Assembly (NCBI RefSeq): GCF_900104925.1
Contig: NZ_LT629735.1
Location: 3,331,001-3,395,000 of the forward strand
Direction of reading: 5' to 3'
Length of the DNA: 64,000 nt
Source of the DNA: Opitutus sp. GAS368
Lineage (GTDB): Bacteria; Verrucomicrobiota; Verrucomicrobiia; Opitutales; Opitutaceae
Shown here one piece after another: positions 1 through 64,000 of the stretch. Position 1 is the first letter of the stretch, and each line of letters begins with the position of its first letter. The translations under genes and the position numbers were made by a program. A model generated the notes under the pieces. The model did no database searches, was not told the DNA's origin, and saw only the letters and a list, made by a program, of their open reading frames with translations.

Positions 1-1444
1 AGACGGAGTTGACTGCCGGCGTGCCGACCGTCGCGGTCAGGGGATTGTAGGACGAGGTGTTGTTCTCGTCGCCACTCAGGCTGCGCTTGCTGCCGGTGAA
101 GTAGAGGGCGAGGTCCTTGATGCCGGTGTAGCGGAACTCGAGCACGGGCGTGCGGACATTCTGGTGGATCTTGGCCCAGCCGGTGCGCGGGGTGCTGGTG
201 AGCGTGACGGCCGGCGTGCCCGAGGCGGCGACGACATTGTAGCTGGAGACGCCGTGGATGAACTCATCCTGGGCCCGGAAGGCGAGCTTCACGAACAGGG
301 CGGGGATGGGCTTCAGGTCGAGGGCGATGTTGCCCACGTAGTTCTTCACCCGGGTGCCGCCGCTGAGGCCCTGATAGTTGTCGGTAGCGACAGGCACGAT
401 GCCGGTGGCGGTCGCGGTCTGGGTGATGAGCGGGCGGCCGCCGCCGATCTCGGTGTGCACGAGCTCGTAGTTGCCGTTGACCTTCAGGGTGACCTTGTCC
501 GTCAGCTCGGTGCTGGTGGCCAGGTTGAAGCCGGTGGTCTTGGTCTTCATCGCGTCATTCTCGGCAATGGCGACCTGGTTGTTCCAGTTGTTTGGTGTCA
601 GCAGGGCCTTGGCGGCGGGCTGGGCGGCGGAAGCGAGGCTCACGATGGAGAAGGGGATGACCTCGCCCGGGAAGCGCGTGACATAGCGGATGTCGTCGTT
701 GTCGGTGCGGTCGGCGAGCAGGGTGAGCTCGATCTCCGTCTTCTTGATCTTGTAGCTGGACGACAGCTCGAGCAGCTCGTGGCGTTCGCTGACCTGCAGG
801 TAGCTCGGGACGATCTTGCGGACCTGGGTGATGGGGTTCGGGGCCACGGTGAAGGGCAGGCCGGTGAAGTCGGTGTCGCCCCAGATGGTGGAATCCTTGC
901 GGCCGTCGCGCAGTTCGTTCGTGTAGCGGAGCTTGAAGGTCGGCGCGTTGGGCAGTGCGAGGTTGGCCTCCACCCAAAACTTGGCGCGGTCGATGTGCAG
1001 ATCCTCGTTCGGGAGGGTCATGAACTCCTTGTTGGTCGGGAAGAATCCGCCGGCACCGTCATAGAACGTGCGGAAGCGCTTGTAGCCGAAGTCGACGGAG
1101 CCGACGTCGGTCTTGGTCAGGTTCACCCGTCCGAGGTAGTCCTCGGCGCCGGTGAGGGCGCGGCCATCGAGGGTGAGGGTGGTCGTCTTAGTGACGTCCT
1201 TGGCGAAGTGCAGATCCTCGATGCCGGCGCCGCCGTTGGCGTCCTGCTTCGTGCGGGTCTGGAAGGCGGCCTCGTTGCCGGTGATGGAGGCCGCCTGCCC
1301 GCTGATCTTGATGTAGCTCTCAAAATCGGGGAAGGCGTCGGAGGGCAGCTTGTCGGCCGCGCGGACCGTTCCTCCCGCGAGGGCGAGCAGGGCCCCGGCC
1401 AGGAGGCCGGCGGGGCGGATGAAGTCGGCAAGGGTGACTTTCAT
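1..1444 (-). CDS. Outer-membrane beta-barrel protein of a porin-cytochrome conduit, MtrB/PioB-like (3' end beyond window)
   Basis: This reading frame starts at the ATG complement at 1442-1444 and stays open to base 1, so at least 481 residues are present and the C-terminus is missing. The N-terminus is a clear signal peptide (basic start, then an Ala/Leu/Gly-rich core ending near VRAAD, residues 1-31). The rest has alternating polar/aromatic strands without cytoplasmic features, as expected for an outer-membrane barrel; the stretch VDFGYKRFRTFYDGAGGFF is typical of the barrels paired with DmsE/MtrA-type cytochromes. It follows an octahaem lipoprotein by 23 bases in the same direction. In such conduits the barrel sheathes a multihaem cytochrome so that electrons can cross the outer membrane. 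Assignment to MtrB versus PioB or another porin family cannot be settled from sequence reading alone. Confidence 0.7.
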   Translation of the reverse strand, partial: MKVTLADFIRPAGLLAGALLALAGGTVRAADKLPSDAFPDFESYIKISGQAASITGNEAAFQTRTKQDANGGAGIEDLHFAKDVTKTTTLTLDGRALTGAEDYLGRVNLTKTDVGSVDFGYKRFRTFYDGAGGFFPTNKEFMTLPNEDLHIDRAKFWVEANLALPNAPTFKLRYTNELRDGRKDSTIWGDTDFTGLPFTVAPNPITQVRKIVPSYLQVSERHELLELSSSYKIKKTEIELTLLADRTDNDDIRYVTRFPGEVIPFSIVSLASAAQPAAKALLTPNNWNNQVAIAENDAMKTKTTGFNLATSTELTDKVTLKVNGNYELVHTEIGGGRPLITQTATATGIVPVATDNYQGLSGGTRVKNYVGNIALDLKPIPALFVKLAFRAQDEFIHGVSSYNVVAASGTPAVTLTSTPRTGWAKIHQNVRTPVLEFRYTGIKDLALYFTGSKRSLSGDENNTSSYNPLTATVGTPAVNSV

Positions 1445-1467
1445 GGCTGGGAATGGGTTGGGTGTGG

Positions 1468-2268
1468 TCAGTTGCGGAAGTGGAAGCTGGCGTTGGAACC
1501 GTGCGGCTGCTCGTGGCAGCCGGCGCTCCAGCAGGTGCCCTGCATGAGGCGCGTATTGTGGTTCTCCGCCGTGTGCCGGATCGCGTTGGCGTTGATCTGG
1601 CCGGAGGAGCCGGGGTCGCCCACCTCGAGGTGGCAGCGCAGGCAGAGGTTGGCGTCGCGGGCGACGAGCATCTTGGCGTTGATCGTGCCGTGCGGGTTGT
1701 GGCAGGCGACGCAGCCCTCGCGCATGGCGCCGTGCTCGTAGACGAACGGGCCCTTCTGCTCGGTGTGGCACTTGGTGCAGGTGGCGTTCTGGCCCTCCAG
1801 GTCGGCGCCGGTGCCGGCGATGGCGTTGCCCTTGTGGACCTCATGGCAGTCGGCGCAGCTCATCTTGCCGTTCAGCACCTGGTGGCTGTTCGGGAGGCTG
1901 AACTGGGCGCGCTTGTCGAGGTGGCAGGCGAAGCAGGTCTCCGGCGACCGGCGCGGGTTGATGATGGTGCCCTTGGCGCCGCCGGACTTGTTGTGGATCG
2001 AACCGGGGCCGTGGCAGGCTTCGCAGCCCGTATCCCCCACCTTGGGATCGGCGAGGGCGAGGCGCGCGTGGCTGGCGGTGGCGAAGTGCGCGGTGTGGTC
2101 GGCGTGGCACTCGGCGCAGGACTTGGAGCCGGCGAACTGGGCGCCGGGCACCGCGGGCGGCGCGAGCACCGCGCGGTTCGCGGAGACGCAGGAGATCAGC
2201 AGCAGACCCCAGGCGGCGATGCCGCCGAAGAGCAGCGTGTTTTTGGTCCAGCGGGTGGGGAGATTCAT
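1468..2268 (-). CDS. Octahaem c-type cytochrome lipoprotein, DmsE/MtrA-like
   Basis: The 266-residue product has a hydrophobic N-terminus ending in a lipobox-like LISC (Cys about residue 27), so it is probably a lipoprotein. Seven CXXCH motifs (CAECH, CEACH, CFACH, CADCH, CTKCH, CVACH, CLRCH) plus a C-terminal CX4CH (CWSAGCH) give eight likely covalent haems. Size, haem density and motif spacing resemble the DmsE/MtrA family, whose members usually carry ten haems in about 300 residues; this one is shorter. It lies between a NapC-type cytochrome and a barrel protein, the order expected for quinol pool to periplasm to outer membrane electron flow. The direction of flow (respiratory export or electron uptake) is not shown by the sequence. 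Confidence 0.85.
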   Translation of the reverse strand: MNLPTRWTKNTLLFGGIAAWGLLLISCVSANRAVLAPPAVPGAQFAGSKSCAECHADHTAHFATASHARLALADPKVGDTGCEACHGPGSIHNKSGGAKGTIINPRRSPETCFACHLDKRAQFSLPNSHQVLNGKMSCADCHEVHKGNAIAGTGADLEGQNATCTKCHTEQKGPFVYEHGAMREGCVACHNPHGTINAKMLVARDANLCLRCHLEVGDPGSSGQINANAIRHTAENHNTRLMQGTCWSAGCHEQPHGSNASFHFRN

Positions 2269-2409
2269 GGGAGGAAAGGCTTGGGCGACTGGGTTACCTG
2301 TTATGGCACCCTCCTTATACGGGATTTTCCGGGCGATGACTGCGCATCGCTTGGCCAGGTGTGGGCAGTAATTGGTGCGTTGCCCATCGCGGGGGTGCGC
2401 CGGCCGGCG

Positions 2410-3903
2410 CTACTTCTGGATGGCGCCGTTGTGGCAGTCGGAGCAGGTGAGGTCGGGATCGAGTTCGCCGTCGGGGTGCTTGAATTCCAGGCCGCGCGCA
2501 TTGAGCTGCTCGAGCATGGCGCCCTTGCCCTGGGCGAGAATCGTGTGGCAGGACGTGCAGTCGCTCGCGGGCACGACCAGGCCGCCGGCGCCCTGGTGCT
2601 TGCTGTCGTGGCAGCGGAAACAGCCGGCCCAGTCCTTGTGGCCGAGGTTGTCGGGATACCCGCGCCAATCGGCCTGGCGCTCGGGGAACATCGAGGAGGC
2701 AAACAGCCGCTGCACTTCGGCAATGGCGGGCGCGGTGTCCGCGGCCTCGGCATACTTGCCGCGGAGGTAGTCGCCGATCCTGCCCGGGGCCGCGGCGGCG
2801 GTGCTGATTTCCTTTTGCAGCATGGCCTTCACGGCCTCGCGCTTGATGTTGGGGAGCTTCCGGCTGAGCGTGCCGGACGCCATCGCCTGCTCTACCGAGG
2901 CGTTGGCGCTCGGGAAGTCGTGGGCGGGACGATTGTGGCAGTCGAGGCAGTCCATCCGGCGGATCTTGTCCGCGGGCGGCTCGCCCTTGAAGTCCGCGGC
3001 GCGGTAGACGCGCGCCGTGCCGTCCTTCGGGTTGGTCACCCGCATCCAGGGGATCACCTGGCGCTTATCGTCGGTGGCGTAATAGTCGACCTGCGCGTCC
3101 GGGCCGGCGTGCCAGTGGATGCCGCCGAGGGCGCCGTCGGCGCGGGGCTCGGTGACGCGCAGAAGCAGGCGGACGGTGTAGGGCGTGTTGGCCTTGTCGG
3201 ACAGGAAATGTTCGTAGGTGCGGTCGAGGTTGCCGTGGGACTTCTCGGGCCAGTGGCACTTGGCGCAGATATCCTGGGCCGGGCGGATATACTTGAGCGG
3301 GGTGGCGATGGGGCGGTTGTAGTTGTCCAGCGTGTAGGCGATGAGTTGGTGGGTGCCGTTGATCTTGGCCTTGATGAACCACTGGGCGCCGGAGCCGATG
3401 TGGCATTCCACGCAGTCCACGCGGGCGTGGGCGCTGCGCTGGTAGGCGACAAACTCGGGGTTCATGGCTTGGTGGCATACCTGGCCGCAGAACTGCACCG
3501 ATTCCGAGTAATGGTAGGTCTGGTAGCTGCCGAAGGCGCTCAGCATGATGAAGCCCACGCCGCCGGCGCCGAAGAGGACCAGGAAGCGGCGCTGGGCCGG
3601 GCTGGAAAAATCCAGCCGCCACTTGTCCGGCACCGTGGCCGCGTGCTTGATCGCCCAGCGGCGCTGCGCCCAGGCGCCGAAGAACACCAGCACGAGGCCG
3701 GTGCTCAGGAAGCCCGGGGCGACGATGTAAGTGAAGATGCCCAGGTAGGGATTCTTGTCCCCCTGTGTGAAGTCCATCCAGACCAGCAGGGCGAACGAGA
3801 ACAGCGCGCCGAGCGCCAGCACGCCGCCGATGGCGCTGATCCAGTTGTTGAAATGGGACCGCGGCTTGGGCGCGACCGGAATGGAGGAGATGGGCTCGGA
3901 CAT
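2410..3903 (-). CDS. Membrane-anchored multihaem cytochrome, NapC/NirT type
   Basis: The 497-residue protein begins with three hydrophobic segments (about residues 21-45, 55-78 and 108-130) and then a periplasmic haem domain. The first haem site is CGQVCH (CX3CH), directly followed by NPEFVAYQRSAHARVDCVEC, the signature of NapC/NirT quinol dehydrogenases; further CXXCH motifs are CAKCH, CLDCH, CFRCH, CTSCH and CSDCH, seven sites in all. NapC/NirT proteins normally have four or five haems in about 200 residues, so this is a long form with an extra C-terminal haem domain. It probably takes electrons from (or gives them to) the quinone pool and connects with the soluble cytochrome upstream and the octahaem lipoprotein downstream. 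The start at 3903 is chosen because the first membrane segment follows it directly; a longer open frame upstream runs through the preceding cytochrome gene. Confidence 0.85.
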   Translation of the reverse strand: MSEPISSIPVAPKPRSHFNNWISAIGGVLALGALFSFALLVWMDFTQGDKNPYLGIFTYIVAPGFLSTGLVLVFFGAWAQRRWAIKHAATVPDKWRLDFSSPAQRRFLVLFGAGGVGFIMLSAFGSYQTYHYSESVQFCGQVCHQAMNPEFVAYQRSAHARVDCVECHIGSGAQWFIKAKINGTHQLIAYTLDNYNRPIATPLKYIRPAQDICAKCHWPEKSHGNLDRTYEHFLSDKANTPYTVRLLLRVTEPRADGALGGIHWHAGPDAQVDYYATDDKRQVIPWMRVTNPKDGTARVYRAADFKGEPPADKIRRMDCLDCHNRPAHDFPSANASVEQAMASGTLSRKLPNIKREAVKAMLQKEISTAAAAPGRIGDYLRGKYAEAADTAPAIAEVQRLFASSMFPERQADWRGYPDNLGHKDWAGCFRCHDSKHQGAGGLVVPASDCTSCHTILAQGKGAMLEQLNARGLEFKHPDGELDPDLTCSDCHNGAIQK

Positions 3904-3980
3904 GGTGGGAAGGGAGTGTGTCAACGTGCTGCGGCTGGTCCGGCCGCCACGTGTGTCGTGTGCCGGGACGGCCGGTGGCG

Positions 3981-4319
3981 TCAGGCCTTGAACTTGCGGA
4001 TGTAGGCGACGAGATCCTTGATCTCGTCGGCGGAGAGGTCGGCCTTGTAGGCCTTCATCCTTTCCTTGCCGGCCTTGTCGTTGATGCCCTCGGTGATGGA
4101 CTTGATCATTTCCTCGTCCTTCATCTCGGCCTGCGCCTTGGCGTCGGTGTAATCCTTCAACTGGAGTTTCTTGCCGGCCTTGGTCTGGCCCTTGCCGTCG
4201 TCGCCGTGGCACTTGGTGCAGTTGTTTTCCCAGTTCTCGGTGACGGGGGCGGCATGACCGAGGGCTGTGCCCGCAAGAAAGACCAGGCTGGTGGTGAGGA
4301 GGAGACAGCGATTTTTCAT
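3981..4319 (-). CDS. Small periplasmic class I cytochrome c
   Basis: A 112-residue protein with a standard signal peptide (MKNRC start, hydrophobic core, cleavage near AHAAP) and one CTKCH haem motif at about residues 34-38. It is Lys- and Asp-rich after the haem, with a C-terminal helix ending LVAYIRKFKA, the usual class I fold in which a Met (KERMKAY) serves as sixth ligand. It is the first gene of the minus-strand cytochrome cluster, 77 bases ahead of the NapC-like gene. Its likely job is shuttling electrons in the periplasm for the conduit. Confidence 0.85.
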   Translation of the reverse strand: MKNRCLLLTTSLVFLAGTALGHAAPVTENWENNCTKCHGDDGKGQTKAGKKLQLKDYTDAKAQAEMKDEEMIKSITEGINDKAGKERMKAYKADLSADEIKDLVAYIRKFKA

Positions 4320-4574
4320 GGTGGAATGCGGTGGTTGAAGTGGGCGATGAGTAGAGTTTAGTCGCGGCAACGGTGAAGTCGTTGCTCTAACATGGCGGAA
4401 TTTCGCCCCGCTGGCTGTGCATGGGTTGCTGAGCTTGGCGCAACATTTGTCCTGCCGGGCCCCAACCGTGCCAAGGGGGTCGGTTCGGTTGCCGCCAAGT
4501 CGCAAGGATTGCCCAAATCCCCGCAAGATACGCGGAGCCCTCCCGCCCCGTTTCGGTCATGATGGGGGTCCACG

Positions 4575-5720
4575 ATGAAATGGACTCTCTCTCCACGCAC
4601 CCGCGCGGCAGCATGGCCCGGCCGCCGCCCCGGTCTCCTGCTTAGCCGCGGGCAATTCAGGTCGCTCTGCGCGCTGGCCCTGCCGCTATGGCTCGCCGCC
4701 TGCCGTGATTCCCAGGTGGTGAGCTATCGTATACCGAAGGAACATGACACCCCCGCGCCCGCGCCGGCTGCGCCCGCGGGCATGGCCGGACTGGCGGTCG
4801 CCGCCACAGGGACGGGCGGCCTGGAATGGACCGCGCCCTCAGCCTGGCAGGCCAAGCCGCCCTCCACCATGCGCAAGGGGAGCTATGCCGTGGGCGGGGA
4901 GGGTGCCGCCGGCGCCGACCTCGCGATCACCGCTTTTCCCGGCGATGTCGGCGGCGACCTGGCCAACGTGAACCGCTGGCGCGGCCAGCTCGGGCTGCCG
5001 CCCATCACCGAGGCGGAACTCGCCGCGGCCTTCACGCCCGTCACAGCCAACGGCCTGGCGATGAAGGTCGTGGACCTCACCGGCGGCGCACAACGCATGC
5101 TCGGTGCGATCGTGCCGCAGGCGGGCGCCACGTGGTTCTTCAAGCTTACGGGTCCCGAGGCGATTGTCGCGCAGGCCAAATCCGCCTACCTCGAATTTCT
5201 CCAGACGGTTCGCGCGGCGCCCGTGGTCGCCCGCGCTTCCGCCACGCCGCCGCCGGCCGCCGGGCCGGCCCCGGATATGGCGAACACGCCCGTGATCAAG
5301 GCCGACGGTCCCGGGCTCAAGTGGACGGCGCCGGCCCTCTGGCAGGAGAAGCCTGCCACCGCGATGCGCAAGGCGACTTATCTCGTGCCCGGCGCGAGTG
5401 GCGCCAACAGCGAGCTCGCCATCACGGCCTTCCCCGGCGACGTCGGCGGCGAACTGGCCAACGTCAACCGCTGGCGCGGCCAGCTCCAGCTGCCCCCGCT
5501 CACGGCCGCCGAACTCCCCGCGACCATCACCCGCATCAGGGTCAACGGCCTGTCGGTCACCCTCGTGGATCTTACGGGCGGCCCGTCCGTCCGTCTCCTC
5601 GGCGCGATCGTGCCGGCCAACGGCGCCACGTGGTTCTTCAAGCTCACCGGCCCGGCCGACCTGGTCGCGACGGAGAAGCCCGCCTTCCTCGCCTTCCTGC
5701 AAACCCTTTCCGCGCCGTGA
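4575..5720 (+). CDS. Lipoprotein with two tandem copies of an unassigned domain
   Basis: The 381-residue product has a basic N-terminus and a lipobox (WLAAC, Cys near residue 44). It then carries two clearly homologous units of about 125 residues (roughly 85-210 and 247-380), each containing WTAP-x-WQ-KP, TMRK or AMRK, ITAFPGDVGG, NVNRWRGQL, VDLTGG, LGAIVP and ATWFFKLTGP. The units are separated by an Ala/Pro-rich linker. Domains with the GGxxNVNRWR pattern are frequent next to cytochrome c maturation genes in this group of bacteria, but I know of no assigned function. Its stop codon overlaps the GTG start of ccsBA (GTGA), so the two are almost certainly co-translated and may act together in cytochrome biogenesis. 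The internal duplication is unusual. Confidence 0.75.
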   Translation: MKWTLSPRTRAAAWPGRRPGLLLSRGQFRSLCALALPLWLAACRDSQVVSYRIPKEHDTPAPAPAAPAGMAGLAVAATGTGGLEWTAPSAWQAKPPSTMRKGSYAVGGEGAAGADLAITAFPGDVGGDLANVNRWRGQLGLPPITEAELAAAFTPVTANGLAMKVVDLTGGAQRMLGAIVPQAGATWFFKLTGPEAIVAQAKSAYLEFLQTVRAAPVVARASATPPPAAGPAPDMANTPVIKADGPGLKWTAPALWQEKPATAMRKATYLVPGASGANSELAITAFPGDVGGELANVNRWRGQLQLPPLTAAELPATITRIRVNGLSVTLVDLTGGPSVRLLGAIVPANGATWFFKLTGPADLVATEKPAFLAFLQTLSAP

Positions 5721-8700
5721 AATTCCTCTCCACCCTCGGGCGCGACGCCCGCGACCTGCTCGTCTCGCTCAAGCTCACGGTTGTGCTCATCCTGCTTTCG
5801 ATCATCCTGATCCTCGTCGCCACGCTCGACCAGGTGAACCTCGGCATCTGGGTGGTGCAGGCGAAATACTTCAACACGTTCATCGTATACTGGCCCGTAA
5901 GCAACATGTCGCTCGCCGTCTTTCCCGGCGGCTACACGCTCGGCGGCCTGTTGCTGGCCAACCTGCTGGCGGCGCACGCCTACCGCCTCACCCTCGGCTG
6001 GCGCAAGCTCGGCCTCTGGCTGGTGCACGCCGGCCTTGTTCTGCTCCTCGTCGGCCAGCTGCTCACCGGCCTCTGGCAGGACGAATACCAGATGCGCCTG
6101 GACCAGGGGGAGACGAAGAACTACTCGGAGAGCTACCGGAACATCGAGCTGGCGGTCACCGACACGACCGATGCGCAGTTCGACGACGTGGTGGTCATCC
6201 CCGAGTCGCCGCTCGCCCGGAAGCAGATGGTGCAGCACCCCAAGCTGCCGTTCCGCGTCGTGGTCCGCACCTACCTGCCCAACGCCACGTTGCGCGAGAC
6301 CACCGGCACCGCGCCCGCGGCGGCGGACGGCGCGGGGGCCACGCAGGGCGTCGGCCCGTCGGTCCTCGTCGCGCCGCAGCCGCTCACCTTCAAGCAGGAC
6401 GAACGCAACCTGCCGGCGGCCTACGTCGAGCTGGCCGGCCCGGACGGGTCGCTCGGCACCTGGCTGGTGTCGCCGCTGCTCGAGCCGCAGCGCTTCGATT
6501 TCGCCGGACGCACGTGGAAGATCGCGCTGCGCTTCGCGCGGCACTACCAGCCCTACACGCTCACGCTGCTGAAGTTCAACCATGACCGCTACGCCGGCAC
6601 GGACATTCCCAAGAATTTTTCCAGCCGGCTGCGCCTGACCACGCCCGACGGTCGCGAGGACCGCGAGGTGCTGATCTACATGAACAACCCGCTGCGTCAC
6701 GCCGGACTTACGTTCTACCAGGCCGGTTTCGCCAACAACGACCAGACCACCGTACTTCAGGTCGTGCGCAACCCGAGCTGGCTCATTCCCTATGTTGCCT
6801 GCGGCGTGATGACGCTCGGTCTGGCCTGGCAGTTCGGCCTGCATCTCGTTGCTTTCATCGGCCGGCGCCGCCGGCCGGTTGCGGTCACCCCGGCCACGGC
6901 GGCCCCGCGTCCGGCGCCGGCGGCTCCCTGGACGGCGGCGCGGATTTTCCCGCTGGCCGTGCTGGCCCTCGCGGTTGCCGCGGTCGGCGTCTCGCTGTTT
7001 CCGCCGCCGGTCAAAAGCGACTTCGACCTCGCCGGCTTCGGCCGGTTGCCGACGCTGGTGAACGGCCGCACCAAGCCGCTCGACACCGTGGCCCGCACGA
7101 CCCTGCTCGTGCTGCAGGGCCGCCAGCGCGTCACCGCGCCCGATGGCAGCCCGGTCAGCCCCGGCGAATGGCTGCTGGACATGCTCTACAAGCCGGACCT
7201 TGCCAACGCCTACCCGGTGTTTGAGATCGTCCACCCGGACGTGCTCACGCTCTTCAACCTCACGCCGGAGGACGGCACGGGCAAAAAACGTTTCAGCTTC
7301 AACCAGCTCGCCAACGGCATCCCGGAGCTGGACCGGCAGGCGAAGCTCGCCGATGCCGTCGAGTCCGCCGTGCGTTCGCCGTTCCAGCGCGCGGTCATCC
7401 AGCTGCGCGACGGGCTCGTCCTCTATGAGAGCCTCCAGGAAAACATCATCGCGCCCGGCGTGGACAGCTACCTCGACCAGCTGGTGCATTTCGACACCCT
7501 TGTGCCCGCCGGCCTCGCCGCGGAGCGCGCGAAGGCGGCCGGCCAGTCCTTCGACGCCGCGGCGGCCAAGGCCGTCGGCGACCTGCGCACCACCTTCGCC
7601 ACCGTCGAGTCCTTCGGCAACCTCCGCCTGATTCCGCCCGCCACCGGCGGCCAGACCAACCTGGCGGGCTGGCTGAACCCGGGCGGCGCGCTGGGCGCGA
7701 GCCTGGCGCGCGGCCGGCTCGACGCCGCCACCGCCGCCTACGTCGGACTCGGCCTGGCCTGGCGCAACGGGCAGCCGGCGGCGTTCAACGCGATGGTCCA
7801 TGACTTTCGCGCCGGGCTCGAGGGCACGATCCCCGGGTTTTTGCGCAAGGGTGACGCCGAGGCGCGCTTCAACGCCGCCCAGCCGTTCTACACGAGCATG
7901 ACGCTTTATGTCGTGGCCTTCCTGCTGGCCGTATTCTCCTGGCTGAAATGGCCCGAGGCGCTCGGCCGCGCCGCGCTCTGGCTCATCGCCCTCGCGTGGG
8001 TGCTGGCCACCGCCGGCATCGCCATGCGCATGTGGCTTGAGGGCCGCCCGCCGGTCACCAACCTCTATTCGTCGGCCCTCTTCATCGGTTGGGGCTCCGT
8101 CGCGCTCTGCCTCGTGCTCGAGCTGACCTACCGGAACGCCATCGGCAGCGTCGCGGCCGGGCTGATCGGCTTCGCCACGCTGCTGATCGCCCACCACCTC
8201 TCGCTCAGCGGCGACACGCTCGAGATGATGCGCGCCGTCCTCGATTCAAATTTCTGGCTGGCGACGCACGTGGTGACGGTGACGACCGGCTACGCGGCGA
8301 CCTTCCTGGCCGGCTTCCTGGCGCTCATTTATCTGGCTCGCGGCATCTTCACCAAATCGCTCGACCCGAAGACGGCCGACGCGCTGGCAGGCATGGTCTA
8401 CGGCGTCGTCTGCTTTGCCACGGTGTTCAGTTTTGTCGGCACCGTGCTCGGTGGCATCTGGGCCGATCAGTCCTGGGGTCGCTTCTGGGGCTGGGATCCG
8501 AAGGAGAACGGCGCGCTCATCATTGTCCTCTGGAACTCCCTCATCCTGCACGCCCGCTGGGGCGGCTTGGTGAAGCAGCGCGGGCTGATGGCGCTGGCCG
8601 TCTTTGGCAACGTCGTGACGGCCTGGAGCTGGTTTGGCGTCAACATGCTGGGGGTCGGCCTGCACAGCTACGGCTTCATGGACGCCGCCTTCTGGTGGCT

Positions 8701-8788
8701 GGCGCTGTTCATGGCCAGCCAGCTGGCGGCCATCGGGTTGGCCGGCCTGCCGCGCGAGCGGTGGCGCAGCCCCGCGCCGGTCCGGTAG
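5717..8788 (+). CDS. ccsBA: Cytochrome c synthase, fused ResB-CcsA (System II)
   Basis: The 1023-residue membrane protein starts with GTG overlapping the previous stop; the first residues (KFLSTLGRDARDLL) lead straight into the first membrane helix typical of ResB. The N-terminal half has ResB features: three early membrane helices, a large periplasmic domain and a fourth helix near residue 360. The C-terminal half (from about residue 730) is CcsA with several helices and the haem-handling WWD motif (SWGRFWGWDPKENGA, about residues 917-932) with flanking histidines. Such a fusion is the complete System II synthase that moves haem to the periplasm and attaches it to CXXCH motifs. Position next to multihaem cytochromes fits. 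The middle periplasmic stretch (about 430-720) is long and has no obvious domain. Confidence 0.93.
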   Translation: MKFLSTLGRDARDLLVSLKLTVVLILLSIILILVATLDQVNLGIWVVQAKYFNTFIVYWPVSNMSLAVFPGGYTLGGLLLANLLAAHAYRLTLGWRKLGLWLVHAGLVLLLVGQLLTGLWQDEYQMRLDQGETKNYSESYRNIELAVTDTTDAQFDDVVVIPESPLARKQMVQHPKLPFRVVVRTYLPNATLRETTGTAPAAADGAGATQGVGPSVLVAPQPLTFKQDERNLPAAYVELAGPDGSLGTWLVSPLLEPQRFDFAGRTWKIALRFARHYQPYTLTLLKFNHDRYAGTDIPKNFSSRLRLTTPDGREDREVLIYMNNPLRHAGLTFYQAGFANNDQTTVLQVVRNPSWLIPYVACGVMTLGLAWQFGLHLVAFIGRRRRPVAVTPATAAPRPAPAAPWTAARIFPLAVLALAVAAVGVSLFPPPVKSDFDLAGFGRLPTLVNGRTKPLDTVARTTLLVLQGRQRVTAPDGSPVSPGEWLLDMLYKPDLANAYPVFEIVHPDVLTLFNLTPEDGTGKKRFSFNQLANGIPELDRQAKLADAVESAVRSPFQRAVIQLRDGLVLYESLQENIIAPGVDSYLDQLVHFDTLVPAGLAAERAKAAGQSFDAAAAKAVGDLRTTFATVESFGNLRLIPPATGGQTNLAGWLNPGGALGASLARGRLDAATAAYVGLGLAWRNGQPAAFNAMVHDFRAGLEGTIPGFLRKGDAEARFNAAQPFYTSMTLYVVAFLLAVFSWLKWPEALGRAALWLIALAWVLATAGIAMRMWLEGRPPVTNLYSSALFIGWGSVALCLVLELTYRNAIGSVAAGLIGFATLLIAHHLSLSGDTLEMMRAVLDSNFWLATHVVTVTTGYAATFLAGFLALIYLARGIFTKSLDPKTADALAGMVYGVVCFATVFSFVGTVLGGIWADQSWGRFWGWDPKENGALIIVLWNSLILHARWGGLVKQRGLMALAVFGNVVTAWSWFGVNMLGVGLHSYGFMDAAFWWLALFMASQLAAIGLAGLPRERWRSPAPVR

Positions 8789-8816
8789 GCCCGGGCGCCG
8801 CAAGATTTGCGCGGTC

Positions 8817-8861
8817 TTGCGCAACCGAGGCGCAGCCGGGGCGGAGGCCTTCCGGCATACT
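8817..8861 (+). promoter_or_regulatory. Candidate hemN promoter with TTGCGCAAC box
   Basis: A palindromic TTGCGCAA (8817-8824) with CGCAAC at 8820-8825 is followed after exactly 30 bases by CATACT (8856-8861), a plausible -10 element. The ATG of hemN begins 13 bases later. The same CGCAAC plus 30-base spacing occurs before the next two plus-strand genes, which suggests a shared activator site near -40. No experimental support. Confidence 0.4.
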
Positions 8862-8873
8862 GGAGGTCCACGC

Positions 8874-10277
8874 ATGATCCTCCCCGCAGACACCCAACTC
8901 CCGGCGGGCCGCGCGCTCGACCTTGATCTCATCCGGAAATACTCCATTCCCGGCCCGCGTTACACTTCCTATCCGCCGGCAACCAAGTTCACCACCGCGC
9001 TCGCCCCGCTCCGGCTGGAGGAGGCGATCGCCGCGGACAACCGGCCCGGCGCCGGCCCGCTGTCGCTTTATTTCCACCTGCCGTTCTGTGAGAGCCGCTG
9101 CTGGTTCTGCGGCTGCAACACCGTCATCACCCGGCGGCGCGGCGCGGCCGCCGAATACCTGGACGACCTCGCGCGCGAGATCCGGCTGACCGCGGGCCAG
9201 ATCGACCCGGCGCGGTCCGTCACCCAGATCCATCTGGGCGGGGGCACCCCCACCTTTTTCCCGCCGGACGGGCTGCGCCGTCTCGGCGCGCTGATTCGCG
9301 AACACTTCAATGTCGCGCCGGACGTCGAGTTCAGCGTCGAGATCGATCCCCGCCGCCTGACCGCGGAACACGTCGCCGCGCTCCACGACATCGGCGCCCG
9401 CCGCGCCTCGCTGGGCGTGCAGGACACCAACCCGCGGGTGCAGCTGGCGATCCACCGCATCCAGCCGCAGAGCCAGAATGAGCAGGCCTTCGCCTGGCTG
9501 CGCGCGGCCGGTTTCGAGTCCATCAACGTCGACCTCATCTACGGCCTGCCGCTGCAGACGCCGGAGTCGTTCGCGCGGACCGTCGGCGATGTGCTGACGC
9601 TTGAGCCCGACCGCCTTTCCGTCTTCAGCTACGCCCACGTGCCGTGGATCAAGCCGGCACAGAAAATCTTCGACGACCGCGCGCAGCTGCCCGGACCCGA
9701 GGACAAGCTCGCGATGTCCGCCGTCGCGCACGAGATGCTGACGGGGGCCGGATACATCGACATCGGCCTGGACCATTTTGCCCGGCCGGACGACGAGCTG
9801 GCCATCGCGCTGCGCGAAGGCACGCTGCACCGCAATTTCCAGGGCTACAGCACCCAGGGCGGCACCTCGCTCTACGCCTTCGGTATCTCGGCCATCTCTT
9901 CGACCCCCGACAGCTACCGGCAGAATTACAAGACGCTGGAAGAGTGGCGCGCGGCCCTTGACGCGGGCCAGCTTCCCATCGAGCGCGGCCTGCGGCTCAC
10001 CGCCGAGGACGTCCGGCGGCGCACGATCATCATGCGCCTCATGTGCGACCGGCGGCTGGATTACGGGGCGCTCTCCGTGGAACTCGGCCTCGATTTTCCA
10101 AAGGTTTATGCCGCGGAGATCGCCTCTCTGGCCGAGCTGGAGGCCGACGGCCTCGTGCGGCGGAGCGCCACCGGGCTGGAGGTCACGCGGCTCGGCGTGC
10201 CGCTGCTGCGCGTGATCGCGATGCGGTTCGACCCCACGGTCACCGCCTCGGCCCTGCAGCACTCCCGGACCATCTGA
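8874..10277 (+). CDS. hemN: Oxygen-independent coproporphyrinogen III oxidase (radical SAM)
   Basis: The 467-residue protein matches HemN in length and order. The N-terminus has the family sequence DLIRKYSIPGPRYTSYPP, and the radical-SAM cluster motif CESRCWFCGC lies at residues 72-81 (CX3CX2C). GGGTPTFF and the C-terminal HemN domain follow. It converts coproporphyrinogen III to protoporphyrinogen IX anaerobically, supplying haem for the cytochromes encoded here. The true HemN (rather than the haem chaperone HemW) is favoured by the N-terminal YTSYP region and the CX3CX2CXC pattern. It stands alone between ccsBA and a dihydroorotate dehydrogenase-like gene and has its own candidate promoter. 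Confidence 0.93.
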   Translation: MILPADTQLPAGRALDLDLIRKYSIPGPRYTSYPPATKFTTALAPLRLEEAIAADNRPGAGPLSLYFHLPFCESRCWFCGCNTVITRRRGAAAEYLDDLAREIRLTAGQIDPARSVTQIHLGGGTPTFFPPDGLRRLGALIREHFNVAPDVEFSVEIDPRRLTAEHVAALHDIGARRASLGVQDTNPRVQLAIHRIQPQSQNEQAFAWLRAAGFESINVDLIYGLPLQTPESFARTVGDVLTLEPDRLSVFSYAHVPWIKPAQKIFDDRAQLPGPEDKLAMSAVAHEMLTGAGYIDIGLDHFARPDDELAIALREGTLHRNFQGYSTQGGTSLYAFGISAISSTPDSYRQNYKTLEEWRAALDAGQLPIERGLRLTAEDVRRRTIIMRLMCDRRLDYGALSVELGLDFPKVYAAEIASLAELEADGLVRRSATGLEVTRLGVPLLRVIAMRFDPTVTASALQHSRTI

Positions 10278-10303
10278 CCGCGGGCAAGCCCTGCGCACTC
10301 AAT

Positions 10304-10345
10304 CGCAACAAACGCCGAGCCGCCGGATGGCGACGGCGGCATACT
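10304..10345 (+). promoter_or_regulatory. Candidate promoter with CGCAAC box before the DHOD-like gene
   Basis: CGCAAC at 10304-10309 is followed after 30 bases by CATACT at 10340-10345; the start codon is 18 bases downstream. Box, spacing and hexamer are the same as those in front of hemN. Confidence 0.4.
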
Positions 10346-10363
10346 CCAGGCGCCCCCAACCCC

Positions 10364-11338
10364 ATGAGCCTCGCGACCCGCTACCTCGGGCTGACCCTGC
10401 GCAGTCCCTTCATTGTCGGCGCCTCCCCGCTGTGTGACGACGCCGACACGGCGCGCCGCTTGCAGGATGCCGGCGCGGGCGCGGTTGTGCTGCGCTCGCT
10501 GTTCGCGGAACAACTCACGACGCCGGCCCCGTCCAGGGACGAGGAGGGGGAGGACACGCCGTCGTTTCCCGCCTATGCGGATTACCAGCTCTCTCCCGCC
10601 CAGTATCTCCGGCACGTGGCGCATTTGAAGCAGCACCTGTCGATCCCGGTCATCGCCTCGCTCAACGGGCACCGCCCGGGGGCTTGGACGGAAATCGCGC
10701 CCCGCATCGAGCAGGCCGGGGCCGACGCGATCGAGCTGAATTTCTACCAGGTGATCACCGACCCCGCCGTGGCGGCGGATCAGGTGGAGACGGAGATGCT
10801 GGCCACGGTCCGCGAGGTGGTCTCCGCGGTGCGCATTCCGGTGGCGGTGAAACTCTCGCCCTTTCACTCCTCCGTGGCGCAGCTGGTCATCGCCCTCGAG
10901 CTGGAGGGTTCGGCCGGGACGGTGCTCTTCAACCGTTTCTACCAGCCGGATGTTGATCCCGTCCTGCTGGAGGTGCGGCCGCAGCTGCACCTGTCCGACC
11001 CGGCCGAGCTCCTGCTGCGCCTGCGCTGGCTGGCGATCCTTTCCCCGCAGGTGCGCGGCTCGCTGGCCGCGGGCGGCGGGGTCCATTCGTCGGGCGATGC
11101 GGCCAAGGCGTTGCTCACGGGAGCCCACGCGGTGCAACTGGTCTCCGTGTTGCTCCGGCACGGCCCGGGCGTGCTGACCACCCTTTGCCGCGGCCTCTCC
11201 GGCTGGATGCGGGAGCACGGCTTCGCGAAGATCGAGGAGTTTCGCGGCCGGCTGAACCTGGCGCGCTGCCACGATCCGGCGGCCTTCGAGCGGGCCAACT
11301 ACATCCACACCCTCCAGAGCCGGCGGCCCGAGGCCTGA
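10364..11338 (+). CDS. Dihydroorotate dehydrogenase-like flavoprotein
   Basis: The 324-residue product is a TIM-barrel FMN protein of the DHOD superfamily: [10 protein letters not shown] at the N-terminus, [31 protein letters not shown] and a phosphate-binding [18 protein letters not shown] near residues 232-250. It belongs to the DHOD-like branch usually annotated separately from PyrD, whose substrate is unproven. It is not next to pyrimidine genes; the neighbours are hemN and hypE, and the upstream box is shared with both, so a role under anaerobic or hydrogen-linked conditions is possible. Catalytic identity cannot be fixed here. Confidence 0.8.
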
Positions 11339-11366
11339 TCCGGCCCGCAAGAACTGCACAGCCTAT

Positions 11367-11408
11367 CGCAACCCCTGCCGAGCGGTCCGGCGGCAAAGAT
11401 GCGATGAT
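11367..11408 (+). promoter_or_regulatory. Candidate hypE promoter with CGCAAC box
   Basis: CGCAAC at 11367-11372, then 30 bases, then GATGAT at 11403-11408. The ATG of hypE is only six bases after the hexamer, so a transcript from here would be leaderless or nearly so. The hexamer is weaker than the CATACT of the two preceding genes. Confidence 0.33.
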
Positions 11409-11414
11409 AACCGC

Positions 11415-12482
11415 ATGTCCCTGTCACCTCCGCCCGCCCCGACCGGTTTCTCGTGTCCCGTGCCCCTGTCGCACCGGACCGAGATCACCGTCGGCCACGG
11501 CGGTGGCGGCCGGCTGACGCAGGAGCTGGTCGACCGGGTGTTCCGGCCCGCGTTCGCCAACCCGGCCCTTGAGGCGCAGCACGACGGGGCGCTGCTGCGC
11601 CTGCCCGACGGGAGCCGCCTGGCGTTCACAACGGACGCCCATGTGGTCAGCCCGCTCTTTTTCCCCGGCGGCAACATCGGTACCCTCGCCGTCAATGGCA
11701 CGGTCAACGACCTGGCGATGTGCGGCGCCCGGCCGCTCTGGCTCAGCGCCGGGTTCATCCTCGAGGAGGGGTTCCCGATCGTGACGCTGCAGCAGGTCGT
11801 CGCCGCCATGCGGGAGGCCGCGGCGGCGGCCGGGGTAAGCATCGTCACGGGCGACACCAAGGTGGTGGAGCGCGGGAAGGGCGACGGGCTTTACGTCACG
11901 ACCTCCGGGGTCGGGGTGATCGAAACGCGGCTGACCGTGGCGCCGGCGAGCATCCGACCGGGCGACGCGGTCATCCTGAGCGGGGACATCGGCCGCCACG
12001 GCATGGCGATCATGGCGACGCGTGCTGGGCTGGAATTTGAAAGTGCGATCGAGAGCGACTGCGCGCCGCTGGCGGCGCCGGTGCAGGCGCTGCTCGACGC
12101 CGGCCTGGAGATCCACTGCCTGCGCGACCTCACGCGCGGCGGACTGGCGACCTCGCTCGTCGAGCTGGCCGAGTCGGCGAAAGTTGCCATCGCGATCGAT
12201 GCCGCCCAGGTGCCGGTGTCGGGGCTCGTGCAGGGGGCCTGTGAGATTCTTGGGCTCGATCCGCTCTACGTGGCGAACGAGGGCCGGTTTGTCTGCCTGC
12301 TGCCCGCGGCGCAGGCGGGCCGGGCGCTGGAGATTTTGCAGAGGACGGCACCGGGCGGCACGCCGGTCATCATCGGGACGGTGCAGACCGGCCCCGCCGG
12401 GCAGGTAACGCAGCGGAGCATCATCGGCTCCGAGCGGATCGTGGACCGCCTCAGCGGCGAGCAATTGCCGCGGATCTGCTAA
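11415..12482 (+). CDS. hypE: Hydrogenase maturation factor HypE
   Basis: The 355-residue protein has the PurM-like fold of Hyp[16 protein letters not shown] near the N-terminus, [32 protein letters not shown] and RDLTRGGLA. It ends in PRIC, whose C-terminal cysteine is carbamoylated by HypF and dehydrated to thiocyanate, the source of the cyanide ligands of the NiFe site. Unlike the other hyp genes it is on the plus strand and overlaps the last four bases of hypD tail to tail. Confidence 0.96.
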
Positions 12483-13597
12483 ATCGCCTCGGTGACCGAG
12501 ACGAGTTGCGGTTGGCGGCTGCGGTAGCGGTGGTAGGCGGCGCAGGCGCCTTCGCTGGAGACCATCGGGGCGCCGAGCGGGCACTCGGGTGTGCAGCGCG
12601 TGCCGAACGCGGGGCAGTCGTGCGGTTTCTTGATGCCGCGCATGATTTCGCCGCTGATGCACTCCGTGGCGCCGGTCGTCGCGGCGGTGGTGAGCGGGAA
12701 GCGCCGGGCGGCGTCGAACGTCGCGTAGGCCGGCCGCACCGCCAGCCCGCTTTGCGGGATGACGCCGAGGCCGCGCCAGTCGCGGTCGCAGATGGCGAAG
12801 ACCTGCTCGACGATCCGACGGGCGTGGACGTTACCCTCGGGGCGCACGGCGCGGGCATAGGCGTTCTCGACTGCCGCGCGGCCGCTCTCGAGCTGTTGCA
12901 CGCAGAGCAGGATGCCTTCGAGGATGTCCACCGGCTCGAAGCCGGTGATGATGATCGGCGCGCCGAACTCGCGGGCGATCGGGCCGTATTCCGCCGTGCC
13001 CATGATGGTGCAGACGTGGCCGGCGGCGAGGAAGCCCTGCACGCGGTTGTCGGGCGACCCGAGGATCGCGCGCATCGCCGGCGGCACGAGCACGTGCGAG
13101 GTGAGGATGGAGAAATTGGGGACGTGCTCCCGGGCCGCGGTGAGCACCGCCAGGGCGTTGGCCGGGGCGGTCGTCTCGAAGCCGACGGCGAAGAACACCA
13201 CCTGCTTCGCCGGGTTCTCCTTGGCGAGCGTGACGGCGTCGAGGGGCGAGTAGATGATGCGTACGTCGGCGCCGCGCGCCTTGGCGGTGAGCAGGTCCAG
13301 GCCGTTGCCGGGCACGCGCAGCATGTCGCCGAACGAGCAGAGGATCACCCGGTGCCGCCGGGCGAGCTCGACGGCCTGGTCGATCAGGTCGGCGCTCGTC
13401 ACGCAGACCGGGCAGCCGGGGCCGTGGACGAGCGTGATGTTTTTCGGGAGCAGGTCGTCGAGGCCGAACTTGACGATGGCGTGCGTCTGGCCGCCGCAGA
13501 TCTCCATGATGGTCCAGGGGCGGGTCGTCGCGCGCGCGATGGCGGCGGCGAGCTTGTGGACGAGGGCGGCGTCGCGGTATTCGTCGACGTATTTCAT
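12479..13597 (-). CDS. hypD: Hydrogenase maturation factor HypD
   Basis: The 372-residue iron-sulfur protein shows the HypD motifs [10 protein letters not shown] (residues 33-42), GPGCPVCVT, and the C-terminal [4Fe-4S] binding region with cysteines in [28 protein letters not shown] and EGACAAY. With HypC it forms the scaffold on which Fe(CN)2CO is assembled. Its start overlaps the hypC stop by four bases (ATGA), so it is translated with hypC. It converges on hypE with a four-base overlap of stop codons. Confidence 0.96.
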
Positions 13598-13875
13598 GGG
13601 GCGGCCTCCTGGGTGACGGTGGCACCGGGCGGTATTTCCAGGCCGTCGAGCTCGCCCATCTGCTGGAGGTAGCGGAAGGTCTCCGCGGCCTCCTGGGGAT
13701 CGACGGTGCTGATGGCGACGCCGACGTGGACGAGCACGTAGTCGCCGACCCTGGCCTCGGGCGTGCAGGTGAGGCTGATGAGTTTGACGACGCCGGCGAA
13801 GCTGACCTTCGCGGCGCGGAGCAGGGGATCGTCCCCGACGATTTCGAGGACTTTACCGGGGACGGCGAGGCACAT
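13594..13875 (-). CDS. hypC: Hydrogenase maturation chaperone HypC
   Basis: A 93-residue protein beginning MCLAVPGKV, the invariant HypC N-terminus whose Cys2 binds the Fe(CN)2CO group. [12 protein letters not shown] is the conserved central strand pair. It works with HypD and delivers the iron centre to the hydrogenase large subunit. It is first of the hypC-hypD pair; an inverted-repeat element separates it from the upstream hypF gene. Confidence 0.96.
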
Positions 13876-13900
13876 GGGAGTAGGGGGTTGGAATCAGGAT

Positions 13901-13966
13901 TCCACAGGAGGAAACGGAGAAAACAGAGACCGGGTTGATCTCGGTTACCTCCGTTATCTCCTGTGA
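13901..13966. repeat. Short 9-base-phased inverted-repeat element between hypF and hypC
   Basis: Left arm 13902-13930 (CACAGGAG, AACGGAG, AACAGAG spaced by 9) and right arm 13944-13966, whose complement is CACAGGAG-nn-AACGGAG. Only about 13 bases separate the arms. The arms match the ends of the GxxExxY element at 37877-38341, so this looks like a gene-less copy. It sits 7 bases from the hypF stop. Confidence 0.8.
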
Positions 13967-13972
13967 GGGTGT

Positions 13973-16276
13973 TTAGTTCGGTAAGGTCACGGAGGTGAGA
14001 TTCCACAGCACCGCGAGGGCCTGGCCGGCGGCGATGGAGTTGTCGTTGGGGGAAAGCCGCCGGTGCACGAGGACGCGGAAACCCGCGTCGGTGAGGGCGG
14101 CGGTCGCCAGCGAATGGAGCAAGGCGTTTTGAAAGCAGCCGCCGGTGAGCACGACGGTGCCGGCGCCGGCCTGCCGGGCCACCTCCACCATCGCCTGGAC
14201 CAGGCCGCGATGCAGGGCGGCGGCGTCCGCGGCGGCATCGCCGCGCAGGTGCAACAGCTCCGAGACCGCAGGGCGCCAGTCCACCTCAAGCCGGGCGCCC
14301 GGCGTGACGGCGCGGGTGATGGGGAAGGGTAGCAGGCGGGAGTCCGCGGCGAAGGGTGTGGCGGCCGCCTCGACCGCGAGCGGCACCTGGCCCTCGAAGC
14401 GATTGATTTCGCCGAGGCCGAGCAGCGCGCCGAAGCCGTCGAACAGCCGCCCGGCGCTCGAGCATAGCGGCGAATTCAGCTGCTGTGCCAGCATGGCGCT
14501 GAGCACCGCGGCGTCGCGGTCGGAATAGTTGAAGCGCGCCGCCAGGGCGGGGAAGCCGCCCGCCTCCCGGGCGAGGCCCAGTGCGACGCGGCGGGCGTCG
14601 CGCACGGCCGCCTCGCTGCCGGCGAGGCGGAAGGGGCGCAGCCGCGCGAATCGCTCGGCGTGGTTCTGCCGGAGCAGAATAAATTCACCGCCCCAGACCG
14701 TGCCATCCTCGCCGTAGCCGGTGCCGTCCCAGGCGATGCCCAGCACGCCGTCGGCGGGGTGGTGGTGCTCGAGCAGGCAGGCGAGCACGTGCGCGAGGTG
14801 ATGCTGCACGGCGACGCACGGCAGGCCGAGCTGCTGCGCGTGCCGGGTCGAGGCATAGGCGGGATGCTTGTCGTGTGCGACGGCGGCGAAATCCGCGCCG
14901 TGCAACTGCGCCAGCGTGGCAATGGTGCGGACAAAGACCTCCTGGGTGGCGAGGTTGTCGAGGTCGCCAAGGTGGGGGCTGAGCACGAGGCGGTCGCCCG
15001 CAGCCACGCCGACGGTGTTCTTCATCTGGCCGCCGACGCACAGCAGCGGGCCGGGCAGCCGGCCGGGCAGGGGAAACGGGGCGGGCGCGTAGCCGCGGGC
15101 GCGGCGCAGCAGGATGGGCTCGTCGCCGGTCGCGAGCCGCACGACCGAGTCGTCCACGGGGTGGGCGATCGGCCGGTCATGCTCGAGGAAGAGGTCGGCG
15201 ATGCCCGTGAGCCGGCGGCGGGCCTCGGCCTTGTCGGTGCAGATCGGTTCCTCGGACAGATTGGCACTGGTGGCGACCACCGGGAAATCCACCGCGGCGA
15301 GCAGGAGCAGGTGCAGCGGCGTGCTCGGCAACAGGGCGCCAACCCAAGGGTTGCCGGGCGCGACGCCGGCGGCCAGCTCGGCGTCGGGCCGTCGCGGCAC
15401 GAGCACGATGGGCGCCTGGATCGAGGTGAGCAGCGCGGCGGCCGCGGGCGAAACCACCGCGTGGGCGCGCAGCTCGACCAGGCCGCGGAACATGACGGCC
15501 AGCGGCTTTTGGTCGCGGTGCTTGCGCTGGCGCAGCGCGGTCACGGCGCCCTCGTTGGTGGCGTCGCACATGAGGTGGTAGCCGCCGAGCCCCTTCACCG
15601 CGAGGATGAGGCCCCCCTGCAGCAGCGTGCGCGCCGAACGGAGGGCCGCGTCGCGCTCGGCGAGGACCTGGCCGCCGGCGTCGCACAGGGTGAGATGGGG
15701 GCCGCACTTCGGGCAGGCGTTGGGCTCGGCATGGAAGCGGCGGCTGGCTGGGTCGTCATACTCGCGCTGGCAGGCCTGGCACATCGGGAAGGCGCGCATC
15801 GTGGTGTGCGGCCGGTCGTAGGGCAGTCCTTCGATGAGCGAGTAACGCGGCCCGCACTGCGTGCAGTTGATGAACGGATAGCGGTGGCGCCGGTCGGCGG
15901 GATCGAGGAGTTCGCGCCGGCAGTCGGCGCACAGGGCCAGGTCGGCCGGGATGGCGGTCGCGATCTCGCCACCGCTCCGGCTCGCGCCGATGGTGAAGCC
16001 GGCGCCCGCGGGCGCCGAATCCGGCCGCGGTTCCAGCCGGTCCACACAGTCCACGGTCGCCGCCGGCGGCGCGTCGTGTTGGAGGGCTGCGGCCAGCTCG
16101 TCCACGCGGGCGGGATCGCCGGCGGCGCGGATGAGCACGCCCTCGGCATCGTTGATCACCCAGCCGCGCAGCCCGAGGTCCGCGGCGGTGCGGTGCACGA
16201 AGGGCCGGTAGCCCACGCCCTGCACCGTGCCGCGCACGCGGAGGAGCACATCGGTGATGGGAGGGGCGGCGACCAT
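13973..16276 (-). CDS. hypF: Carbamoyltransferase HypF
   Basis: The 767-residue protein has the full HypF order: acylphosphatase domain (GTVQGVGYRPFVHR, residues 15-28), two zinc-finger units (CADCRREL and NCTQCGP; CQACQREY and CPKCGP, about 108-190), YrdC-like domain (KGLGGYHLMCDA, about 205-390), and a Kae1-like C-terminal domain (VAVQHHLAHVLACLLEH; GIAWDGTGYGEDGT; LTGGCFQNALL). It transfers the carbamoyl group from carbamoyl phosphate to the C-terminal cysteine of HypE. The start at 16276 places the acylphosphatase domain at the N-terminus; the open frame extends further upstream through hypB. hypB ends 7 bases before. Confidence 0.96.
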   Translation of the reverse strand: MVAAPPITDVLLRVRGTVQGVGYRPFVHRTAADLGLRGWVINDAEGVLIRAAGDPARVDELAAALQHDAPPAATVDCVDRLEPRPDSAPAGAGFTIGASRSGGEIATAIPADLALCADCRRELLDPADRRHRYPFINCTQCGPRYSLIEGLPYDRPHTTMRAFPMCQACQREYDDPASRRFHAEPNACPKCGPHLTLCDAGGQVLAERDAALRSARTLLQGGLILAVKGLGGYHLMCDATNEGAVTALRQRKHRDQKPLAVMFRGLVELRAHAVVSPAAAALLTSIQAPIVLVPRRPDAELAAGVAPGNPWVGALLPSTPLHLLLLAAVDFPVVATSANLSEEPICTDKAEARRRLTGIADLFLEHDRPIAHPVDDSVVRLATGDEPILLRRARGYAPAPFPLPGRLPGPLLCVGGQMKNTVGVAAGDRLVLSPHLGDLDNLATQEVFVRTIATLAQLHGADFAAVAHDKHPAYASTRHAQQLGLPCVAVQHHLAHVLACLLEHHHPADGVLGIAWDGTGYGEDGTVWGGEFILLRQNHAERFARLRPFRLAGSEAAVRDARRVALGLAREAGGFPALAARFNYSDRDAAVLSAMLAQQLNSPLCSSAGRLFDGFGALLGLGEINRFEGQVPLAVEAAATPFAADSRLLPFPITRAVTPGARLEVDWRPAVSELLHLRGDAAADAAALHRGLVQAMVEVARQAGAGTVVLTGGCFQNALLHSLATAALTDAGFRVLVHRRLSPNDNSIAAGQALAVLWNLTSVTLPN

Positions 16277-16283
16277 GGGCTGT

Positions 16284-17093
16284 TCAGATTCGGGCCGCGA
16301 GGGCGCGCAGGTAGTCATACCACTCGGCCAGGCCCTCGCCGGTGCGGCTGGAGAGCTGGATGATCTTCGCCTGCGGGGCGATGCGGCGGATGTTCTCGAC
16401 GGCGACATCGCGCTTGAAGCCGAGCACGTCCGCAACATCGACCTTGGTGAGGAGCACGAGGTCGGCGGACTTGAAGATGGGCGGATATTTCAGGGGCTTG
16501 TCCTCGCCCTCGGTGGTGGAGAGCAGCACGACGCGCGCCTGCTCGCCGAGGTCGAAGGAAGCGGGGCAGACGAGGTTGCCGACGTTCTCGATGAAGAGGA
16601 CCTTCACGCCGGCGAGGTCGAGGGACTGGGCCGCGCGGGCGATCATGCCGGCGTCTAGATGGCAGACCGTACCGGTGGTGATCTGGGCGACCGGGGCGTG
16701 CGGCCGGCTCAGGCGGCGGCCGTCGTTGTCGGTCTCGAGGTCGCCGACCAGCACGGCGCAGCGGGTCGAGCGGCCGAACTCGTCGAGCGTGCGCTCGAGC
16801 AGCGTGGTCTTGCCGGCGCCCGGGGAGGAGACGAGGTTGAGCGCGGCCAGGCCGCGGCCGAGGAAATAGCCGCGGTTGCGCTCGGCGAGGATGTCGTTCT
16901 TTTCGAGCAGCGGGAGGTTGACGTCAACCGAGCGGACGGCGACCTCGCCGTTTTCGCTGGCCGCGAGCGCGGCGGCGATCTCGGCGGCCAGCGGACCGGA
17001 GAGCGCGCGGGAGGACCCGGTGGCGGCGCCGGTGAGGGCGTTGATGCGGAAGCCCGGGGAAGGTTCCGCGAGGGTGGGAGCGGGGGTGTTCAT
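16284..17093 (-). CDS. hypB: Nickel-inserting GTPase HypB
   Basis: The 269-residue protein contains the G-domain with P-loop SSPGAGKTTLLE (about residues 88-99), VGDLETDND, CHLDAGM, FIENVGNLVCPASFDLGE and TKVDVAD, all standard in HypB. It has neither the histidine-rich stretch nor an N-terminal CXXCGC site, so nickel storage or high-affinity N-terminal binding is absent; a nickel transporter-like gene lies downstream of the structural genes. Its start overlaps the hypA stop by four bases. Confidence 0.95.
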   Translation of the reverse strand: MNTPAPTLAEPSPGFRINALTGAATGSSRALSGPLAAEIAAALAASENGEVAVRSVDVNLPLLEKNDILAERNRGYFLGRGLAALNLVSSPGAGKTTLLERTLDEFGRSTRCAVLVGDLETDNDGRRLSRPHAPVAQITTGTVCHLDAGMIARAAQSLDLAGVKVLFIENVGNLVCPASFDLGEQARVVLLSTTEGEDKPLKYPPIFKSADLVLLTKVDVADVLGFKRDVAVENIRRIAPQAKIIQLSSRTGEGLAEWYDYLRALAARI

Positions 17094-17443
17094 GGTAGGA
17101 CGGGGAATTCGAGGCGGGCGATGTCGAGCTCACGGCCGGCGCGGATGTCGCTCGAGAAGGCGCGACACCGGGGGCAGGTGAGGATGAAGCCGCCGGTGGC
17201 GCCGAAATCCGTGTCGCACTGCCCGCAGTGCGCGCGGGCGGGCACGCTTTGGATCTCCAGGACGGCGTCGGCGGCGATGGTGCCCGGGGTCAGCGCGTCA
17301 TAGGCAAAGCGCAGGGCCTCGACATCCACGCCGGACAGCGCGCCGATGCGCAGGACGATCCGGGCCACGCGCGTGGCGCCGTGGGTTCCGGCCTGTTGGC
17401 TGATGGCGGCCAGCGCCGACTCCATGATACCGACCTCGTGCAT
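17090..17443 (-). CDS. hypA: Hydrogenase nickel chaperone HypA
   Basis: A 117-residue protein beginning MHEVGIME, with the nickel-binding His2. The zinc site is formed by CGQCDTDF and CPRCRAF (two CXXC motifs, the second about residue 90). It hands nickel to the large subunit with HypB. It is the first gene of the hypA-B-F-C-D series and is divergent from the hydrogenase structural genes across 199 bases. Confidence 0.95.
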
Positions 17444-17642
17444 AGGACGAAGGTATGCGCCACGCAACCCGCCGCGTCCAGCGCGCGCCGCCCCATCGCA
17501 AAAGACGAGCAGTGTATGCCAAGGGACGCTCATCTGCCGGGGCCTTTTTCCGCTATTCTCGGCCAACCCCGAAACCCGCCTGCCGTCGTCCAACCTTCAA
17601 CGCGTCACCTCTGGCCCGTCCGCCAGCTTCCCGCTCCCCAAC
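17444..17642. promoter_or_regulatory. Divergent promoter region hypA / hydrogenase small subunit
   Basis: This 199-base gap must hold the start signals of both hydrogenase gene sets. On the minus strand CATACC lies 12 bases before the hypA ATG and resembles the -10 hexamers of hemN and the DHOD-like gene. TCGCAAAAG occurs at about 17496-17504. No convincing sigma-54 (-24/-12) or FNR (TTGAT-N4-ATCAA) site was seen. Confidence 0.35.
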
Positions 17643-18791
17643 ATGCCCACTGAAATCGCCCCGGCCATCCGAGTGGAGACCACGATCTACGAGCAAATCA
17701 CCGCGCGCGGCGTGTCCCGCCGCGAGTTCCTGCAGTTCTGCGCCTGGATGGGTGCCTGTATCGGCGTCCAAGCCTCCGGCGTCGAGAAAATCGTCAAGGC
17801 GCTCGAGACGCGGAAACGGATCCCGGTCATCTGGCTCCATTTTCAGGAGTGCACCTGCTGCAGCGAATCTTTCCTGCGCAGCTCGCACCCGATCGTCGCG
17901 GACATCCTCCTCGACAAGATCTCGCTCGATTACACCGAGACGCTGATGGCCGCCTCCGGCCACCAAGCCGAGGCAGCGCTGCAGGACACCATCGCGAAAT
18001 ACAAGGGCGAGTATCTCCTCTGCATCGAGGGCTCCGTGCCGATGGGCGAGGACGGCGTCTATTGCTGCATCGGGGGCAAGACGGCGAAGAGCATTGCCGA
18101 GGAGGTCGCGGAGCACGCCAAGGCCGTCATCGCCTGGGGCAACTGCGCCTGCTCCGGCTGCGTGCAGGCCGCCAAGCCCAACCCGACCCAGGCCATGCCG
18201 ATCAAGCGGATCATCGCCGGCAAGCCCATCATCAACGTCCAGGGCTGCCCGCCCATCGCCGAGGTCATGGCCGGCGTGCTCGTGCACCTGCTGACCTTCG
18301 ACACCATCCCGCAGCTCGACAATCTCGGCCGCCCGAAGGCCTTCTATTCCCGCCGCGTCCACGACACCTGCTACCGCCGGCCCAACTATGACGCGGGCCT
18401 CTTCGTCGAGAGCTTCGACGACGAGAACGCGCGCAAGGGCTACTGCCTCTACAAGGTCGGTTGCAAGGGCCCGACCACCTACAACTCGTGCGGCACGATC
18501 CGCTGGAATGGCGGCGTCAGCTTTCCGATCCAGTCCGGCCACCCGTGCATCGGCTGTTCCGAGTCGAATTTCTGGGACAACGGGCCGTTCTATCAACGCC
18601 TGCCCAACTTCCCCGGCTTCGGCATCGAGGCGACCGCCGACCAGCTCGGCGCCGTGGCCGCCGGGGCCGCCGTGGTGGGTGCCGCCGCGCACGCCGTCAT
18701 GACCAACTTCCGCAAGCGCGCCGAGATCGGCGAGCAAGCCGGCGAGAACGCCGAGCAGGCCGAGAAAACCGAACAGCCGCCCCAACCTTAA
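17643..18791 (+). CDS. hyaA: [NiFe]-hydrogenase small subunit, membrane-bound group 1, oxygen-tolerant type
   Basis: The 382-residue precursor has a twin-arginine signal (SRREFLQF, residues 25-32). The proximal-cluster region reads ECTCC (Cys70, 72, 73) and WGNCACSGC (Cys168 and Cys173), with Cys202 in QGCPP. The second and last extra cysteines (72 and 173) are those that make the [4Fe-3S] cluster of oxygen-tolerant hydrogenases such as E. coli Hyd-1. Medial and distal cluster motifs [11 protein letters not shown] and HPCIGCSE follow. A C-terminal hydrophobic segment (about 327-348) with a His anchors it to the membrane next to the cytochrome b. It carries electrons from the NiFe site to the cytochrome b subunit. 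Confidence 0.95.
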
Positions 18792-18806
18792 ATCAATCCC
18801 CGCCTC

Positions 18807-20531
18807 ATGAGCACGAGCACCCGCATTGTCGTCGACCCTGTCACCCGCATCGAAGGCCACCTCCGCATCGAGGCCGAAATCAAGGATGGCAGGATCATCG
18901 ACGCCTGGAGCGCCGGCACCATGGTGCGCGGCCTGGAAATCATCCTCAAGGGCCGTGACCCGCGCGACGCCTGGGCGTTCTGCGAGCGCGTCTGCGGCGT
19001 GTGCACCACCGTGCACGCGCTCGCGTCCGTGCGCGCCGTCGAGGACGCCATTGACGTCAAGGTCCCGCCCAACGCCGAGCTGATCCGCAACATCATGTTC
19101 TGCACGCAATACATGCAGGACCACGTCGTGCATTTCTACCACCTGCACGCCCTCGACTGGGTGGACGTCGTCAGCGCCCTCAAGGCCGACCCGGTCGCCA
19201 CCTCTGTGCTCGCGCAGGGCGTGTCGAAGTGGCCGAAGAGTTCGCCGGGCTACTTCAAGGACATCCAGACGCGCCTGACGAAGTTCGTCGAGAGCGGCCA
19301 GCTTGGCATCTTTGCCAACGGCTACTGGGGCCATCCCGCCTTCAAGCTTCCGCCCGAGGCCAACCTCATGGCCGTCGCCCACTACCTCGAGGCCCTCGAG
19401 TGGCAGAAGGAGATCGTCAAGGTCCACACCATCTTCGGCGGGAAAAACCCGCATCCCAATTACCTGGTCGGCGGCATGCCGTGCTCGATCAACATCAACG
19501 AGGCCAACGCCATCAACGCGGAGCGCCTTGCCATGGTCGGGGATCTGCTCAAGCAGGGCCAGCAATTCATCGAGCAGGTCTACGTCCCTGATGTCCTGGC
19601 CGTCGCGCCCTTCTACCTCGACTGGGCCGGCATCGGCGGCGGGTTGGAGAATTATCTCTGCTACGGCGACCTGCCGACCAACGGCTTCAACGACGTCAGC
19701 AGCTACAAGTTCCCGCGCGGCGCCATCCTCGGCCGCGACCTGTCCACCATCCACGCCGTCGACCCGCGCGACGACACCGGCATCCAGGAATTCATCGACC
19801 ACTCGTGGTATGAATACGACAACGCCGCCGCCGGCCTCCACCCGTGGAAGGGCGAGACCAAGCTGAAATATTCCGGCCCCAAGCCGCCCTACGCCAACCT
19901 CGACGTCGACGCCAAATACAGCTGGCTCAAGACGCCGCGCTGGAAAGGGCACGCCATGGAGGTCGGCCCGCTCGCGCGGATGCTCGTCGGCTACGCCGCC
20001 GGCACCCCCGAGATCAAGGACGCCGTGACCGAGACCCTCGCGGCTCTCCAAGCCCCCGCCACCGTGCTTTTCTCCACGCTCGGCCGCACCGCGGCCCGCG
20101 CGATCGAGTCACGCCTCGCGGCGCGCTGGGGTCTGGAGTTTTACGACCAGCTGCTCGCCAACATCAAGGCGGGTGACACCCGCACCTTCACGCGTGACAA
20201 GTGGGAGCCGGCCACCTGGCCGACGACCTGCAAGGGCGTCGGCACCAGCGAGGCGCCGCGCGGCGCGCTGGCGCACTGGATCGTCATCAACGACAGGAAA
20301 ATCGCCAACTACCAGCTGGTCGTCCCGAGCACCTGGAACGCCTCGCCCCGCGACGCCAAGGGCCAGCGCTCGGCCTACGAGGCCGCGCTCATCGGCACCC
20401 CGGTGCACGATCCGCAGCAGCCCCTCGAGATCATCCGCACCATCCACTCGTTCGACCCCTGCCTCGCCTGCGCCGTCCACCTTTACGAGGACAGGAAGGA
20501 AATCGCGCGGCACGAGCTGGTGGTCAACTGA
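18807..20531 (+). CDS. hyaB: [NiFe]-hydrogenase large subunit
   Basis: The 574-residue protein starts with VDPVTRIEGHLRIE and has both nickel-binding motifs: RVCGVCTTVH (Cys63, Cys66, His70) and DPCLACAVH (Cys552, Cys555, His558). The 16 residues after His558 form the C-terminal peptide removed by the maturation protease. Length fits group 1 uptake hydrogenases. It oxidises H2 in the periplasm, exported with the small subunit by the Tat path. It lies 15 bases after the small-subunit gene. Confidence 0.97.
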   Translation: MSTSTRIVVDPVTRIEGHLRIEAEIKDGRIIDAWSAGTMVRGLEIILKGRDPRDAWAFCERVCGVCTTVHALASVRAVEDAIDVKVPPNAELIRNIMFCTQYMQDHVVHFYHLHALDWVDVVSALKADPVATSVLAQGVSKWPKSSPGYFKDIQTRLTKFVESGQLGIFANGYWGHPAFKLPPEANLMAVAHYLEALEWQKEIVKVHTIFGGKNPHPNYLVGGMPCSININEANAINAERLAMVGDLLKQGQQFIEQVYVPDVLAVAPFYLDWAGIGGGLENYLCYGDLPTNGFNDVSSYKFPRGAILGRDLSTIHAVDPRDDTGIQEFIDHSWYEYDNAAAGLHPWKGETKLKYSGPKPPYANLDVDAKYSWLKTPRWKGHAMEVGPLARMLVGYAAGTPEIKDAVTETLAALQAPATVLFSTLGRTAARAIESRLAARWGLEFYDQLLANIKAGDTRTFTRDKWEPATWPTTCKGVGTSEAPRGALAHWIVINDRKIANYQLVVPSTWNASPRDAKGQRSAYEAALIGTPVHDPQQPLEIIRTIHSFDPCLACAVHLYEDRKEIARHELVVN

Positions 20532-20547
20532 CCCGGAGGCCCGCCCC

Positions 20548-21312
20548 ATGAACGCCTCCCATGATTACCAACGCGTCTATGTCTGGGAACAGCCGGTGCG
20601 CTGGTTCCACTGGATCAACGCCGCCAGCATCACCGCGCTCGGCGTCACCGGCTGGCTGATCGCGCACCCGCCGGGCCTGCTCAATTCCGGCGAGGCCTCG
20701 GGCAGTTTTTGGTTTGGCTGGGTGCGCTTCGTGCACTTCGCCGTGGGCTATGTGTTCCTGGCGAATTTCGTCTTCCGGATCTACTGGGCCTTCGCCGGCA
20801 ACAAATACGCCAGCTGGCGGAATTTTCTGCCGCTGCGGAAGACGCAGATCCGCCAGGTCTGGAACGTGCTCAAGGTCGACATCCTGCAGTCGAGCGACCA
20901 GCCCGTGCACACGCTTGGCCACAACTCGGTGGCTTATTTCACGTATGCGGTCACCGGCCTGCTGACGGTCTTCCAGATCGCGTCCGGCTTCGCGCTCTAC
21001 GCCTCGATGAGCTCGTCGCCCTTCCCGCAGCTGTTCGCCTGGCTCGTGCCGCTCTTCGGCAGCGAGCAGAACCTGCGTCTCTTCCACTTCGCGGCGCTGT
21101 GGGCCTTCATCGTCTTCACGGTCATCCATGTCTACCTCGTATTCTACCACGACTACGTCGAGGGCCACGGCGTGCTGTCGTCCATCGTCGGCGGCTGGAA
21201 GTTCATGGAGAAGCACAAGATTGCGGACGCGGAAGCCACCGGCCTGTCGGGGCTGCCCGCCCGGCAAAAGGAACCGGTCACACCGCCGGCGAACCCCAAA
21301 CCCATCCTTTGA
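20548..21312 (+). CDS. hyaC: Hydrogenase cytochrome b subunit
   Basis: The 254-residue membrane protein has four hydrophobic segments and histidines in the places used for the two b haems (RWFHWINAA, TLGHNSVAY, LFHFAALWAF, VIHVYLVFYHDYV). It matches the Ni/Fe-hydrogenase b-type cytochrome family. It passes electrons from the small subunit into the quinone pool, so the enzyme is a respiratory uptake hydrogenase. It lies 16 bases after the large subunit. Confidence 0.93.
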   Translation: MNASHDYQRVYVWEQPVRWFHWINAASITALGVTGWLIAHPPGLLNSGEASGSFWFGWVRFVHFAVGYVFLANFVFRIYWAFAGNKYASWRNFLPLRKTQIRQVWNVLKVDILQSSDQPVHTLGHNSVAYFTYAVTGLLTVFQIASGFALYASMSSSPFPQLFAWLVPLFGSEQNLRLFHFAALWAFIVFTVIHVYLVFYHDYVEGHGVLSSIVGGWKFMEKHKIADAEATGLSGLPARQKEPVTPPANPKPIL

Positions 21313-21316
21313 TCCC

Positions 21317-21850
21317 ATGCCCGCCCTGATCGATTCCACCCTGGTTGGCGAGGCCAACGCCGCCGCCCCGCAGGGCGCCGCGGGCGACCGCGTGCTGGTG
21401 CTTGGCGTCGGCAACCTGCTCATGGGCGACGAAGGCGTGGGCATTCACGTCCTGCGCCGGCTCGAACGCGAGCGGCCCATCGCCGGCGTGCGCCTCCTCG
21501 ACGGCGGCACCGGCGGGGTCAACCTGCTCACGGAGTTCGACGGCGCGGACGACATCATCATGATCGACGCCACCCGTGACGGCCGGCGGGCCGGCACCAT
21601 CACCTTCCTTCAGCCTGAATTCGTCGGTGACCTTCCGCGTGGGTTGGGAGCCCATGACTTTGGGTTGAAGGATCTCTTTGCCGCGGCCGCCCTGCTGGGC
21701 CGGCTGCCCCGGATCCACCTCTACACCATCGCGGTGGCGGAGGTGAAGCCGATGTGCACCGAACTGTCCGCGGCCGTGGCGGCGGTGGTGCCGGCGGTGG
21801 TGCGGGCGGTCCATACCCACGCCGCCCGGCTGGCGGCCGCCCGAGCATGA
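21317..21850 (+). CDS. hyaD: Hydrogenase maturation protease
   Basis: A 177-residue protein of the HyaD/HybD peptidase family: VLGVGNLLMGDEGVGIHVL (nickel-binding Glu in DEGVG), DGGTGGVNLL, MIDATRDG (Asp) and the His in GAHDFGLKDL. It trims the C-terminal peptide of the large subunit once nickel is in place. An N-terminal extension of about 24 residues precedes the usual start of the family. It begins 4 bases after the cytochrome b stop. Confidence 0.94.
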   Translation: MPALIDSTLVGEANAAAPQGAAGDRVLVLGVGNLLMGDEGVGIHVLRRLERERPIAGVRLLDGGTGGVNLLTEFDGADDIIMIDATRDGRRAGTITFLQPEFVGDLPRGLGAHDFGLKDLFAAAALLGRLPRIHLYTIAVAEVKPMCTELSAAVAAVVPAVVRAVHTHAARLAAARA

Positions 21851-22548
21851 TCCCCGAATTTCACGCCCACACACTCGGAGCCCCGCAAATGTCCGTGCTG
21901 CTGCTCGGCACCGCGGGGGTCGCCATCCTGCACACGCTGGCCGGACCGGATCATTACCTGCCGTTCATCGTCATGGGCAAGGCCCGCCGCTGGTCGGTGG
22001 CGCGCACCACGTTCTGGACGGCCCTCTGCGGCCTCGGGCATGTCGGCAGCTCCGTCGGGCTCGCGCTGCTCGGCGTGACGCTCGGCTACGGCCTGGAGCG
22101 AGTGCAGTTCATCGAGGGTTTCCGCGGCAACCTCGCCGCGTGGGCCATGATCGCCTTCGGGCTCGTCTACCTGGTGTGGGGCCTGAAGCGCGCCGCACGG
22201 CATCAGCCGCACGTCCACGGGCCCGGCCCCGATCCCGCGCATGCGCCCGGCGAGGCGGAGGGCTTCCGGCTCACCCCGTGGATCCTCTTCACGATTTTCA
22301 TCTTCGGCCCCTGCGAGACGATGATCCCGCTGGTGATGTATCCCGCCGCCCGCGGCAGCTGGTCCGATGTCTGGACGGTGGTCATCAGCTTCAGCGTGCT
22401 GACCATCGGCACGATGCTCGCCGTGGTGCTGCTCGCCCTGCAGGGCATCCGGCTGCTCCCGGAGCTGAGGCTGAGCCGCTACAGCCACGCACTGGCCGGC
22501 GGCACGGTCCTGCTCGCGGGCTGCGCGATCCAGTTCCTCGGGCTGTAG
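21847..22548 (+). CDS. NicO/UreH-like membrane protein, probable nickel transporter
   Basis: The 233-residue protein has about six hydrophobic segments. The first carries HTLAGPDHYLPF (His29, Asp35, His36), similar to the metal-binding histidine/aspartate signature in the first helix of NicO/RcnA and UreH-type carriers. A hydrophilic loop has HQPHVHGPGPDPAH, a further metal-ligand patch. Its start overlaps the stop of the protease (ATGA), so it is the last gene of the hydrogenase operon. Nickel supply for HypA/HypB is the likely role; the metal and direction of transport are inferred. Confidence 0.75.
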   Translation: MIPEFHAHTLGAPQMSVLLLGTAGVAILHTLAGPDHYLPFIVMGKARRWSVARTTFWTALCGLGHVGSSVGLALLGVTLGYGLERVQFIEGFRGNLAAWAMIAFGLVYLVWGLKRAARHQPHVHGPGPDPAHAPGEAEGFRLTPWILFTIFIFGPCETMIPLVMYPAARGSWSDVWTVVISFSVLTIGTMLAVVLLALQGIRLLPELRLSRYSHALAGGTVLLAGCAIQFLGL

Positions 22549-22643
22549 GCCCGCTTGTGCATTCCTTGCGGAGTGCTGTGCATTATTTGGCGTGGAGGGC
22601 CCGGGCGCTTGCGGCGGACCGGGCCGGGGCCTACGGGATAGGC

Positions 22644-23537
22644 ATGCCCGTTTCCCTCGCTCTCCGCCCGCCGCGCCCGCTGGTCGAGCAGCTCCGCCGG
22701 TCGCAGATCTATCGCGACTACGAGAAGGCGTTTCGCGAGACCACGGGCCTGCCGCTGGCGCTGCGCGGTCGCGGGAGTTTCAACCTGCCTCATCACGGCG
22801 ACCCGAATGAAAATCCCTTCTGCGCCCTGATGGCGGGCACAAACCACACCTGCGCGTCCTGCCTGCAGCTGCAGCAGCGGGTCGAGGAGGCGACGACGGT
22901 CGAGCCGCAGACCCTGCAGTGTGCGGCCGGGTTGTCGGACTCGGCCGTGCCGGTGCGCGTTGGCGAGGAGCTCGTCGCTTTCTTGCAAACCGGCCAGGTG
23001 CTGCTGCGCAAGCCGACCGCCGCCCAACTACGCAAGCTGACGGGACTGTTGGCGCGGTTCGGCGTCGAGGCGGACCTGCCGCAGTTCGCGGCCGCCTACG
23101 GGCGGAGCCGCGTGGTCCCGCCCAAGCAATACCAGTCCATCCTCCAGCTCCTCACCATTTTTGCCCAGCACCTCGGCGCGCTCAGCAACCAGCTCGCGGT
23201 GCAGGAGGAGGCGCGCGAGGCGCCCGCGATCGGCCGGGCCCGGGCCTACATCACGGAACACCACGCCGCGGAGATGTCGCTCACGCAGGTCGCCACGGCC
23301 GTCAACATGAGCGCCTTTTATTTCTGCAAGAGCTTCCGCAAGGCGACCGGCCTGACGTTCACCGATTACGTGGCCCGCGTGCGGGTGGAGAAGGTCAAGG
23401 AGTTGCTGCTCAACCCCAACAAGCGCGTGAGCGAGGCCGCCTACGAGGCCGGGTTCCAGTCGCTCTCGCAGTTCAACCGGGTCTTCCGCCGCGTCGCCGG
23501 CGAACCGCCCTCGGCCTATCGTGGGAAGCTCGGCTAG
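22644..23537 (+). CDS. PocR-domain AraC-family transcriptional regulator
   Basis: The 297-residue protein has an N-terminal PocR-like sensory domain (about residues 12-180) with the cysteine pattern CALMAGTNHTCASC, then a C-terminal AraC helix-turn-helix pair (about 195-297: LTQVATAVNMSAFYFCKSFR and RVSEAAYEAGFQSLSQFNRV). PocR domains sense small ligands, often in anaerobic carbon pathways. It follows the hydrogenase operon by 95 bases. A close paralogue lies at 25954-26919. It converges with the next gene by a four-base overlap. Confidence 0.9.
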   Translation: MPVSLALRPPRPLVEQLRRSQIYRDYEKAFRETTGLPLALRGRGSFNLPHHGDPNENPFCALMAGTNHTCASCLQLQQRVEEATTVEPQTLQCAAGLSDSAVPVRVGEELVAFLQTGQVLLRKPTAAQLRKLTGLLARFGVEADLPQFAAAYGRSRVVPPKQYQSILQLLTIFAQHLGALSNQLAVQEEAREAPAIGRARAYITEHHAAEMSLTQVATAVNMSAFYFCKSFRKATGLTFTDYVARVRVEKVKELLLNPNKRVSEAAYEAGFQSLSQFNRVFRRVAGEPPSAYRGKLG

Positions 23538-24007
23538 GGGTGGGCCTGGTGCGCGTGGTGCGCGGGCCCGGCCGGCGACGTTTGACGGTGCGCCCGGGGG
23601 CGGGACTGGCAGACGGCGCAGAAGGACTCGATCTCCCGGCGGGCGATGTGATCCAATACCTGCTCCAAACAGGCCAGGGCCTCGTCGCGGGCCGCATGGC
23701 TCAGTCCCGGCGTCGCGACCTGCACGTCAATCAGGGCCGCGCGCAGCGCCTGCCGGCCGGCGTCCAGATACGCGAGCCAGGGATTCAGGCCGCAGGGGCA
23801 CTGCGGTGCGTAGGCATGGGGATGGGCGCGCGACGACCAGAGTGCCAGGTCCCGGAAAATCTCCTCCAGGCTCCGGTCCAGCAAGTGCACCAAGGTGTCC
23901 GGGTTCGCCAGGGGCGAGGACGGCCGCTCGAGCCGCAACAGGGCTTCCCAGTTGAGGCGGATGTCGCGGCGCTGGGCCGAGAGGGCCTGGAGCATGGCGG
24001 TTTCCAC
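23534..24007 (-). CDS. Uncharacterised protein with Cys pairs and His-rich tail
   Basis: I do not recognise this 157-residue protein. It is largely helical, without a signal peptide or membrane segment. It contains CPCG (about residues 71-74) and CAVC (about 130-133), and a tail with several histidines (HRQTSPAGPAHHAHQAHP). Such a tail and cysteine pairs would allow metal binding. The start is GTG at 24005-24007, or the ATG at 23993-23995 four codons later. It sits in the hydrogenase region, which makes a metal-related role conceivable but unproven. Confidence 0.6.
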   Translation of the reverse strand: METAMLQALSAQRRDIRLNWEALLRLERPSSPLANPDTLVHLLDRSLEEIFRDLALWSSRAHPHAYAPQCPCGLNPWLAYLDAGRQALRAALIDVQVATPGLSHAARDEALACLEQVLDHIARREIESFCAVCQSRPRAHRQTSPAGPAHHAHQAHP

Positions 24008-24098
24008 TCCGCCAGCTTACGACCAAAGGGCCGGGGCGGCTCACCGTCCCTTGGCATTAGTTGGCTGTCATTTGGTGCGCATGGATTGCGCGGCCGCC

Positions 24099-25397
24099 TC
24101 ACGCCGCCGGCCGCAGCAGGCGCAGGTCGCGCTGGAGCTCGGCGCGGAAGTCCGGGTGCGCGATCGAGATCAGGTCCGCCGCGCGCTCGCGCAGCGTCCG
24201 GCCATGAAGGTTCACGGCGCCATATTCCGTGACCACCCAGTGCACGTGTCCGCGGGTGGTCACGACCCCGGCGCCGGCCGCCAGCTGAAAGGTGATGCGC
24301 GATACACGGCCACCCGCGGCGGTGGCGGGCAGCGCAATGATGGGCTTGCCGCCGGGGGACAGCGCGGCGCCGCGGATGAAATCCATCTGCCCGCCGATCC
24401 CGGAATAGATGCGGTGGCCGATCGAGTCGGCGCAGACCTGGCCGGTCAGGTCGATCTGGATGGCCGAGTTGATGGCCACCACCTTCGGGTTGCGGCGGAT
24501 GACGGCGGTGTCGTTCGTCCAGTCACAGGGGTAGAAGGCCACCTGTGGGTTGTCGTGGACGAAGTCGAACAGCCGTCGCGTGCCGTTGATGAAGCTGGTG
24601 ACGATGCGGCCGGTGCCGTTGGCCTTGAGGCGGTTGGTGACGGCGCCGGACTCGACGAGGTCCACCACCCGGTCGGAGAACATCTCCGTGTGGATGCCGA
24701 GGTCATGCTTGCCTTGCAGGCGGGCCAGCACCGCGTTGGGGATGCCGCCGATGCCCATCTGCAGGGTCGAGCCATCCTCGATCAGCCCGGCGACGAGCTC
24801 GCCGATGCGGGCTTCGACCGGCGTTTCCGGTGCGGCCGGGTGCTCGAGCAGCGGCCGGTCGGTGACGGTGAAGGCGGCGATGCGGGCGAGGGGCAGGACG
24901 TTGTTCCCGTGGGTGCGCGGCATCTGCGCATTGATCTCGGCGATGATGATCCGCGCGGTACCGGCGGCAGCCATGGCCGCGTCGCACGAGGTCCCGAGCG
25001 AACACATGCCGTGGGCATCGGGCGGCGACACCTGGAGCACGGCCACGTCGAGCGGCACCTGGCCGCTCAGGAACAAGGCGGGAATATCGGACAGGAAGAT
25101 GGGGACGAAATCCGCCCGGTCCTCGGCGACGGCCTGGCGGAGGGCCGCGCCGGTGAAGAGCGACACGGAGCGGAATTCCTTCTCGCGGCCCGGGCCGGCG
25201 AAAGGAGCCGGCCCGGCGGTATGGAGGTGGTAGAGCCGCACGTTTTCCAGGTCGCACCGCGCGCAGAGCGCGTCGATCAGCGGCGTGGGCGTGGCGCAGG
25301 CGCCGTGGATGAAGACGTTCGTGCCGCTGCGGACGAACGCAGTGGCGTCGGCGGCGGAGACGGCGTGGGCTTTCCAGTCGGCGGCGTGGATGGTCAT
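24099..25397 (-). CDS. Acetyl-CoA hydrolase/CoA-transferase family protein
   Basis: The 432-residue protein has both halves of the acetyl-CoA hydrolase/transferase fold (as in 4-hydroxybutyrate CoA-transferase): FIHGACATPTPLIDAL at the N-terminus, VSPPDAHGMCSLGTS, LQMGIGGIPNAVL, EMFSDRVVDLVESG, GIGGQMDFIRGAALSPGG and EYGAVNLHGRTLRERA. It moves CoA between acyl groups in the cytoplasm; the substrate pair cannot be told. Its ATG overlaps the stop of the GNAT gene, and that gene overlaps a PocR/AraC regulator, so all three form one unit. Confidence 0.88.
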   Translation of the reverse strand: MTIHAADWKAHAVSAADATAFVRSGTNVFIHGACATPTPLIDALCARCDLENVRLYHLHTAGPAPFAGPGREKEFRSVSLFTGAALRQAVAEDRADFVPIFLSDIPALFLSGQVPLDVAVLQVSPPDAHGMCSLGTSCDAAMAAAGTARIIIAEINAQMPRTHGNNVLPLARIAAFTVTDRPLLEHPAAPETPVEARIGELVAGLIEDGSTLQMGIGGIPNAVLARLQGKHDLGIHTEMFSDRVVDLVESGAVTNRLKANGTGRIVTSFINGTRRLFDFVHDNPQVAFYPCDWTNDTAVIRRNPKVVAINSAIQIDLTGQVCADSIGHRIYSGIGGQMDFIRGAALSPGGKPIIALPATAAGGRVSRITFQLAAGAGVVTTRGHVHWVVTEYGAVNLHGRTLRERAADLISIAHPDFRAELQRDLRLLRPAA

Positions 25398-25966
25398 GAG
25401 CGAACGGGGGACGCGGGGGAGGGCAGGACCAGGGTGGCGTTCACGAGGGCGATCCCGGGTTCCGGGACGATGGTGAAGCCGTGGCGGCGAAAGATGCCGA
25501 GCATCGCGGCGTTGTGGGTGTTCACCTGGGCCCAGAGGCGCTTCAGTCCGCGGTTCCGGGCCGTGCCGATCAGCTGCTGCAGCAGGGTGGTGCCCAGGCC
25601 CTGGTGGCGCTGGTTCTCCCGGACCACGAAGGCCAGCTCGGCCGTGTCGCCCGCGGCATCGAGGCAATAGCGGCCGACCGCGTGGATCGTCCGGCCGTCG
25701 CGGGAGAAAATGGCGAGGGCGCAGTCGCGGGTCTGGTCGACGCCGACCAGTTCGTGGGCGCGTTCCGTGGTCATGGTGGCGACCAGGCCGCCATAGCGTT
25801 CGTAGATCGTGTCCAAAGTGTGGGAGTGGAAGAACTCCTGCAGGCGGCTTTCATCGCCGGGCGCCAGGGCCCGCAACCGCCGGAGCGCGTCAGCGGTGCC
25901 GGGCGAGCGGCGAGTCGGCTGTTTCGCCGGTGATTTCACGGGGCGCGCCCGGGTCAGGCCGCGCAT
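25394..25966 (-). CDS. GNAT-family N-acetyltransferase
   Basis: A 190-residue protein whose C-terminal half is a GNAT domain: LAFVVRENQRHQGLGTTLLQQL gives the V-x-x-x-x-Q-x-x-G-x-G acetyl-CoA loop (about residues 118-134), followed by NTHNAAMLGIFRRHGF. The N-terminal stretch (residues 1-40) is basic. The region around LQEFFHSHTLDTIYERY resembles GNAT domains that accompany acyl-CoA enzymes and acetylate proteins. The start at 25966 lies within the end of the regulator gene. Protein acetylation linked to the neighbouring CoA-transferase is a guess from context. Confidence 0.8.
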   Translation of the reverse strand: MRGLTRARPVKSPAKQPTRRSPGTADALRRLRALAPGDESRLQEFFHSHTLDTIYERYGGLVATMTTERAHELVGVDQTRDCALAIFSRDGRTIHAVGRYCLDAAGDTAELAFVVRENQRHQGLGTTLLQQLIGTARNRGLKRLWAQVNTHNAAMLGIFRRHGFTIVPEPGIALVNATLVLPSPASPVRS

Positions 25967-26919
25967 GCCTGGAGCCGGTGGTGGCTCGCCGCCCGGGTGG
26001 GGGCGTGCAGCTGCTCGCGGTAAAGGGAGGGGGACTCGCCGACGATGCGGTGGAAAACGCGGTTGAACTGGGAGAGGGACTGGAAGCCGGCCTCGTAGGC
26101 GGCCTCGCTCACGCGCTTGTAGGGATTGAGCAGCAGCTGCTTCACGGCCTCGACCCGCTGGCGGGAGAGATACTCGGTGAAGTTGAGGCCCGTGCCTTTC
26201 TTGAAGTTCTTGCAGAAGTAGAACGAGCTCATGCCGACCGCCTGCGACACCTGGACGAGGGAGAGGTCCTCGGAGAGGTGCGCGGTGATGTAGGCGCGGG
26301 CCCGGGTGATCACCGGCGCCTCGGCGAGCGATTGCTTGACCATGAGCTGGTTGCTCAGGGCCGCGAGCTGCTGGGCGAAAATGGCCAGCAGCCGCAGGAT
26401 GGCGTCGTATTGCGCGCGCGCGACGACGCGCGATTGCCGGAAGGCGGCGCTGACCTCCTTCCGGTCGAGGGTGGGCTCCAGCGCGGCGGCCTGGCGGGCG
26501 GCCTGGCGGGATTCGGCGGCAGTGGGCAGATGGAACAGCACCTGGCCGGTCTGGAGATAGGCGATGATTTTTTCGCCGAGGCGGATCGGCACGGCGGACT
26601 CGTTGAGGCCGGCAAAGCACTGGGCCGTGCCCGGCTGAGCGCAAGCGGTTTGCTCGAGGCGCTGCTGCAGGTCGAGGCAGGCGGCGCAGGTCTTGTTGCG
26701 GCCGGCCAGCAGGGCGCAGAGGGGGTTGCCCAGCTTGGTGCCCTGCATCGGCGGCTGATAGGAGCCGGCCGCGCGCAGCGCGAGGGGCAGGCCGGTGATC
26801 GACTGGAAGGCGCGCTGGTAGTCGCGGAAGATGTCGGAGGCCTGGAGCAAGGCGACGAACTCGGAGGCTTCACGCCGGGCGCTGTCGGTCGGGGGAAGAG
26901 GGGAAGTCGTGGTTTCCAT
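25954..26919 (-). CDS. PocR-domain AraC-family transcriptional regulator (paralogue)
   Basis: The 321-residue protein repeats the architecture of the regulator at 22644-23537: PocR-like domain with CALLAGRNKTCAACLDLQQR, then AraC helix-turn-helix (LVQVSQAVGMSSFYFCKNF; RVSEAAYEAGFQSLSQFNRV). The two share long identical stretches and must be paralogues. An upstream in-frame ATG at 27028-27030 would add 37 residues, but the PocR domain starts soon after the ATG at 26917-26919, which I prefer. It is the first gene of a unit with the GNAT and CoA-transferase genes, and is divergent from the kinase gene. Confidence 0.88.
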   Translation of the reverse strand: METTTSPLPPTDSARREASEFVALLQASDIFRDYQRAFQSITGLPLALRAAGSYQPPMQGTKLGNPLCALLAGRNKTCAACLDLQQRLEQTACAQPGTAQCFAGLNESAVPIRLGEKIIAYLQTGQVLFHLPTAAESRQAARQAAALEPTLDRKEVSAAFRQSRVVARAQYDAILRLLAIFAQQLAALSNQLMVKQSLAEAPVITRARAYITAHLSEDLSLVQVSQAVGMSSFYFCKNFKKGTGLNFTEYLSRQRVEAVKQLLLNPYKRVSEAAYEAGFQSLSQFNRVFHRIVGESPSLYREQLHAPTRAASHHRLQACAA

Positions 26920-27058
26920 GGGCCCGACAATACCAGCCCGCGTGGTTTCGCGTAATTGGAGGCGGGGCGGTTTCGGACTAGGGAAATCCTTTAGGCTGGC
27001 CAAGCCGTAGGATTGTCCGGCCTTGCTCATCCCCGCGTGGGGCTGTTAGCCATGGTCC

Positions 27059-28471
27059 ATGCCGTCCAAGCCGCCTGCCGCCCAAAAAAAGGACGACCTG
27101 GTCTCCCTCCAGCGGCGGCTCGCGGCCATCATCGAGTCCTCGGACGACGCCATCATCGCCAAGGACCTCTCGGGCCGGGTTACCGATTGGAACCGCTCCG
27201 CCGAGCGGATCTTCGGCTACTCCGCGGCGGAAATGATCGGCCAGCCGGTGAAAATCCTCATCTCGCCCGACCGGGAGGACGAGGAGGAGAAAATTCTGCG
27301 GCGGATCCGCCGGGGCGAGCGCGTCGAACCCTACGAGACGGTGCGGCGGCACAAGGACGGCCGGCTCATCCATGTTACCCTGACGGTTTCGCCCATCAAG
27401 GACGCCCGGGGTCGCGTGGTGGGGGCTTCCAAGATCGCCCGCGACACCACGGAACGGAAACTGGCTGAGCAGAAGCTCCTGACCCTCATCGGCGAGTTGA
27501 AGGACGTCCGCGCGGCCTTGGATGAGCATTCGATCGTGGCCATCACCGACGCGGCGGGGCGGATTACCTTCGTCAACGACAAGTTCTGCGCGATCTCGCA
27601 ATATTCGCGGGCAGAGTTGATCGGGCAGGACCACCGGATCATCAACTCGCGCCACCACCCCAAGGCGTTCTTCCGCGACCTCTGGGGCACGATCGGGCGG
27701 GGCCGCGTGTGGCACGGCGAGATCAAGAACCGCGCCAAGGACGGGTCCTATTACTGGGTGGAGACGACCATCTTTCCGTTCCTCAATGCCGCCGGGAAAC
27801 CGGCGCAGTATGTGGCGATCCGCACTGACATCACGCAGCGCAAGGCCGACCAGGCCCTGTTGCTCGAGATCAGCGAGAAGGAGCGGCACCGCATCGGAGA
27901 GGACCTGCACGACGGCCTCGGCCAGCAGCTCACCGCGATCGAGATCCTGTGCGCCGGGTTGAAGGAGGATGTGGCTGCTGATCCCCGCCTGGCGAAGCAG
28001 GCGGAGCGCATCGGCCGCCTGTTGCGCGAGTCGATCGGCCAGGTGCGCTCGCTCGCGCGCGGGCTGGTGCCGGTCCAGGACGACCCCGACGCCCTCTGGG
28101 CGAGCCTCATCGAGCTGGCAGAGCGGGCCAATGTCCCGGGCCGGCTTGAATGCCGCCTGGATTGCCCGGTGATGGTGCCGGTCGAGGACAATCAGGTGGC
28201 GGGGCACCTCTTCCGCATCGCGCAGGAGGCGGTAAACAACGCCCTGAAGCACAGCCGGGCGAAGCAGATTGTCCTGACCCTGACCCGCGGTCCGGGCGGG
28301 CTGGAGCTGGGCGTGACGGACAACGGCCGGGGATTCCTGCCCGCCCGGGGCCGGGGCCTGGGCTTGCAGGTGATGCACCACCGGGCCAGCGTGATCGGAG
28401 CCGAACTGACGGTGGACACGAAGCCCGGCCGGGGCACGACCATCCGCTGCCGGTTGCCCGGGATAAAATGA
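27059..28471 (+). CDS. PAS-domain sensor histidine kinase (NarX/DegS-like HisKA_3 type)
   Basis: The 470-residue protein has no membrane segment. PAS domain 1 spans about residues 12-135 (AIIESSDDAIIAKDLSGRV), PAS domain 2 about 150-265 (DEHSIVAITDAAGRITFVND). The dimerisation domain carries the phosphorylated His in EDLHDGLGQQL (about residue 283), and the ATPase domain ends with VTDNGRGF and GLGLQVMHHRA. This type works with LuxR-type response regulators; its partner overlaps by four bases. As a soluble PAS kinase it probably reads a cytoplasmic redox or ligand signal. Confidence 0.93.
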   Translation: MPSKPPAAQKKDDLVSLQRRLAAIIESSDDAIIAKDLSGRVTDWNRSAERIFGYSAAEMIGQPVKILISPDREDEEEKILRRIRRGERVEPYETVRRHKDGRLIHVTLTVSPIKDARGRVVGASKIARDTTERKLAEQKLLTLIGELKDVRAALDEHSIVAITDAAGRITFVNDKFCAISQYSRAELIGQDHRIINSRHHPKAFFRDLWGTIGRGRVWHGEIKNRAKDGSYYWVETTIFPFLNAAGKPAQYVAIRTDITQRKADQALLLEISEKERHRIGEDLHDGLGQQLTAIEILCAGLKEDVAADPRLAKQAERIGRLLRESIGQVRSLARGLVPVQDDPDALWASLIELAERANVPGRLECRLDCPVMVPVEDNQVAGHLFRIAQEAVNNALKHSRAKQIVLTLTRGPGGLELGVTDNGRGFLPARGRGLGLQVMHHRASVIGAELTVDTKPGRGTTIRCRLPGIK

Positions 28472-29184
28472 AACGCCCTCCTCGCAAATCCACGCCTTCC
28501 GCACCGCCACCGCCTACGACGGCGGCCACGCGCCGGCGCATCCTGCTCGTGGACGATCATCCCTTTATGCGGGCCGGCCTGGCCCAGTTGATCGAGCGGC
28601 AGCCCGACCTCGTGGTCTGCGGCGAAGCGAGCAACCCGGCCGAGGCGCTGCAGCGGCTGGCCACCGGCGGGATTGATCTGGTGCTCACCGACATGACCAT
28701 GCCGGGCCGGAGTGGCCTCGACTTCCTCAAGGACCTGCTGGCCCAGTTTCCGGCGCTCCCCATTCTCGTCGTGTCCATGCATGACGAGATGGTCTACGCC
28801 GAGCGTGCGCTGCGCGCCGGGGCCCGCGGCTACATCATGAAGGAGGCCGGCGGGGAAAATCTCCTGGCGGCCATCCGGCAGATTTTCAGCGGCCAAGTCT
28901 ACGTCAGCCCGCGCATGGCCGCGCAGCTGCTCGACAGTTTCTCCGGCCGGAAGGCGCAGGGCGCGGGCTCGCCGCTGGGGAAGCTGACCGACCGCGAGTT
29001 CGAGGTCTTCCAGCTGGTCGGCCACGGGCGGAGCACCCGCGAAATCGCGAGACAGCTCGGCCTGAGCACCAAGACGGTCGACGTGCACCGGGGCAATCTC
29101 AAGGCCAAGCTCGAATTGCGGGACACGACCGCGCTGGTCCGGCACGCCGTGCGCTGGGTCGAGACACAGGGCACCGGCAGCTAG
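28468..29184 (+). CDS. NarL/LuxR-family response regulator
   Basis: The 238-residue protein has a receiver domain (ILLVDDHPFMRAGL; phospho-acceptor Asp in LVLTDMTMPG, about residue 75; Lys in YIMKEAG) and a LuxR-type helix-turn-helix (LTDREFEVFQLVGHGRSTRE, then TKTVDVHRGNLKAKL). A Pro/Thr-rich N-terminal leader of about 25 residues precedes the receiver. ATGA overlap with the kinase gene shows they form one two-component system. Target genes are not shown. Confidence 0.95.
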   Translation: MKRPPRKSTPSAPPPPTTAATRRRILLVDDHPFMRAGLAQLIERQPDLVVCGEASNPAEALQRLATGGIDLVLTDMTMPGRSGLDFLKDLLAQFPALPILVVSMHDEMVYAERALRAGARGYIMKEAGGENLLAAIRQIFSGQVYVSPRMAAQLLDSFSGRKAQGAGSPLGKLTDREFEVFQLVGHGRSTREIARQLGLSTKTVDVHRGNLKAKLELRDTTALVRHAVRWVETQGTGS

Positions 29185-29302
29185 GATGGAGGCGGCCGGC
29201 GGGGCGCAGAATCGCAAGATATGAGCAACGAAGGCCAAGCAAGCACCAGCGGCTGGCCGGGAAAAATGCGAGACTGGCGGGGTCAACTCGACCCAACCAG
29301 TC

Positions 29303-29617
29303 ATGTCAAAATCCAACCCTGCCCGCTCGCGCCGGGACCGGCTCCGCGTGAATCCGCAATGGGCCTGGCATTACCGAACCCTGACCGCGTTGCGCGACCA
29401 CCTGATCCAGGAGCAACAGTCGCCGCAGTCCGCCGACCGGTTTGACCGCGACTTCATCCGCGCCTTGCTGGCCCGGGAGCCGGATGCGCTGGGCGAGATC
29501 TACGCCGCCCTCGACCGCATCCTGCACGGCACCTATGGCGTGTGCGAGGCGACCGGCCGGCGGATCGCGCCGGCGCGGCTGCGGGCGGCGCCTTGGACCC
29601 GGTATCGGTCGGACTGA
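29303..29617 (+). CDS. DksA/TraR-family protein with degenerate zinc finger
   Basis: The 104-residue protein has the TraR/DksA C-terminal pattern: ALDRILHGTYGVCEATGRRI followed by APARLRAAPWTRYRSD. Canonical members have CX2C...CX2C; here one Cys (in GVCEATG) remains and the second pair is absent. The fold is probably kept, as in other zinc-free DksA paralogues. The N-terminal helix region is short and basic. Such proteins modulate RNA polymerase through its secondary channel. It lies alone 118 bases after the response regulator. Confidence 0.75.
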   Translation: MSKSNPARSRRDRLRVNPQWAWHYRTLTALRDHLIQEQQSPQSADRFDRDFIRALLAREPDALGEIYAALDRILHGTYGVCEATGRRIAPARLRAAPWTRYRSD

Positions 29618-30069
29618 AAAAACGACCCGGCGTATGCGACGTAGCCGCCTTTCCTTGTTATCTATGGTCAATCACTGTCCGAGGGGCGTTCGAGCATCGA
29701 ACTGGGGCGTGTTGGCCCTTCGCTCGCCATTGTCCAACTCGCCGCGATCTTCGCTTGTCCCGCTTACTGATTTCGCCAACACGGTCTAGGGTCCCGTCAG
29801 ATAAGTTCACTGCCTGATCTCAAGAGACCAATTTCCGGATGTAGGAGCCTGCTTGCAGGCGATTTTGACCCGCGGAGCCAATCCCCACGCCTGAATCGCC
29901 CGCAAGCAGGCTCCTACCATATGAACCGAACTTGTCTGACACCACCCTGGCCCTACTCCGTCAGGTAGATGAAGCCCCGGGGTGGGTCGGAACCTGACGG
30001 AGTGGTGCCAGGCGCCAACTCTGGAAATCGAAATGGAGCGTCTGGCATCTGCCGGTTACCGCGGTTGAC
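29618..30069. other. Intergenic region without a gene, containing a REP-like pair
   Basis: This 452-base stretch between two converging genes holds no convincing coding frame. The only structure seen is the GTAGGAGCCTGC palindrome pair at 29841-29917. Confidence 0.6.
29841..29917. repeat. REP-like inverted pair (GTAGGAGCCTGC family)
   Basis: Left arm GTAGGAGCCTGCTTGCAGGC (29841-29860), each arm itself a hairpin (GCCTGC-TT-GCAGGC), and right arm ending AGCAGGCTCCTAC at 29905-29917 as its complement. A near-identical pair lies at 48894-48969. Confidence 0.8.
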
Positions 30070-30534
30070 TTAATTGACCACCAATTCGCCCCGCATGCCG
30101 GCCAGCGAGTGGCCGTTGCATGAGCAGATATATACGTATTTCCCGGGCTTGGTCGGGCAGACGAATGTGACGTCGCCCACTTCGGTGGGCCCGAGCAGGG
30201 GAATCGACGCGATGACCTGGGGGGCGAGGGCCTTGGGAATGTAATTCGTGTCGTGGGCCGAGATCGCGGCCATGGCGAACGCGGACGGATCCGCGTTGGC
30301 TTGCAGCAGGACCCAGTTATGCGCCATGCCGTTCTTCGGCATCGTGCCCTCGTTGCGGAGCTGCACATGGAGCTTTTCCCCGGGTGCGGCGTCAATATGG
30401 GTCACGCTGAATTTCATGTTGTCGTTGGAGACGATGACAATCGTCTTCACCGCCTCCTCGGCGCGGAGGGCGGGCAGGACAATCAGGCAAGGCCAGGCCA
30501 GGGCCAGGGCGGACAGGATGCGTGGGTATTTCAT
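30070..30534 (-). CDS. Periplasmic cupredoxin (azurin/plastocyanin-like)
   Basis: A 154-residue blue-copper protein with a signal peptide (MKYPRILSALALAW, cleavage near LRAEE). Copper ligands are visible: His in GMAHNWVLL (the azurin-type motif) and the C-terminal loop YICSCNGHSLAGMRG with Cys, His and Met. With the second cysteine as ligand the spacing CX2HX4M is plastocyanin-like; the first gives an azurin-like spacing. It follows the Cyc2-like gene by 62 bases in the same direction and probably accepts or donates electrons for it in the periplasm. Confidence 0.88.
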   Translation of the reverse strand: MKYPRILSALALAWPCLIVLPALRAEEAVKTIVIVSNDNMKFSVTHIDAAPGEKLHVQLRNEGTMPKNGMAHNWVLLQANADPSAFAMAAISAHDTNYIPKALAPQVIASIPLLGPTEVGDVTFVCPTKPGKYVYICSCNGHSLAGMRGELVVN

Positions 30535-30596
30535 TTTAGTCGTGGGTTGGGTTGTTGAACGGATGGAAACCAAAGGTGGTGCGGTGGGGGGGTGGC

Positions 30597-32033
30597 TCAG
30601 AATGCGAACCAAGCCTGGAGATACAGGGTGTTGTTGTCCTTGGCGGAGTGTCCGCCGCCATCGACATTGGTCTTTGAGCCGTCGAAGCGGTTGTAGGCCG
30701 TGTATTGCAGCGAGAACTTGACGTTGCTCCGTGGCCAGAACGCCGGGCCGGTGCCCTTGTTCAGCGGCAGGTAGTCGGCTTCCAGGATATAACCGTCGCT
30801 GTTGGGCGAGTTTTCGGGGCTGCTCGCATAGGCCAGGCTGTCCGACGAGCCGGTCACCGAGAAATACTGCACCGCGAAGCCATAGGTCTTGTCGATGAGG
30901 TAGTGGACCGAGCCCTTGAACTCGTCGAGCGTGCCCGAGCTCTTCGCCGTGTTGCCCAGGGCCTGGCTCGCGTTCCATTTGTCACTCTCATGGATGTAGG
31001 TGACGAGTGTGGTGAGGTCGTTTGCGCCAATTGTCTTCTGGAACTCGGTGTCGATGCCAAAGTCCACCATCCGGTCGGTGCCGGCGCTGTTATCCCGTCC
31101 GGGATAGGCGGACGCGGCGAGGGCGAAAAGCCCCGTTTCCCAGGCTCCGCCTCCGGCCGACTGGGTGTAGGCAATCCGACAGTAGGGCGCCGGGCTGGCT
31201 ATCTGGGTTTCACCCGACGGGTCGATGCCCAGGGCATGTTGCACGCGGCTGGGCAGTGTCTTGTAGGCGCCCAGGTCGAGGTAGAGTTTGTTGTCAATCA
31301 TCGCGTAGGCTCCCACCCCCGCCACCTGCTGGGCCAGGGCACCGGCGATCAACGGGGCCGCACCCGGCGTGGGAGCCAGTTTGGAGCTCGCGAAGGGAAA
31401 CCCCCAGGCCGGCACGGTATTCCACGGGTCTTGCAGGGTCGGATTGTTGTTGAGATAAACGCCCCACAACACGTTGTGACCCGACACGGCCGCGTTGTCC
31501 GCATAGCGGAGCTCGGTATTGTCCCAGGACCAGGTCTTGGCCACGCCGTCATAGGTCATCTGGGAGAAGATGCCGATCTTGTTGAGGAACGAGGCGGCGG
31601 AGTTTCCGAAAAGCTTTGAGGCATAGGGACCGAACAAACGGCCGGCATAGAACAGGCTGGCCTGGGTCGTGGCGTAATTGTTGTTGGCCGCAAACCCGGG
31701 AGCGGCCCCGCCGTCCTGCCCGATGCGGGTATTGGTGAACGACGGCTCGATCATCGCGGCGATGACCGGGAGCATGCTCTGATCGGAGCTCATGGTGTAG
31801 CCGCTCAGCTTGAACAACCGGCCCATGTCGGTCAGGATGGGAAACTCGGCGTGGCAGGCGGCGCATTGCAGGTTCATCTGCCGGGCGAAACTGGGCAAGG
31901 CGCGGGCCGTGACGGCCATGGCCGCCAGCAAGGCGACCAGCGATGCCTTGATGAAGCCGGTGGGCACAGTCCGCGTAAAGCGGACAATCAAGGCGCATTC
32001 TTTCTCATGACCGACGCGTGGGTTGTTGGACAT
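30597..32033 (-). CDS. Cyc2-like outer-membrane monohaem cytochrome-porin fusion
   Basis: The 478-residue protein has a signal peptide and then, at the mature N-terminus, LPSFARQMNLQCAACH (haem motif CAACH about residues 57-61) followed by GRLFKLSGYTM. This arrangement, PSFARQ-x5-CxxCH-x10-GRxFKxxGY, is that of Cyc2, the fused cytochrome-porin that oxidises Fe(II) at the cell surface. The remaining 400 residues are barrel-like with alternating strands and end in Phe (QAWFAF), the outer-membrane insertion signal. Relatives also occur in bacteria not known to oxidise iron, so the donor is open. The cupredoxin downstream would be the next carrier. An alternative later start, at a Met near residue 39, would remove the hydrophobic core and is not favoured. 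Confidence 0.72.
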   Translation of the reverse strand: MSNNPRVGHEKECALIVRFTRTVPTGFIKASLVALLAAMAVTARALPSFARQMNLQCAACHAEFPILTDMGRLFKLSGYTMSSDQSMLPVIAAMIEPSFTNTRIGQDGGAAPGFAANNNYATTQASLFYAGRLFGPYASKLFGNSAASFLNKIGIFSQMTYDGVAKTWSWDNTELRYADNAAVSGHNVLWGVYLNNNPTLQDPWNTVPAWGFPFASSKLAPTPGAAPLIAGALAQQVAGVGAYAMIDNKLYLDLGAYKTLPSRVQHALGIDPSGETQIASPAPYCRIAYTQSAGGGAWETGLFALAASAYPGRDNSAGTDRMVDFGIDTEFQKTIGANDLTTLVTYIHESDKWNASQALGNTAKSSGTLDEFKGSVHYLIDKTYGFAVQYFSVTGSSDSLAYASSPENSPNSDGYILEADYLPLNKGTGPAFWPRSNVKFSLQYTAYNRFDGSKTNVDGGGHSAKDNNTLYLQAWFAF

Positions 32034-32589
32034 GGCAAGAGACTACAATTTTTCCCCGCCGGGAACTATGCGTATATTGCGATTGTCTGTGCGCCTGTTA
32101 TCTTTTGCCCTGTCTGAATAATAATTTTCGTCACCGGCGATGGCGAACCGCACATCGGCCCCCGGGTTTCCTCTTGGGCTGAGTAGAGCAGGATGCCCCT
32201 TTATTCGTGCCACGCCGGAACTCCTAGGCTGGCCCCAAATGGCATGGCCGGCATTGGTCGTCGGCCTTTTCGATAAGCCCTCTCCGCACCGACGGCCTGG
32301 AGCGAACATCGGGTGGTGGCCCCGTCCGTGTGGGGAATCCAACTGACCCATGCTCCTGGCCCAGAGCATGCGAAGCGGGGGGGTAGTGCTCGTCATTTGC
32401 CGGATATGGATCTCACGCGATTCACCGGTTCGACCAGCAACGGGTAGGCTCACCGCTGGCGAAAACTCACCAGAATTTTTTGCGGTGAAATGTATTTTGA
32501 AGCCGCGCTCCCATCTGAATGCAGTAGGGCCCGGTTTTAGGTCATTTCATTGGTGCGACCTTGGTGGCCATCGGTGGTTAACTCATCCC
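32034..32589. other. Intergenic region, no supported gene
   Basis: This 556-base gap separates the Cyc2-like gene from comF and must hold divergent promoters. Base composition falls towards A/T around 32090-32135 and 32465-32500, in keeping with promoter regions. Short open frames across it have no recognisable product. No phased inverted repeat was seen. Confidence 0.5.
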
Positions 32590-33324
32590 GTGAATTCCGG
32601 ATTCCAAGAACTCTGGCGGGACCGGCTCGATGTGATCTTCCCCCGGAGCTGCGTGCACTGTGGTGGAATGGTCGAGGGCGGGCGGCTGCGGCACCTGTGC
32701 CCGGCGTGCGAGCGGCACCTCCTCGTGGTCGGCCCCCCGCACTGCACGACCTGCGGTCATCCGTATTACGGCGCGACGGAGGTCAACCGGCTCTGTCCGC
32801 ATTGCGAGATGCTCGAGCCGAAGTTTGGCGCAGGGAAGACCGCGATCCTGCTGCAGGGCCCGGGCCGGTCGCTGGTGCACGCCCTCAAGTATCACCACGG
32901 GCTCCAGGTGCTGGAGGACATCACGATCATCATGGCGGCGGTGCCGGGCTACGCCGACTACCTGCGCGACGCGGTGCTGGTGCCCGTGCCGCTGCACCCG
33001 AAAAAACTGCGCCAGCGGCGCTACAACCAGAGCCGCCTGCTGGCTGAGTGTGTGGTGCAAGCGGTTGACGGACAGGCTCGCGTGGAGGATTTGCTGAGTC
33101 GCGTCGTGCACACCGAATCGCAAACGCACTACGACCGGTCGGCGCGTCAGAAGAACCTGAAAAATGCCTTTGCCTTGGCTCCGGGGGCCACCATTAATCC
33201 GGCTCAACGTTACGTGTTGGTCGATGATGTTTTTACAACCGGTTCCACTCTCAATGCCTGTGCCGCGGTTCTCCGCCGGGGCGGTGCGCTGAATCTCGAC
33301 GTCGTTACCTTCGGGCACGGCTAA
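32590..33324 (+). CDS. comF: ComF-family phosphoribosyltransferase-like protein
   Basis: The 244-residue product begins with a zinc-ribbon region (CVHCGG, CPACER, CTTCGHPYY, CPHCE) and ends with a phosphoribosyltransferase fold whose PRPP loop is YVLVDDVFTTGSTLNAC. VPVPLHPKKLRQRRYNQS is the ComF signature. The start is taken as GTG at 32590-32592, just before the first conserved residues; in-frame codons further upstream lie in sequence without features. ComF proteins take part in DNA uptake and recombination, though many bacteria keep them without being known to be competent. accD follows 9 bases later. Confidence 0.88.
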   Translation: MNSGFQELWRDRLDVIFPRSCVHCGGMVEGGRLRHLCPACERHLLVVGPPHCTTCGHPYYGATEVNRLCPHCEMLEPKFGAGKTAILLQGPGRSLVHALKYHHGLQVLEDITIIMAAVPGYADYLRDAVLVPVPLHPKKLRQRRYNQSRLLAECVVQAVDGQARVEDLLSRVVHTESQTHYDRSARQKNLKNAFALAPGATINPAQRYVLVDDVFTTGSTLNACAAVLRRGGALNLDVVTFGHG

Positions 33325-33333
33325 CCCCACTGC

Positions 33334-34263
33334 ATGACACATTTCGCGAAACCCAAGCTGCCGTCCGCCACCAAGGCGGCCGGCACCAAGCAAACCAAGA
33401 AGAAGGTCAACACCGAGGGTCTTTGGACCAAGTGCCCCATTTCGGGGGAGATCGTCTTCAACAAGGACCTTGAAGCCAACCAGATGGTCGTCCCGAAGAG
33501 CGGCTACCATTTCCCGATCGGCTGCCGCGAGCGCATCGCGGCCATGACCGATGAGGGCAGCTTCGAGGAGTTCGATGCCGGCGTGAAATCGGCCGACCCG
33601 CTGAAGTTCGTGGACTCGGCGGCCTATCCCGACCGCATCAGGCGCTACGAGAAGGAAAGCGGCCTGCCCGAGGCGGTCATCTGCGGCGCGGCCAGGATCA
33701 GCGGCATCGCCGTTTCGCTGGCCGTGATGGACTTCCGTTTCTGCGGCGGCGCCATGGGCGCGGCCGTCGGCGAGAAGATCACCCGCGCCATCGAGCGCGC
33801 CCTCAAGAAGAAGACCCCCTGCATCATCGTCAGCTCCTCCGGCGGCGCCCGCATGCAGGAGGGCATCTTTTCGCTGATGCAGATGGCGAAGACCAGCGCG
33901 GCGCTCGGCCGGCTCGCTGAGGCGAAGCTGCCGTTCGTCTCCATCCTCACTTACCCGACGACCGGCGGTGTGACCGCCAGCTTCGCGACCCTGGGCGACG
34001 TCATCCTCGCCGAACCGGGCGCGATGATCGGCTTTGCCGGCGCCCGCGTCATCAAGGAGACGACCAAGCAGACGCTGCCGGCCGGTTTCCAGACGGCGGA
34101 GTTCCTGCTCAAGCACGGGCTCATCGACCAGATTGTCAGCCGCCTCGAGATGAAGGATCGCCTGACCAGCCTGCTGCAGGCCCTGCACGTGCACAAATAC
34201 CACGCGCACAAGGTGCCGACGGCGGCGCCCTTTCCCACGCCCGCCGCGGCCACAGCGGGCTGA
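33334..34263 (+). CDS. accD: Acetyl-CoA carboxylase carboxyltransferase subunit beta
   Basis: The 309-residue protein matches AccD from WTKCPISGE through [56 protein letters not shown] and [12 protein letters not shown]. With AccA it makes malonyl-CoA for fatty-acid synthesis. The N-terminal zinc ribbon, usually two CXXC pairs, is degenerate: CPIS in place of CPxC and VVPKSG in place of VCPKC, leaving one of four ligands, so zinc binding is probably lost. A Lys/Thr-rich N-terminal extension precedes it. Confidence 0.94.
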
Positions 34264-34279
34264 GCAGAGCGGGGTTTTG

Positions 34280-34455
34280 ACCACGGATTGCACGGATGAA
34301 CCCGGATCAGTTGCCGTGGCTGTCATCCTGAGCATCGCGAAGGATCCATTACTCCGGCGGGCGCATATCATGCTGGATTCTTCGCCGCGCTCAGAATGAC
34401 AATCAGCGGATATTTCCTCTCCATCCGTGTTCATCCGTGAAATCCGTGGTTAAAC
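34280..34455. repeat. Nested inverted-repeat element between accD and folC
   Basis: Outer arms: left 34280-34310 (CCACGGATT, GCACGGATG, AACCCGGAT at 9-base steps) and right 34421-34455, its complement (CATCCGTG, CATCCGTG, ATCCGTGG). Inner arms: TGTCATCCTGAGC at 34321-34333 with GCGAAGGATCC, and the complement GGATTCTTCGCCGCGCTCAG then AATGACA at 34375-34402. Two different inverted repeats are thus nested. The folC start codon lies in the right outer arm. Confidence 0.8.
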
Positions 34456-35804
34456 CTTTTCCCGATTACGCTTCCGTCACCGAGTATCTCTACGCCCTCA
34501 AGGCGGGCGGGGTGAAGTTCGGCATCGACCGGATGCGGCGGCTGGCGGCGGCGCTAGGGCATCCCGAGCGGGGTTACCCGGTGATCCATGTCGCCGGCAC
34601 CAACGGCAAGGGCTCGGTCTCGGCCATGCTCGATGCCATCCTCCACGCCGCGGGCCGGCACACCGGGCTCTACACGTCGCCCCACCTCGTCAAGCTGGGC
34701 GAACGCGTCCAGGTGGACCGGCGGCTCCTCACCGAGGCGGAGATCGTGGCCTATACGAACGAGCTCCGGCCGGTCGCGGCCCGGGCCGCGGCGGCGGCGG
34801 CGGACGAGCATGCGACCTTCTTCGAGTTCATGACGGCGATGGCGTTCCTGCAGTTCCAGCGGAAGCAGGTGGATATTGCGATTGTCGAGGTCGGGCTCGG
34901 CGGCCGGCTCGATGCGACCAATGTCGTCCAGCCGGAAATCGCGGTCATCACCTCCATCGGCCTCGACCACATTGCGGAACTTGGCGGCACGGTGGCGCTG
35001 ATCGCCCGCGAGAAGGCCGGCATCATCAAGCCCGGCCGGCCGGTCGTCATCGGGCGCCTGCCGCCCGAGGCGGAGTCGGTGATCCGGGCGGTGGCGGCCG
35101 GCCTGGATGCCCCGGTGCACTCGGTGCGCGAGGCCTTTGGCGAAAATCCGGACCGTTATCCTGCGACCAACCTCGCGGGCGACTACCAGCGCTGGAACGC
35201 GGCCACGGCGACGCTTGTGGCGCGTCTGCTGGATCGGAGCTGTAGGGTTGCCGCTAGCCGGCAGACCGGTCCGGCGACTAGCGCCGACCCTACAAAATGG
35301 GGGCTCACTGCAGAGGTGATCGCGCGCGGTCTGCAGTCGGTCAACTGGCCGGGTCGCTGGCAGCGCACCCTGTTCGGCGGGCGGCCGCTTATCCTCGATG
35401 CCTCGCACAATCCCGAGGGCGCGGAGGTGCTCGGGCAGAACCTGGTGCAGCTCCGGCGGGAAACCGGGCGCGCCCCGGTCATCATCGCCGGGGCGCTGGG
35501 CGAGTTCCGCGCCCGGGCGCTGCTCGAGGTGGTCTGCCGCCATGCACGGGAGGTCCACCTCGTGACGCCGCACCAGGCGCGTGCCAGCAGCTTTGAGGAG
35601 ATGGTCGCCTTGGTGCCGCCGGACAAACGCGGCCTTATCCACCGCGGCACGCTGGAAGCAATCTTTCCCGACGCGCGCACCTGCACGGTGGGCGGCCCCG
35701 GTGACACGGTGGTCGTCACCGGCTCGATCTACCTGCTGGGCGAGGTACTCGAGCGCATCGAGCCCGGCCGCGGGGCCGGCGAGGGGAAGCTGCAGGACTT
35801 CTAG
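34437..35804 (+). CDS. folC: Folylpolyglutamate synthase / dihydrofolate synthase
   Basis: The 455-residue protein has the FolC pattern: FGIDRMRRL, the P-loop HVAGTNGKGSVSAML, YTSPHLVKLGERVQV, VEVGLGGRLDATNV, TSIGLDHIAELG, EKAGIIKPG, and LDASHNPEGAEVL near the C-terminus. It adds glutamate to folates, and in many bacteria also joins glutamate to dihydropteroate. The start is GTG at 34437 or GTG at 34446; both lie in the right arm of a repeat element. Residues 269-286 are encoded by a 54-base palindromic repeat inserted in frame, in the region before the C-terminal domain, without breaking the frame. Confidence 0.92.
   Translation: MKSVVKPFPDYASVTEYLYALKAGGVKFGIDRMRRLAAALGHPERGYPVIHVAGTNGKGSVSAMLDAILHAAGRHTGLYTSPHLVKLGERVQVDRRLLTEAEIVAYTNELRPVAARAAAAAADEHATFFEFMTAMAFLQFQRKQVDIAIVEVGLGGRLDATNVVQPEIAVITSIGLDHIAELGGTVALIAREKAGIIKPGRPVVIGRLPPEAESVIRAVAAGLDAPVHSVREAFGENPDRYPATNLAGDYQRWNAATATLVARLLDRSCRVAASRQTGPATSADPTKWGLTAEVIARGLQSVNWPGRWQRTLFGGRPLILDASHNPEGAEVLGQNLVQLRRETGRAPVIIAGALGEFRARALLEVVCRHAREVHLVTPHQARASSFEEMVALVPPDKRGLIHRGTLEAIFPDARTCTVGGPGDTVVVTGSIYLLGEVLERIEPGRGAGEGKLQDF
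35241..35294. repeat. REP-like palindrome inserted in frame within folC
   Basis: TGTAGGG at 35241-35247 and CCCTACA at 35288-35294 bound a 54-base element of the GTAGGGTCG family seen also at 54977-55028 and 58308-58374; the centre has GACCGGTC. It is exactly 18 codons long, begins on a codon boundary and reads CRVAASRQTGPATSADPT. Confidence 0.88.
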
Positions 35805-35811
35805 CGGAAGG

Positions 35812-36642
35812 TCACTTCTTCGCCGGCGCGGGTTCGACGCCCGCATACTTGAGCATCTCCTTCACGTCGGCGGCGTGCGGGCCGTCCGGTTTCAGCTCGA
35901 GGTATTTTTGCAGGGACTCGATCATCCCGGGCGGACCGACCAGTTTGCCGGCTTGGTCCATGGTGGCGTTGCCCAGCAGGATGGAGCCCTTGATGAAGTA
36001 AGCATCGGCCCGGCCCGGGTCGGCGGCAATCGTCTTGTCGCAGTAGATGAGGGCCTCGTCCACCCGGCCAAGGTTGTAGCAGGTGGCGGCCAGGTCGAAA
36101 TATGCCGCGCTGGGATTGGGTTCCAGTTCAGCTGCCTTCCGGTAGGCGGCCAGCGCATCGTCGGGCTTGCCGAGCTTGAGATAGCAATTGCCCTGGTTGG
36201 TCAGCATCTGGCCCGCCGCTCTCGCCCGCTCCGTGGCGGGTTCACCCCGATTGGCGGCCGTCAGTTCCGGTTGCACGCGGGCCAGACCGTCCTCATAGGC
36301 GCGGATCGCTTCCTCGTATTTGCCCGAGTTGAGCAGCGCGTCCGCCCGCCCGCGGCGATACTCCCAGCGTTCCGGTTCCGCCGTGATCAGCGATTGAAAG
36401 GCCTCGGCGGCCTCGGGCCATTGCTTGGCGCTCAGCGCGGCGTTGGCGCGGGCGATAAGCTCGTTCAGCTTCAGGGCTTGCTCCCGCCTGGCCTTGAGCC
36501 GCTCGATTTCTTCCCCGCTCGCCGGCGCCTTGGCCGCGGCGGCGTCCTGGGGCGCACCCGGCTTCGGCTCCTGGGCGGTCGCCAGCAGGCCCAGGAGGCC
36601 GGAGAGAAGCGCGGCGCGAATCAGACTGCCCGGTTTTCGCAT
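35812..36642 (-). CDS. Secreted tetratricopeptide-repeat protein
   Basis: A 276-residue protein with an N-terminal signal peptide (MRKPGSLIRAALLSGLLGLL) followed by an Ala/Pro-rich linker and a short charged helix (about 45-60). Several TPR units follow from about residue 65 to 255 (for example WPEAAEAFQSLITAEPERWE, YEEAIRAYEDGLA, PDDALAAYRKAAELEPNPSA, VDEALIYCDKTIAADPGRAD). It likely acts as a protein-binding scaffold in the periplasm. It converges with folC, 7 bases between stops. No specific partner can be named. Confidence 0.85.
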   Translation of the reverse strand: MRKPGSLIRAALLSGLLGLLATAQEPKPGAPQDAAAAKAPASGEEIERLKARREQALKLNELIARANAALSAKQWPEAAEAFQSLITAEPERWEYRRGRADALLNSGKYEEAIRAYEDGLARVQPELTAANRGEPATERARAAGQMLTNQGNCYLKLGKPDDALAAYRKAAELEPNPSAAYFDLAATCYNLGRVDEALIYCDKTIAADPGRADAYFIKGSILLGNATMDQAGKLVGPPGMIESLQKYLELKPDGPHAADVKEMLKYAGVEPAPAKK

Positions 36643-36690
36643 GCCTTACCCTAGCACGCGGCGGCTGGCGGGAAATGCCAAAGTTCGGTA

Positions 36691-36793
36691 GCGGGTCAGT
36701 TTGGTTTCTTCGCTGTTTGTCGGTCGGGGTTTATCCCCGACAGGTCGCATGGAATGCCGGGCCTGAAGCCCGGCCTGCATCAAACTGGCCCGC
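36691..36793. repeat. Composite inverted repeat upstream of the epimerase gene
   Basis: Outer arms GCGGGTCAGTTTG (36691-36703) and CAAACTGGCCCGC (36781-36793) are complementary with one mismatch. Inside are two hairpins, CGGGG-TTTAT-CCCCG (around 36725-36739) and GCCGGGC-CTGAA-GCCCGGC (around 36756-36774). It lies 80 bases before the ATG of the epimerase. Confidence 0.7.
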
Positions 36794-36873
36794 TGCCCAA
36801 AATTCCCGCGGTTGGCGCGTGTTACTCCACTCTTGTTTCCCGGGACTTCCGCTGCAAGCGTCCTGCGCCACTG

Positions 36874-37875
36874 ATGCAACCCCGCCCGTCATTCGCGAAG
36901 GCCTTCCGCGGCAAGCGCGTGCTCATCACCGGCGGCCTCGGGTTCATCGGCTCCAACCTGACGCGGGCGCTCGTGGCGCTCGGCGCGAAGGTCACGATCC
37001 TCGACAGCCTGATCCCCGAATACGGCGGCAACCGGCGCAATCTCCGCGGCCTCGGGCGCCAGGTGGCCATCAACCTCGCCGACGTGCGCGACCGGCACAG
37101 CCTGCCGGAATTTCTGCGCGGGCAGCATTTCCTGTTCAACCTCGCCGGGCAGACGAGTCACATGGACTCGATGACCGATCCCGAGACCGATCTCGAGATC
37201 AACTGCCGGGCCCAGCTCACGCTCCTCGAGGCCTGTCGGCGGCATAATCCCAAGCTGCGCGTCGTGTTCGCCAGCACGCGCCAGATCTACGGCCGGCCGG
37301 ACTACCTGCCGGTGGACGAAAAACACCCGCTGCGGCCGGTGGACGTCAACGGCATCAACAAGCTCGCCGGCGAGGAATACCACCTCCTCTACAGCGAGGT
37401 GCATGGGATCCAAAGCACCGTCTTGCGTCTGACCAACACCATCGGCCCGCGCATGCGCGTGAAGGACGCCCGCCAGACCTTTGTCGGCATCTGGATCCGC
37501 CAGATTCTCGAGGGCCGGCCCGTCGAGGTGTGGGGCGGCGACCAGCGGCGCGATTTCACCTACGTGGACGATGCCGTCGAGGCGTTCCTGCTGGCGGCGA
37601 CCCATCCCCGGGCCGTCGGCGGCGTCTTCAACCTCGGCGGCGTGGGCCGGCTCAGCCTGCGCGAGCTGGCCCGGACGCTGGTCGCCGTGGCCGGGCACGG
37701 CAGCTACCGCGTGAAGCCGTTTCCCGCCGATCGGAAGAAAATCGACATCGGCGACTATTACTCGGATTGCCGGCTCATCGGCCGGAAACTGGGCTGGAAG
37801 CCGCGCACCGGCATCCGCGAGGCGCTCGCGCAGACCGTCGCCTATTATCGCTCGGAACTGCCGCACTATCTATGA
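36874..37875 (+). CDS. NAD-dependent epimerase/dehydratase (extended SDR), sugar-nucleotide type
   Basis: The 333-residue protein has the Rossmann motif VLITGGLGFIGSNLTRAL (residues 15-32), NLAGQTSHMDSM, FASTRQIYG, RLTNTIGPRM and GGDQRRDFTYVDDAVEAF, typical for nucleotide-sugar epimerases or dehydratases. The usual catalytic YxxxK is NGINK here (DVNGINKLAGEEYH): Lys is kept but Tyr is replaced by Asn, a variant known in a branch of this family. Sugar and reaction cannot be told. It is followed, across a mobile-looking element, by a DegT-type aminotransferase; the two probably belonged to one pathway for an amino sugar of the cell surface. Confidence 0.85.
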   Translation: MQPRPSFAKAFRGKRVLITGGLGFIGSNLTRALVALGAKVTILDSLIPEYGGNRRNLRGLGRQVAINLADVRDRHSLPEFLRGQHFLFNLAGQTSHMDSMTDPETDLEINCRAQLTLLEACRRHNPKLRVVFASTRQIYGRPDYLPVDEKHPLRPVDVNGINKLAGEEYHLLYSEVHGIQSTVLRLTNTIGPRMRVKDARQTFVGIWIRQILEGRPVEVWGGDQRRDFTYVDDAVEAFLLAATHPRAVGGVFNLGGVGRLSLRELARTLVAVAGHGSYRVKPFPADRKKIDIGDYYSDCRLIGRKLGWKPRTGIREALAQTVAYYRSELPHYL

Positions 37876-37876
37876 A

Positions 37877-38341
37877 TTTGCACAGGAGCTAACGGAGGGA
37901 ACGGAGAGAATGCATCCTTTGTTTCAGAAGGCTGATGGATTGACCGAACATATCATCGGTGCAGCCATTGAAGTGCACAAAGACAAAGGTCCTGGATTGA
38001 TTGAATCGATTTATGAGTGGTGTCTTTTGCGCGAATTGGAATTGCGGCGGCTCACCACGGAGTCGCAAAGAGTGGTGCGGCTGAACTATAAAGGTTTCAC
38101 GCGGGATGAGCCCCTAAGATTTGATGTCTTGGTCGAAGGCTGCGTTCTGGTGGAGGCCAAGGCGGCCGAGGCCGTTTTGCCAATCCACAAGGCGCAGCTT
38201 TTGAGCTACATGAAACTGCTCGATGTTCCAGTAGGATTGCTCATCAACTTCAATGTTTCGAAACTAACGGACGGTGTTTCCCGGCTCATGTTGCCTGGGG
38301 TTAATCTATAACTCCGTTCTCTCCGTTGCCTCCTGTGCAAA
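37877..38341. mobile_element. 465-bp element with terminal inverted repeats carrying one GxxExxY gene
   Basis: The ends are perfect 12-base inverted repeats, TTTGCACAGGAG at 37877-37888 and CTCCTGTGCAAA at 38330-38341. Inside them the match continues: AACGGAG and GAACGGAG on the left (to 37906), and CTCCGTTC and CTCCGTT on the right, with 9-base periodicity. The element begins one base after the epimerase stop and its right end contains the GTG start of the aminotransferase gene. The single gene fills the interior. Composition is clearly more A/T-rich than its neighbours. No clear target duplication was seen. Mobility is inferred. Confidence 0.65.
37910..38311 (+). CDS. GxxExxY protein (PDDEXK_3 family)
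   Basis: A 133-residue protein with the family signature GLIESIYEWCL (G-x-x-E-x-x-Y, residues 29-35) preceded by GAAIEVHKDKGPG. FDVLVEGCVLVEAKA (about 72-86) gives the Asp and Glu-x-Lys of a PD-(D/E)xK nuclease-like site. The family is common in environmental bacteria; its biochemical role is not established. The Shine-Dalgarno-like GGAG before the ATG lies in the left terminal repeat, so the element supplies its own ribosome site. The gene is flanked on both sides by inverted arms matching gene-less copies at 13901-13966 and 63511-63622. Confidence 0.9.
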   Translation: MHPLFQKADGLTEHIIGAAIEVHKDKGPGLIESIYEWCLLRELELRRLTTESQRVVRLNYKGFTRDEPLRFDVLVEGCVLVEAKAAEAVLPIHKAQLLSYMKLLDVPVGLLINFNVSKLTDGVSRLMLPGVNL

Positions 38342-39441
38342 AAATCCTTCCCGCCGATCCAAGAGCTTCCTACCTCGCCGCCCAGGCCGGGATCGACGCC
38401 GCCATCAAGCGCGTGATGCTCAGCGGCCACTACATCCTCGGCCCCGAACTCGACGCCTTTGAGCAGGAATTCAGCGCGTGGCTTGGCACGGCCGGCACCG
38501 TCGGCGTGGCCAACGGCACCGAGGCCATCGAGCTGGCGCTGCTCGCGGCCGGCATCGGCCCCGGCGACAAGGTTGTCACCGTGGCCAACACCGTCACAGC
38601 GACGGTCTCGGCCATCGTCGCCACCGGCGCCAAGCCGGTGTTCGTGGACATCGAGGCCGACACCATGCTCATGGATCTGGCCGCCCTGGACACGATGCTC
38701 ACCAAGCTGCGGGACCCGAAGATCAAGGCGGTCGTGCCGGTGCACCTCTACGGCCAGGCGGTGGACATGCCGCGGCTCATGGAACTGGCGGGGCGGCACA
38801 ACCTGTTCGTCATGGAGGACTGCGCCCAGGCGCACGGGTCGCTCGTCGGCGGCAAAAAAGCCGGCGCGTGGGGCCAGCTCGCCTCGTTCAGCTTTTATCC
38901 GACCAAGAACATCGGCGCGTTCGGCGATGCCGGCGCCGTGACGGGACGCGACCTCGCGCTGCTCGAAAAAGTGCGGCTGCTGCGGCAATACGGCTGGCGC
39001 AAACGCTACGTGAGCGACCACCACGGCCGCAACAGCCGGCTCGACGAGCTCCAGGCGGCGATCCTGCGCGTGCGTCTGGCCCGCCTCGACGCCGAGAACC
39101 AGCGCCGCCATGAAATCGCCGGATTGTATCTGGCGGCCCTGCCGGAGGCACCGCTCAGGCTGCCCGTCATCGCCGCGGACCGGACGCACACCTGGCACCA
39201 GTTTGTGGTGCGGACGCCGAAGCGCGACGAACTGCAGGCGCACTTGGCGAAGAAAGACATCGTGTGCGGCGTGCTTTATCCGGTGCCGATCCACCGCCAG
39301 CCGGCGTATCACGATGCCTCGCTGTCGCTCCCGCAGACCGAGCAGGCCTGCGCCGAGGTCCTCTCGCTGCCGCTGCACCCCGGGTTGACGAACGACGATG
39401 TCGCTCGGGTCGCGCGCGAGGTGAAGGCGTTCTTCGGGTAG
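38335..39441 (+). CDS. DegT/DnrJ/EryC1-family PLP-dependent sugar aminotransferase
   Basis: The 368-residue protein has the family order: SGHYILGPELDAFEQEF, GVANGTEAIELAL, VVPVHLYGQAVDM, EDCAQAHGSLVGGKKAG, and the PLP lysine in FYPTKNIGAFGDAG (about residue 187). It transfers an amino group to a keto sugar nucleotide. GTG at 38335 is chosen as start; it lies inside the right terminal repeat of the upstream element, and TTG at 38326 is a poorer choice. With the epimerase at 36874-37875 it would complete a dehydrogenation-transamination step for a surface amino sugar. Confidence 0.92.
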   Translation: MQKILPADPRASYLAAQAGIDAAIKRVMLSGHYILGPELDAFEQEFSAWLGTAGTVGVANGTEAIELALLAAGIGPGDKVVTVANTVTATVSAIVATGAKPVFVDIEADTMLMDLAALDTMLTKLRDPKIKAVVPVHLYGQAVDMPRLMELAGRHNLFVMEDCAQAHGSLVGGKKAGAWGQLASFSFYPTKNIGAFGDAGAVTGRDLALLEKVRLLRQYGWRKRYVSDHHGRNSRLDELQAAILRVRLARLDAENQRRHEIAGLYLAALPEAPLRLPVIAADRTHTWHQFVVRTPKRDELQAHLAKKDIVCGVLYPVPIHRQPAYHDASLSLPQTEQACAEVLSLPLHPGLTNDDVARVAREVKAFFG

Positions 39442-39473
39442 GGACCGTTGCCCCCAACGGCCCACGGCGGCCT

Positions 39474-39617
39474 GGTAGTTTAATACCAAACACCCAAAGC
39501 TTTTACACGAAGGCCGCAAAGAACGCAGAGATATTTCCCATCGCAGGATCTGCTTCGCGGTCTTGGCGACCTTGGTGTAGAGTGTAGTAGCTTGAGGCGA
39601 TTGGTATAATAGACTAC
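39474..39617. repeat. 9-base-phased inverted-repeat element after the aminotransferase gene
   Basis: Left arm 39504-39531 (TACACGAAG, GCCGCAAAG, AACGCAGAG) and right arm 39552-39582, its complement (CTTCGCGG, CTTGGCGA, CTTGGTGTA). An outer layer adds TAGTTTAATACCAA on the left and TTGGTATAATAGACTA on the right (39600-39615). Confidence 0.7.
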
Positions 39618-39700
39618 TAATGACGGGCAGGTAGGTTGCGGACTCCCTTCCGCGCCGCTACGGCGAAGGGGGGTCGTTGGGTTCTTCGCTTAGGCTGGCG

Positions 39701-40186
39701 TCAGTAGAAGGTCGTGAACAGGCAGGTCGCGCGTTGGGACGCACCCGGATTGAGGTCGTCGGATTGCCGGCCGAAAACCAGCGCCAGGCGGCCGTCCACG
39801 CTGGGTGAGAAAAAAACGACGAAGATTTCCGCCTTGGGCTCCAGATGGGTGCCGGTCGAGTTCGGCTTCAGCCGGGCCTGTTGGCCCAGCGCCCGGGCCA
39901 GCAGGTTCCGGGAGGCATCCGGGTAGGATTCGGTCTCCCGGCCCAGCACGACCGAGCCGTCCGAACGGATCTGCGCCTCCAGAATCACGTAGCCGGCATA
40001 TTCCATATCGCGAATCTTGAGCCACTTTGCCGCCGTGAAGAGTTTCTCCATGTCCCCTTGCGGAAAGCGCGGATTGCCGGCCAGGGTCGGTTTGGCGGGC
40101 AGTGCAATCCGATCCGGTGAAACGCACCCGGAAATCGAGAAGAGGAGTGCCGCCAGCAACGCTCCACGTGGGACGGAACAACGCAT
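39701..40186 (-). CDS. Putative lipoprotein, TonB C-terminal-like
   Basis: A 161-residue protein with lipobox FSISGC (Cys near residue 20). The rest has the pattern YVILEAQIRSDGSVVLGRET, reminiscent of the beta strand pair of TonB-like C-terminal domains, and an even pattern of charged residues. I do not know its function. The start at 40186 gives the best signal peptide and leaves 16 bases from the GNAT stop; an upstream ATG at 40232-40234 would overlap that gene. Confidence 0.65.
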   Translation of the reverse strand: MRCSVPRGALLAALLFSISGCVSPDRIALPAKPTLAGNPRFPQGDMEKLFTAAKWLKIRDMEYAGYVILEAQIRSDGSVVLGRETESYPDASRNLLARALGQQARLKPNSTGTHLEPKAEIFVVFFSPSVDGRLALVFGRQSDDLNPGASQRATCLFTTFY

Positions 40187-40202
40187 CTTCAAGCGGGCGC
40201 TC

Positions 40203-40703
40203 TCAGAGGCGATGAGCGAGAAATAATTCCGCATGGAGTTTTCCGGCGACCCGCAACGCCGCCTCTTCCCGGCCGTAAATCATGAAGCCCGCGCTTTCGT
40301 AAAGGCGCAGGGCGGGACGGTTCCCTTCAACCACGGCCAGCCGGACTTGCCTCAAACCCGGCATCCGTCGGGCGGCCTCGAGGGCACGGCTGAGCAACTG
40401 GCGGCCAAGGCCGTTCCGCCTCATTTTCCGCTCCACATACATGCCGTATATCGACGCCTTGTGTCTCGCTTTCGGTTTGCCGTCGCGGATGAGCGTGACG
40501 ACCCCGACCAGCTGTTCGCCAGCAAAGGCACCGAAAGCCCACTTGGTTGCCGATTGCTGCAGGCGGGCCTCGAACACGGCCAGGGGATACTTCGCTTCCT
40601 CCGCATGGGAGCTGCCAAAGGCCATCGGGCTTTGGCGCAATCCGCGCAGGCGAAGCCGGCGATAGGCTATGGCGTCCGGGGGTGAAAGGCGGCGGATATT
40701 CAT
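40203..40703 (-). CDS. GNAT-family N-acetyltransferase
   Basis: The 166-residue protein shows the GNAT fold: IRRLSPPDAIAYRRLRLRGL at the N-terminus, YVERKMRRNGLGRQLLSRAL with the acetyl-CoA loop (R-N-G-L-G, about residues 90-110), and VVEGNRPALRLYESAGF. Substrate unknown. It is the first of a two-gene unit with the small lipoprotein. Confidence 0.87.
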   Translation of the reverse strand: MNIRRLSPPDAIAYRRLRLRGLRQSPMAFGSSHAEEAKYPLAVFEARLQQSATKWAFGAFAGEQLVGVVTLIRDGKPKARHKASIYGMYVERKMRRNGLGRQLLSRALEAARRMPGLRQVRLAVVEGNRPALRLYESAGFMIYGREEAALRVAGKLHAELFLAHRL

Positions 40704-40812
40704 GTATTGCTGGGACGATACTGTTGAGTCGTGCGCGGGCGAGCGGTTTGCGAACCTGAAACAGAGTTGGCGGGACGGAACCGGGCCCGGGAATCGCCCC
40801 GCCTTGCGGCCA

Positions 40813-43800
40813 TCAATCGATGTCCGCTTCCTCCACCTCGTCCGGCGCGTTGGGCAGGGTGTCGGGTTTCAATTCGGGCAGGCCGGCGGCCTTGAGCCGG
40901 TGGTTGAGAGCGGGCAGCTCCCCGGCCGTCAACTTCTCCCAGCGTTCGGCGGCCTCGTTGAATTCCTCGGCGAGCTGCGCCGCGGTCGCGGTCTGCGCCT
41001 TGGTGGGCGCGGCATCGGCGGGTTCCAGCGCATTGTAGAGTTCGCCGGCCTCCCCGTGGATGCCGGTGAGCGCCGACTCCGCCTCCGCGCCGGCGGGGGC
41101 GTCGAGCTGCGCCTGCAGTTTGGCTTTCAGCGCCGCGAGTTCGGGGCCCGGGGCTCGGGGCTCCTTGGTGGTGGCCTCGATCTGCTCAAGCAGCGAATGG
41201 GCGTGCCGGATGGTCCGGGCGCTGCGGCTCATGAGCTCGGCCAGGCGGCCTTGCAGTTCGAAACGCTTTTGCCAGTCGGCCGCCGGGGTCTTGACGCGTG
41301 GATCCATTGTGACCGTGAGCGGGGCGGACCGGACCTGCGCGCCCGCCGTGAGCCTGATCGTATACTGGCCGGGCAGCGCGCCCGGTCCGCGCGGCAGACG
41401 CGGCGTGCGGTGACGGACGGCGGAGATGGGGTAGGTGTGCCGCAGCGAATCCGGTGTGGTGTAATGCAGGTCCCACACCCAGCGGTGCAGGCCGGCGCCG
41501 GCGGGCAGCGTCGGCGGCAACTGCGGCCAGTAGGACGGGATCGGGAGCTTCGGCAGGTCGGCGGCCACAACCTCGGGCTGGTCCTGGCTCGAGTAGTGCC
41601 GCACCACGTTGCCGCCGGCGTCCAGGATTTCCAGCGTGACCGGGCCCGCGGCGGGGGTGGCGAGGTAGTAATCCAGGATGGCGCCCTCTGGCGGGTTCTC
41701 CCCGGCCGGTTCGTCGGGCGGGAGCGGCGTGTCGGTGTTCAGGTTGTCGCGCACGCGGACCGCCGGGGCGGGTTTGAAAAGGGCCATCGCGGGCGGGCCG
41801 GCGGGGGCGAGTTGCCGCAGCGGCGAGAGGTCATCGAGGATCCAGAAGGCGCGCCCGTGGGTGGCCACGATCAGGTCCGGGCCGTGGATGATGATGTCCC
41901 GCATGGAGGTGTGCGGCAGGTTGAGCTGCAGTGGCTCCCAGTGGTCGCCGTCGTTGAACGACACCCACACGCCCTTCTCGGTGGCGGCGAACAGCAGGCC
42001 CGGGCGCACCGGATCCTCCCGCACGGCGTTGACCGGCGCCTGGTCGAGGCCGGCGGTGATCAGCTGCCAGGTTTTGCCGCTGTCATGGGTGCGGTAGACG
42101 TAGGGCGCCAGGTCATCAATGCGGAAGCGGCTGACGGAAACATACGCCGAGGCCGCGTCGAAATGGGATGCGTCAATCTGGGTGACCTTGCTCCACGGCG
42201 TGAGGGCGGGCGGCGTGACTTCGTTCCACTTTTTGCCGCTGTCGGTGGTCAGCCACACGAGGCCGTCGTCGGTGCCGGCCCAGATGATCGGCAAACTTTT
42301 GGGCGAGGGCGCGAGCGCGTAGATGACACCGCGTTGCTTTTCCGCGGCCGCGGCGTCCTTCGCCGGCAGCGTGCCGAGATTGGCGGGGATGCCGGCGTGC
42401 GGCCGGCCGAGGTCCGGGCTGATCTCCTGCCACGAGTGCCCGCCGTCGGTGGTCTTGAACAAAATGTTCGTGCCGTAATAGAGCACATGCGGGTCGACCG
42501 GGGAGAACATCAGCGGCATCGTCCGCACCGCGCGATATTTCGGCGAAGCCTGCGGCACGGGTGAGACCATTTCCACCTGGCCGGTGTCCCAATGAAACTT
42601 CGAGACCTCAAGCCGGCCGGCGCCGTAGACGAGGTTCGGGTCGAGAGGGTCGGGGGCGACATAGCCGTATTCGCTGGCACCGACGGGATGCCAGTCGCGG
42701 AAGGTGATGGCGCCGTCGTTGCCGCGGCTCGCGATGCCGACCGAGCCGCTCTCCTGCTGGCCGCTGTAGACGCGGTAGGGAAAAACGTTGTCCGCCGCCA
42801 CATGGTAGAGCTGGGCGGTCGGCTGGTTATACCAGGAGCTCCAGGTGCGCCCGCCGTTGACGGTGACGACCGCTCCCTGGTCGGAAACGAGCAGCATGAT
42901 CTCGGGGTGCTGGGGATTGATCCAGAAATTCTGGTAGTCGTCGCCGCCGGGCGCGCCTTTCAGCGCCGACCAGGTCTTCGCGCCGTCGGTGGAACGCCAG
43001 GCGACCACGGTGGCGGTATAGACGATGTCGGGGTTCACGGGGTCGACGCGGATCAGCGGCATGTCGCCGCCGCCGATGGGGAGTCCGGGCCGGGTATCGG
43101 TGGTGGCTGGATGCCAGTTTTCCCCCGCGTCGTCGGAGCGGTAGATTCCAGAGCTGCCCGGTGTGCTGACGGTGGCATAGATGCGACGTGAATCAGCCGG
43201 GGCCACCGCGAGGTAAACTTGGCTGACGTCAGCCGGCAGACCGGCGGTGAGTTTGCGCCAGGTCTGACCGGCGTCGGTGGACTTGAAGAGGCCGCCCTTC
43301 ACGCCCTTGTAGTTGTTGTGTTCGTCCCACGGGCCGAGCCGCGATTCCCAGAGCGTGGCATACATCACGTCGGGATTCGCCGGGTCGAAGCAGACGTCCC
43401 AGCCGCCGGTATCCGCATCGACGTAGAGTGACTTTTCCCAGGTGGCGCCACCGTCCGTCGAGCGGTAGATGCCGCGCTCGGCGTTGGCGCCGTAGGGATG
43501 GCCGAGCACGGCGGCAAAAAGCCGGTCGGGGTTGCGCGGGTCGATGGCGAGGGTGGGGATCTGCTGGCCGTCGCGCAGGCCGAGGTGCGTCCAGGTCGCG
43601 CCGGCGTCGGCGGAGCGGTAGATGCCGTCGCCGACCGAGAGGTCCGGCCGGCGCAGGCCCTCGCCGCTGGCGACGTAGACGATGTTCGGATTCGACGGCG
43701 CGACGGCGATGGCGCCGATGGACTGCGTCGGCTGCGCGTCGAAGATCGGGTTCCACGTCTGGCCGAAGTCGTCGGTCTTCCAGACGCCGCCGTTCACCTG

Positions 43801-43989
43801 GCCCATGTAGAACACGTTCGGCCGGCCCGGGACCCCGGCGGCGGCGCGGGTGCGCCCGCCGCGGAACGGCCCGATATTGCGCCAGTGGAGCTCGTGCCAG
43901 AGATCGGGCGTGAGCGGCTGGGCGGCGGCCCCGGCCAGCAACGCGGCGAGCAAGATTGCGACTCCCGTTCCGGCCGTGGTGATTCTCAT
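40813..43989 (-). CDS. Secreted BNR-repeat (sortilin/VPS10-like) protein
   Basis: The 1058-residue protein has a signal peptide (cleavage near AGAAAQ) and a long beta-propeller part with many Asp-box motifs (KTDDFGQTW, RSADAGATW, RSTDGGATW, KSTDAGQTW, RSTDGAKTW, KTTDGGHSW, RTHDSGKTW). The start LHWRNIGPFRGGRTRAAAGV is usual for the secreted sortilin-type propellers of Acidobacteriota and Verrucomicrobiota. The last 250 residues include a beta-sandwich-like part and a helical, charged tail. These proteins are often called glycosyl hydrolases from their fold, but activity is rarely shown. The ATG at 43987-43989 is used because the signal peptide follows it. Confidence 0.82.
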   Translation of the reverse strand: MRITTAGTGVAILLAALLAGAAAQPLTPDLWHELHWRNIGPFRGGRTRAAAGVPGRPNVFYMGQVNGGVWKTDDFGQTWNPIFDAQPTQSIGAIAVAPSNPNIVYVASGEGLRRPDLSVGDGIYRSADAGATWTHLGLRDGQQIPTLAIDPRNPDRLFAAVLGHPYGANAERGIYRSTDGGATWEKSLYVDADTGGWDVCFDPANPDVMYATLWESRLGPWDEHNNYKGVKGGLFKSTDAGQTWRKLTAGLPADVSQVYLAVAPADSRRIYATVSTPGSSGIYRSDDAGENWHPATTDTRPGLPIGGGDMPLIRVDPVNPDIVYTATVVAWRSTDGAKTWSALKGAPGGDDYQNFWINPQHPEIMLLVSDQGAVVTVNGGRTWSSWYNQPTAQLYHVAADNVFPYRVYSGQQESGSVGIASRGNDGAITFRDWHPVGASEYGYVAPDPLDPNLVYGAGRLEVSKFHWDTGQVEMVSPVPQASPKYRAVRTMPLMFSPVDPHVLYYGTNILFKTTDGGHSWQEISPDLGRPHAGIPANLGTLPAKDAAAAEKQRGVIYALAPSPKSLPIIWAGTDDGLVWLTTDSGKKWNEVTPPALTPWSKVTQIDASHFDAASAYVSVSRFRIDDLAPYVYRTHDSGKTWQLITAGLDQAPVNAVREDPVRPGLLFAATEKGVWVSFNDGDHWEPLQLNLPHTSMRDIIIHGPDLIVATHGRAFWILDDLSPLRQLAPAGPPAMALFKPAPAVRVRDNLNTDTPLPPDEPAGENPPEGAILDYYLATPAAGPVTLEILDAGGNVVRHYSSQDQPEVVAADLPKLPIPSYWPQLPPTLPAGAGLHRWVWDLHYTTPDSLRHTYPISAVRHRTPRLPRGPGALPGQYTIRLTAGAQVRSAPLTVTMDPRVKTPAADWQKRFELQGRLAELMSRSARTIRHAHSLLEQIEATTKEPRAPGPELAALKAKLQAQLDAPAGAEAESALTGIHGEAGELYNALEPADAAPTKAQTATAAQLAEEFNEAAERWEKLTAGELPALNHRLKAAGLPELKPDTLPNAPDEVEEADID

Positions 43990-44100
43990 GTGCCGCCATC
44001 TTGCCGCTGTTCCACCGGGCCTCAAGCTCCGGCTGACCGTGCGGCCTGGGCGACACTGATGTCGCACGGTAAGTGCGGGCGCTTGAGGGCAGGCGCGTCC

Positions 44101-45624
44101 CTACCGCAAGGCGATCAGCTCGGCCGTCGGCGGGACGTCCTTGATGATCTGCGAGGGCAGCGGGCCGACGCCGAGGTAGCGGAGATTGGGCAGGGCGGCG
44201 GGCAACTTCCCGGGGTAGGCGACCTCCACCAGCGAGCGCACCATCGCGGCGGTGTAGCGTTGGGCGTTTTTTGGCAGGTCGGCGAATTTGCGCACACCGG
44301 TGAGATCCTCGGTCCAGCCGGGATGCTTCGAGTAGACGGGTTGCAGCGCGCGGCGGACGGCCTCGTTGCGCGGCACGTGGCCGTAGCGGCGGCCGTTGTC
44401 GTCCTCGTAGGCGGTGCAGATGAGCAGCTCGGCGGCCCCGGTGAGGGCGTCGATTTTGTTGATCATCAGGTCCTGGAAGCCGCCGTAGCGGAGCGCGTCG
44501 CCCTTTTCCACGGCGTCATACCAGCCGACCATGCGCTGGCGGCCGGTGACGGTGCCGAACTCGATGGTCTTCAGTTTCTGGCAGATCGGCAGCGCCTCGT
44601 CCATCTGCGTGACGAAGGTGTGCGTGCCGACCTTGGTATCGTAGGCCTTGGCGACCGCGAAGGTGTGGATGGCCTGCACCGGGATGCCGGCGCTCTCGAA
44701 GAACTCGGGCGTGAAGGTGTGCGAGGCCGTGACGTTCGGCGAGTAGCCGTGGCGTTTGTCGAGCCAGTAGGCCTGGCCGAACTCGCCGACGATGGAGCGG
44801 CCGGCGGCGAGTTCGCGCAGCACCAGTTCGCGCACCTCGCCGATGTTCTGCTTCAGCTGCTGGCCGGCGTCCCAGTAGACCTGGGTCAACTTTGCGACAT
44901 CGAGGGTGAACGGCGCCGGGCCCTTGAACTGGCCGAGGTCGAACTCCGCCTTCGTGAACAGGCCGAGCTCGATCGCCTCGGCGTTGGCCTTCTGCTCGGC
45001 GAGGGTGAGCTTCTCGAAAAACGCGTCCCAGGCCCTGGGGCTCACCTGGCAGACGTGCTGGATGGTGCGCAACGCGCGGTCGGCGCGGGCGGCGAGCTTG
45101 CGGGCGAAGAAGTTCGGGCCGCCGAGGAAGTCGGCGAAGGTGATCTGCCACTGGCCGGTCTCGTCCTGGTAGGCCGGGGTGATGCCGCGGCCGGTGGAGC
45201 CGCGCGGCTCCTCCTGGAGGACGTTGACGCGATAGTCCTCCCAGGCGAGGTCGAGCAGGCGGTGGGAGAGGTCGGAGACCATGGCGCGTTCGTCGACGAC
45301 GAGGCGGGAGAAGATGGCGTAGCCCTTCTGCTCAAGCGGGCGGCCCTCCCAGAGGACCTTGCGCGGGTCGGCGACGACCCCGGCGCCGATGGCGAGGTGG
45401 GGGACGGCCTTCTCGACGACGCCGGCGGGCAGGAGGTTCAGCTTGATGCCGCCCGCGGTGTGGCCCGAGTTGGAGCCGCCGTTGACCTTGAAGACCACCG
45501 TGACGGCGGCCGGGGTGGCGCTCAGCTCCTCGATGACCTCGGGGATGAGGCGGCCCTTGCCCTCGTCACCGAAGGAGATGCCGACATCGGCGATGAGCTG
45601 GCTGGAGAATGGGAGGAGGGACAT
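44101..45624 (-). CDS. Divergent adenylosuccinate synthetase-family protein
   Basis: The 507-residue protein belongs to the PurA family: [15 protein letters not shown] (P-loop variant, residues 16-30), [13 protein letters not shown] with the catalytic His, [16 protein letters not shown], and [20 protein letters not shown]. It is about 75 residues longer than typical PurA (about 430), and many usual residues are changed (SFGDEGKGR in place of QWGDEGKGK). It may be the normal PurA of this lineage or a paralogue with another substrate; no second copy is visible here. The canonical reaction joins IMP and aspartate using GTP in AMP synthesis. Confidence 0.75.
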
Positions 45625-45692
45625 CGGAAAGGCAGAGGTCAGTGGACAGAGGTCAGACCGGCAACTGCAAATTGAGTCACAAGCGGGCCGAG

Positions 45693-45762
45693 GCGGGTAG
45701 GGCGAGTCGTCCCGACGAGCCGCGTGCAGCAACGGCTCATCCGGAGGATTCGCCCTACCCGC
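45693..45762. repeat. REP-like inverted pair (GGGTAGGGCGA family)
   Basis: GCGGGTAGGGCGA at 45693-45705 and TCGCCCTACCCGC at 45750-45762 are perfect complements. The pair abuts the stop codon of the GH2 gene at 45763. A half copy (GACTCGCCCTAC) lies at 50391-50402. Confidence 0.82.
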
Positions 45763-47604
45763 TTATTTCCCCGCGGCGGCCTGCTGTCCGTAGAAATCCC
45801 TCAGGACCGAGAAGGCCTCCTTCTTGACGCCCCCGGAGCTGATGAGGCCCTTGCGGTTCCAGCCGTCCTGGATGCCCGGCAACGGCCGGCGGGGCGAGCG
45901 GAAGTCGCACAGGATCCACGGCGTGGCGCCGCGCCATTGCGGGATTTTCCCGAGCATGGCGAGGGTCTGCCGGTAGAGATCGGCCTGGTATTCCTCGCTG
46001 AAGCGGGTGAGCCGGTCGCCGTGCAGGCCCTGCTTGGCGTCGGCGCCAAATTCGCTGATCATGACCGGCTTGTTGTAGCCGAGCGACCAGGTGATCTGCG
46101 GCAGCTTGTCGGGCAGGCCGTCATACCAGCCGATGTATTGGTTGAAGCTGAGCAGGTCGGTGAACGCGCCGAGCGGATCATCGACGACGCGGCGGTTCGC
46201 ATCGGCGGGATCGCCGTGCACCTCCATCGCGGCCGAGACCAGCCGGGTGCCGTCGAGGGTGCGGGCGGTGTCGATCAGCGCCTTGAGAAAACGCGTGCGG
46301 GGCTCGCTGACCGGCGTCTCGTTGGCGACCGACCACACGATGACGCTCGCGCGGTTGCGGTCGCGGGTGATCAGGTCGGTGAGCTGCGCCTGCGCGTTTT
46401 GCAGGGTCGCCGGATTTTCCCACTGGATCGTCCAGTAGACGGGGATCTCCTCCCACAGCATCAGGCCGAGTTCGTCGGCGACCCGGGCCATGTGCTCGTT
46501 GTGGGGGTAATGGGCGAGGCGGACGAAGTTGCAGTTCAGCTCCTTGGCCCAGCCCAGCAGCAGGCGGGCGTCCGCCTCGGAATAGGCGCGGCGGCCCTGG
46601 AGCGGGTTTTCCTCATGCAGGCAGATGCCGCGCAGGAAGACGGGCCGGCCGTTGAGCCGGATGTCGGTGCCGCGGACGTCGATCGTGCGGAAGCCGATCC
46701 GGTCGGTGATGCGGTCGGCCGGCGTGGTGAGGCTGACCTCGTAGAGCCGCGGCTTTTCCGGTGACCAGAGTTCGAGCGCCGGGGCGGCGACATCGAAGCG
46801 GGCGGCGCCCGTGTCGTCGGTGTCCGCCTCCGCCGTCAGTTGGGCGCCGGCGATCGCGAGGGTGACATGCTGGCGCCGCTGGGCGCCGTCGAGCTGCACC
46901 GAAGCCTCGATCCGGCCCGGCGCGCCCGGCTTGAGCTGCACGTGGTAGTCGCGCACGAAGGTCGCCGGTGTTTCCACCAGCCGTACGTCGCGGGTGAGGC
47001 CGCCGTAGTTCCACCAGTCGGTGTTCACCGTCGGCACGGCGTCGGCGTGGCGGGAGTTGTCCACGCGGACGACGAGCGAGTTGCCCGCCGCCGTGACGAG
47101 GCCCGTGACCTCGAACTCGAACGGGGTGAAGCCGCCGATGTGCCGGCCGAGTTTTTTCCCGTTCAGGTAGACGTCGGCCTGGTAATTGGCCGCGCCGAAA
47201 TAGAGGAAGAGGCGGTGGTCCGCGGCGGCGGGCCGGTAGTCGAAGCGCCGGCGATACCAGACGGATCCCTCGTAGTAGAACAGGCGCTCGTCCTGGGAAT
47301 TCCAGTCGCCCGGGACGTTCAGCACGGGGCTCCGGTCGAAATCATACTCCAGCAGCTCGGACTTGTCCGCCGGCTGCCGGTCGAGAAAGTAGCCGCCGGT
47401 CGGTTTGGCGGCCGCGTCGAACGGCTCGCGCCGGTAGTCGTAGTAGCCGGTTTCGTAGGGATCGACGATGACGTGCCACGGGCCGTTCAGGTCGAGGCCG
47501 GGGCGGGCGGAGGCATGGAGCAACGCGGGGGCCGCCGCCAGCCGGGCGGCCGGGAGGCAGAGCAGGAAAAAAACGGCCAGGACGGCGGACGGGCGGGGTT
47601 TCAC
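45763..47604 (-). CDS. Glycoside hydrolase family 2 protein (beta-glucuronidase/galactosidase-like)
   Basis: The 613-residue protein starts with GTG overlapping the stop of the upstream serine hydrolase (GTGA) and has a signal peptide (cleavage near RLAAAP). The three GH2 domains are present: sugar-binding jelly roll (NGPWHVIVDP, YFGAANYQADVYLNGKKLG), an immunoglobulin-like domain, and the TIM barrel with acid/base Glu in WSVANETP (about residue 430) and nucleophile Glu in MISEFGADA (about residue 518). FLRGICLHEENPLQGR resembles beta-glucuronidases. It is secreted, so acts on oligosaccharides in the periplasm. Confidence 0.9.
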   Translation of the reverse strand: MKPRPSAVLAVFFLLCLPAARLAAAPALLHASARPGLDLNGPWHVIVDPYETGYYDYRREPFDAAAKPTGGYFLDRQPADKSELLEYDFDRSPVLNVPGDWNSQDERLFYYEGSVWYRRRFDYRPAAADHRLFLYFGAANYQADVYLNGKKLGRHIGGFTPFEFEVTGLVTAAGNSLVVRVDNSRHADAVPTVNTDWWNYGGLTRDVRLVETPATFVRDYHVQLKPGAPGRIEASVQLDGAQRRQHVTLAIAGAQLTAEADTDDTGAARFDVAAPALELWSPEKPRLYEVSLTTPADRITDRIGFRTIDVRGTDIRLNGRPVFLRGICLHEENPLQGRRAYSEADARLLLGWAKELNCNFVRLAHYPHNEHMARVADELGLMLWEEIPVYWTIQWENPATLQNAQAQLTDLITRDRNRASVIVWSVANETPVSEPRTRFLKALIDTARTLDGTRLVSAAMEVHGDPADANRRVVDDPLGAFTDLLSFNQYIGWYDGLPDKLPQITWSLGYNKPVMISEFGADAKQGLHGDRLTRFSEEYQADLYRQTLAMLGKIPQWRGATPWILCDFRSPRRPLPGIQDGWNRKGLISSGGVKKEAFSVLRDFYGQQAAAGK

Positions 47605-48872
47605 GGGGCGCGGGTTTTGAGGATTGATTGGTAGAAGGCCGTGCTGAAGCGGGGGAAGAGGCCGTGTTCGTCGTAGGGAAAATGCTGGGCGAAAACCATC
47701 GCGACGGTGCCTTCCTGCGGGTCGATGTTGCAGTAGGTCGTGGCGGCGCCGGTCCAGCCGAAGCGGCCGGCCGAGCCGGGCGAATCGCTGCCGCCGCCGG
47801 CCCCCCACACGCCGACGCCGAGGCCGTAGGTGCCGGCCGGGCCCATGAAGAGGGTGGGCGTCTTGATCTGCGTGAGATGATCCGTCGTCATGAACGCGAC
47901 GGTTTTCGGCGAAAGGATGCGGACACCGCCGAGTTCACCGCGGTTGAGCAGCATCTGGGCGAAGCGCGCGAAATCGTCGATGGTGGAGACGAGCCCGCCG
48001 CTGCCGCTGGGGAAGACCGTGCGCTCGCCCGTGGCGGCCAGCACGATGGTGCCGGGCGCGGTGGGTTCGAGGTGTCCGTCGGCGGCATGACGGTGGACCT
48101 TGGCGAGCCGGCTGCGCTTTTCCGGCGGCACGACGAAGGACGTGTCGGGCATGCCGAGCGGGGCGAATACGCGCTCGCGCATGGCGGTCTCGAGCGGCTG
48201 GCCGGTGAGTTTCTCGATGAGGTAGCCGAGCACGTCGTAACTGGCGCCGTAAAGGAAAGCGTCGCCCGGCTGGTGATGGAGGGGGATTTTGGCCAGCGCC
48301 TGGGCGAACTCCGGCATCGTGGCGATGCCGAACAGGTCGGCCTTCTCATAGGAGGGTTTCAGCAGCGGTGCGGCGTTCCAGTCGTAGGCGAAGCCTGCGG
48401 TGTGCGTCAGCAGGTGGCGGATGGTGATGGGGCGGGCGTCCACCAGCTCGGGGTTTTCGGCGGTGCCGCCGGTGATCACCTTCATGGACTTGAACTCGGG
48501 CAGGTAGGTGGCGACGGGGTCGTCGAGGTTGAACCGGCCCTCCTCCCACAGCGTCAGCGTGGTGACCGCGATCGTCATCTTGGTGAGCGAGAAAATATAA
48601 AAGAGCGTGTCGCGCTCCATCGGGAGCTTTTTCGCCGTGTCGCGCCAGCCGTAGGCGCGGGCGTCGACGATCCGGCCGTCGCGGGCGATGAGCGTGATGG
48701 CGCCGGCGTATTTGCCGTCGTCCACATAGCCCTGCACGAGCCGGTGCACGCGTTCGAGGCGTTCCGGGGAGAAACCCGCGGCGGCGGCATCGCCGGCGGG
48801 GAGCGGCGCGGCGGGCAGGCGGCCGGCGAGGGTGGCAATCAGGAGCGGAGCGGCGAGCAGGTGAAGTCTCAT
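47601..48872 (-). CDS. Serine hydrolase, beta-lactamase class C/esterase family
   Basis: The 423-residue protein has a signal peptide and the catalytic SLTK motif (Ser95, Lys98). A Tyr in LYGASYDVLGYLIEKLTGQP takes the place of the YxN element, and HHQPGDAFLYG fits the family. Such periplasmic enzymes are usually esterases or peptidases and can remove ester groups from glycans. A second in-frame ATG at 48891-48893 would extend it to the edge of a REP element; the ATG at 48870-48872 gives a better signal peptide. It is co-translated with GH2. Confidence 0.85.
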   Translation of the reverse strand: MRLHLLAAPLLIATLAGRLPAAPLPAGDAAAAGFSPERLERVHRLVQGYVDDGKYAGAITLIARDGRIVDARAYGWRDTAKKLPMERDTLFYIFSLTKMTIAVTTLTLWEEGRFNLDDPVATYLPEFKSMKVITGGTAENPELVDARPITIRHLLTHTAGFAYDWNAAPLLKPSYEKADLFGIATMPEFAQALAKIPLHHQPGDAFLYGASYDVLGYLIEKLTGQPLETAMRERVFAPLGMPDTSFVVPPEKRSRLAKVHRHAADGHLEPTAPGTIVLAATGERTVFPSGSGGLVSTIDDFARFAQMLLNRGELGGVRILSPKTVAFMTTDHLTQIKTPTLFMGPAGTYGLGVGVWGAGGGSDSPGSAGRFGWTGAATTYCNIDPQEGTVAMVFAQHFPYDEHGLFPRFSTAFYQSILKTRAP

Positions 48873-48893
48873 GAGGGGCAGTTTGGTCGGCAT

Positions 48894-48969
48894 GTAGGAG
48901 CCTGCTGGCAGGCGATTCAGGACGTGATCCGTCGGCCCGGCTTCAAATCGCCTGCCAGCAGGCTCCTAC
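48894..48969. repeat. REP-like inverted pair (GTAGGAGCCTGC family)
   Basis: GTAGGAGCCTGCTGGCAGGC begins at 48894 and the complement GCCTGCCAGCAGGCTCCTAC ends at 48969. The pair overlaps the last codon of the GH1 gene, whose TAG stop is supplied by the repeat (48966-48968). It is very similar to 29841-29917. Confidence 0.85.
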
Positions 48970-50315
48970 AAAATACGGTTGGCGGCGATGACGGCGGCAT
49001 ACCACCCGGCGCTGAGCTTGGGGGTGCGGCGCTGGGTCTTGAAATTGTTGTGCACGATGCCGAAGCGGCGGCGGTAGCCGTCGGCCCACTCGAAGTTGTC
49101 GATGAACGACCACAGGAAATAGCCGCGCACCGGCGCGCCGTCGGCCATGGCGCGGTGCAGCTCGCGCAGGTAGCTGCGGAGGAACTCGACGCGGTGCAGG
49201 TCGAGGCACTCGCCGCGGACCACGGCGTCGTCGTTGTAGCCGCAGCCGTTCTCGGTGATGTAGATGTTTTTCTCGCCGTAGACCTCGGCGGCCAGCCGGG
49301 GCGTCCAGTAGAGGGCGCGGGGCGCGAGGTTGAGCCATGGGCTGTCGGCGCGGGGATAGCTGGCGCTCGGGGCGACCACCTCGGGCCGGCCGCGGGCGCC
49401 GCGGCGCACGAAGGTGCCGCTGTAGATGTTGAGGCCGAGGAAATCCGTCCGCTGGCTGATCAGCGCGAAGTCGCCGCGCGCCACCGTGGGGCGGTCCCGG
49501 CCGCAGCGGCGCAGGTAGGCCGGGGCGTAGTGTCCGCGGTAGATCGGGTCGAGCACCGGCTGGTTGGCCTCGATGAACCAGGCGCGCGCCGCCGCGATGT
49601 CGGCCGCCGATTCCGCGACCGGGATGACCGTCTCGCAATTGTCCGTCAGGCCCACGCGGGCGCCGCGGCCGCCGTGCGCGCGCACGGCGCGGACACCGTG
49701 GCCGTGGCAGACCAGGGCGTGGTGCATCGTCTGGTTGACCGTGCGGGCGCTCTCGCGGCCACCAGGCGCCTTGGTGCCCTCGCCGTAGGCATGCACGGTG
49801 AAGCAGCGGATTTCATTCAGCGTGATCCAGTTTTTGACGCGGTCGCCGTAGGCCCGGACGATGGTGTCGGCGTAGGTGGCGAACGCCTCGGGCACGACCC
49901 GCGCGCGCCAGCCGCCGCGGTCCTCCAGCGCCTGCGGCAGATCCCAGTGGAACATCGTCACCCAGGGCGTGATGCCGTGCTGGAGCAACGAATCGATCAG
50001 GCGGTGATAAAAATCCACGCCGCGCCGGTTCACGGCCCCGTCCCCGTGCGGGAAAATCCTCGGCCACGCCAGCGAGAGGCGGTAGTGTTTGATGCCGAGC
50101 CGGCGCATCAGCGCGAAGTCCTGCGCATAGCGGTGGTAATGGTCGCACGCGACATCGAGGGTGTCGCCGTCGGCCACGGCGCCGGGCCGGCGCGCGAAGC
50201 GGTCCCAGACCGACTCGCCCTTGCCTCCGGTGAAGGCCGCGCCCTCGATCTGGGGCGCGGCGGTGGCCGTGCCCCAGGTGAAGTTGCGGGGGAACTGGAA
50301 GGGAGCGCGGGACAT
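48966..50315 (-). CDS. Glycoside hydrolase family 1 beta-glucosidase
   Basis: The 449-residue protein is a typical GH1 enzyme: FPRNFTWGTATAAPQIEGA at the N-terminus, HYRLSLAWPRIFP, FHWDLPQAL, and the nucleophile in IYITENGCGYND (about residue 355). The acid/base motif, usually TLNEP, is TLNEI (about residue 168), retaining Glu. No signal peptide is present, so it acts in the cytoplasm on imported glucosides. It lies between LacI regulator and serine hydrolase, all on minus. Confidence 0.93.
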   Translation of the reverse strand: MSRAPFQFPRNFTWGTATAAPQIEGAAFTGGKGESVWDRFARRPGAVADGDTLDVACDHYHRYAQDFALMRRLGIKHYRLSLAWPRIFPHGDGAVNRRGVDFYHRLIDSLLQHGITPWVTMFHWDLPQALEDRGGWRARVVPEAFATYADTIVRAYGDRVKNWITLNEIRCFTVHAYGEGTKAPGGRESARTVNQTMHHALVCHGHGVRAVRAHGGRGARVGLTDNCETVIPVAESAADIAAARAWFIEANQPVLDPIYRGHYAPAYLRRCGRDRPTVARGDFALISQRTDFLGLNIYSGTFVRRGARGRPEVVAPSASYPRADSPWLNLAPRALYWTPRLAAEVYGEKNIYITENGCGYNDDAVVRGECLDLHRVEFLRSYLRELHRAMADGAPVRGYFLWSFIDNFEWADGYRRRFGIVHNNFKTQRRTPKLSAGWYAAVIAANRIL

Positions 50316-50330
50316 GTGGTTTGAGGTGGG

Positions 50331-50350
50331 GCGGATCATCCTTGATCCGC
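50331..50350. terminator. Perfect hairpin between lacI and GH1 genes
   Basis: GCGGATCA-TCCT-TGATCCGC forms an 8-base stem with a 4-base loop, 15 bases upstream of the GH1 ATG. It has no T-run, so it may be a processing or attenuation site rather than a terminator. Confidence 0.4.
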
Positions 50351-50398
50351 CGTGGAAGGGGTTGTGGGGCGATCGCGGCTCATCGGGGACGACTCGCC

Positions 50399-51460
50399 CT
50401 ACCTGCTGGCGGCCGCGCGCGGCGGGGCGATGGTCTCGCCCTCCACCAGCTGCGCCTCGACGAGGATCTTGCGGCGGGGCGAGGCGGGATGCGCCATGCG
50501 GTTGACGAGGCGGGTGAGGGCGGAGGAGCCGATGTGCTCGTGCGGGACGCGCATCGAGGTGGCGCGGCGCAGGCCGGCGGGCGGCTCGAGGCCGTCGAAG
50601 CCGGTGACGGAGCAATCCTCGGGCACGCGGATGCCGCGCGCGGACAGGTCCTGCATCAGCGGGTAGGCCTGGTGGTCGGCGGCGCAGACCCACGCGGTCA
50701 CGCGGTCGTCCTGGCACAGCCGGGCGACCGTCGCGCTCACTTCCGGCGGCTGCAGGCGCGGCGAGTTCTTGTGGACGTTGACGACCCACTCGGGGCGGAA
50801 CTCCAGGCCCTGGTAGAACAGCGCCTCGACGTAGCCGCTGAAGCGCCGCGCGACCCAGTGGCCGCCGACGGGGTAGGTCCAGGAGGCGAACCCGATGCGC
50901 CGGTGGCCGGCGGCCGAGAGGCGCAGCACCAGGTCGAGAACCGCCGGCGCGTCGTCGGTGTCGATGATGTCGATGCCGGGCTCGTTGTAGCTCTCGAGCA
51001 CGGAGACGGTCGAGATGCGGCTGGCGATCAGCGCCACGGCGGGCTCGGGGAAGGGGTGGACGAGGATCGCGCCGCGCCAGTCGTTGGCGCGGATCTGCCG
51101 CATCAACGACTGCTGGCCGTCGGCGGTGGCGATGTCCGCGGGCGGCTGGTAGGACACGTCCACGGTCACGCGCTCGATCTCGGCGCGGTCGCGGATGCCT
51201 TTCAGGATGTGCGGATAGGTGACCATCGTATTTTCGCCGCGCGGGATGCCGATGACGACGCCGATGGTGAACGTGCGGGATTTTTTCCCGCGCCGCGCCG
51301 CGCGTCCCGGGCTCTGCTTGTAGCCGAGCTTCGCCGCCATTTCCTGCACGAGCCGGCGCGTTTCCGCACTGATCGCCGGGTGGTTCGCCAGGCTGCGCGA
51401 GACCGTGGCGCGCGACAGGTTCAGGCGCTGTGCGATGAGTTGCTGGTTGACCGTCGGCAT
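50399..51460 (-). CDS. LacI-family transcriptional regulator
   Basis: The 353-residue protein has the LacI helix-turn-helix (QLIAQRLNLSRATVSRSLAN, residues 6-25) and hinge, then a periplasmic-binding-protein-like sensor domain (IGVVIGIPRGENTMVTYPHI; TDDAPAVLDLVLRLSAAGHRRIGF; VTGFDGLEPPAGLR). It is divergent from the TonB receptor gene and precedes GH1, serine hydrolase and GH2 genes, so it likely represses the glycan locus until a sugar is bound. The stop TAG lies in a half-REP repeat. Confidence 0.93.
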   Translation of the reverse strand: MPTVNQQLIAQRLNLSRATVSRSLANHPAISAETRRLVQEMAAKLGYKQSPGRAARRGKKSRTFTIGVVIGIPRGENTMVTYPHILKGIRDRAEIERVTVDVSYQPPADIATADGQQSLMRQIRANDWRGAILVHPFPEPAVALIASRISTVSVLESYNEPGIDIIDTDDAPAVLDLVLRLSAAGHRRIGFASWTYPVGGHWVARRFSGYVEALFYQGLEFRPEWVVNVHKNSPRLQPPEVSATVARLCQDDRVTAWVCAADHQAYPLMQDLSARGIRVPEDCSVTGFDGLEPPAGLRRATSMRVPHEHIGSSALTRLVNRMAHPASPRRKILVEAQLVEGETIAPPRAAASR

Positions 51461-51836
51461 GGGGGCGGGGGATGCCGGATCCGTCTGGTGCGGGGGCACC
51501 GGATGCAGCGTGGGAAGGCAATCATGAGGCTGAAAGGCTATGCAACAAAATAAACAACTAAGGATACAAAATATCCGATAATGGTGCATTGATGTCATAT
51601 AAACATAACATGACAAACAGTATACATTCTTAAACGAGCCCCTAAAAACCATGCAACCGGGTGTGCACATATAATTTGACTGTTATGCACCCGATTCCCT
51701 TTGATTGGTTCGTGGCCGGCGAAATCCGGACATACCCCGTCAAACCCCTTTCCCCGAGAACGTCAGACTGCGGACCGGTTTCCCTCCTGAAACCGCCGCA
51801 TTCCGCCGGACGCGGGGGCACAAAACCCGACACCCC
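51461..51836. other. Divergent regulatory region lacI / TonB receptor
   Basis: This 376-base region is markedly A/T-rich (about 51530-51690) compared with its flanks and holds both promoters. It contains the dyad at 51593-51615, GTGCAC at 51663-51668 and ATGCAC at 51685-51690. A TTGACT at 51676-51681 could be a -35 element for the receptor gene. No gene is present. Confidence 0.6.
51593..51615. promoter_or_regulatory. Candidate operator, TGTCAT-N11-ATGACA dyad
   Basis: TGTCAT at 51593-51598 and ATGACA at 51610-51615 form a symmetrical site with an A/T-rich centre between the LacI regulator and the gene it probably controls. LacI-family operators are usually shorter with a central CG, so another regulator could use this dyad. 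Confidence 0.4.
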
Positions 51837-54800
51837 ATGAACCACAAGCAACGTTCCGCCTTTCGTGCGGGATTCTTGATCACCGCGGCCGCCCTCCTGG
51901 CGTGGCCGCTTGCGGCCCGTGCGCAGCAAACCACTCCCGACCAGAAGGCCGCGACGGACACCAGCACCGTCGAAAAAAAGGGCACCAAGGACGAAACGGT
52001 CGTCCTTTCGCCCTTCACCGTCACGACCGACAAGGACCGCGGTTATGCCGCGACCAACGCAATCTCCGGTTCGCGCGTCGACAGCCCGATCAAGGACCTG
52101 CCGATCCCGATGCAGGTCATCACCAGCGAATTCATCAATGACATCGGCGCGACCGACCTGCGCAAGTCCCTGTCCTATGCCTCGAGCATCTCGCTCCAGA
52201 CCCAGAACGACCTGGAGAACAAGGGCGGCATCGGCGGGATTCAGAACAGCGCCTACGGTCCGGGCGGCGTGAACAACCCCGAGGGCATCACCTCGAACAT
52301 CAGCGGAGTGCAGCTCAAGATCCGCGGCTTCATCACGAACAACGTCCTGCGCAACGGCTTTCTCCGCGGCAGCCCGAGCGACGCCCTCAACATCGACCGC
52401 ATCGAGGTCGTGCAGGGGCCCAACGCGCTCCTCTACGGCACGGGCAACTTCGGTGGCGTGGTCGACTACCTCACCAAGCGCCCGCTCAACCGCCAACAGG
52501 GCCTGGCCTCCTTCCAGATCGGCCGCTACGACTTCCTGCGCACCTCGGTGGACGTGACCGGACCGGTCAGCAATCTCGCCGGCGTGGATTACCGCATCCT
52601 CGGCTCCTGGGAAAGTTCCAAGACCCAGATCGATTTCCAGAAGAGCTCGCACTATTTCATCGCGCCTTCCTTTTCCTGGAAGCCGACCCCGACGACCGAG
52701 ATCCTCGTCGAGACCGAATACACCAAGTCCAAGCAGAACGGCAATGGTTTCCGCGCCCTGCGCGCGGCCCAGGGCACCGGCGCCACGCCCATCAACAACG
52801 ACCAGCTCGAGGCCACCGGCTTCTACTGGGCGCCGGGCGCCGACAAGCGCACCTCCAACCTCGGGGGACCCGACAACTTCAACAACCAGGACCAGAACAA
52901 TATCGAACTCATCCTCACGCAGCAGCTGCTGAAGGAGGGCGATTGGGTCCCGCAGGTCGACTTCCTCGCCGGGTTCAACATCAACAAGTATAATTTCCAC
53001 ACGCAGAACGCCAACGGCGGCATCGAGCAGGTCTCGGCCGGCAATCCCGGCTTCAACCTCTCGCAGACGATCACGCTGACCTCGCTCGACAACGGCCTCG
53101 ACGGCACCACGCCGTCCAACGGCAACCTGAAATACGGCACGTTCAACAACGAGGTCGTCCGCTATGCCTGGAACCAGAATAACGCCCAGACCACGCGCAA
53201 CCAGGAACGCATCGAGCTGACCGCCCGCAAGACTATGTTCCAGGACAAGTGGTATCGCACCGAGGACCAGGTGCTCGCCGGCTACTCGGAGCTCTACAAC
53301 AAGATCCAGTCGAACAACTGGCAGACGCTGCCCGGCCTTTTCAGCTTCAAGGGCCCGCTCGACCTCAGCCCCATCCTCTTCGCCACGCAGGGCGACGGTT
53401 CGCCTGCGCCCGGTCTGTATGAGAACAACTTTGGCAACATCAACAAGGGCTGGGACAAGGCGTTTTACCTCAATAATTTTGCCAAGTTCGGCCGCCTCTG
53501 GGGCGTCGATGACCGCATCATCCTGATGACCGGCGTGCGCAAGGACACCAGCGACAACTGGTCCACCAACACCAACGTCACGTCGACCGGCGTCCAGACG
53601 ACCACCACCAGCACCGCGCTGCAGACCAAGGCGACGTCCCGCCAGCTGGGCGTCATGCTCAAGCTCACCAAGAGCCTCTCCGTCTTCGCGCTGAAGGCCG
53701 ACGGGTTCCAGCCCAACTTCGGCGGCCTGCACGAGGCCCTGACCGGCTCCCCCGTGGGCGCCGACACCGCGAAGAGCAAGGAAATCGGCGTCAAGTTCGA
53801 CTTCATGGACGGCAAGATCTCCGGCTCGATCAGCCATTACAAGATCACCAAGAACGCGTGGCTCGCCTCGGGCTTCTCCACGCCGGCCCCGCTCGGTCAC
53901 GTCCGCTTCGATCCGACCAAGCCGATCATCTACAACCTGGGTGACGCCAACGGCACGGGCTTTTTCAACCCCTTCACCAACACGCCTTATACCACCCATG
54001 CGGCGGATGGCAGCGTCATCACCCTCCCGGGTTTCGTGTCCAATGGCCAGACCTACACGCCCAATGCCCCGGAGCAGGCGGCTTGGATTGCGGCGATCAA
54101 TGCGGGAGCGGTCACCCTGACTTCCCCCATTAACGGCCAAAGCCAGAATGCCGGCAGCATCTACCTCAACGCCAGCAATCCGGCCGGGGCGGCGTGGTTG
54201 GATGCCCAGTTTGCCGCGGCTGCGCCCGGCTGGGCCGGCTGGATTTATCAGGGCAACTCCACCAACGATCCCGGTGTCAACAATGCGACCCTGGACGACG
54301 CCGCGTTCCAGAACGGGCCGCAGCAGGCCGCCATTCCCTCCGTCTCCCAGGCCGAGGGCTGGGATGGCACGATCATGTTCACGCCGAACGACCACTTCCA
54401 GGTCGTCGTCTCGGCCTCGATCAACACCTCCGTCCAGCTGATCAACAAGGGCCAGTGGATCAAGTATCCGTATCCGCAGGACCGCTGGGCGACATGGTAT
54501 TTCCCGAACGGGGGCTTCGGCCTGAAGGGGCAGACGCTGGCCGCGGCCTATACGGACCCGACCGACACCTCGACCCGCACCAACACGGGCACCTTCCCGG
54601 GTGACGACACGCCGAAGAACCGGTTCACCGCCTTCTGTAATTACAAGTTCCGCGACTCGCTCAAGGGCTGGGTGGCCGGCGCCGGCGTCGACTGGACCTC
54701 CCAGCGCGCCTACTTCTCCGGCGTGACCCACGGCAGCGGCCAGGTCCAGACCGACGTCAACGGCAAGGTCATCGTGCTCTACTCGCCCTCGCAGATGACG

Positions 54801-54953
54801 GTGAACGGCTTCGTGCGCCGCGAGTGGAAGAGCGGCGGCTACAGCCAGTCGCTCCAGCTGAACATCTACAACCTGCTCGACGATACCAAGCTCTACGGGT
54901 CGATCTACAACCCGCCGATCACGGCGCATCTCACCTACGATATCGCGTTCTGA
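51837..54953 (+). CDS. TonB-dependent outer-membrane receptor
   Basis: The 1038-residue protein has a signal peptide (cleavage near ARAQQ), a TonB-box-like segment (ETVVLSPFTVTTDKDRGY, about 52-70), a plug domain (SPIKDLPIPMQVITSEF; IEVVQGPNALLYGTGNFGGV) and a long barrel ending in Phe (LTYDIAF). It is the large type frequent in Opitutaceae. No SusD partner follows. It probably brings a glucan oligosaccharide across the outer membrane, powered by TonB; siderophore transport is possible, but the LacI regulator and glycosidase neighbours favour a sugar. Confidence 0.92.
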   Translation: MNHKQRSAFRAGFLITAAALLAWPLAARAQQTTPDQKAATDTSTVEKKGTKDETVVLSPFTVTTDKDRGYAATNAISGSRVDSPIKDLPIPMQVITSEFINDIGATDLRKSLSYASSISLQTQNDLENKGGIGGIQNSAYGPGGVNNPEGITSNISGVQLKIRGFITNNVLRNGFLRGSPSDALNIDRIEVVQGPNALLYGTGNFGGVVDYLTKRPLNRQQGLASFQIGRYDFLRTSVDVTGPVSNLAGVDYRILGSWESSKTQIDFQKSSHYFIAPSFSWKPTPTTEILVETEYTKSKQNGNGFRALRAAQGTGATPINNDQLEATGFYWAPGADKRTSNLGGPDNFNNQDQNNIELILTQQLLKEGDWVPQVDFLAGFNINKYNFHTQNANGGIEQVSAGNPGFNLSQTITLTSLDNGLDGTTPSNGNLKYGTFNNEVVRYAWNQNNAQTTRNQERIELTARKTMFQDKWYRTEDQVLAGYSELYNKIQSNNWQTLPGLFSFKGPLDLSPILFATQGDGSPAPGLYENNFGNINKGWDKAFYLNNFAKFGRLWGVDDRIILMTGVRKDTSDNWSTNTNVTSTGVQTTTTSTALQTKATSRQLGVMLKLTKSLSVFALKADGFQPNFGGLHEALTGSPVGADTAKSKEIGVKFDFMDGKISGSISHYKITKNAWLASGFSTPAPLGHVRFDPTKPIIYNLGDANGTGFFNPFTNTPYTTHAADGSVITLPGFVSNGQTYTPNAPEQAAWIAAINAGAVTLTSPINGQSQNAGSIYLNASNPAGAAWLDAQFAAAAPGWAGWIYQGNSTNDPGVNNATLDDAAFQNGPQQAAIPSVSQAEGWDGTIMFTPNDHFQVVVSASINTSVQLINKGQWIKYPYPQDRWATWYFPNGGFGLKGQTLAAAYTDPTDTSTRTNTGTFPGDDTPKNRFTAFCNYKFRDSLKGWVAGAGVDWTSQRAYFSGVTHGSGQVQTDVNGKVIVLYSPSQMTVNGFVRREWKSGGYSQSLQLNIYNLLDDTKLYGSIYNPPITAHLTYDIAF

Positions 54954-55309
54954 CCATGCTTCCCGGGTTTTTTGCTGTAGGGTCGGCCCTTGTGGCCGGA
55001 CCGGTCCGCCGACAAGCGGCGACCCTACCAAAGGGGTAGTTTAGGGTAGGGCGCGCACCGGGGTGTTACCGGTGCGCGCTTCCCCCAGGCTCCCGCTCAA
55101 TTTGAATCGAGGTGGAACGCGGCCTCCGGACGCGTTTTGGGGCCGCGCGAATCCTGAAGCGCGTCCCGAGGCCGCGTTCCACCCTCAAGCCATGATTACC
55201 TATTCCAGGTTTTTTGCGATGAGCGGGGCTTTACGCCCCGCCCGAAGCCGGTTGCAATGAGCCCTGACCCCCGCGGCATTCCGCCGCGCTTTCCACCCCT
55301 CCCTCCGTC
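54954..55309. repeat. Cluster of four different palindromic repeats between receptor and transporter
   Basis: Four distinct inverted repeats fill this gap. (1) GTAGGGTCG pair at 54977-55028, the family found within folC. (2) A perfect 11-base hairpin at 55051-55079 (GCGCGCACCGG, 7-base loop, complement). (3) GGTGGAACGCGGCCTC at 55111-55126 with its complement at 55168-55183, one mismatch in the longer match. (4) CGGGGC-TTTAC-GCCCCG at 55224-55240, similar to arms at 56748-56818. No gene is present. The hairpins may end transcription or stabilise the receptor mRNA. Confidence 0.8.
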
Positions 55310-56683
55310 GTGACCACTCCCGCCTCCAGCGACCGGCTGTCCTTCAAGGAAAAACTTGCCTACGGCCTCGGTGACACCGCCTCGAACTTCTACTTCCAGG
55401 CGTTCAACCTGTTCCTTTCCTATTACTACACCGACGTCGTCGGCATCAAGGATGCCGCCGCGGTGGGGACGCTGCTCGGCACCATGCCGATCCTGGTGGC
55501 GCTGCTCAACCCGGTCATCGGCGTCGTCGCCGACCGCACCAGCACCCGCTGGGGCAAGTTCCGGCCGTGGATCCTGTGGGGCGCCGTGCCCTACGGCATT
55601 TTGGGCTACATCATGTTCACCACCCCGGATGTCAGCCTGGCCGGCAAGCTGACCTACGCCTACCTCACCTACACGCTGATGTTGATCACCTATGCCGCGA
55701 TCAACACGCCCTACGGCGCCCTCATGGGCGTCATGTCCCCGTCCTCGGAGGATCGCACTTCGCTTTCCTCCTACCGTTTCGCCTGCGCCTTCCTCGGCGC
55801 GCTGCTCATCGGCTGGCTCGTGCCGGTCCTGAAGGACGTGCTGACCCCGGCCGGCGGGGTTCCGGCGGACGGTTTCCGCAACACCATGGCGATCTTCGCC
55901 GTGCTGTCGGTCGGCATGTTTCTCTACACGTTCTTCAACACCCGCGAGCGCGTCGCCGCGCCGGTCAACCAGCGGACCTCGCTCGGCCGCGACCTGGGCG
56001 ACCTCCGGTCGAACGGCCCGTGGCTCGTGCTCTTCTTCGTGGCCTTCCTGAACCTGACGAATGTCGGCCTGCGCAGCGGCGCCGGCATCTACTACTTCAA
56101 ATACGCCGTGGGCAACGAGGGCGCCCTCGGCACGTTCAACCTCGTCGGCTTCCTCTGCTTCATCCTCGGCGCGCTCTCGACCAAGCTCTTCACCGCGCAC
56201 TTCTCCCGGCGCTCGCTGATGATCGTCCTGACCATCATCAACGCCGCCGGCATCGGCGGCTGCTACTTCGTCGCCCCGCACAACCTGGTCGCGCTCTATG
56301 TGCTGAACATCATCGGCTCCTTTGCCGCCGGCCCGACGCCGGCCATCGTGTGGTCGCTCTATGCCGACACCGCCGACTTCGGCGAGTGGAAGTTCGGCCG
56401 CCGGGCCACCGGCCTGATCTTCTCCGCCACCGTCATGGTGCAGAAGATCGGCCTCGCCATCGGCGGCGGCATGATCGGCTGGCTGCTCAGCTACTACGGC
56501 TACGAGGCCAACGCGGTGCAGACCCCGCGCGCCCTGCACGGCATCAACCTGCTTTTCAGCCTGCTGCCGGGCTGCTTCGCTTTGCTGGCCGGCCTGGCGA
56601 TCGTCTTCTACCGGCTCGACGAGCCGCAGGTGAAACAGATGGAGCAGGAACTCGCCGCGCGCAAGGCCGCGGCCGCCACCTGA
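55310..56683 (+). CDS. GPH-family (MFS) sugar:cation symporter
   Basis: The 457-residue protein has about twelve membrane segments. LSFKEKLAYGLGDTASNF at the N-terminus, NPVIGVVADRTSTRWGKFRP between helices, and DTADFGEWKFGRRATGL are hallmarks of the glycoside-pentoside-hexuronide symporters. It imports sugars released in the periplasm together with a cation. The start is GTG at 55310. It stands between the TonB receptor and the GH30 gene, consistent with a glycan-uptake locus. Confidence 0.92.
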   Translation: MTTPASSDRLSFKEKLAYGLGDTASNFYFQAFNLFLSYYYTDVVGIKDAAAVGTLLGTMPILVALLNPVIGVVADRTSTRWGKFRPWILWGAVPYGILGYIMFTTPDVSLAGKLTYAYLTYTLMLITYAAINTPYGALMGVMSPSSEDRTSLSSYRFACAFLGALLIGWLVPVLKDVLTPAGGVPADGFRNTMAIFAVLSVGMFLYTFFNTRERVAAPVNQRTSLGRDLGDLRSNGPWLVLFFVAFLNLTNVGLRSGAGIYYFKYAVGNEGALGTFNLVGFLCFILGALSTKLFTAHFSRRSLMIVLTIINAAGIGGCYFVAPHNLVALYVLNIIGSFAAGPTPAIVWSLYADTADFGEWKFGRRATGLIFSATVMVQKIGLAIGGGMIGWLLSYYGYEANAVQTPRALHGINLLFSLLPGCFALLAGLAIVFYRLDEPQVKQMEQELAARKAAAAT

Positions 56684-56689
56684 AGGATT

Positions 56690-56863
56690 CACCACGGAAC
56701 ACACGGAATACACGGAATATGATTTCTAATCAAAAACCTGCCTTGGAGTGGGAGGGGCTTTATGCCCCGACTTTGCCCGTCCGCCGGTTATTTTGTCGGG
56801 GCGTAAAGCCCCTCCCACGGTTCCACCGCCTCTTTCCGTGTATTCCGTGTGTTCTGTGGTTTC
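56690..56863. repeat. Nested inverted-repeat element overlapping the start of the GH30 gene
   Basis: Outer arms: left 56690-56718 (CCACGGAACA, CACGGAATA, CACGGAATA, 9-base steps) and right 56833-56863 (TTTCCGTGTATTCCGTGTGT then TCTGTGG). Inner arms: GTGGGAGGGGCTT from 56748 and AAGCCCCTCCCAC to 56818. Reading is continuous through the whole element in the GH30 frame. Confidence 0.8.
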
Positions 56864-58278
56864 TTCTCCTGCCTTCTCTTTCCGCCACCCCGCGCCAGTG
56901 GTCCGTGATCGAGACCGCCCGCGACAACGGGCACCGGCTGGCGGCGGTCGCTGCGCCGGCTGCTTTGCCTGACGACGGTCAGGACAAATCCCGGGCTGGC
57001 AGCAGCCAGCAACGGGACTCCAATCGCGCTCTCACGCTCGACCCATCCCAGCAATTCCAGGAAATGGTCGGCTTCGGCGGCGCGCTGACCGAATCCTCCG
57101 CCTACGTGCTGGCCCAGCTGCCGGCCGCCCGGCGGGCCGAGGTGCTCCGGCGCTACTACGACCCGCAGGACGGTCTCGGCTACACCCTGGCCCGCACCCA
57201 CATCAACAGCTGCGACTTCTCCGTCAACATGTGGGAGCTCGACGCCACGCCGGGCGACTACGACCTGCACGACTTCAGCCTGGCACCGATGCGGAAGTGG
57301 CTCCTGCCGCTCCTGCACGACGCCATCAAGGCCTCGGGCGGCCGGCTGCGCATCCTCGCCTCGCCGTGGAGCCCGCCGGCCTGGATGAAGACCAACAACC
57401 GCATGGACGATGGCGGCGCGTTGCGCGGGGAATATGCCCCGGCGTGGGCGAACTACTTCGTGAAGTTCGTGCAGCGGATGAAGGCGGAGGAGAACATCGA
57501 TATCTGGGCCCTGACCGTGCAGAACGAGCCGCAGGCGAAGCAGGTCTGGGAGTCCTGCATCTATTCGGCGGCGCAGGAGCGCGATTTCATCAAGAACCAC
57601 CTGGGCCCGGCTCTGGCCGGCGCCGGCCTGTCGGGGGTCAAGCTGCTCGGGCTCGACCACAACCGCGACCTGCTGGAGCAATTCGCCGACACCGAGCTCG
57701 GCGACCCGGCGGCGGCGAAATATCTCTGGGGCATCGCGCTGCACTGGTATGATCCGGGCAAGGACTTCGCCGTCTCCGCGCGCGTGCACGCCCGGTTCCC
57801 CGACAAGCCCGTCCTCTTCACCGAGGGTTGCTACGAGGGCGGCCGGACCATCGGGTCGTGGGAACACGGCGAGGGCTACGCGCACCAGATGATCGGCGAC
57901 ATCCGCAACTGGGTCGTGAACTTCATGGACTGGAACATCGTGCTCGATGAGCGCGGCGGTCCCAACCATGTCGGCAATTTCTGCGACGCGCCGGTCATCG
58001 TCGACACGGTCACCCAGGAGGTCCGCTACGGCCCGTCGTTCTACTACCTCGGCCATTTCAGCAAATACGTGCAGCCCGGCGCGCATCGCATCGGCTCGTC
58101 CGGCGGCCCGGCGGCGCTCGAGTCGGTCGCCTTCGCCAATCCCGACGGTTCGCTGGCGGTCGTCGTGCTCAACCGCACCGATGCCGCCGTGTCCTTCACC
58201 CTGGCCGCGGGCGGCGAGGCGCTGGCCTGCACCGTGCCCGCCCGCGCCATCCAGACCTACGTGGGGGCGGTGCGATGA
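56719..58278 (+). CDS. Glycoside hydrolase family 30 protein
   Basis: The 519-residue frame from the only ATG at 56719 contains a GH30 catalytic domain from about residue 110: QEMVGFGGALTESSAYVL, RTHINSCDFSVNMWE, ILASPWSPPAWMKTN, acid/base Glu in LTVQNEPQAKQVWESC (about residue 268) and nucleophile Glu in VLFTEGCYEG (about residue 368). GH30 enzymes cleave beta-1,6-glucan, glucosylceramide or xylan; with GH16 beside it, beta-1,6-glucan is likely. The first 55 residues are translated repeat sequence; residues about 45-55 (VLWFLLLPSLSA) would form a signal peptide if translation began inside the right arm, so the true start is uncertain. Confidence 0.87.
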   Translation: MISNQKPALEWEGLYAPTLPVRRLFCRGVKPLPRFHRLFPCIPCVLWFLLLPSLSATPRQWSVIETARDNGHRLAAVAAPAALPDDGQDKSRAGSSQQRDSNRALTLDPSQQFQEMVGFGGALTESSAYVLAQLPAARRAEVLRRYYDPQDGLGYTLARTHINSCDFSVNMWELDATPGDYDLHDFSLAPMRKWLLPLLHDAIKASGGRLRILASPWSPPAWMKTNNRMDDGGALRGEYAPAWANYFVKFVQRMKAEENIDIWALTVQNEPQAKQVWESCIYSAAQERDFIKNHLGPALAGAGLSGVKLLGLDHNRDLLEQFADTELGDPAAAKYLWGIALHWYDPGKDFAVSARVHARFPDKPVLFTEGCYEGGRTIGSWEHGEGYAHQMIGDIRNWVVNFMDWNIVLDERGGPNHVGNFCDAPVIVDTVTQEVRYGPSFYYLGHFSKYVQPGAHRIGSSGGPAALESVAFANPDGSLAVVVLNRTDAAVSFTLAAGGEALACTVPARAIQTYVGAVR

Positions 58279-58307
58279 TAACCAGGCCCGAGAATTCTGT
58301 CCTCCCT

Positions 58308-58374
58308 GTAGGGTCGCCGCTTGCGGCGACCTCGCGGGATGCGGCGGTTAGGTCGTCGCCAGCGGCGACCCTAC
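58308..58374. repeat. REP-like inverted pair (GTAGGGTCG family)
   Basis: GTAGGGTCGCCGCTTGCGGC at 58308-58327 is complemented by GTCGCCAGCGGCGACCCTAC ending at 58374. It lies between GH30 stop and GH16 start. Confidence 0.85.
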
Positions 58375-58384
58375 ATTCCAGTCC

Positions 58385-59191
58385 ATGAACCCTATTCCCT
58401 TCCTCCTTCTGACTTCCTCTCTCCTCGCCATGTCTTCCCCCGCATCCAGCCCGGTCTGGCAGGACGAGTTCAACCAGCCGGCCGGCTCCGGGCCGGACCC
58501 GGCGAAATGGGTCCACGATCTCGGCGACAACGGCTGGGGCAACAAGGAGCTGCAGGCCTACACGGCCTCGCGGGAGAATTCCTTCATCGTGGACGACCCC
58601 GAGGCCACCGACGGCAAGGCGCTCGTGCTGCGGGCCGTGCGCACCGCCGCCGGCGGTTACACCTCCGCCCGCCTGAAGACCCTCGGCAAATTCTCGACCG
58701 GCTACGGCCGCATCGAGGCGCGCCTGAAACTGCCGAAGGGGCAGGGCATCTGGCCCGCCTTCTGGATGCTCGGCGACAACATCAACCAGGTGCCCTGGCC
58801 GGCGTGCGGCGAGATCGACGTGGTCGAGCTCATCGGCCACAAGCCCGGCACGCTCCACGGCACGCTGCACGGGCCGGGTTACTCCGGCCAGCACGGCCTG
58901 ACCAAGACCACGGTGCTGCCCGGCGGCGCAAGCTTCAGCGAGGCCTACCACGTGTTTGCCGTCGACTGGCAGCCGGGCAGGATCGAGTGGCTGCTCGACG
59001 GCAAGGTCTACCACACGGTCACGCCCGCCGACCTGCCCGCGGGAACGAAATGGGTCTTCGACGGCGCCCGCCATTTTCTCCTGCTCAATCTCGCCGTCGG
59101 CGGCGCGTGGCCGGGCTACCCCGACGCCACGACGCAATTCCCGCAGGAATACCGCATCGACTACGTCCGCGTCTACGGGCCGAAGTTTTAG
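58385..59191 (+). CDS. Glycoside hydrolase family 16, laminarinase-like
   Basis: The 268-residue enzyme has a short signal peptide and the GH16 catalytic signature GEIDVVELIGHKPGTLHG (E-I-D-x-x-E, residues 142-147), followed by LHGPGYSGQHGLTKT and WLLDGKVYHTVTPADLP. The TLHGTLHGPGYSG pattern is typical of beta-1,3-glucanases (laminarinases). It probably cleaves the beta-1,3 backbone while GH30 removes 1,6 branches. The stop TAG lies directly before a repeat arm. Confidence 0.93.
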   Translation: MNPIPFLLLTSSLLAMSSPASSPVWQDEFNQPAGSGPDPAKWVHDLGDNGWGNKELQAYTASRENSFIVDDPEATDGKALVLRAVRTAAGGYTSARLKTLGKFSTGYGRIEARLKLPKGQGIWPAFWMLGDNINQVPWPACGEIDVVELIGHKPGTLHGTLHGPGYSGQHGLTKTTVLPGGASFSEAYHVFAVDWQPGRIEWLLDGKVYHTVTPADLPAGTKWVFDGARHFLLLNLAVGGAWPGYPDATTQFPQEYRIDYVRVYGPKF

Positions 59192-59358
59192 CACAGAGGC
59201 CATGGAGACCGCAGAGTTTTCACCACTAATGAACACTAAAACCACACTAATGATTAGTGACAAATTGGTGTCTTTTAGTGGTTAAACTACCTTGGCTTTA
59301 TGCATGCAATTCGTGGTCAACTGAATTTCTCCGCGTTCTCTGTGCCCTCCGTGTTTAA
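59191..59358. repeat. Nested inverted-repeat element between GH16 and TonB-like genes
   Basis: Outer arms: left 59191-59217 (GCACAGAGG, CCATGGAGA, CCGCAGAG) and right 59327-59356 (TCTCCGCG, TTCTCTGTG, CCCTCCGTG). Inner arms: ACCACTAATGAACACTAA (59222-59239) and the complement TTTAGTGGTT (59275-59284), with CACACTAATGATTAGTG between. The right arm lies in the 5' coding part of the next gene. Confidence 0.78.
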
Positions 59359-60169
59359 ATCTATCCTGGGGATCGGGGTGCTTTTGACCGCAACGTCCGC
59401 GTTTGCCGAGGATCCCGCCCCGCCGCTTCATTCCGAGGCGCCGGTCGAGTTGCCCACGGTGACCGTCAATGGTTCGCGCTTGGCGGATTATCCGCCCATT
59501 TCCCCCGCGGATTTGCGCGGCGGCGGCATCGCGCCGACCGAGCCGCCGGTGCGGCTCTTTTTCCCCGGCAGCGGCTACGCGGCGGGGATCGCCAAGGGGC
59601 AGGCCACCGTCTGCGTCGAGCTGGACGAGAAGGGCAATGCCACCGACTACCTGCTCGTGGCCTGGACCCAGAAGTATTTTGGCGAGGCGCTGCTGCGCGC
59701 CGCGCAGGACACGAAATACGCCCCGCTCCTGTTCAAGGGGGTCGCGGTGCCGTCGCGCTTCAACTTCGGCTACGAATTCACGCCGGACTTCAGCGTCCCC
59801 ATGAACACCTTCGACGCCGTCGAGCGCCGGGAGCTGGAGATCCGCGGGGGCCGGCCCGACTTCAAGTATCACCCGGTCACCGAGGCGGCCCTCGACAACC
59901 GGCTCGAGCGCGTGCGCGAGGCGGTGCCGCATTTCCCGGCCGGCTACACGCCGGTGGGCGGGAAGGGGGACTGGGTGGTCGTGTCGCTCTACATCGACGA
60001 GGAGGGCCATGTGCGGGTGCCGCGCGTGGACTCGGCCTCGTCGCCGCTGCTGGTCCGCAACGCCCTCCTGGCGGTGCATTACTGGCAGTTCAAGCCGGCG
60101 ACGGTGAAGGGCAAGCCGGCGCTGGTGTATGCGGCCTTCGCCGTGAGTTTCATCGAAGCCCCGAAGTAA
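59300..60169 (+). CDS. TonB C-terminal-domain-like secreted protein
   Basis: The 289-residue protein has a signal peptide (cleavage near TSAFAED). Two stretches resemble TonB C-terminal domains: CVELDEKGNATDYLLV with LLRAAQDTKYAPLLFKGVAV (about residues 110-160), and VSLYIDEEGHVRVPRV with NALLAVHYWQFKPATVKGKP (about 230-275). Residues 9-19 (NFSAFSVPSVF) are translated from the right arm of the repeat element. It may be a TonB-like energy transducer or periplasmic partner, but it lacks the usual N-terminal anchor with Pro-rich linker. A trace of a paralogue is left at 60429-60473. Confidence 0.7.
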   Translation: MHAIRGQLNFSAFSVPSVFKSILGIGVLLTATSAFAEDPAPPLHSEAPVELPTVTVNGSRLADYPPISPADLRGGGIAPTEPPVRLFFPGSGYAAGIAKGQATVCVELDEKGNATDYLLVAWTQKYFGEALLRAAQDTKYAPLLFKGVAVPSRFNFGYEFTPDFSVPMNTFDAVERRELEIRGGRPDFKYHPVTEAALDNRLERVREAVPHFPAGYTPVGGKGDWVVVSLYIDEEGHVRVPRVDSASSPLLVRNALLAVHYWQFKPATVKGKPALVYAAFAVSFIEAPK

Positions 60170-60185
60170 TCTCAAAATCCGCAGA

Positions 60186-60410
60186 ACTTTTGACCGCGGA
60201 TTTCACACGGTTGCGGCATGCTTGCCACCCGGTGTGCCCTGTTGATGCGTGCTCGCATCCCAGGGATCGTCCACCAACCTGCGTTGGGGCGTTTGTCCCG
60301 AGAACTCCGTCGTCCCGCGGATTCACGGGCAAACGGATTAATATGGATAAATGCACGAGGCAGGTTGGTTTGTTTCAATCCGTGCCATTCGTGTTATCCG
60401 CGGTAAAAGC
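60186..60410. repeat. Inverted-repeat element after the TonB-like gene
   Basis: Left arm 60186-60210 (ACCGCGGAT, CACACGG) and right arm 60377-60410 (AATCCGTG, CATTCGTG, TTATCCGCGG) are complementary with 9-base phasing. The 165 bases between contain no gene. It begins close to the stop of the TonB-like gene and ends 18 bases from a gene remnant. Confidence 0.7.
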
Positions 60411-60428
60411 CTTGGCCCTCAGCTCTCC

Positions 60429-60473
60429 GTCTATGCGGCGTTCGCGGTGAGCTTCATTCCCGCGCCGCAATAG
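60429..60473 (+). pseudogene. 3' remnant of a second TonB-like gene
   Basis: Translated, these 15 codons read VYAAFAVSFIPAPQ then stop; the end of the gene at 59300-60169 reads VYAAFAVSFIEAPK then stop, 12 of 14 residues alike. Several differences are third-position changes, so both were once coding. The rest of the copy is missing; a repeat element occupies the space upstream. Confidence 0.75.
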
Positions 60474-60537
60474 GCGCGGAAGAGAAACCTGAAAGCTGAG
60501 ACCTGAAGTTCTGCAATCTCAGGTTATGTGCCGCAGT

Positions 60538-61284
60538 TCAGCTTAGACCAAGCGGGTCGAGCACCGCGCGCTTAAACCAAGCCGGCATCAGGTTCGTTTT
60601 CAGTTCCAAAGTCTTCCCGTCGGTGATTTCTGCCAGCCATGTATGCTCTCCTTTACCACCGGAATTATCGAAAATGTAAGCACGGTTCGTGGCGCGGATT
60701 GCGTCTGGAAGCAGCGCCAGTGATCGGTGGTAGCGCGTAATGATTTTGTCTTTTGGCACAGAGTGCCCGCCGAGTTTCACCCGGTTGCGCACCCGGGAGA
60801 GATTGATCGCAGGATCATCGGTAGCGATAAAGTAGAGGTATGTGCGATAGCCTGCGCGTTGAGCTGCCCGGAGAATTTCAATTTTTCCCGGGTGTGACAT
60901 GACGGTTTCAAACGTAAATGACGCGTTCTGCTCCGTTAGCCTGCGTTGGAGAAAATCCACCGCGACAGAGGCCCAATAGGAATTTACTTCTATCCCAGGG
61001 AATTCGAGACGCCCATCGTTGAAGATGAGGCGCTGCTTCGCGGCTTGGAGCTGGTCATCCGCCAAAAGCCTGGCGTTGGCGAAAAACGGTATGATGTCTT
61101 CAGCGGTTGTCGTTACCCCGAAGTCCGCGGTTTGCAGCCAACCCGTTCGCTTGATTGAAGCCTCGATTTCATCGGGGTTAAGATATGCTCCGAGTAACTC
61201 TGGCAAGAGCACTGATTTCAGTGTGCTTTTTCCGGAACCATTGGGTCCGGCAAACATGCGCAGTCGCGGCGTAACTGAACTCAC
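60538..61284 (-). CDS. Zeta-toxin-like P-loop kinase
   Basis: The 248-residue protein has a Walker A motif close to the N-terminus (MFAGPNGSGKST, residues 10-21), YLNPDEIEASI, SFTFETVMSHPGK and YLYFIATDDPAINLSRVRNR, the pattern of zeta-toxin-like kinases, which phosphorylate UDP-N-acetylglucosamine precursors in toxin-antitoxin systems. Its ATG overlaps the end of a 73-codon gene (ATGA), the usual arrangement for a paired antitoxin. Base composition is lower in G/C than the surroundings, which suggests transfer. Not all family members are toxins. Confidence 0.82.
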   Translation of the reverse strand: MSSVTPRLRMFAGPNGSGKSTLKSVLLPELLGAYLNPDEIEASIKRTGWLQTADFGVTTTAEDIIPFFANARLLADDQLQAAKQRLIFNDGRLEFPGIEVNSYWASVAVDFLQRRLTEQNASFTFETVMSHPGKIEILRAAQRAGYRTYLYFIATDDPAINLSRVRNRVKLGGHSVPKDKIITRYHRSLALLPDAIRATNRAYIFDNSGGKGEHTWLAEITDGKTLELKTNLMPAWFKRAVLDPLGLS

Positions 61285-61502
61285 CGGATCGTATACTTTC
61301 GGCCGAAAATTACCGGCTGAGGAGGCTCAACATTCTTGATCCACACCTTGTGACCATCCGGAAATACCTCATATAGCACGCCATTCTCAGATTGGAGCAC
61401 ACTTTGTCCGGAGGCTAGCACGTGCCGCCGAGCGGCAGCAAAAGCCACGCCGGATAGTGCGGGCACACCGGCTTCAAGTTGACTGATAGCTTCCTCGGAC
61501 AT
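61281..61502 (-). CDS. Small protein paired with zeta-toxin-like gene, putative antitoxin
   Basis: A 73-residue protein without a known domain (MSEEAISQLEAGVPALSG at the N-terminus; VLYEVFPDGHKVWIKNVE in the middle). It precedes and overlaps the zeta-like gene by four bases and is co-directional, hence the antitoxin suggestion. It does not resemble epsilon antitoxin. Confidence 0.6.
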   Translation of the reverse strand: MSEEAISQLEAGVPALSGVAFAAARRHVLASGQSVLQSENGVLYEVFPDGHKVWIKNVEPPQPVIFGRKYTIR

Positions 61503-61830
61503 GGTGAAGTTAACCTACCAACAAAGGTAGCGCGGTCAACAGCAACTCAGATGACGTTCTGTAATTGGCGTTAGTATCGACACAAATCGAGGAAAGTGAA
61601 CCCGAACGTTCGGAACGGGTTCGCTCCGGTTCTGGTCTCGTTCAGGCGAACGGGTCGAAACACATCTGGCGGGGTGTTCGCTTCTGCACCTTCAAAAACG
61701 CAGTTCCCGGGTGATCGCAGTGCAATATCTGTCACCAAGATGGCAGCGTTCTGCCAGACGGCCGAATCCAACATTATCCTGTTTTCAGGCCCCCACTTTC
61801 AGGTCTCAGGTTTCCGGTTTCACGGCGGCG
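61503..61830. other. Intergenic region with a 7-base-periodic repeat arm
   Basis: This 328-base gap has no supported gene. At about 61793-61825 it holds TTTCAGGTCTCAGGTTTCCG, a 7-base-periodic tract whose complement (GACCTGA units) lies on the other side of guaB at 63462-63495. Confidence 0.55.
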
Positions 61831-63405
61831 TCAGCCGCCATGGCGCGTGGCGACCTCGATGACGTCGTGCGGGGCCGCTTCCTTCTGGCCGGCGGGCGTC
61901 ACGCGGACGTAGCGGGCCTTCTTGCGGAGCTCGCCGAGGTCCTTGGCCCCGAGGTAACCCATGCCGCTCTGGACGCCGCCGATGAGGTTGCCGAGCACGT
62001 CGTCCACCGAGCCGGAGACTTCCTTGAGGGCCTCGATGCCCTCGGCGGCCACCTTGCGGGCCGTGTCGTTCTTGTCGTGGCCGTAGCGGGCGGCCGAGCC
62101 GGCCTTCATCGCGGCGTGACTGCCCATGCCGCGGTATTGTTTGTAGAGCTTGCCCGAGATTTCCATGATCTCGCCCGGCGCCTCGCGGCAGCCGGCGAGC
62201 AGGCCGCCGAGGATGACGGCGTCGGAGAGGGTGAGGGCCTTGACGATGTCGCCCGACTTCGTGATGCCGCCGTCGGCGATGAGGCGGACGCCCTTCCTGG
62301 CGGCACCCTGGGCGGAGACATGGAGCGCGGTGAGCTGCGGGATGCCGACGCCCGCCACCATGCGCGTGGTGCAGATGGAGCCCGGGCCCTGGCCGATCTT
62401 GATGGCGTTGGCGCCGGCGGCGGCGAGGAACTCGACGCCCGCGCCGCTGGTGACGTTGCCGGCGATGATGGGCAGGTCCTTGAACTGGCCGCGGATGAGC
62501 TTCACGACATCGCCGACGCCGGCGGTGTGCCCGTGTGCCGTGGAGACGGCGACGATGTCCACGGCCTCGCGGACGAGTTCGCCCACGTGGTCGAAGATCT
62601 TGTCGCGGTCGAGGGAGCCGTCGGGCTTGCGGATCGGGGAGACGGCCGCGCCGACGACGAGGCGGAAATGCGAGTCGCGCGCCGGCTTGCGGCGGGACTT
62701 CGCCTCGTTGGTGATGCGCTCGATGTCGGAGATGGTGACGAGGCCGCGCAGGTGGTCCTTGTCGTCGACGACGAGGACCTTGTGGATGCCCACGTTCTCG
62801 GTGAAAAACTTGTCCGCGGCCTTGATCGGGTCGGCGGCCATCTGTCTCTCGGAGACGGTGATGAGCTGCTTGCGGGGCGTCATGACCTCGGCGACCTGCT
62901 TCGACTTGTAGCGGTCCTTGACGAGGTTGCCGGAGAGGAGGCCGGCGAGCTTGCCGTGGCTGTCCACGACGGGGAAGGTGCGGAAGTCGAAGCGCTTCTG
63001 GTCGATCATCGCCAGGACCTCGCTGACGAGCATGTCCGGCGTGACGGTGATGGGGTCCTGGATGAGGCCGTGGATGTGGCGCTTCACGCGGGCGACCTCC
63101 TTGATCTGGTCCTTGCCCGGCAGGTTGTAATGGATGAGGCCGAGACCGCCGTTGAGTGCCATGGCGATGGCCATGCGCGACTCGGTCACGGTGTCCATGT
63201 CGGACGAGATGATGGGGATCTGCAGCCGCAGGCCCTCGGCGAGGGTGGTGGCCAGGTCGGTGTCCTTCGGGAGGATCTCCGAGTGGAGCGTGGCGAGCGA
63301 GACGTCGTCGTAGGTCAGCGCGCTCGGCAGGTTGGCGGCGAAGAAGCGGTCGGCGGGCAGGTAGAAGTCCGAATCGCTGGCGGAAGAGGCAACAGGCTTG
63401 GTCAT
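61831..63405 (-). CDS. guaB: Inosine-5'-monophosphate dehydrogenase
   Basis: The 524-residue protein has the IMPDH barrel ([29 protein letters not shown]), two CBS domains (about residues 115-235), [11 protein letters not shown], the catalytic loop [15 protein letters not shown] (Cys about residue 340), RLIADGGI and GMGSHAAM. It oxidises IMP to XMP, the first step to GMP. The usual VDTAHGHS is VSTAHGHT here, changing the Asp that contacts the NAD ribose in studied enzymes. The start at 63405 fits the family; the frame stays open upstream through repeat sequence. Confidence 0.94.
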
Positions 63406-63461
63406 CGTTGCCGTGAACGAAATACTCCTGCCGCGCCGAACCTCAAACAAAAAGCGCGCGG

Positions 63462-63495
63462 CAGAGACCTGAGACCTGAAACCTGAGACCTGAGG
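63462..63495. repeat. 7-base-periodic tract (ACCTGAG units) upstream of guaB
   Basis: GAGACCT, GAGACCT, GAAACCT, GAGACCT then GAGGG, four units in a row. Complementary tracts occur at 61793-61825 and around 63825-63840, with a related one at 60485-60510, so guaB is bracketed by inverted copies. Confidence 0.75.
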
Positions 63496-63510
63496 GTGAA
63501 AACCCACGCA

Positions 63511-63622
63511 TTTTACAGGAGATAACGGAGCCAACAGAGGTAGTCTGAAGCTAGGAAACCACGCCCCCAAGCTCCTGGCTTTCTATAATCCTTCTCCGTT
63601 CCCTCTGTTTCCTCCTGTGGAG
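63511..63622. repeat. 9-base-phased inverted-repeat element without gene
   Basis: Left arm 63511-63540 (TTTTACAGGAG, AACGGAG, AACAGAGG) and right arm 63591-63622, complement ACAGGAGG, AACAGAGG, GAACGGAGAAG. The arms match the ends of the GxxExxY element. The interior is about 50 bases. Confidence 0.8.
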
Positions 63623-63874
63623 TTTACAGGATTGGAGGATTGAATTCAGCAAACTCAGGTTTGCTTCGCCATCTCCGCGTCAAGCGCTCCGTCAGGTCTC
63701 TCTGCCTCGGTTTCGCAAAGCGAGAACCGGGGACAGACACCGGGCGGGCAGCTCAGCCGCAGCGAAGGCTGCGCGACTGATCCCGGGCGCCCAGCAGGGC
63801 GCAACAGGAAGCCCGCAACGGCGAGGTTTCAGGTTTCTCTTCCCGGTCTTCCGTGTATTCTGTGGTGAAATTGC

Positions 63875-64000
63875 ATGGCTTATCGCTTTGAGTTCAAACC
63901 TTACCGCCTGCCGTTGCGGGCGCCGCTGCGGACGGCCCACGGGGCCTGGACGGAGCGCGAGGGCCTCCTCGTGCGGCTGGAGGACCCGGCCGGCCGGGTC
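63875..64000 (+). CDS. menC: o-Succinylbenzoate synthase-like (enolase superfamily), 5' end only
   Basis: The first 42 codons are present before the window ends. The sequence AYRFEFKPYRLPLRAPLRTA then HGAWTEREGLLVRLED is typical of the capping domain N-terminus of MenC. The full enzyme dehydrates SHCHC to o-succinylbenzoate in menaquinone synthesis, in accord with quinone-linked electron transport elsewhere in the window. Another enolase-superfamily enzyme, such as a dipeptide epimerase, cannot be excluded from so short a piece. A lone right arm of the CCGTG repeat family (63849-63870) precedes its ATG by a few bases. Confidence 0.7.
   Translation, partial: MAYRFEFKPYRLPLRAPLRTAHGAWTEREGLLVRLEDPAGRV

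Follow-up and report, generated by a model that had tools for sequence, protein, structure and literature searches.

GxxExxY proteins and the inverted ladder repeats that bracket their genes probably form a partnered, mobile system, since the repeats (arms) differ from gene to gene and gene-less copies of them are scattered in the genome. The reading we find fairly probable is that gene and repeats are cognate duos that resemble REPIN-RAYT systems but are built around an unrelated PD-(D/E)XK enzyme. A ladder arm was defined as three 6- to 7-base units approximately one helical turn apart, the arms forming inverted pairs. The sequence analyzed, here called the window, is a 64,000-nucleotide stretch (positions 3331001 to 3395000) of the 4.15-Mb single-contig genome of Opitutus sp. 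GAS368.

The window element is a 465-base unit (window 37877-38341) consisting of a left arm, a GxxExxY gene and a right arm (Table 1). It separates two genes that the original prediction labelled as an epimerase and a DegT-type aminotransferase. Perfect 12-base terminal inverted repeats had been predicted, and TTTGCACAGGAG was found with zero mismatches at both ends (37877-37888 on the forward strand and 38330-38341 on the reverse strand). The AACGGAG units described as continuing in 9-base steps were present on both sides, the full arm layout being TTTGC, ACAGGAG, two free bases, AACGGAG, two free bases and AACGGAG. Within the window, TTTGCACAGGAG alone occurred at chance level when up to two mismatches were allowed (5 matches against 3.89 expected), and a two-unit pattern at three mismatches showed no excess over chance (28 against 21.65 expected). 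The significance of the arms therefore comes from exact ladder matches, which exceed their control, and not from loose 12-mer or two-unit matches. The product of the sole gene scored above the curated cut-offs of PF13366 (E value, 2.6e-35; 121.8 bits; cut-off, 22) and TIGR04256 (E value, 1.4e-37; 128.6 bits; cut-off, 35), which agrees with its assignment as a GxxExxY protein. A ribosome site inside the left arm is plausible for this gene, because the last left-arm unit ends just before its ATG, but does not extend to a general rule, because other GxxExxY genes have different arms at this place. The gene-less copies placed by the original prediction at 13901-13966 and 63511-63622 were both real.

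Table 1. Coordinates of the window element and of gene-less ladder pairs (positions in the window)
Feature	Position	Strand	Remarks
Left ladder arm	37877..37906	+	TTTGC, then ACAGGAG, AACGGAG, AACGGAG in 9-base steps
GxxExxY gene	37910..38311	+	133 aa; predicted PD-(D/E)XK fold
Right ladder arm	38312..38341	-	Inverted copy of left arm; starts directly after stop codon
Gene-less ACAGGAG-type pair	13904..13964	.	Arm cores
Gene-less ACAGGAG-type pair	63515..63618	.	Arm cores
Gene-less CACGGAT-type ladder pair	34276..34454	.	By eye like arms of GAS368 gene L011
Gene-less CACGGAA-type ladder pair	56691..56860	.	By eye like arms of GAS368 gene L004
Weaker CACAGAG-type ladder pair	59186..59359	.	Score 15, where mirror controls are also found; by eye like GAS368 L002
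Weaker ACACGAAG/CGCAAAG-type ladder pair	39504..39579	.	Score 15, where mirror controls are also found; by eye like GAS368 L007

Other repeats were also present. Classical REP-like pairs of several types were located at window positions 29841-29917, 45693-45762, 48893-48970, 55111-55183 and 58307-58375, and similar pairs occupied ladder-pair loops at 34321-34401 and 56748-56818. At L105 7991-8082, L106 6796-6902 and window 63470-63497, ladder-like repeats of other types (CTGAAGG, TAAGC and CTGAGAC/CTGAAAC) were seen; by eye they match no arms of GxxExxY genes from GAS368.

The GAS368 genome carries 11 GxxExxY genes, 10 of which are enclosed by inverted ladders (L008 has no ladder). By eye, the ten ladders are all different and each is matched left to right; their types are ACAGGAG, CACTAAT, CACGAAT, CACGAAA, CACGGAA, CACGGAT, CGCGGAT, ACACCAAG/CGCAAAG, CACAGAG and CACGACG. 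At the phylum level, 40 loci were scored for inverted repeats, comprising the 11 from GAS368 and one from each of 29 other genomes (the highest-scoring of its genes to become a locus); the 95th percentile was exceeded by 35 when the controls were 154 shifted windows and by 30 when they were cross-pairings. For the genus, 103 genes were read out from 116 matches in 20 of 21 genomes and 102 were testable. Inverted repeats scoring at least 15 bracketed 90 of these, and 85 exceeded the 95th percentile of 1,470 cross-pairings; the 12 genes scoring below 15 count against cognate duos. A further 80 named loci were chosen only by likeness to the window protein. Reading frames were intact in 70 of them, and of the 79 with enough flank, 52 scored above the 99th percentile of 543 controls and 56 above the 95th, with the 23 that did not exceed the latter again counting against the duos. 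Ladders also flanked GxxExxY relatives in other phyla. All five plasmid records with a relative were scored: Bacteroides finegoldii (24) and Bernardetia (20) had clear ladder pairs, and Gemmatirosa (16, no clean pair), Sphingomonas (12) and Prevotella (11) were weaker.

Arms were more frequent near GxxExxY genes, as the original prediction implied. At 69 loci (the window plus loci with at least 57% best-segment identity), 194 ACAG(G/A)AG arms lay within 250 bp of the gene, a density of 5.72 per kb compared with 0.00 to 0.23 per kb beyond 750 bp, and at 66 loci an arm was found no more than 260 bp from the gene. A single arm on each side with the gene inside was seen at 21 loci. The predicted arrangement of one arm pair around the gene does not hold throughout: at 14 of the 69 loci, the gene instead lies between two forward-reverse arm pairs. 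The remainder were mixed.

Gene-less pairs were abundant. In the GAS368 genome, CAGGAGNNAACRGAG had 62 exact occurrences compared with 0 for the reversed control, and 88 compared with 18 when one mismatch was allowed. From the 38 ACAGGAG-type pairs read out of the stretches of this genome that were covered, one contained the window gene, and 30 were 60 to 130 bp long. Across 14 further 20-kb stretches, 51 inverted repeats scored at least 19 compared with 3 mirror controls, and by eye these included ladder pairs of several types together with many classical REP pairs. Gene-less pairs were found in intergenic DNA and also in the loops of other repeats. The idea of an autonomous element with short derivatives was not supported in that form, as the 10 bracketed genes of GAS368 each have other arms and it is the gene-less pairs that have multiplied. 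Two local arrangements were also recorded: tandem gene-less ladder pairs beside a GxxExxY gene at L137 2416-2970 (four) and L148 3427-3954 (three), and dense ladder pairs, some of them nested, just past the window end (genome 3395-3443 kb).

Genomes that carry the cognate gene had more gene-less pairs, although there were exceptions. CACTAAT ladders numbered 6, 15, 20, 25, 41 and 104 in the six genus genomes with a CACTAAT gene and 0 to 26 in the other 15 (P = 0.0016, uncorrected for kinship), and CGCTAAT ladders numbered 5, 21, 46 and 158 in four genomes with a CGCTAAT gene and 0 to 71 in the 17 without (P = 0.021, also uncorrected); genes were assigned to these types in the 21 genomes after the ladder counts had been seen, and G017 and G014, which have mixed arms, were counted as lacking a CGCTAAT gene. 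Because of the ladder excess in G005 and G012, additional CGCTAAT genes were suspected in both; the search turned one up in G005 (L286) and none in G012. G012, with 71 CGCTAAT ladders, and G016, with 26 CACTAAT ladders, are orphans in which no such gene was found and count against cognate duos. Across 145 genomes of the phylum, agreement between the arm pattern and the presence of a window-like protein was only partial. Ten or more ACAGGAG matches occurred in 2 of the 4 genomes encoding a protein that shares at least 65% identity with that of the window and in 3 of the 141 others, the pattern missing arm variants such as CGCRGAG. G092, G124 and G051 have many ACAGGAG ladders but no window-like protein, and G023 and G151 have the protein with few or no matches, both of which speak against the duos. 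With regard to pair structure, spacers between arm units were less complementary than chance in 21 ACAGGAG pairs of GAS368 that leave out the L091-L094 copies (0.226 compared with 0.347; P = 0.003), and more complementary than chance in 15 CACTAAT pairs; with the two types in opposition, a hairpin constraint on the pairs was dropped.

Units of one element usually change together. At the named loci, one position of the arm units is either G or A (GGAG or GAAG), and the letter is nearly always uniform within an element, with a deviating unit in L120, L122, L137, L147 and L149, among others. On a protein tree of 72 rows (36 G, 12 A and 24 unlabelled), arm class changed 3 times compared with a shuffle mean of 10.8, and 0 of 500 shuffles were as low; the distant rows L179, L183 and L184 were labelled by a poorly fitting pattern. 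Both classes are present in Verrucomicrobiota and Planctomycetota. An exception that counts against cognate duos is L153, which has G arms and a protein that groups with the A class. Residues W37 and R65 separate the classes, although no claim of specificity is made for them because the class split is nearly one clade.

Co-variation was also seen at fixed sites. At the L003 site, the element lies beside the same neighbor in 12 species, and four arm types (CACGAA, CGCGAAT, CACGGAA and CACSAAA; labelled by eye, the first and last being alike) match four protein groups. The arm types required 3 changes on the protein tree, the minimum possible, compared with 5 on the tree of the neighbor, several forks of these trees being weak. 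Common descent explains part of this match, because the arm types cluster on the neighbor's tree as well (a count as low in 3 of 200 shuffles). At the L005 site, elements with CGCTAAT arms (G004 and G001) encode proteins 64% and 61% identical to that of GAS368, and those with CACTAAT arms (G017, G012, G020, G005 and G015) encode proteins 73 to 92% identical; G014 has mixed arms. Among 90 genus genes, mean arm similarity was 24.1, 18.7, 10.8 and 8.1 at protein identities of 85 to 100, 70 to 85, 60 to 70 and 50 to 60%, respectively, and 6.6 to 6.7 below 50%; the left and right arms of one element scored 22.7 against each other. Mantel rho was 0.17 over all pairs and 0.22 within genomes, with 0 of 2,000 permutations as high in each. 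Below 50% protein identity, no arm-protein correlation was found among these genes, which counts against the duos. Overall, this co-variation between sequences supports recognition of the cognate arm by each GxxExxY protein.

An AlphaFold2 model of the window protein, generated with 48 sequences, had a pLDDT of 95.5. Its best solved match was 4ic1 (SSO0001; E value, 5.8e-4; TM, 0.52 by query length), a Cas4 protein, followed by a weaker match to lambda exonuclease. We are confident that the predicted fold is that of a PD-(D/E)XK nuclease and is nearest to Cas4. D72, E82 and K84 were invariant in the 48 sequences, and D72, K84, Q96 and Y100 in the 11 GAS368 paralogues; Q96 and Y100 fit the QxxxY motif. 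The predicted fold and D72, E82 and K84 are features shared with Cas4/RecB-like nucleases. The protein differs from Cas4 in size (133 aa compared with 202 to 206 for the solved match) and in its cysteines, as C38 was the only nearly invariant one in the 48 sequences and no conserved set for an iron-sulphur cluster was found among them. Pfam returned only PDDEXK_3 and a sub-threshold Cas4 match, and PADLOC, PHROGs and Rfam gave nothing decisive. No recognised transposase was identified in the window protein using Pfam, TIGR and PHROGs profiles, and a phage collection held no relatives of it.

Empty sites at the window locus, looked for in relatives, were identified. The junction was examined in 19 relatives, 16 of which had both flanks; it was empty (a gap without a clear ladder) in 9 of the 16. 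Gaps were 3 to 33 bp in seven of these, G006 and G008 had a longer plain spacer, and G015 a possible trace. One of the 16 (G017) carries a gene-bearing element there, and 6 have other repeat units, among them G010 and G012 with a remaining right ACAGGAG arm. No signal of target-site duplication was detected in 131 mixed pairs or in the 38 GAS368 and 76 relative ACAG(G/A)AG pairs, the top offsets resting on 1 to 10 pairs out of hundreds of tests. An inverted target copy outside the arms was rejected as a candidate; it matched in the mixed set but was absent in the GAS368 family, and its partial presence among relatives is what a mixture of lineages would produce. No exact junction was mappable, which counts against cognate duos.

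With respect to vertical single-copy inheritance, the L003 and L005 sites show long residence of the element but also one likely replacement. At the L005 site of G004, the flanks are approximately 90% identical to those of GAS368, yet the element has another arm type and a 64% identical protein. pN/pS at this site was 0.06 to 0.36, with high pS, which shows purifying selection on the gene. An argument for non-vertical inheritance from synonymous divergence (pS near saturation in the gene and not in its neighbors) was dropped because the GC3 of approximately 0.9 in the aminotransferase caps pS. In G018 (L198/L212) and G007 (L206), other inserts of 862 and 939 bp replace the GxxExxY element at the L005 site, and their downstream end reads like a RelE-type toxin.

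The replacement in G004, the lack of a detected target duplication and the right ACAGGAG arm that G010 and G012 retain at the window junction would all fit a homing-type selfish gene, which we nevertheless consider unlikely. Here, the nuclease would cut gene-less cognate pairs, and repair, with the arms serving as homology, would then copy in the gene-bearing version; the gene-less pairs would be vacant homing sites spread by something else. Some homing endonucleases are of the PD-(D/E)XK type, and the GxxExxY gene resembles theirs in encoding a small nuclease tied to a presumed site and in its turnover at fixed sites. In contrast to homing endonucleases, the presumed site is intact beside the GxxExxY gene and dispersed in many copies, and no intron or intein is involved. 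Homing also leaves the origin of dozens of gene-less pairs unexplained, most empty window junctions show no arm, and no gene has spread among the GAS368 pairs of its type, because the GAS368 genes have different arms.

Purifying selection, the gene's long residence at the L003 and L005 sites, arms that often adjoin gene starts and a weak sequence likeness to Cas4 in a defence library (E value, 0.0083), could instead indicate a DNA-binding or DNA-processing protein that serves the host in regulation, repair or defence. The pairs would then be its binding sites and their spread incidental or ancient. Persistence of the gene at one site could mean a host function, which counts against cognate duos; a host-serving role is nonetheless quite unlikely in our view, as a single genome has different arm types at different genes and the types at a given site turn over.

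Ladder pairs could also be moved by another enzyme, such as the Y1 transposases of GAS368, with GxxExxY genes as passengers. Nine Y1 matches were found in this genome, and one Y1 gene (3396105-3396467) sits inside an ACAGGAG pair (3395984-3396599; L091 4983-5600), so the Y1/REP and ladder systems overlap physically. However, within 400 bp of the other eight Y1 loci the best inverted repeat was never a ladder and in six was a GTAG-type REP, and a shared mover would not cause ladder identity to track the GxxExxY protein, leaving this already disfavored explanation highly improbable. A second Y1 gene, at 1734480, has the same score as that at 3396105-3396467. Also disfavored already, and hardly credible, is that the arms, which are intergenic and able to form imperfect hairpins, are ordinary host signals (terminators or host-factor binding sites), given the sharp enrichment at one gene family, the lack of any Rfam match in the window, and the many arm types of one genome (ten around ten GAS368 genes), each matched left to right, which disfavor a single host factor.

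REPIN-RAYT, to which the original prediction had already pointed, is the best functional analogy. As described in parts of PMC8049555 and PMC8266576, these systems combine a resident gene that selection maintains with repeats beside it and dispersed gene-less inverted pairs; the repeats are commoner where the gene is present, and protein and repeat co-vary. GxxExxY ladders share with this description a mostly resident gene, gene-adjacent repeats, dispersed pairs, co-variation and, with orphans as exceptions, a higher number of repeats where the gene is found. They differ in the enzyme, which is PD-(D/E)XK rather than HUH/Y1, in arms of three sub-sites rather than GTAG-tagged palindromes, and in the approximately ten ladder types of one genome; by eye, none of the ten GAS368 ladders at GxxExxY genes carries a GTAG/CGTC tag. 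In addition, part of PMC8049555 reports that RAYT genes are not seen on plasmids, whereas GxxExxY genes do occur there. Terminal inverted repeats, short non-coding relatives and empty sites are reminiscent of insertion sequences and MITEs, from which the GxxExxY element differs in that no target duplication was detected, no known transposase is present and the gene-bearing unit is not multiplied in GAS368. Searches of the open-access literature found no description of a GxxExxY-ladder system, an absence that is no proof of novelty. PDDEXK_3 together with an inverted repeat returned nothing there, of six arm strings one gave matches, which were unrelated, PDDEXK_3, PF13366 and TIGR04256 led only to an Arctic microalgae study, and palindromic repeats in these phyla to papers on known repeats. 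The term GxxExxY occurs in PMC8934634 and PMC12085832, and O. terrae is rich in GTAG repeats according to part of PMC3733652.

If the genes and ladders are cognate duos, each protein would recognise its own arm, three 6- to 7-base sub-sites approximately 8 to 11 bases apart in an inverted pair, and the gene would lie inside or between pairs, mostly resident and under purifying selection. The multiplying unit would be the gene-less pair and not the gene-bearing unit, settling between genes or within the loops of other pairs and leaving no detectable target duplication. From the predicted fold, the conserved residues and the parallel with RAYTs, we infer that the GxxExxY protein, rather than another enzyme, may cut and spread the repeats. 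As a multimer on the arms, predicted to have one sub-site per turn, it would cut at or beside the pair, and the pair or its copy could be joined elsewhere via host repair or at a replication fork, a putative copying route. When the specificity of a protein changes, its flanking arms would follow.

A protein family whose name reflects nothing but a motif would thereby gain a partner and a testable role. The chances seem to us evenly balanced that GxxExxY proteins represent a large natural set of tiny nucleases (approximately 125 aa), each with its own ladder of approximately 25 bases on both sides of its gene, that drive a widespread mobile repeat using neither DDE, HUH, tyrosine nor serine recombinases and reach some ten specificities in one genome. 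With a candidate recognition sequence on either side of every gene, comparing very many gene-repeat pairs could reveal the DNA specificity of the proteins. Such duos would be a further repeat system that parallels REPIN-RAYT while using an unrelated enzyme, and would account for repeats in the intergenic DNA of Verrucomicrobiota, Planctomycetota, Bacteroidota and probably other phyla. They also pose the problem of how DNA could be spread by a stand-alone nuclease.
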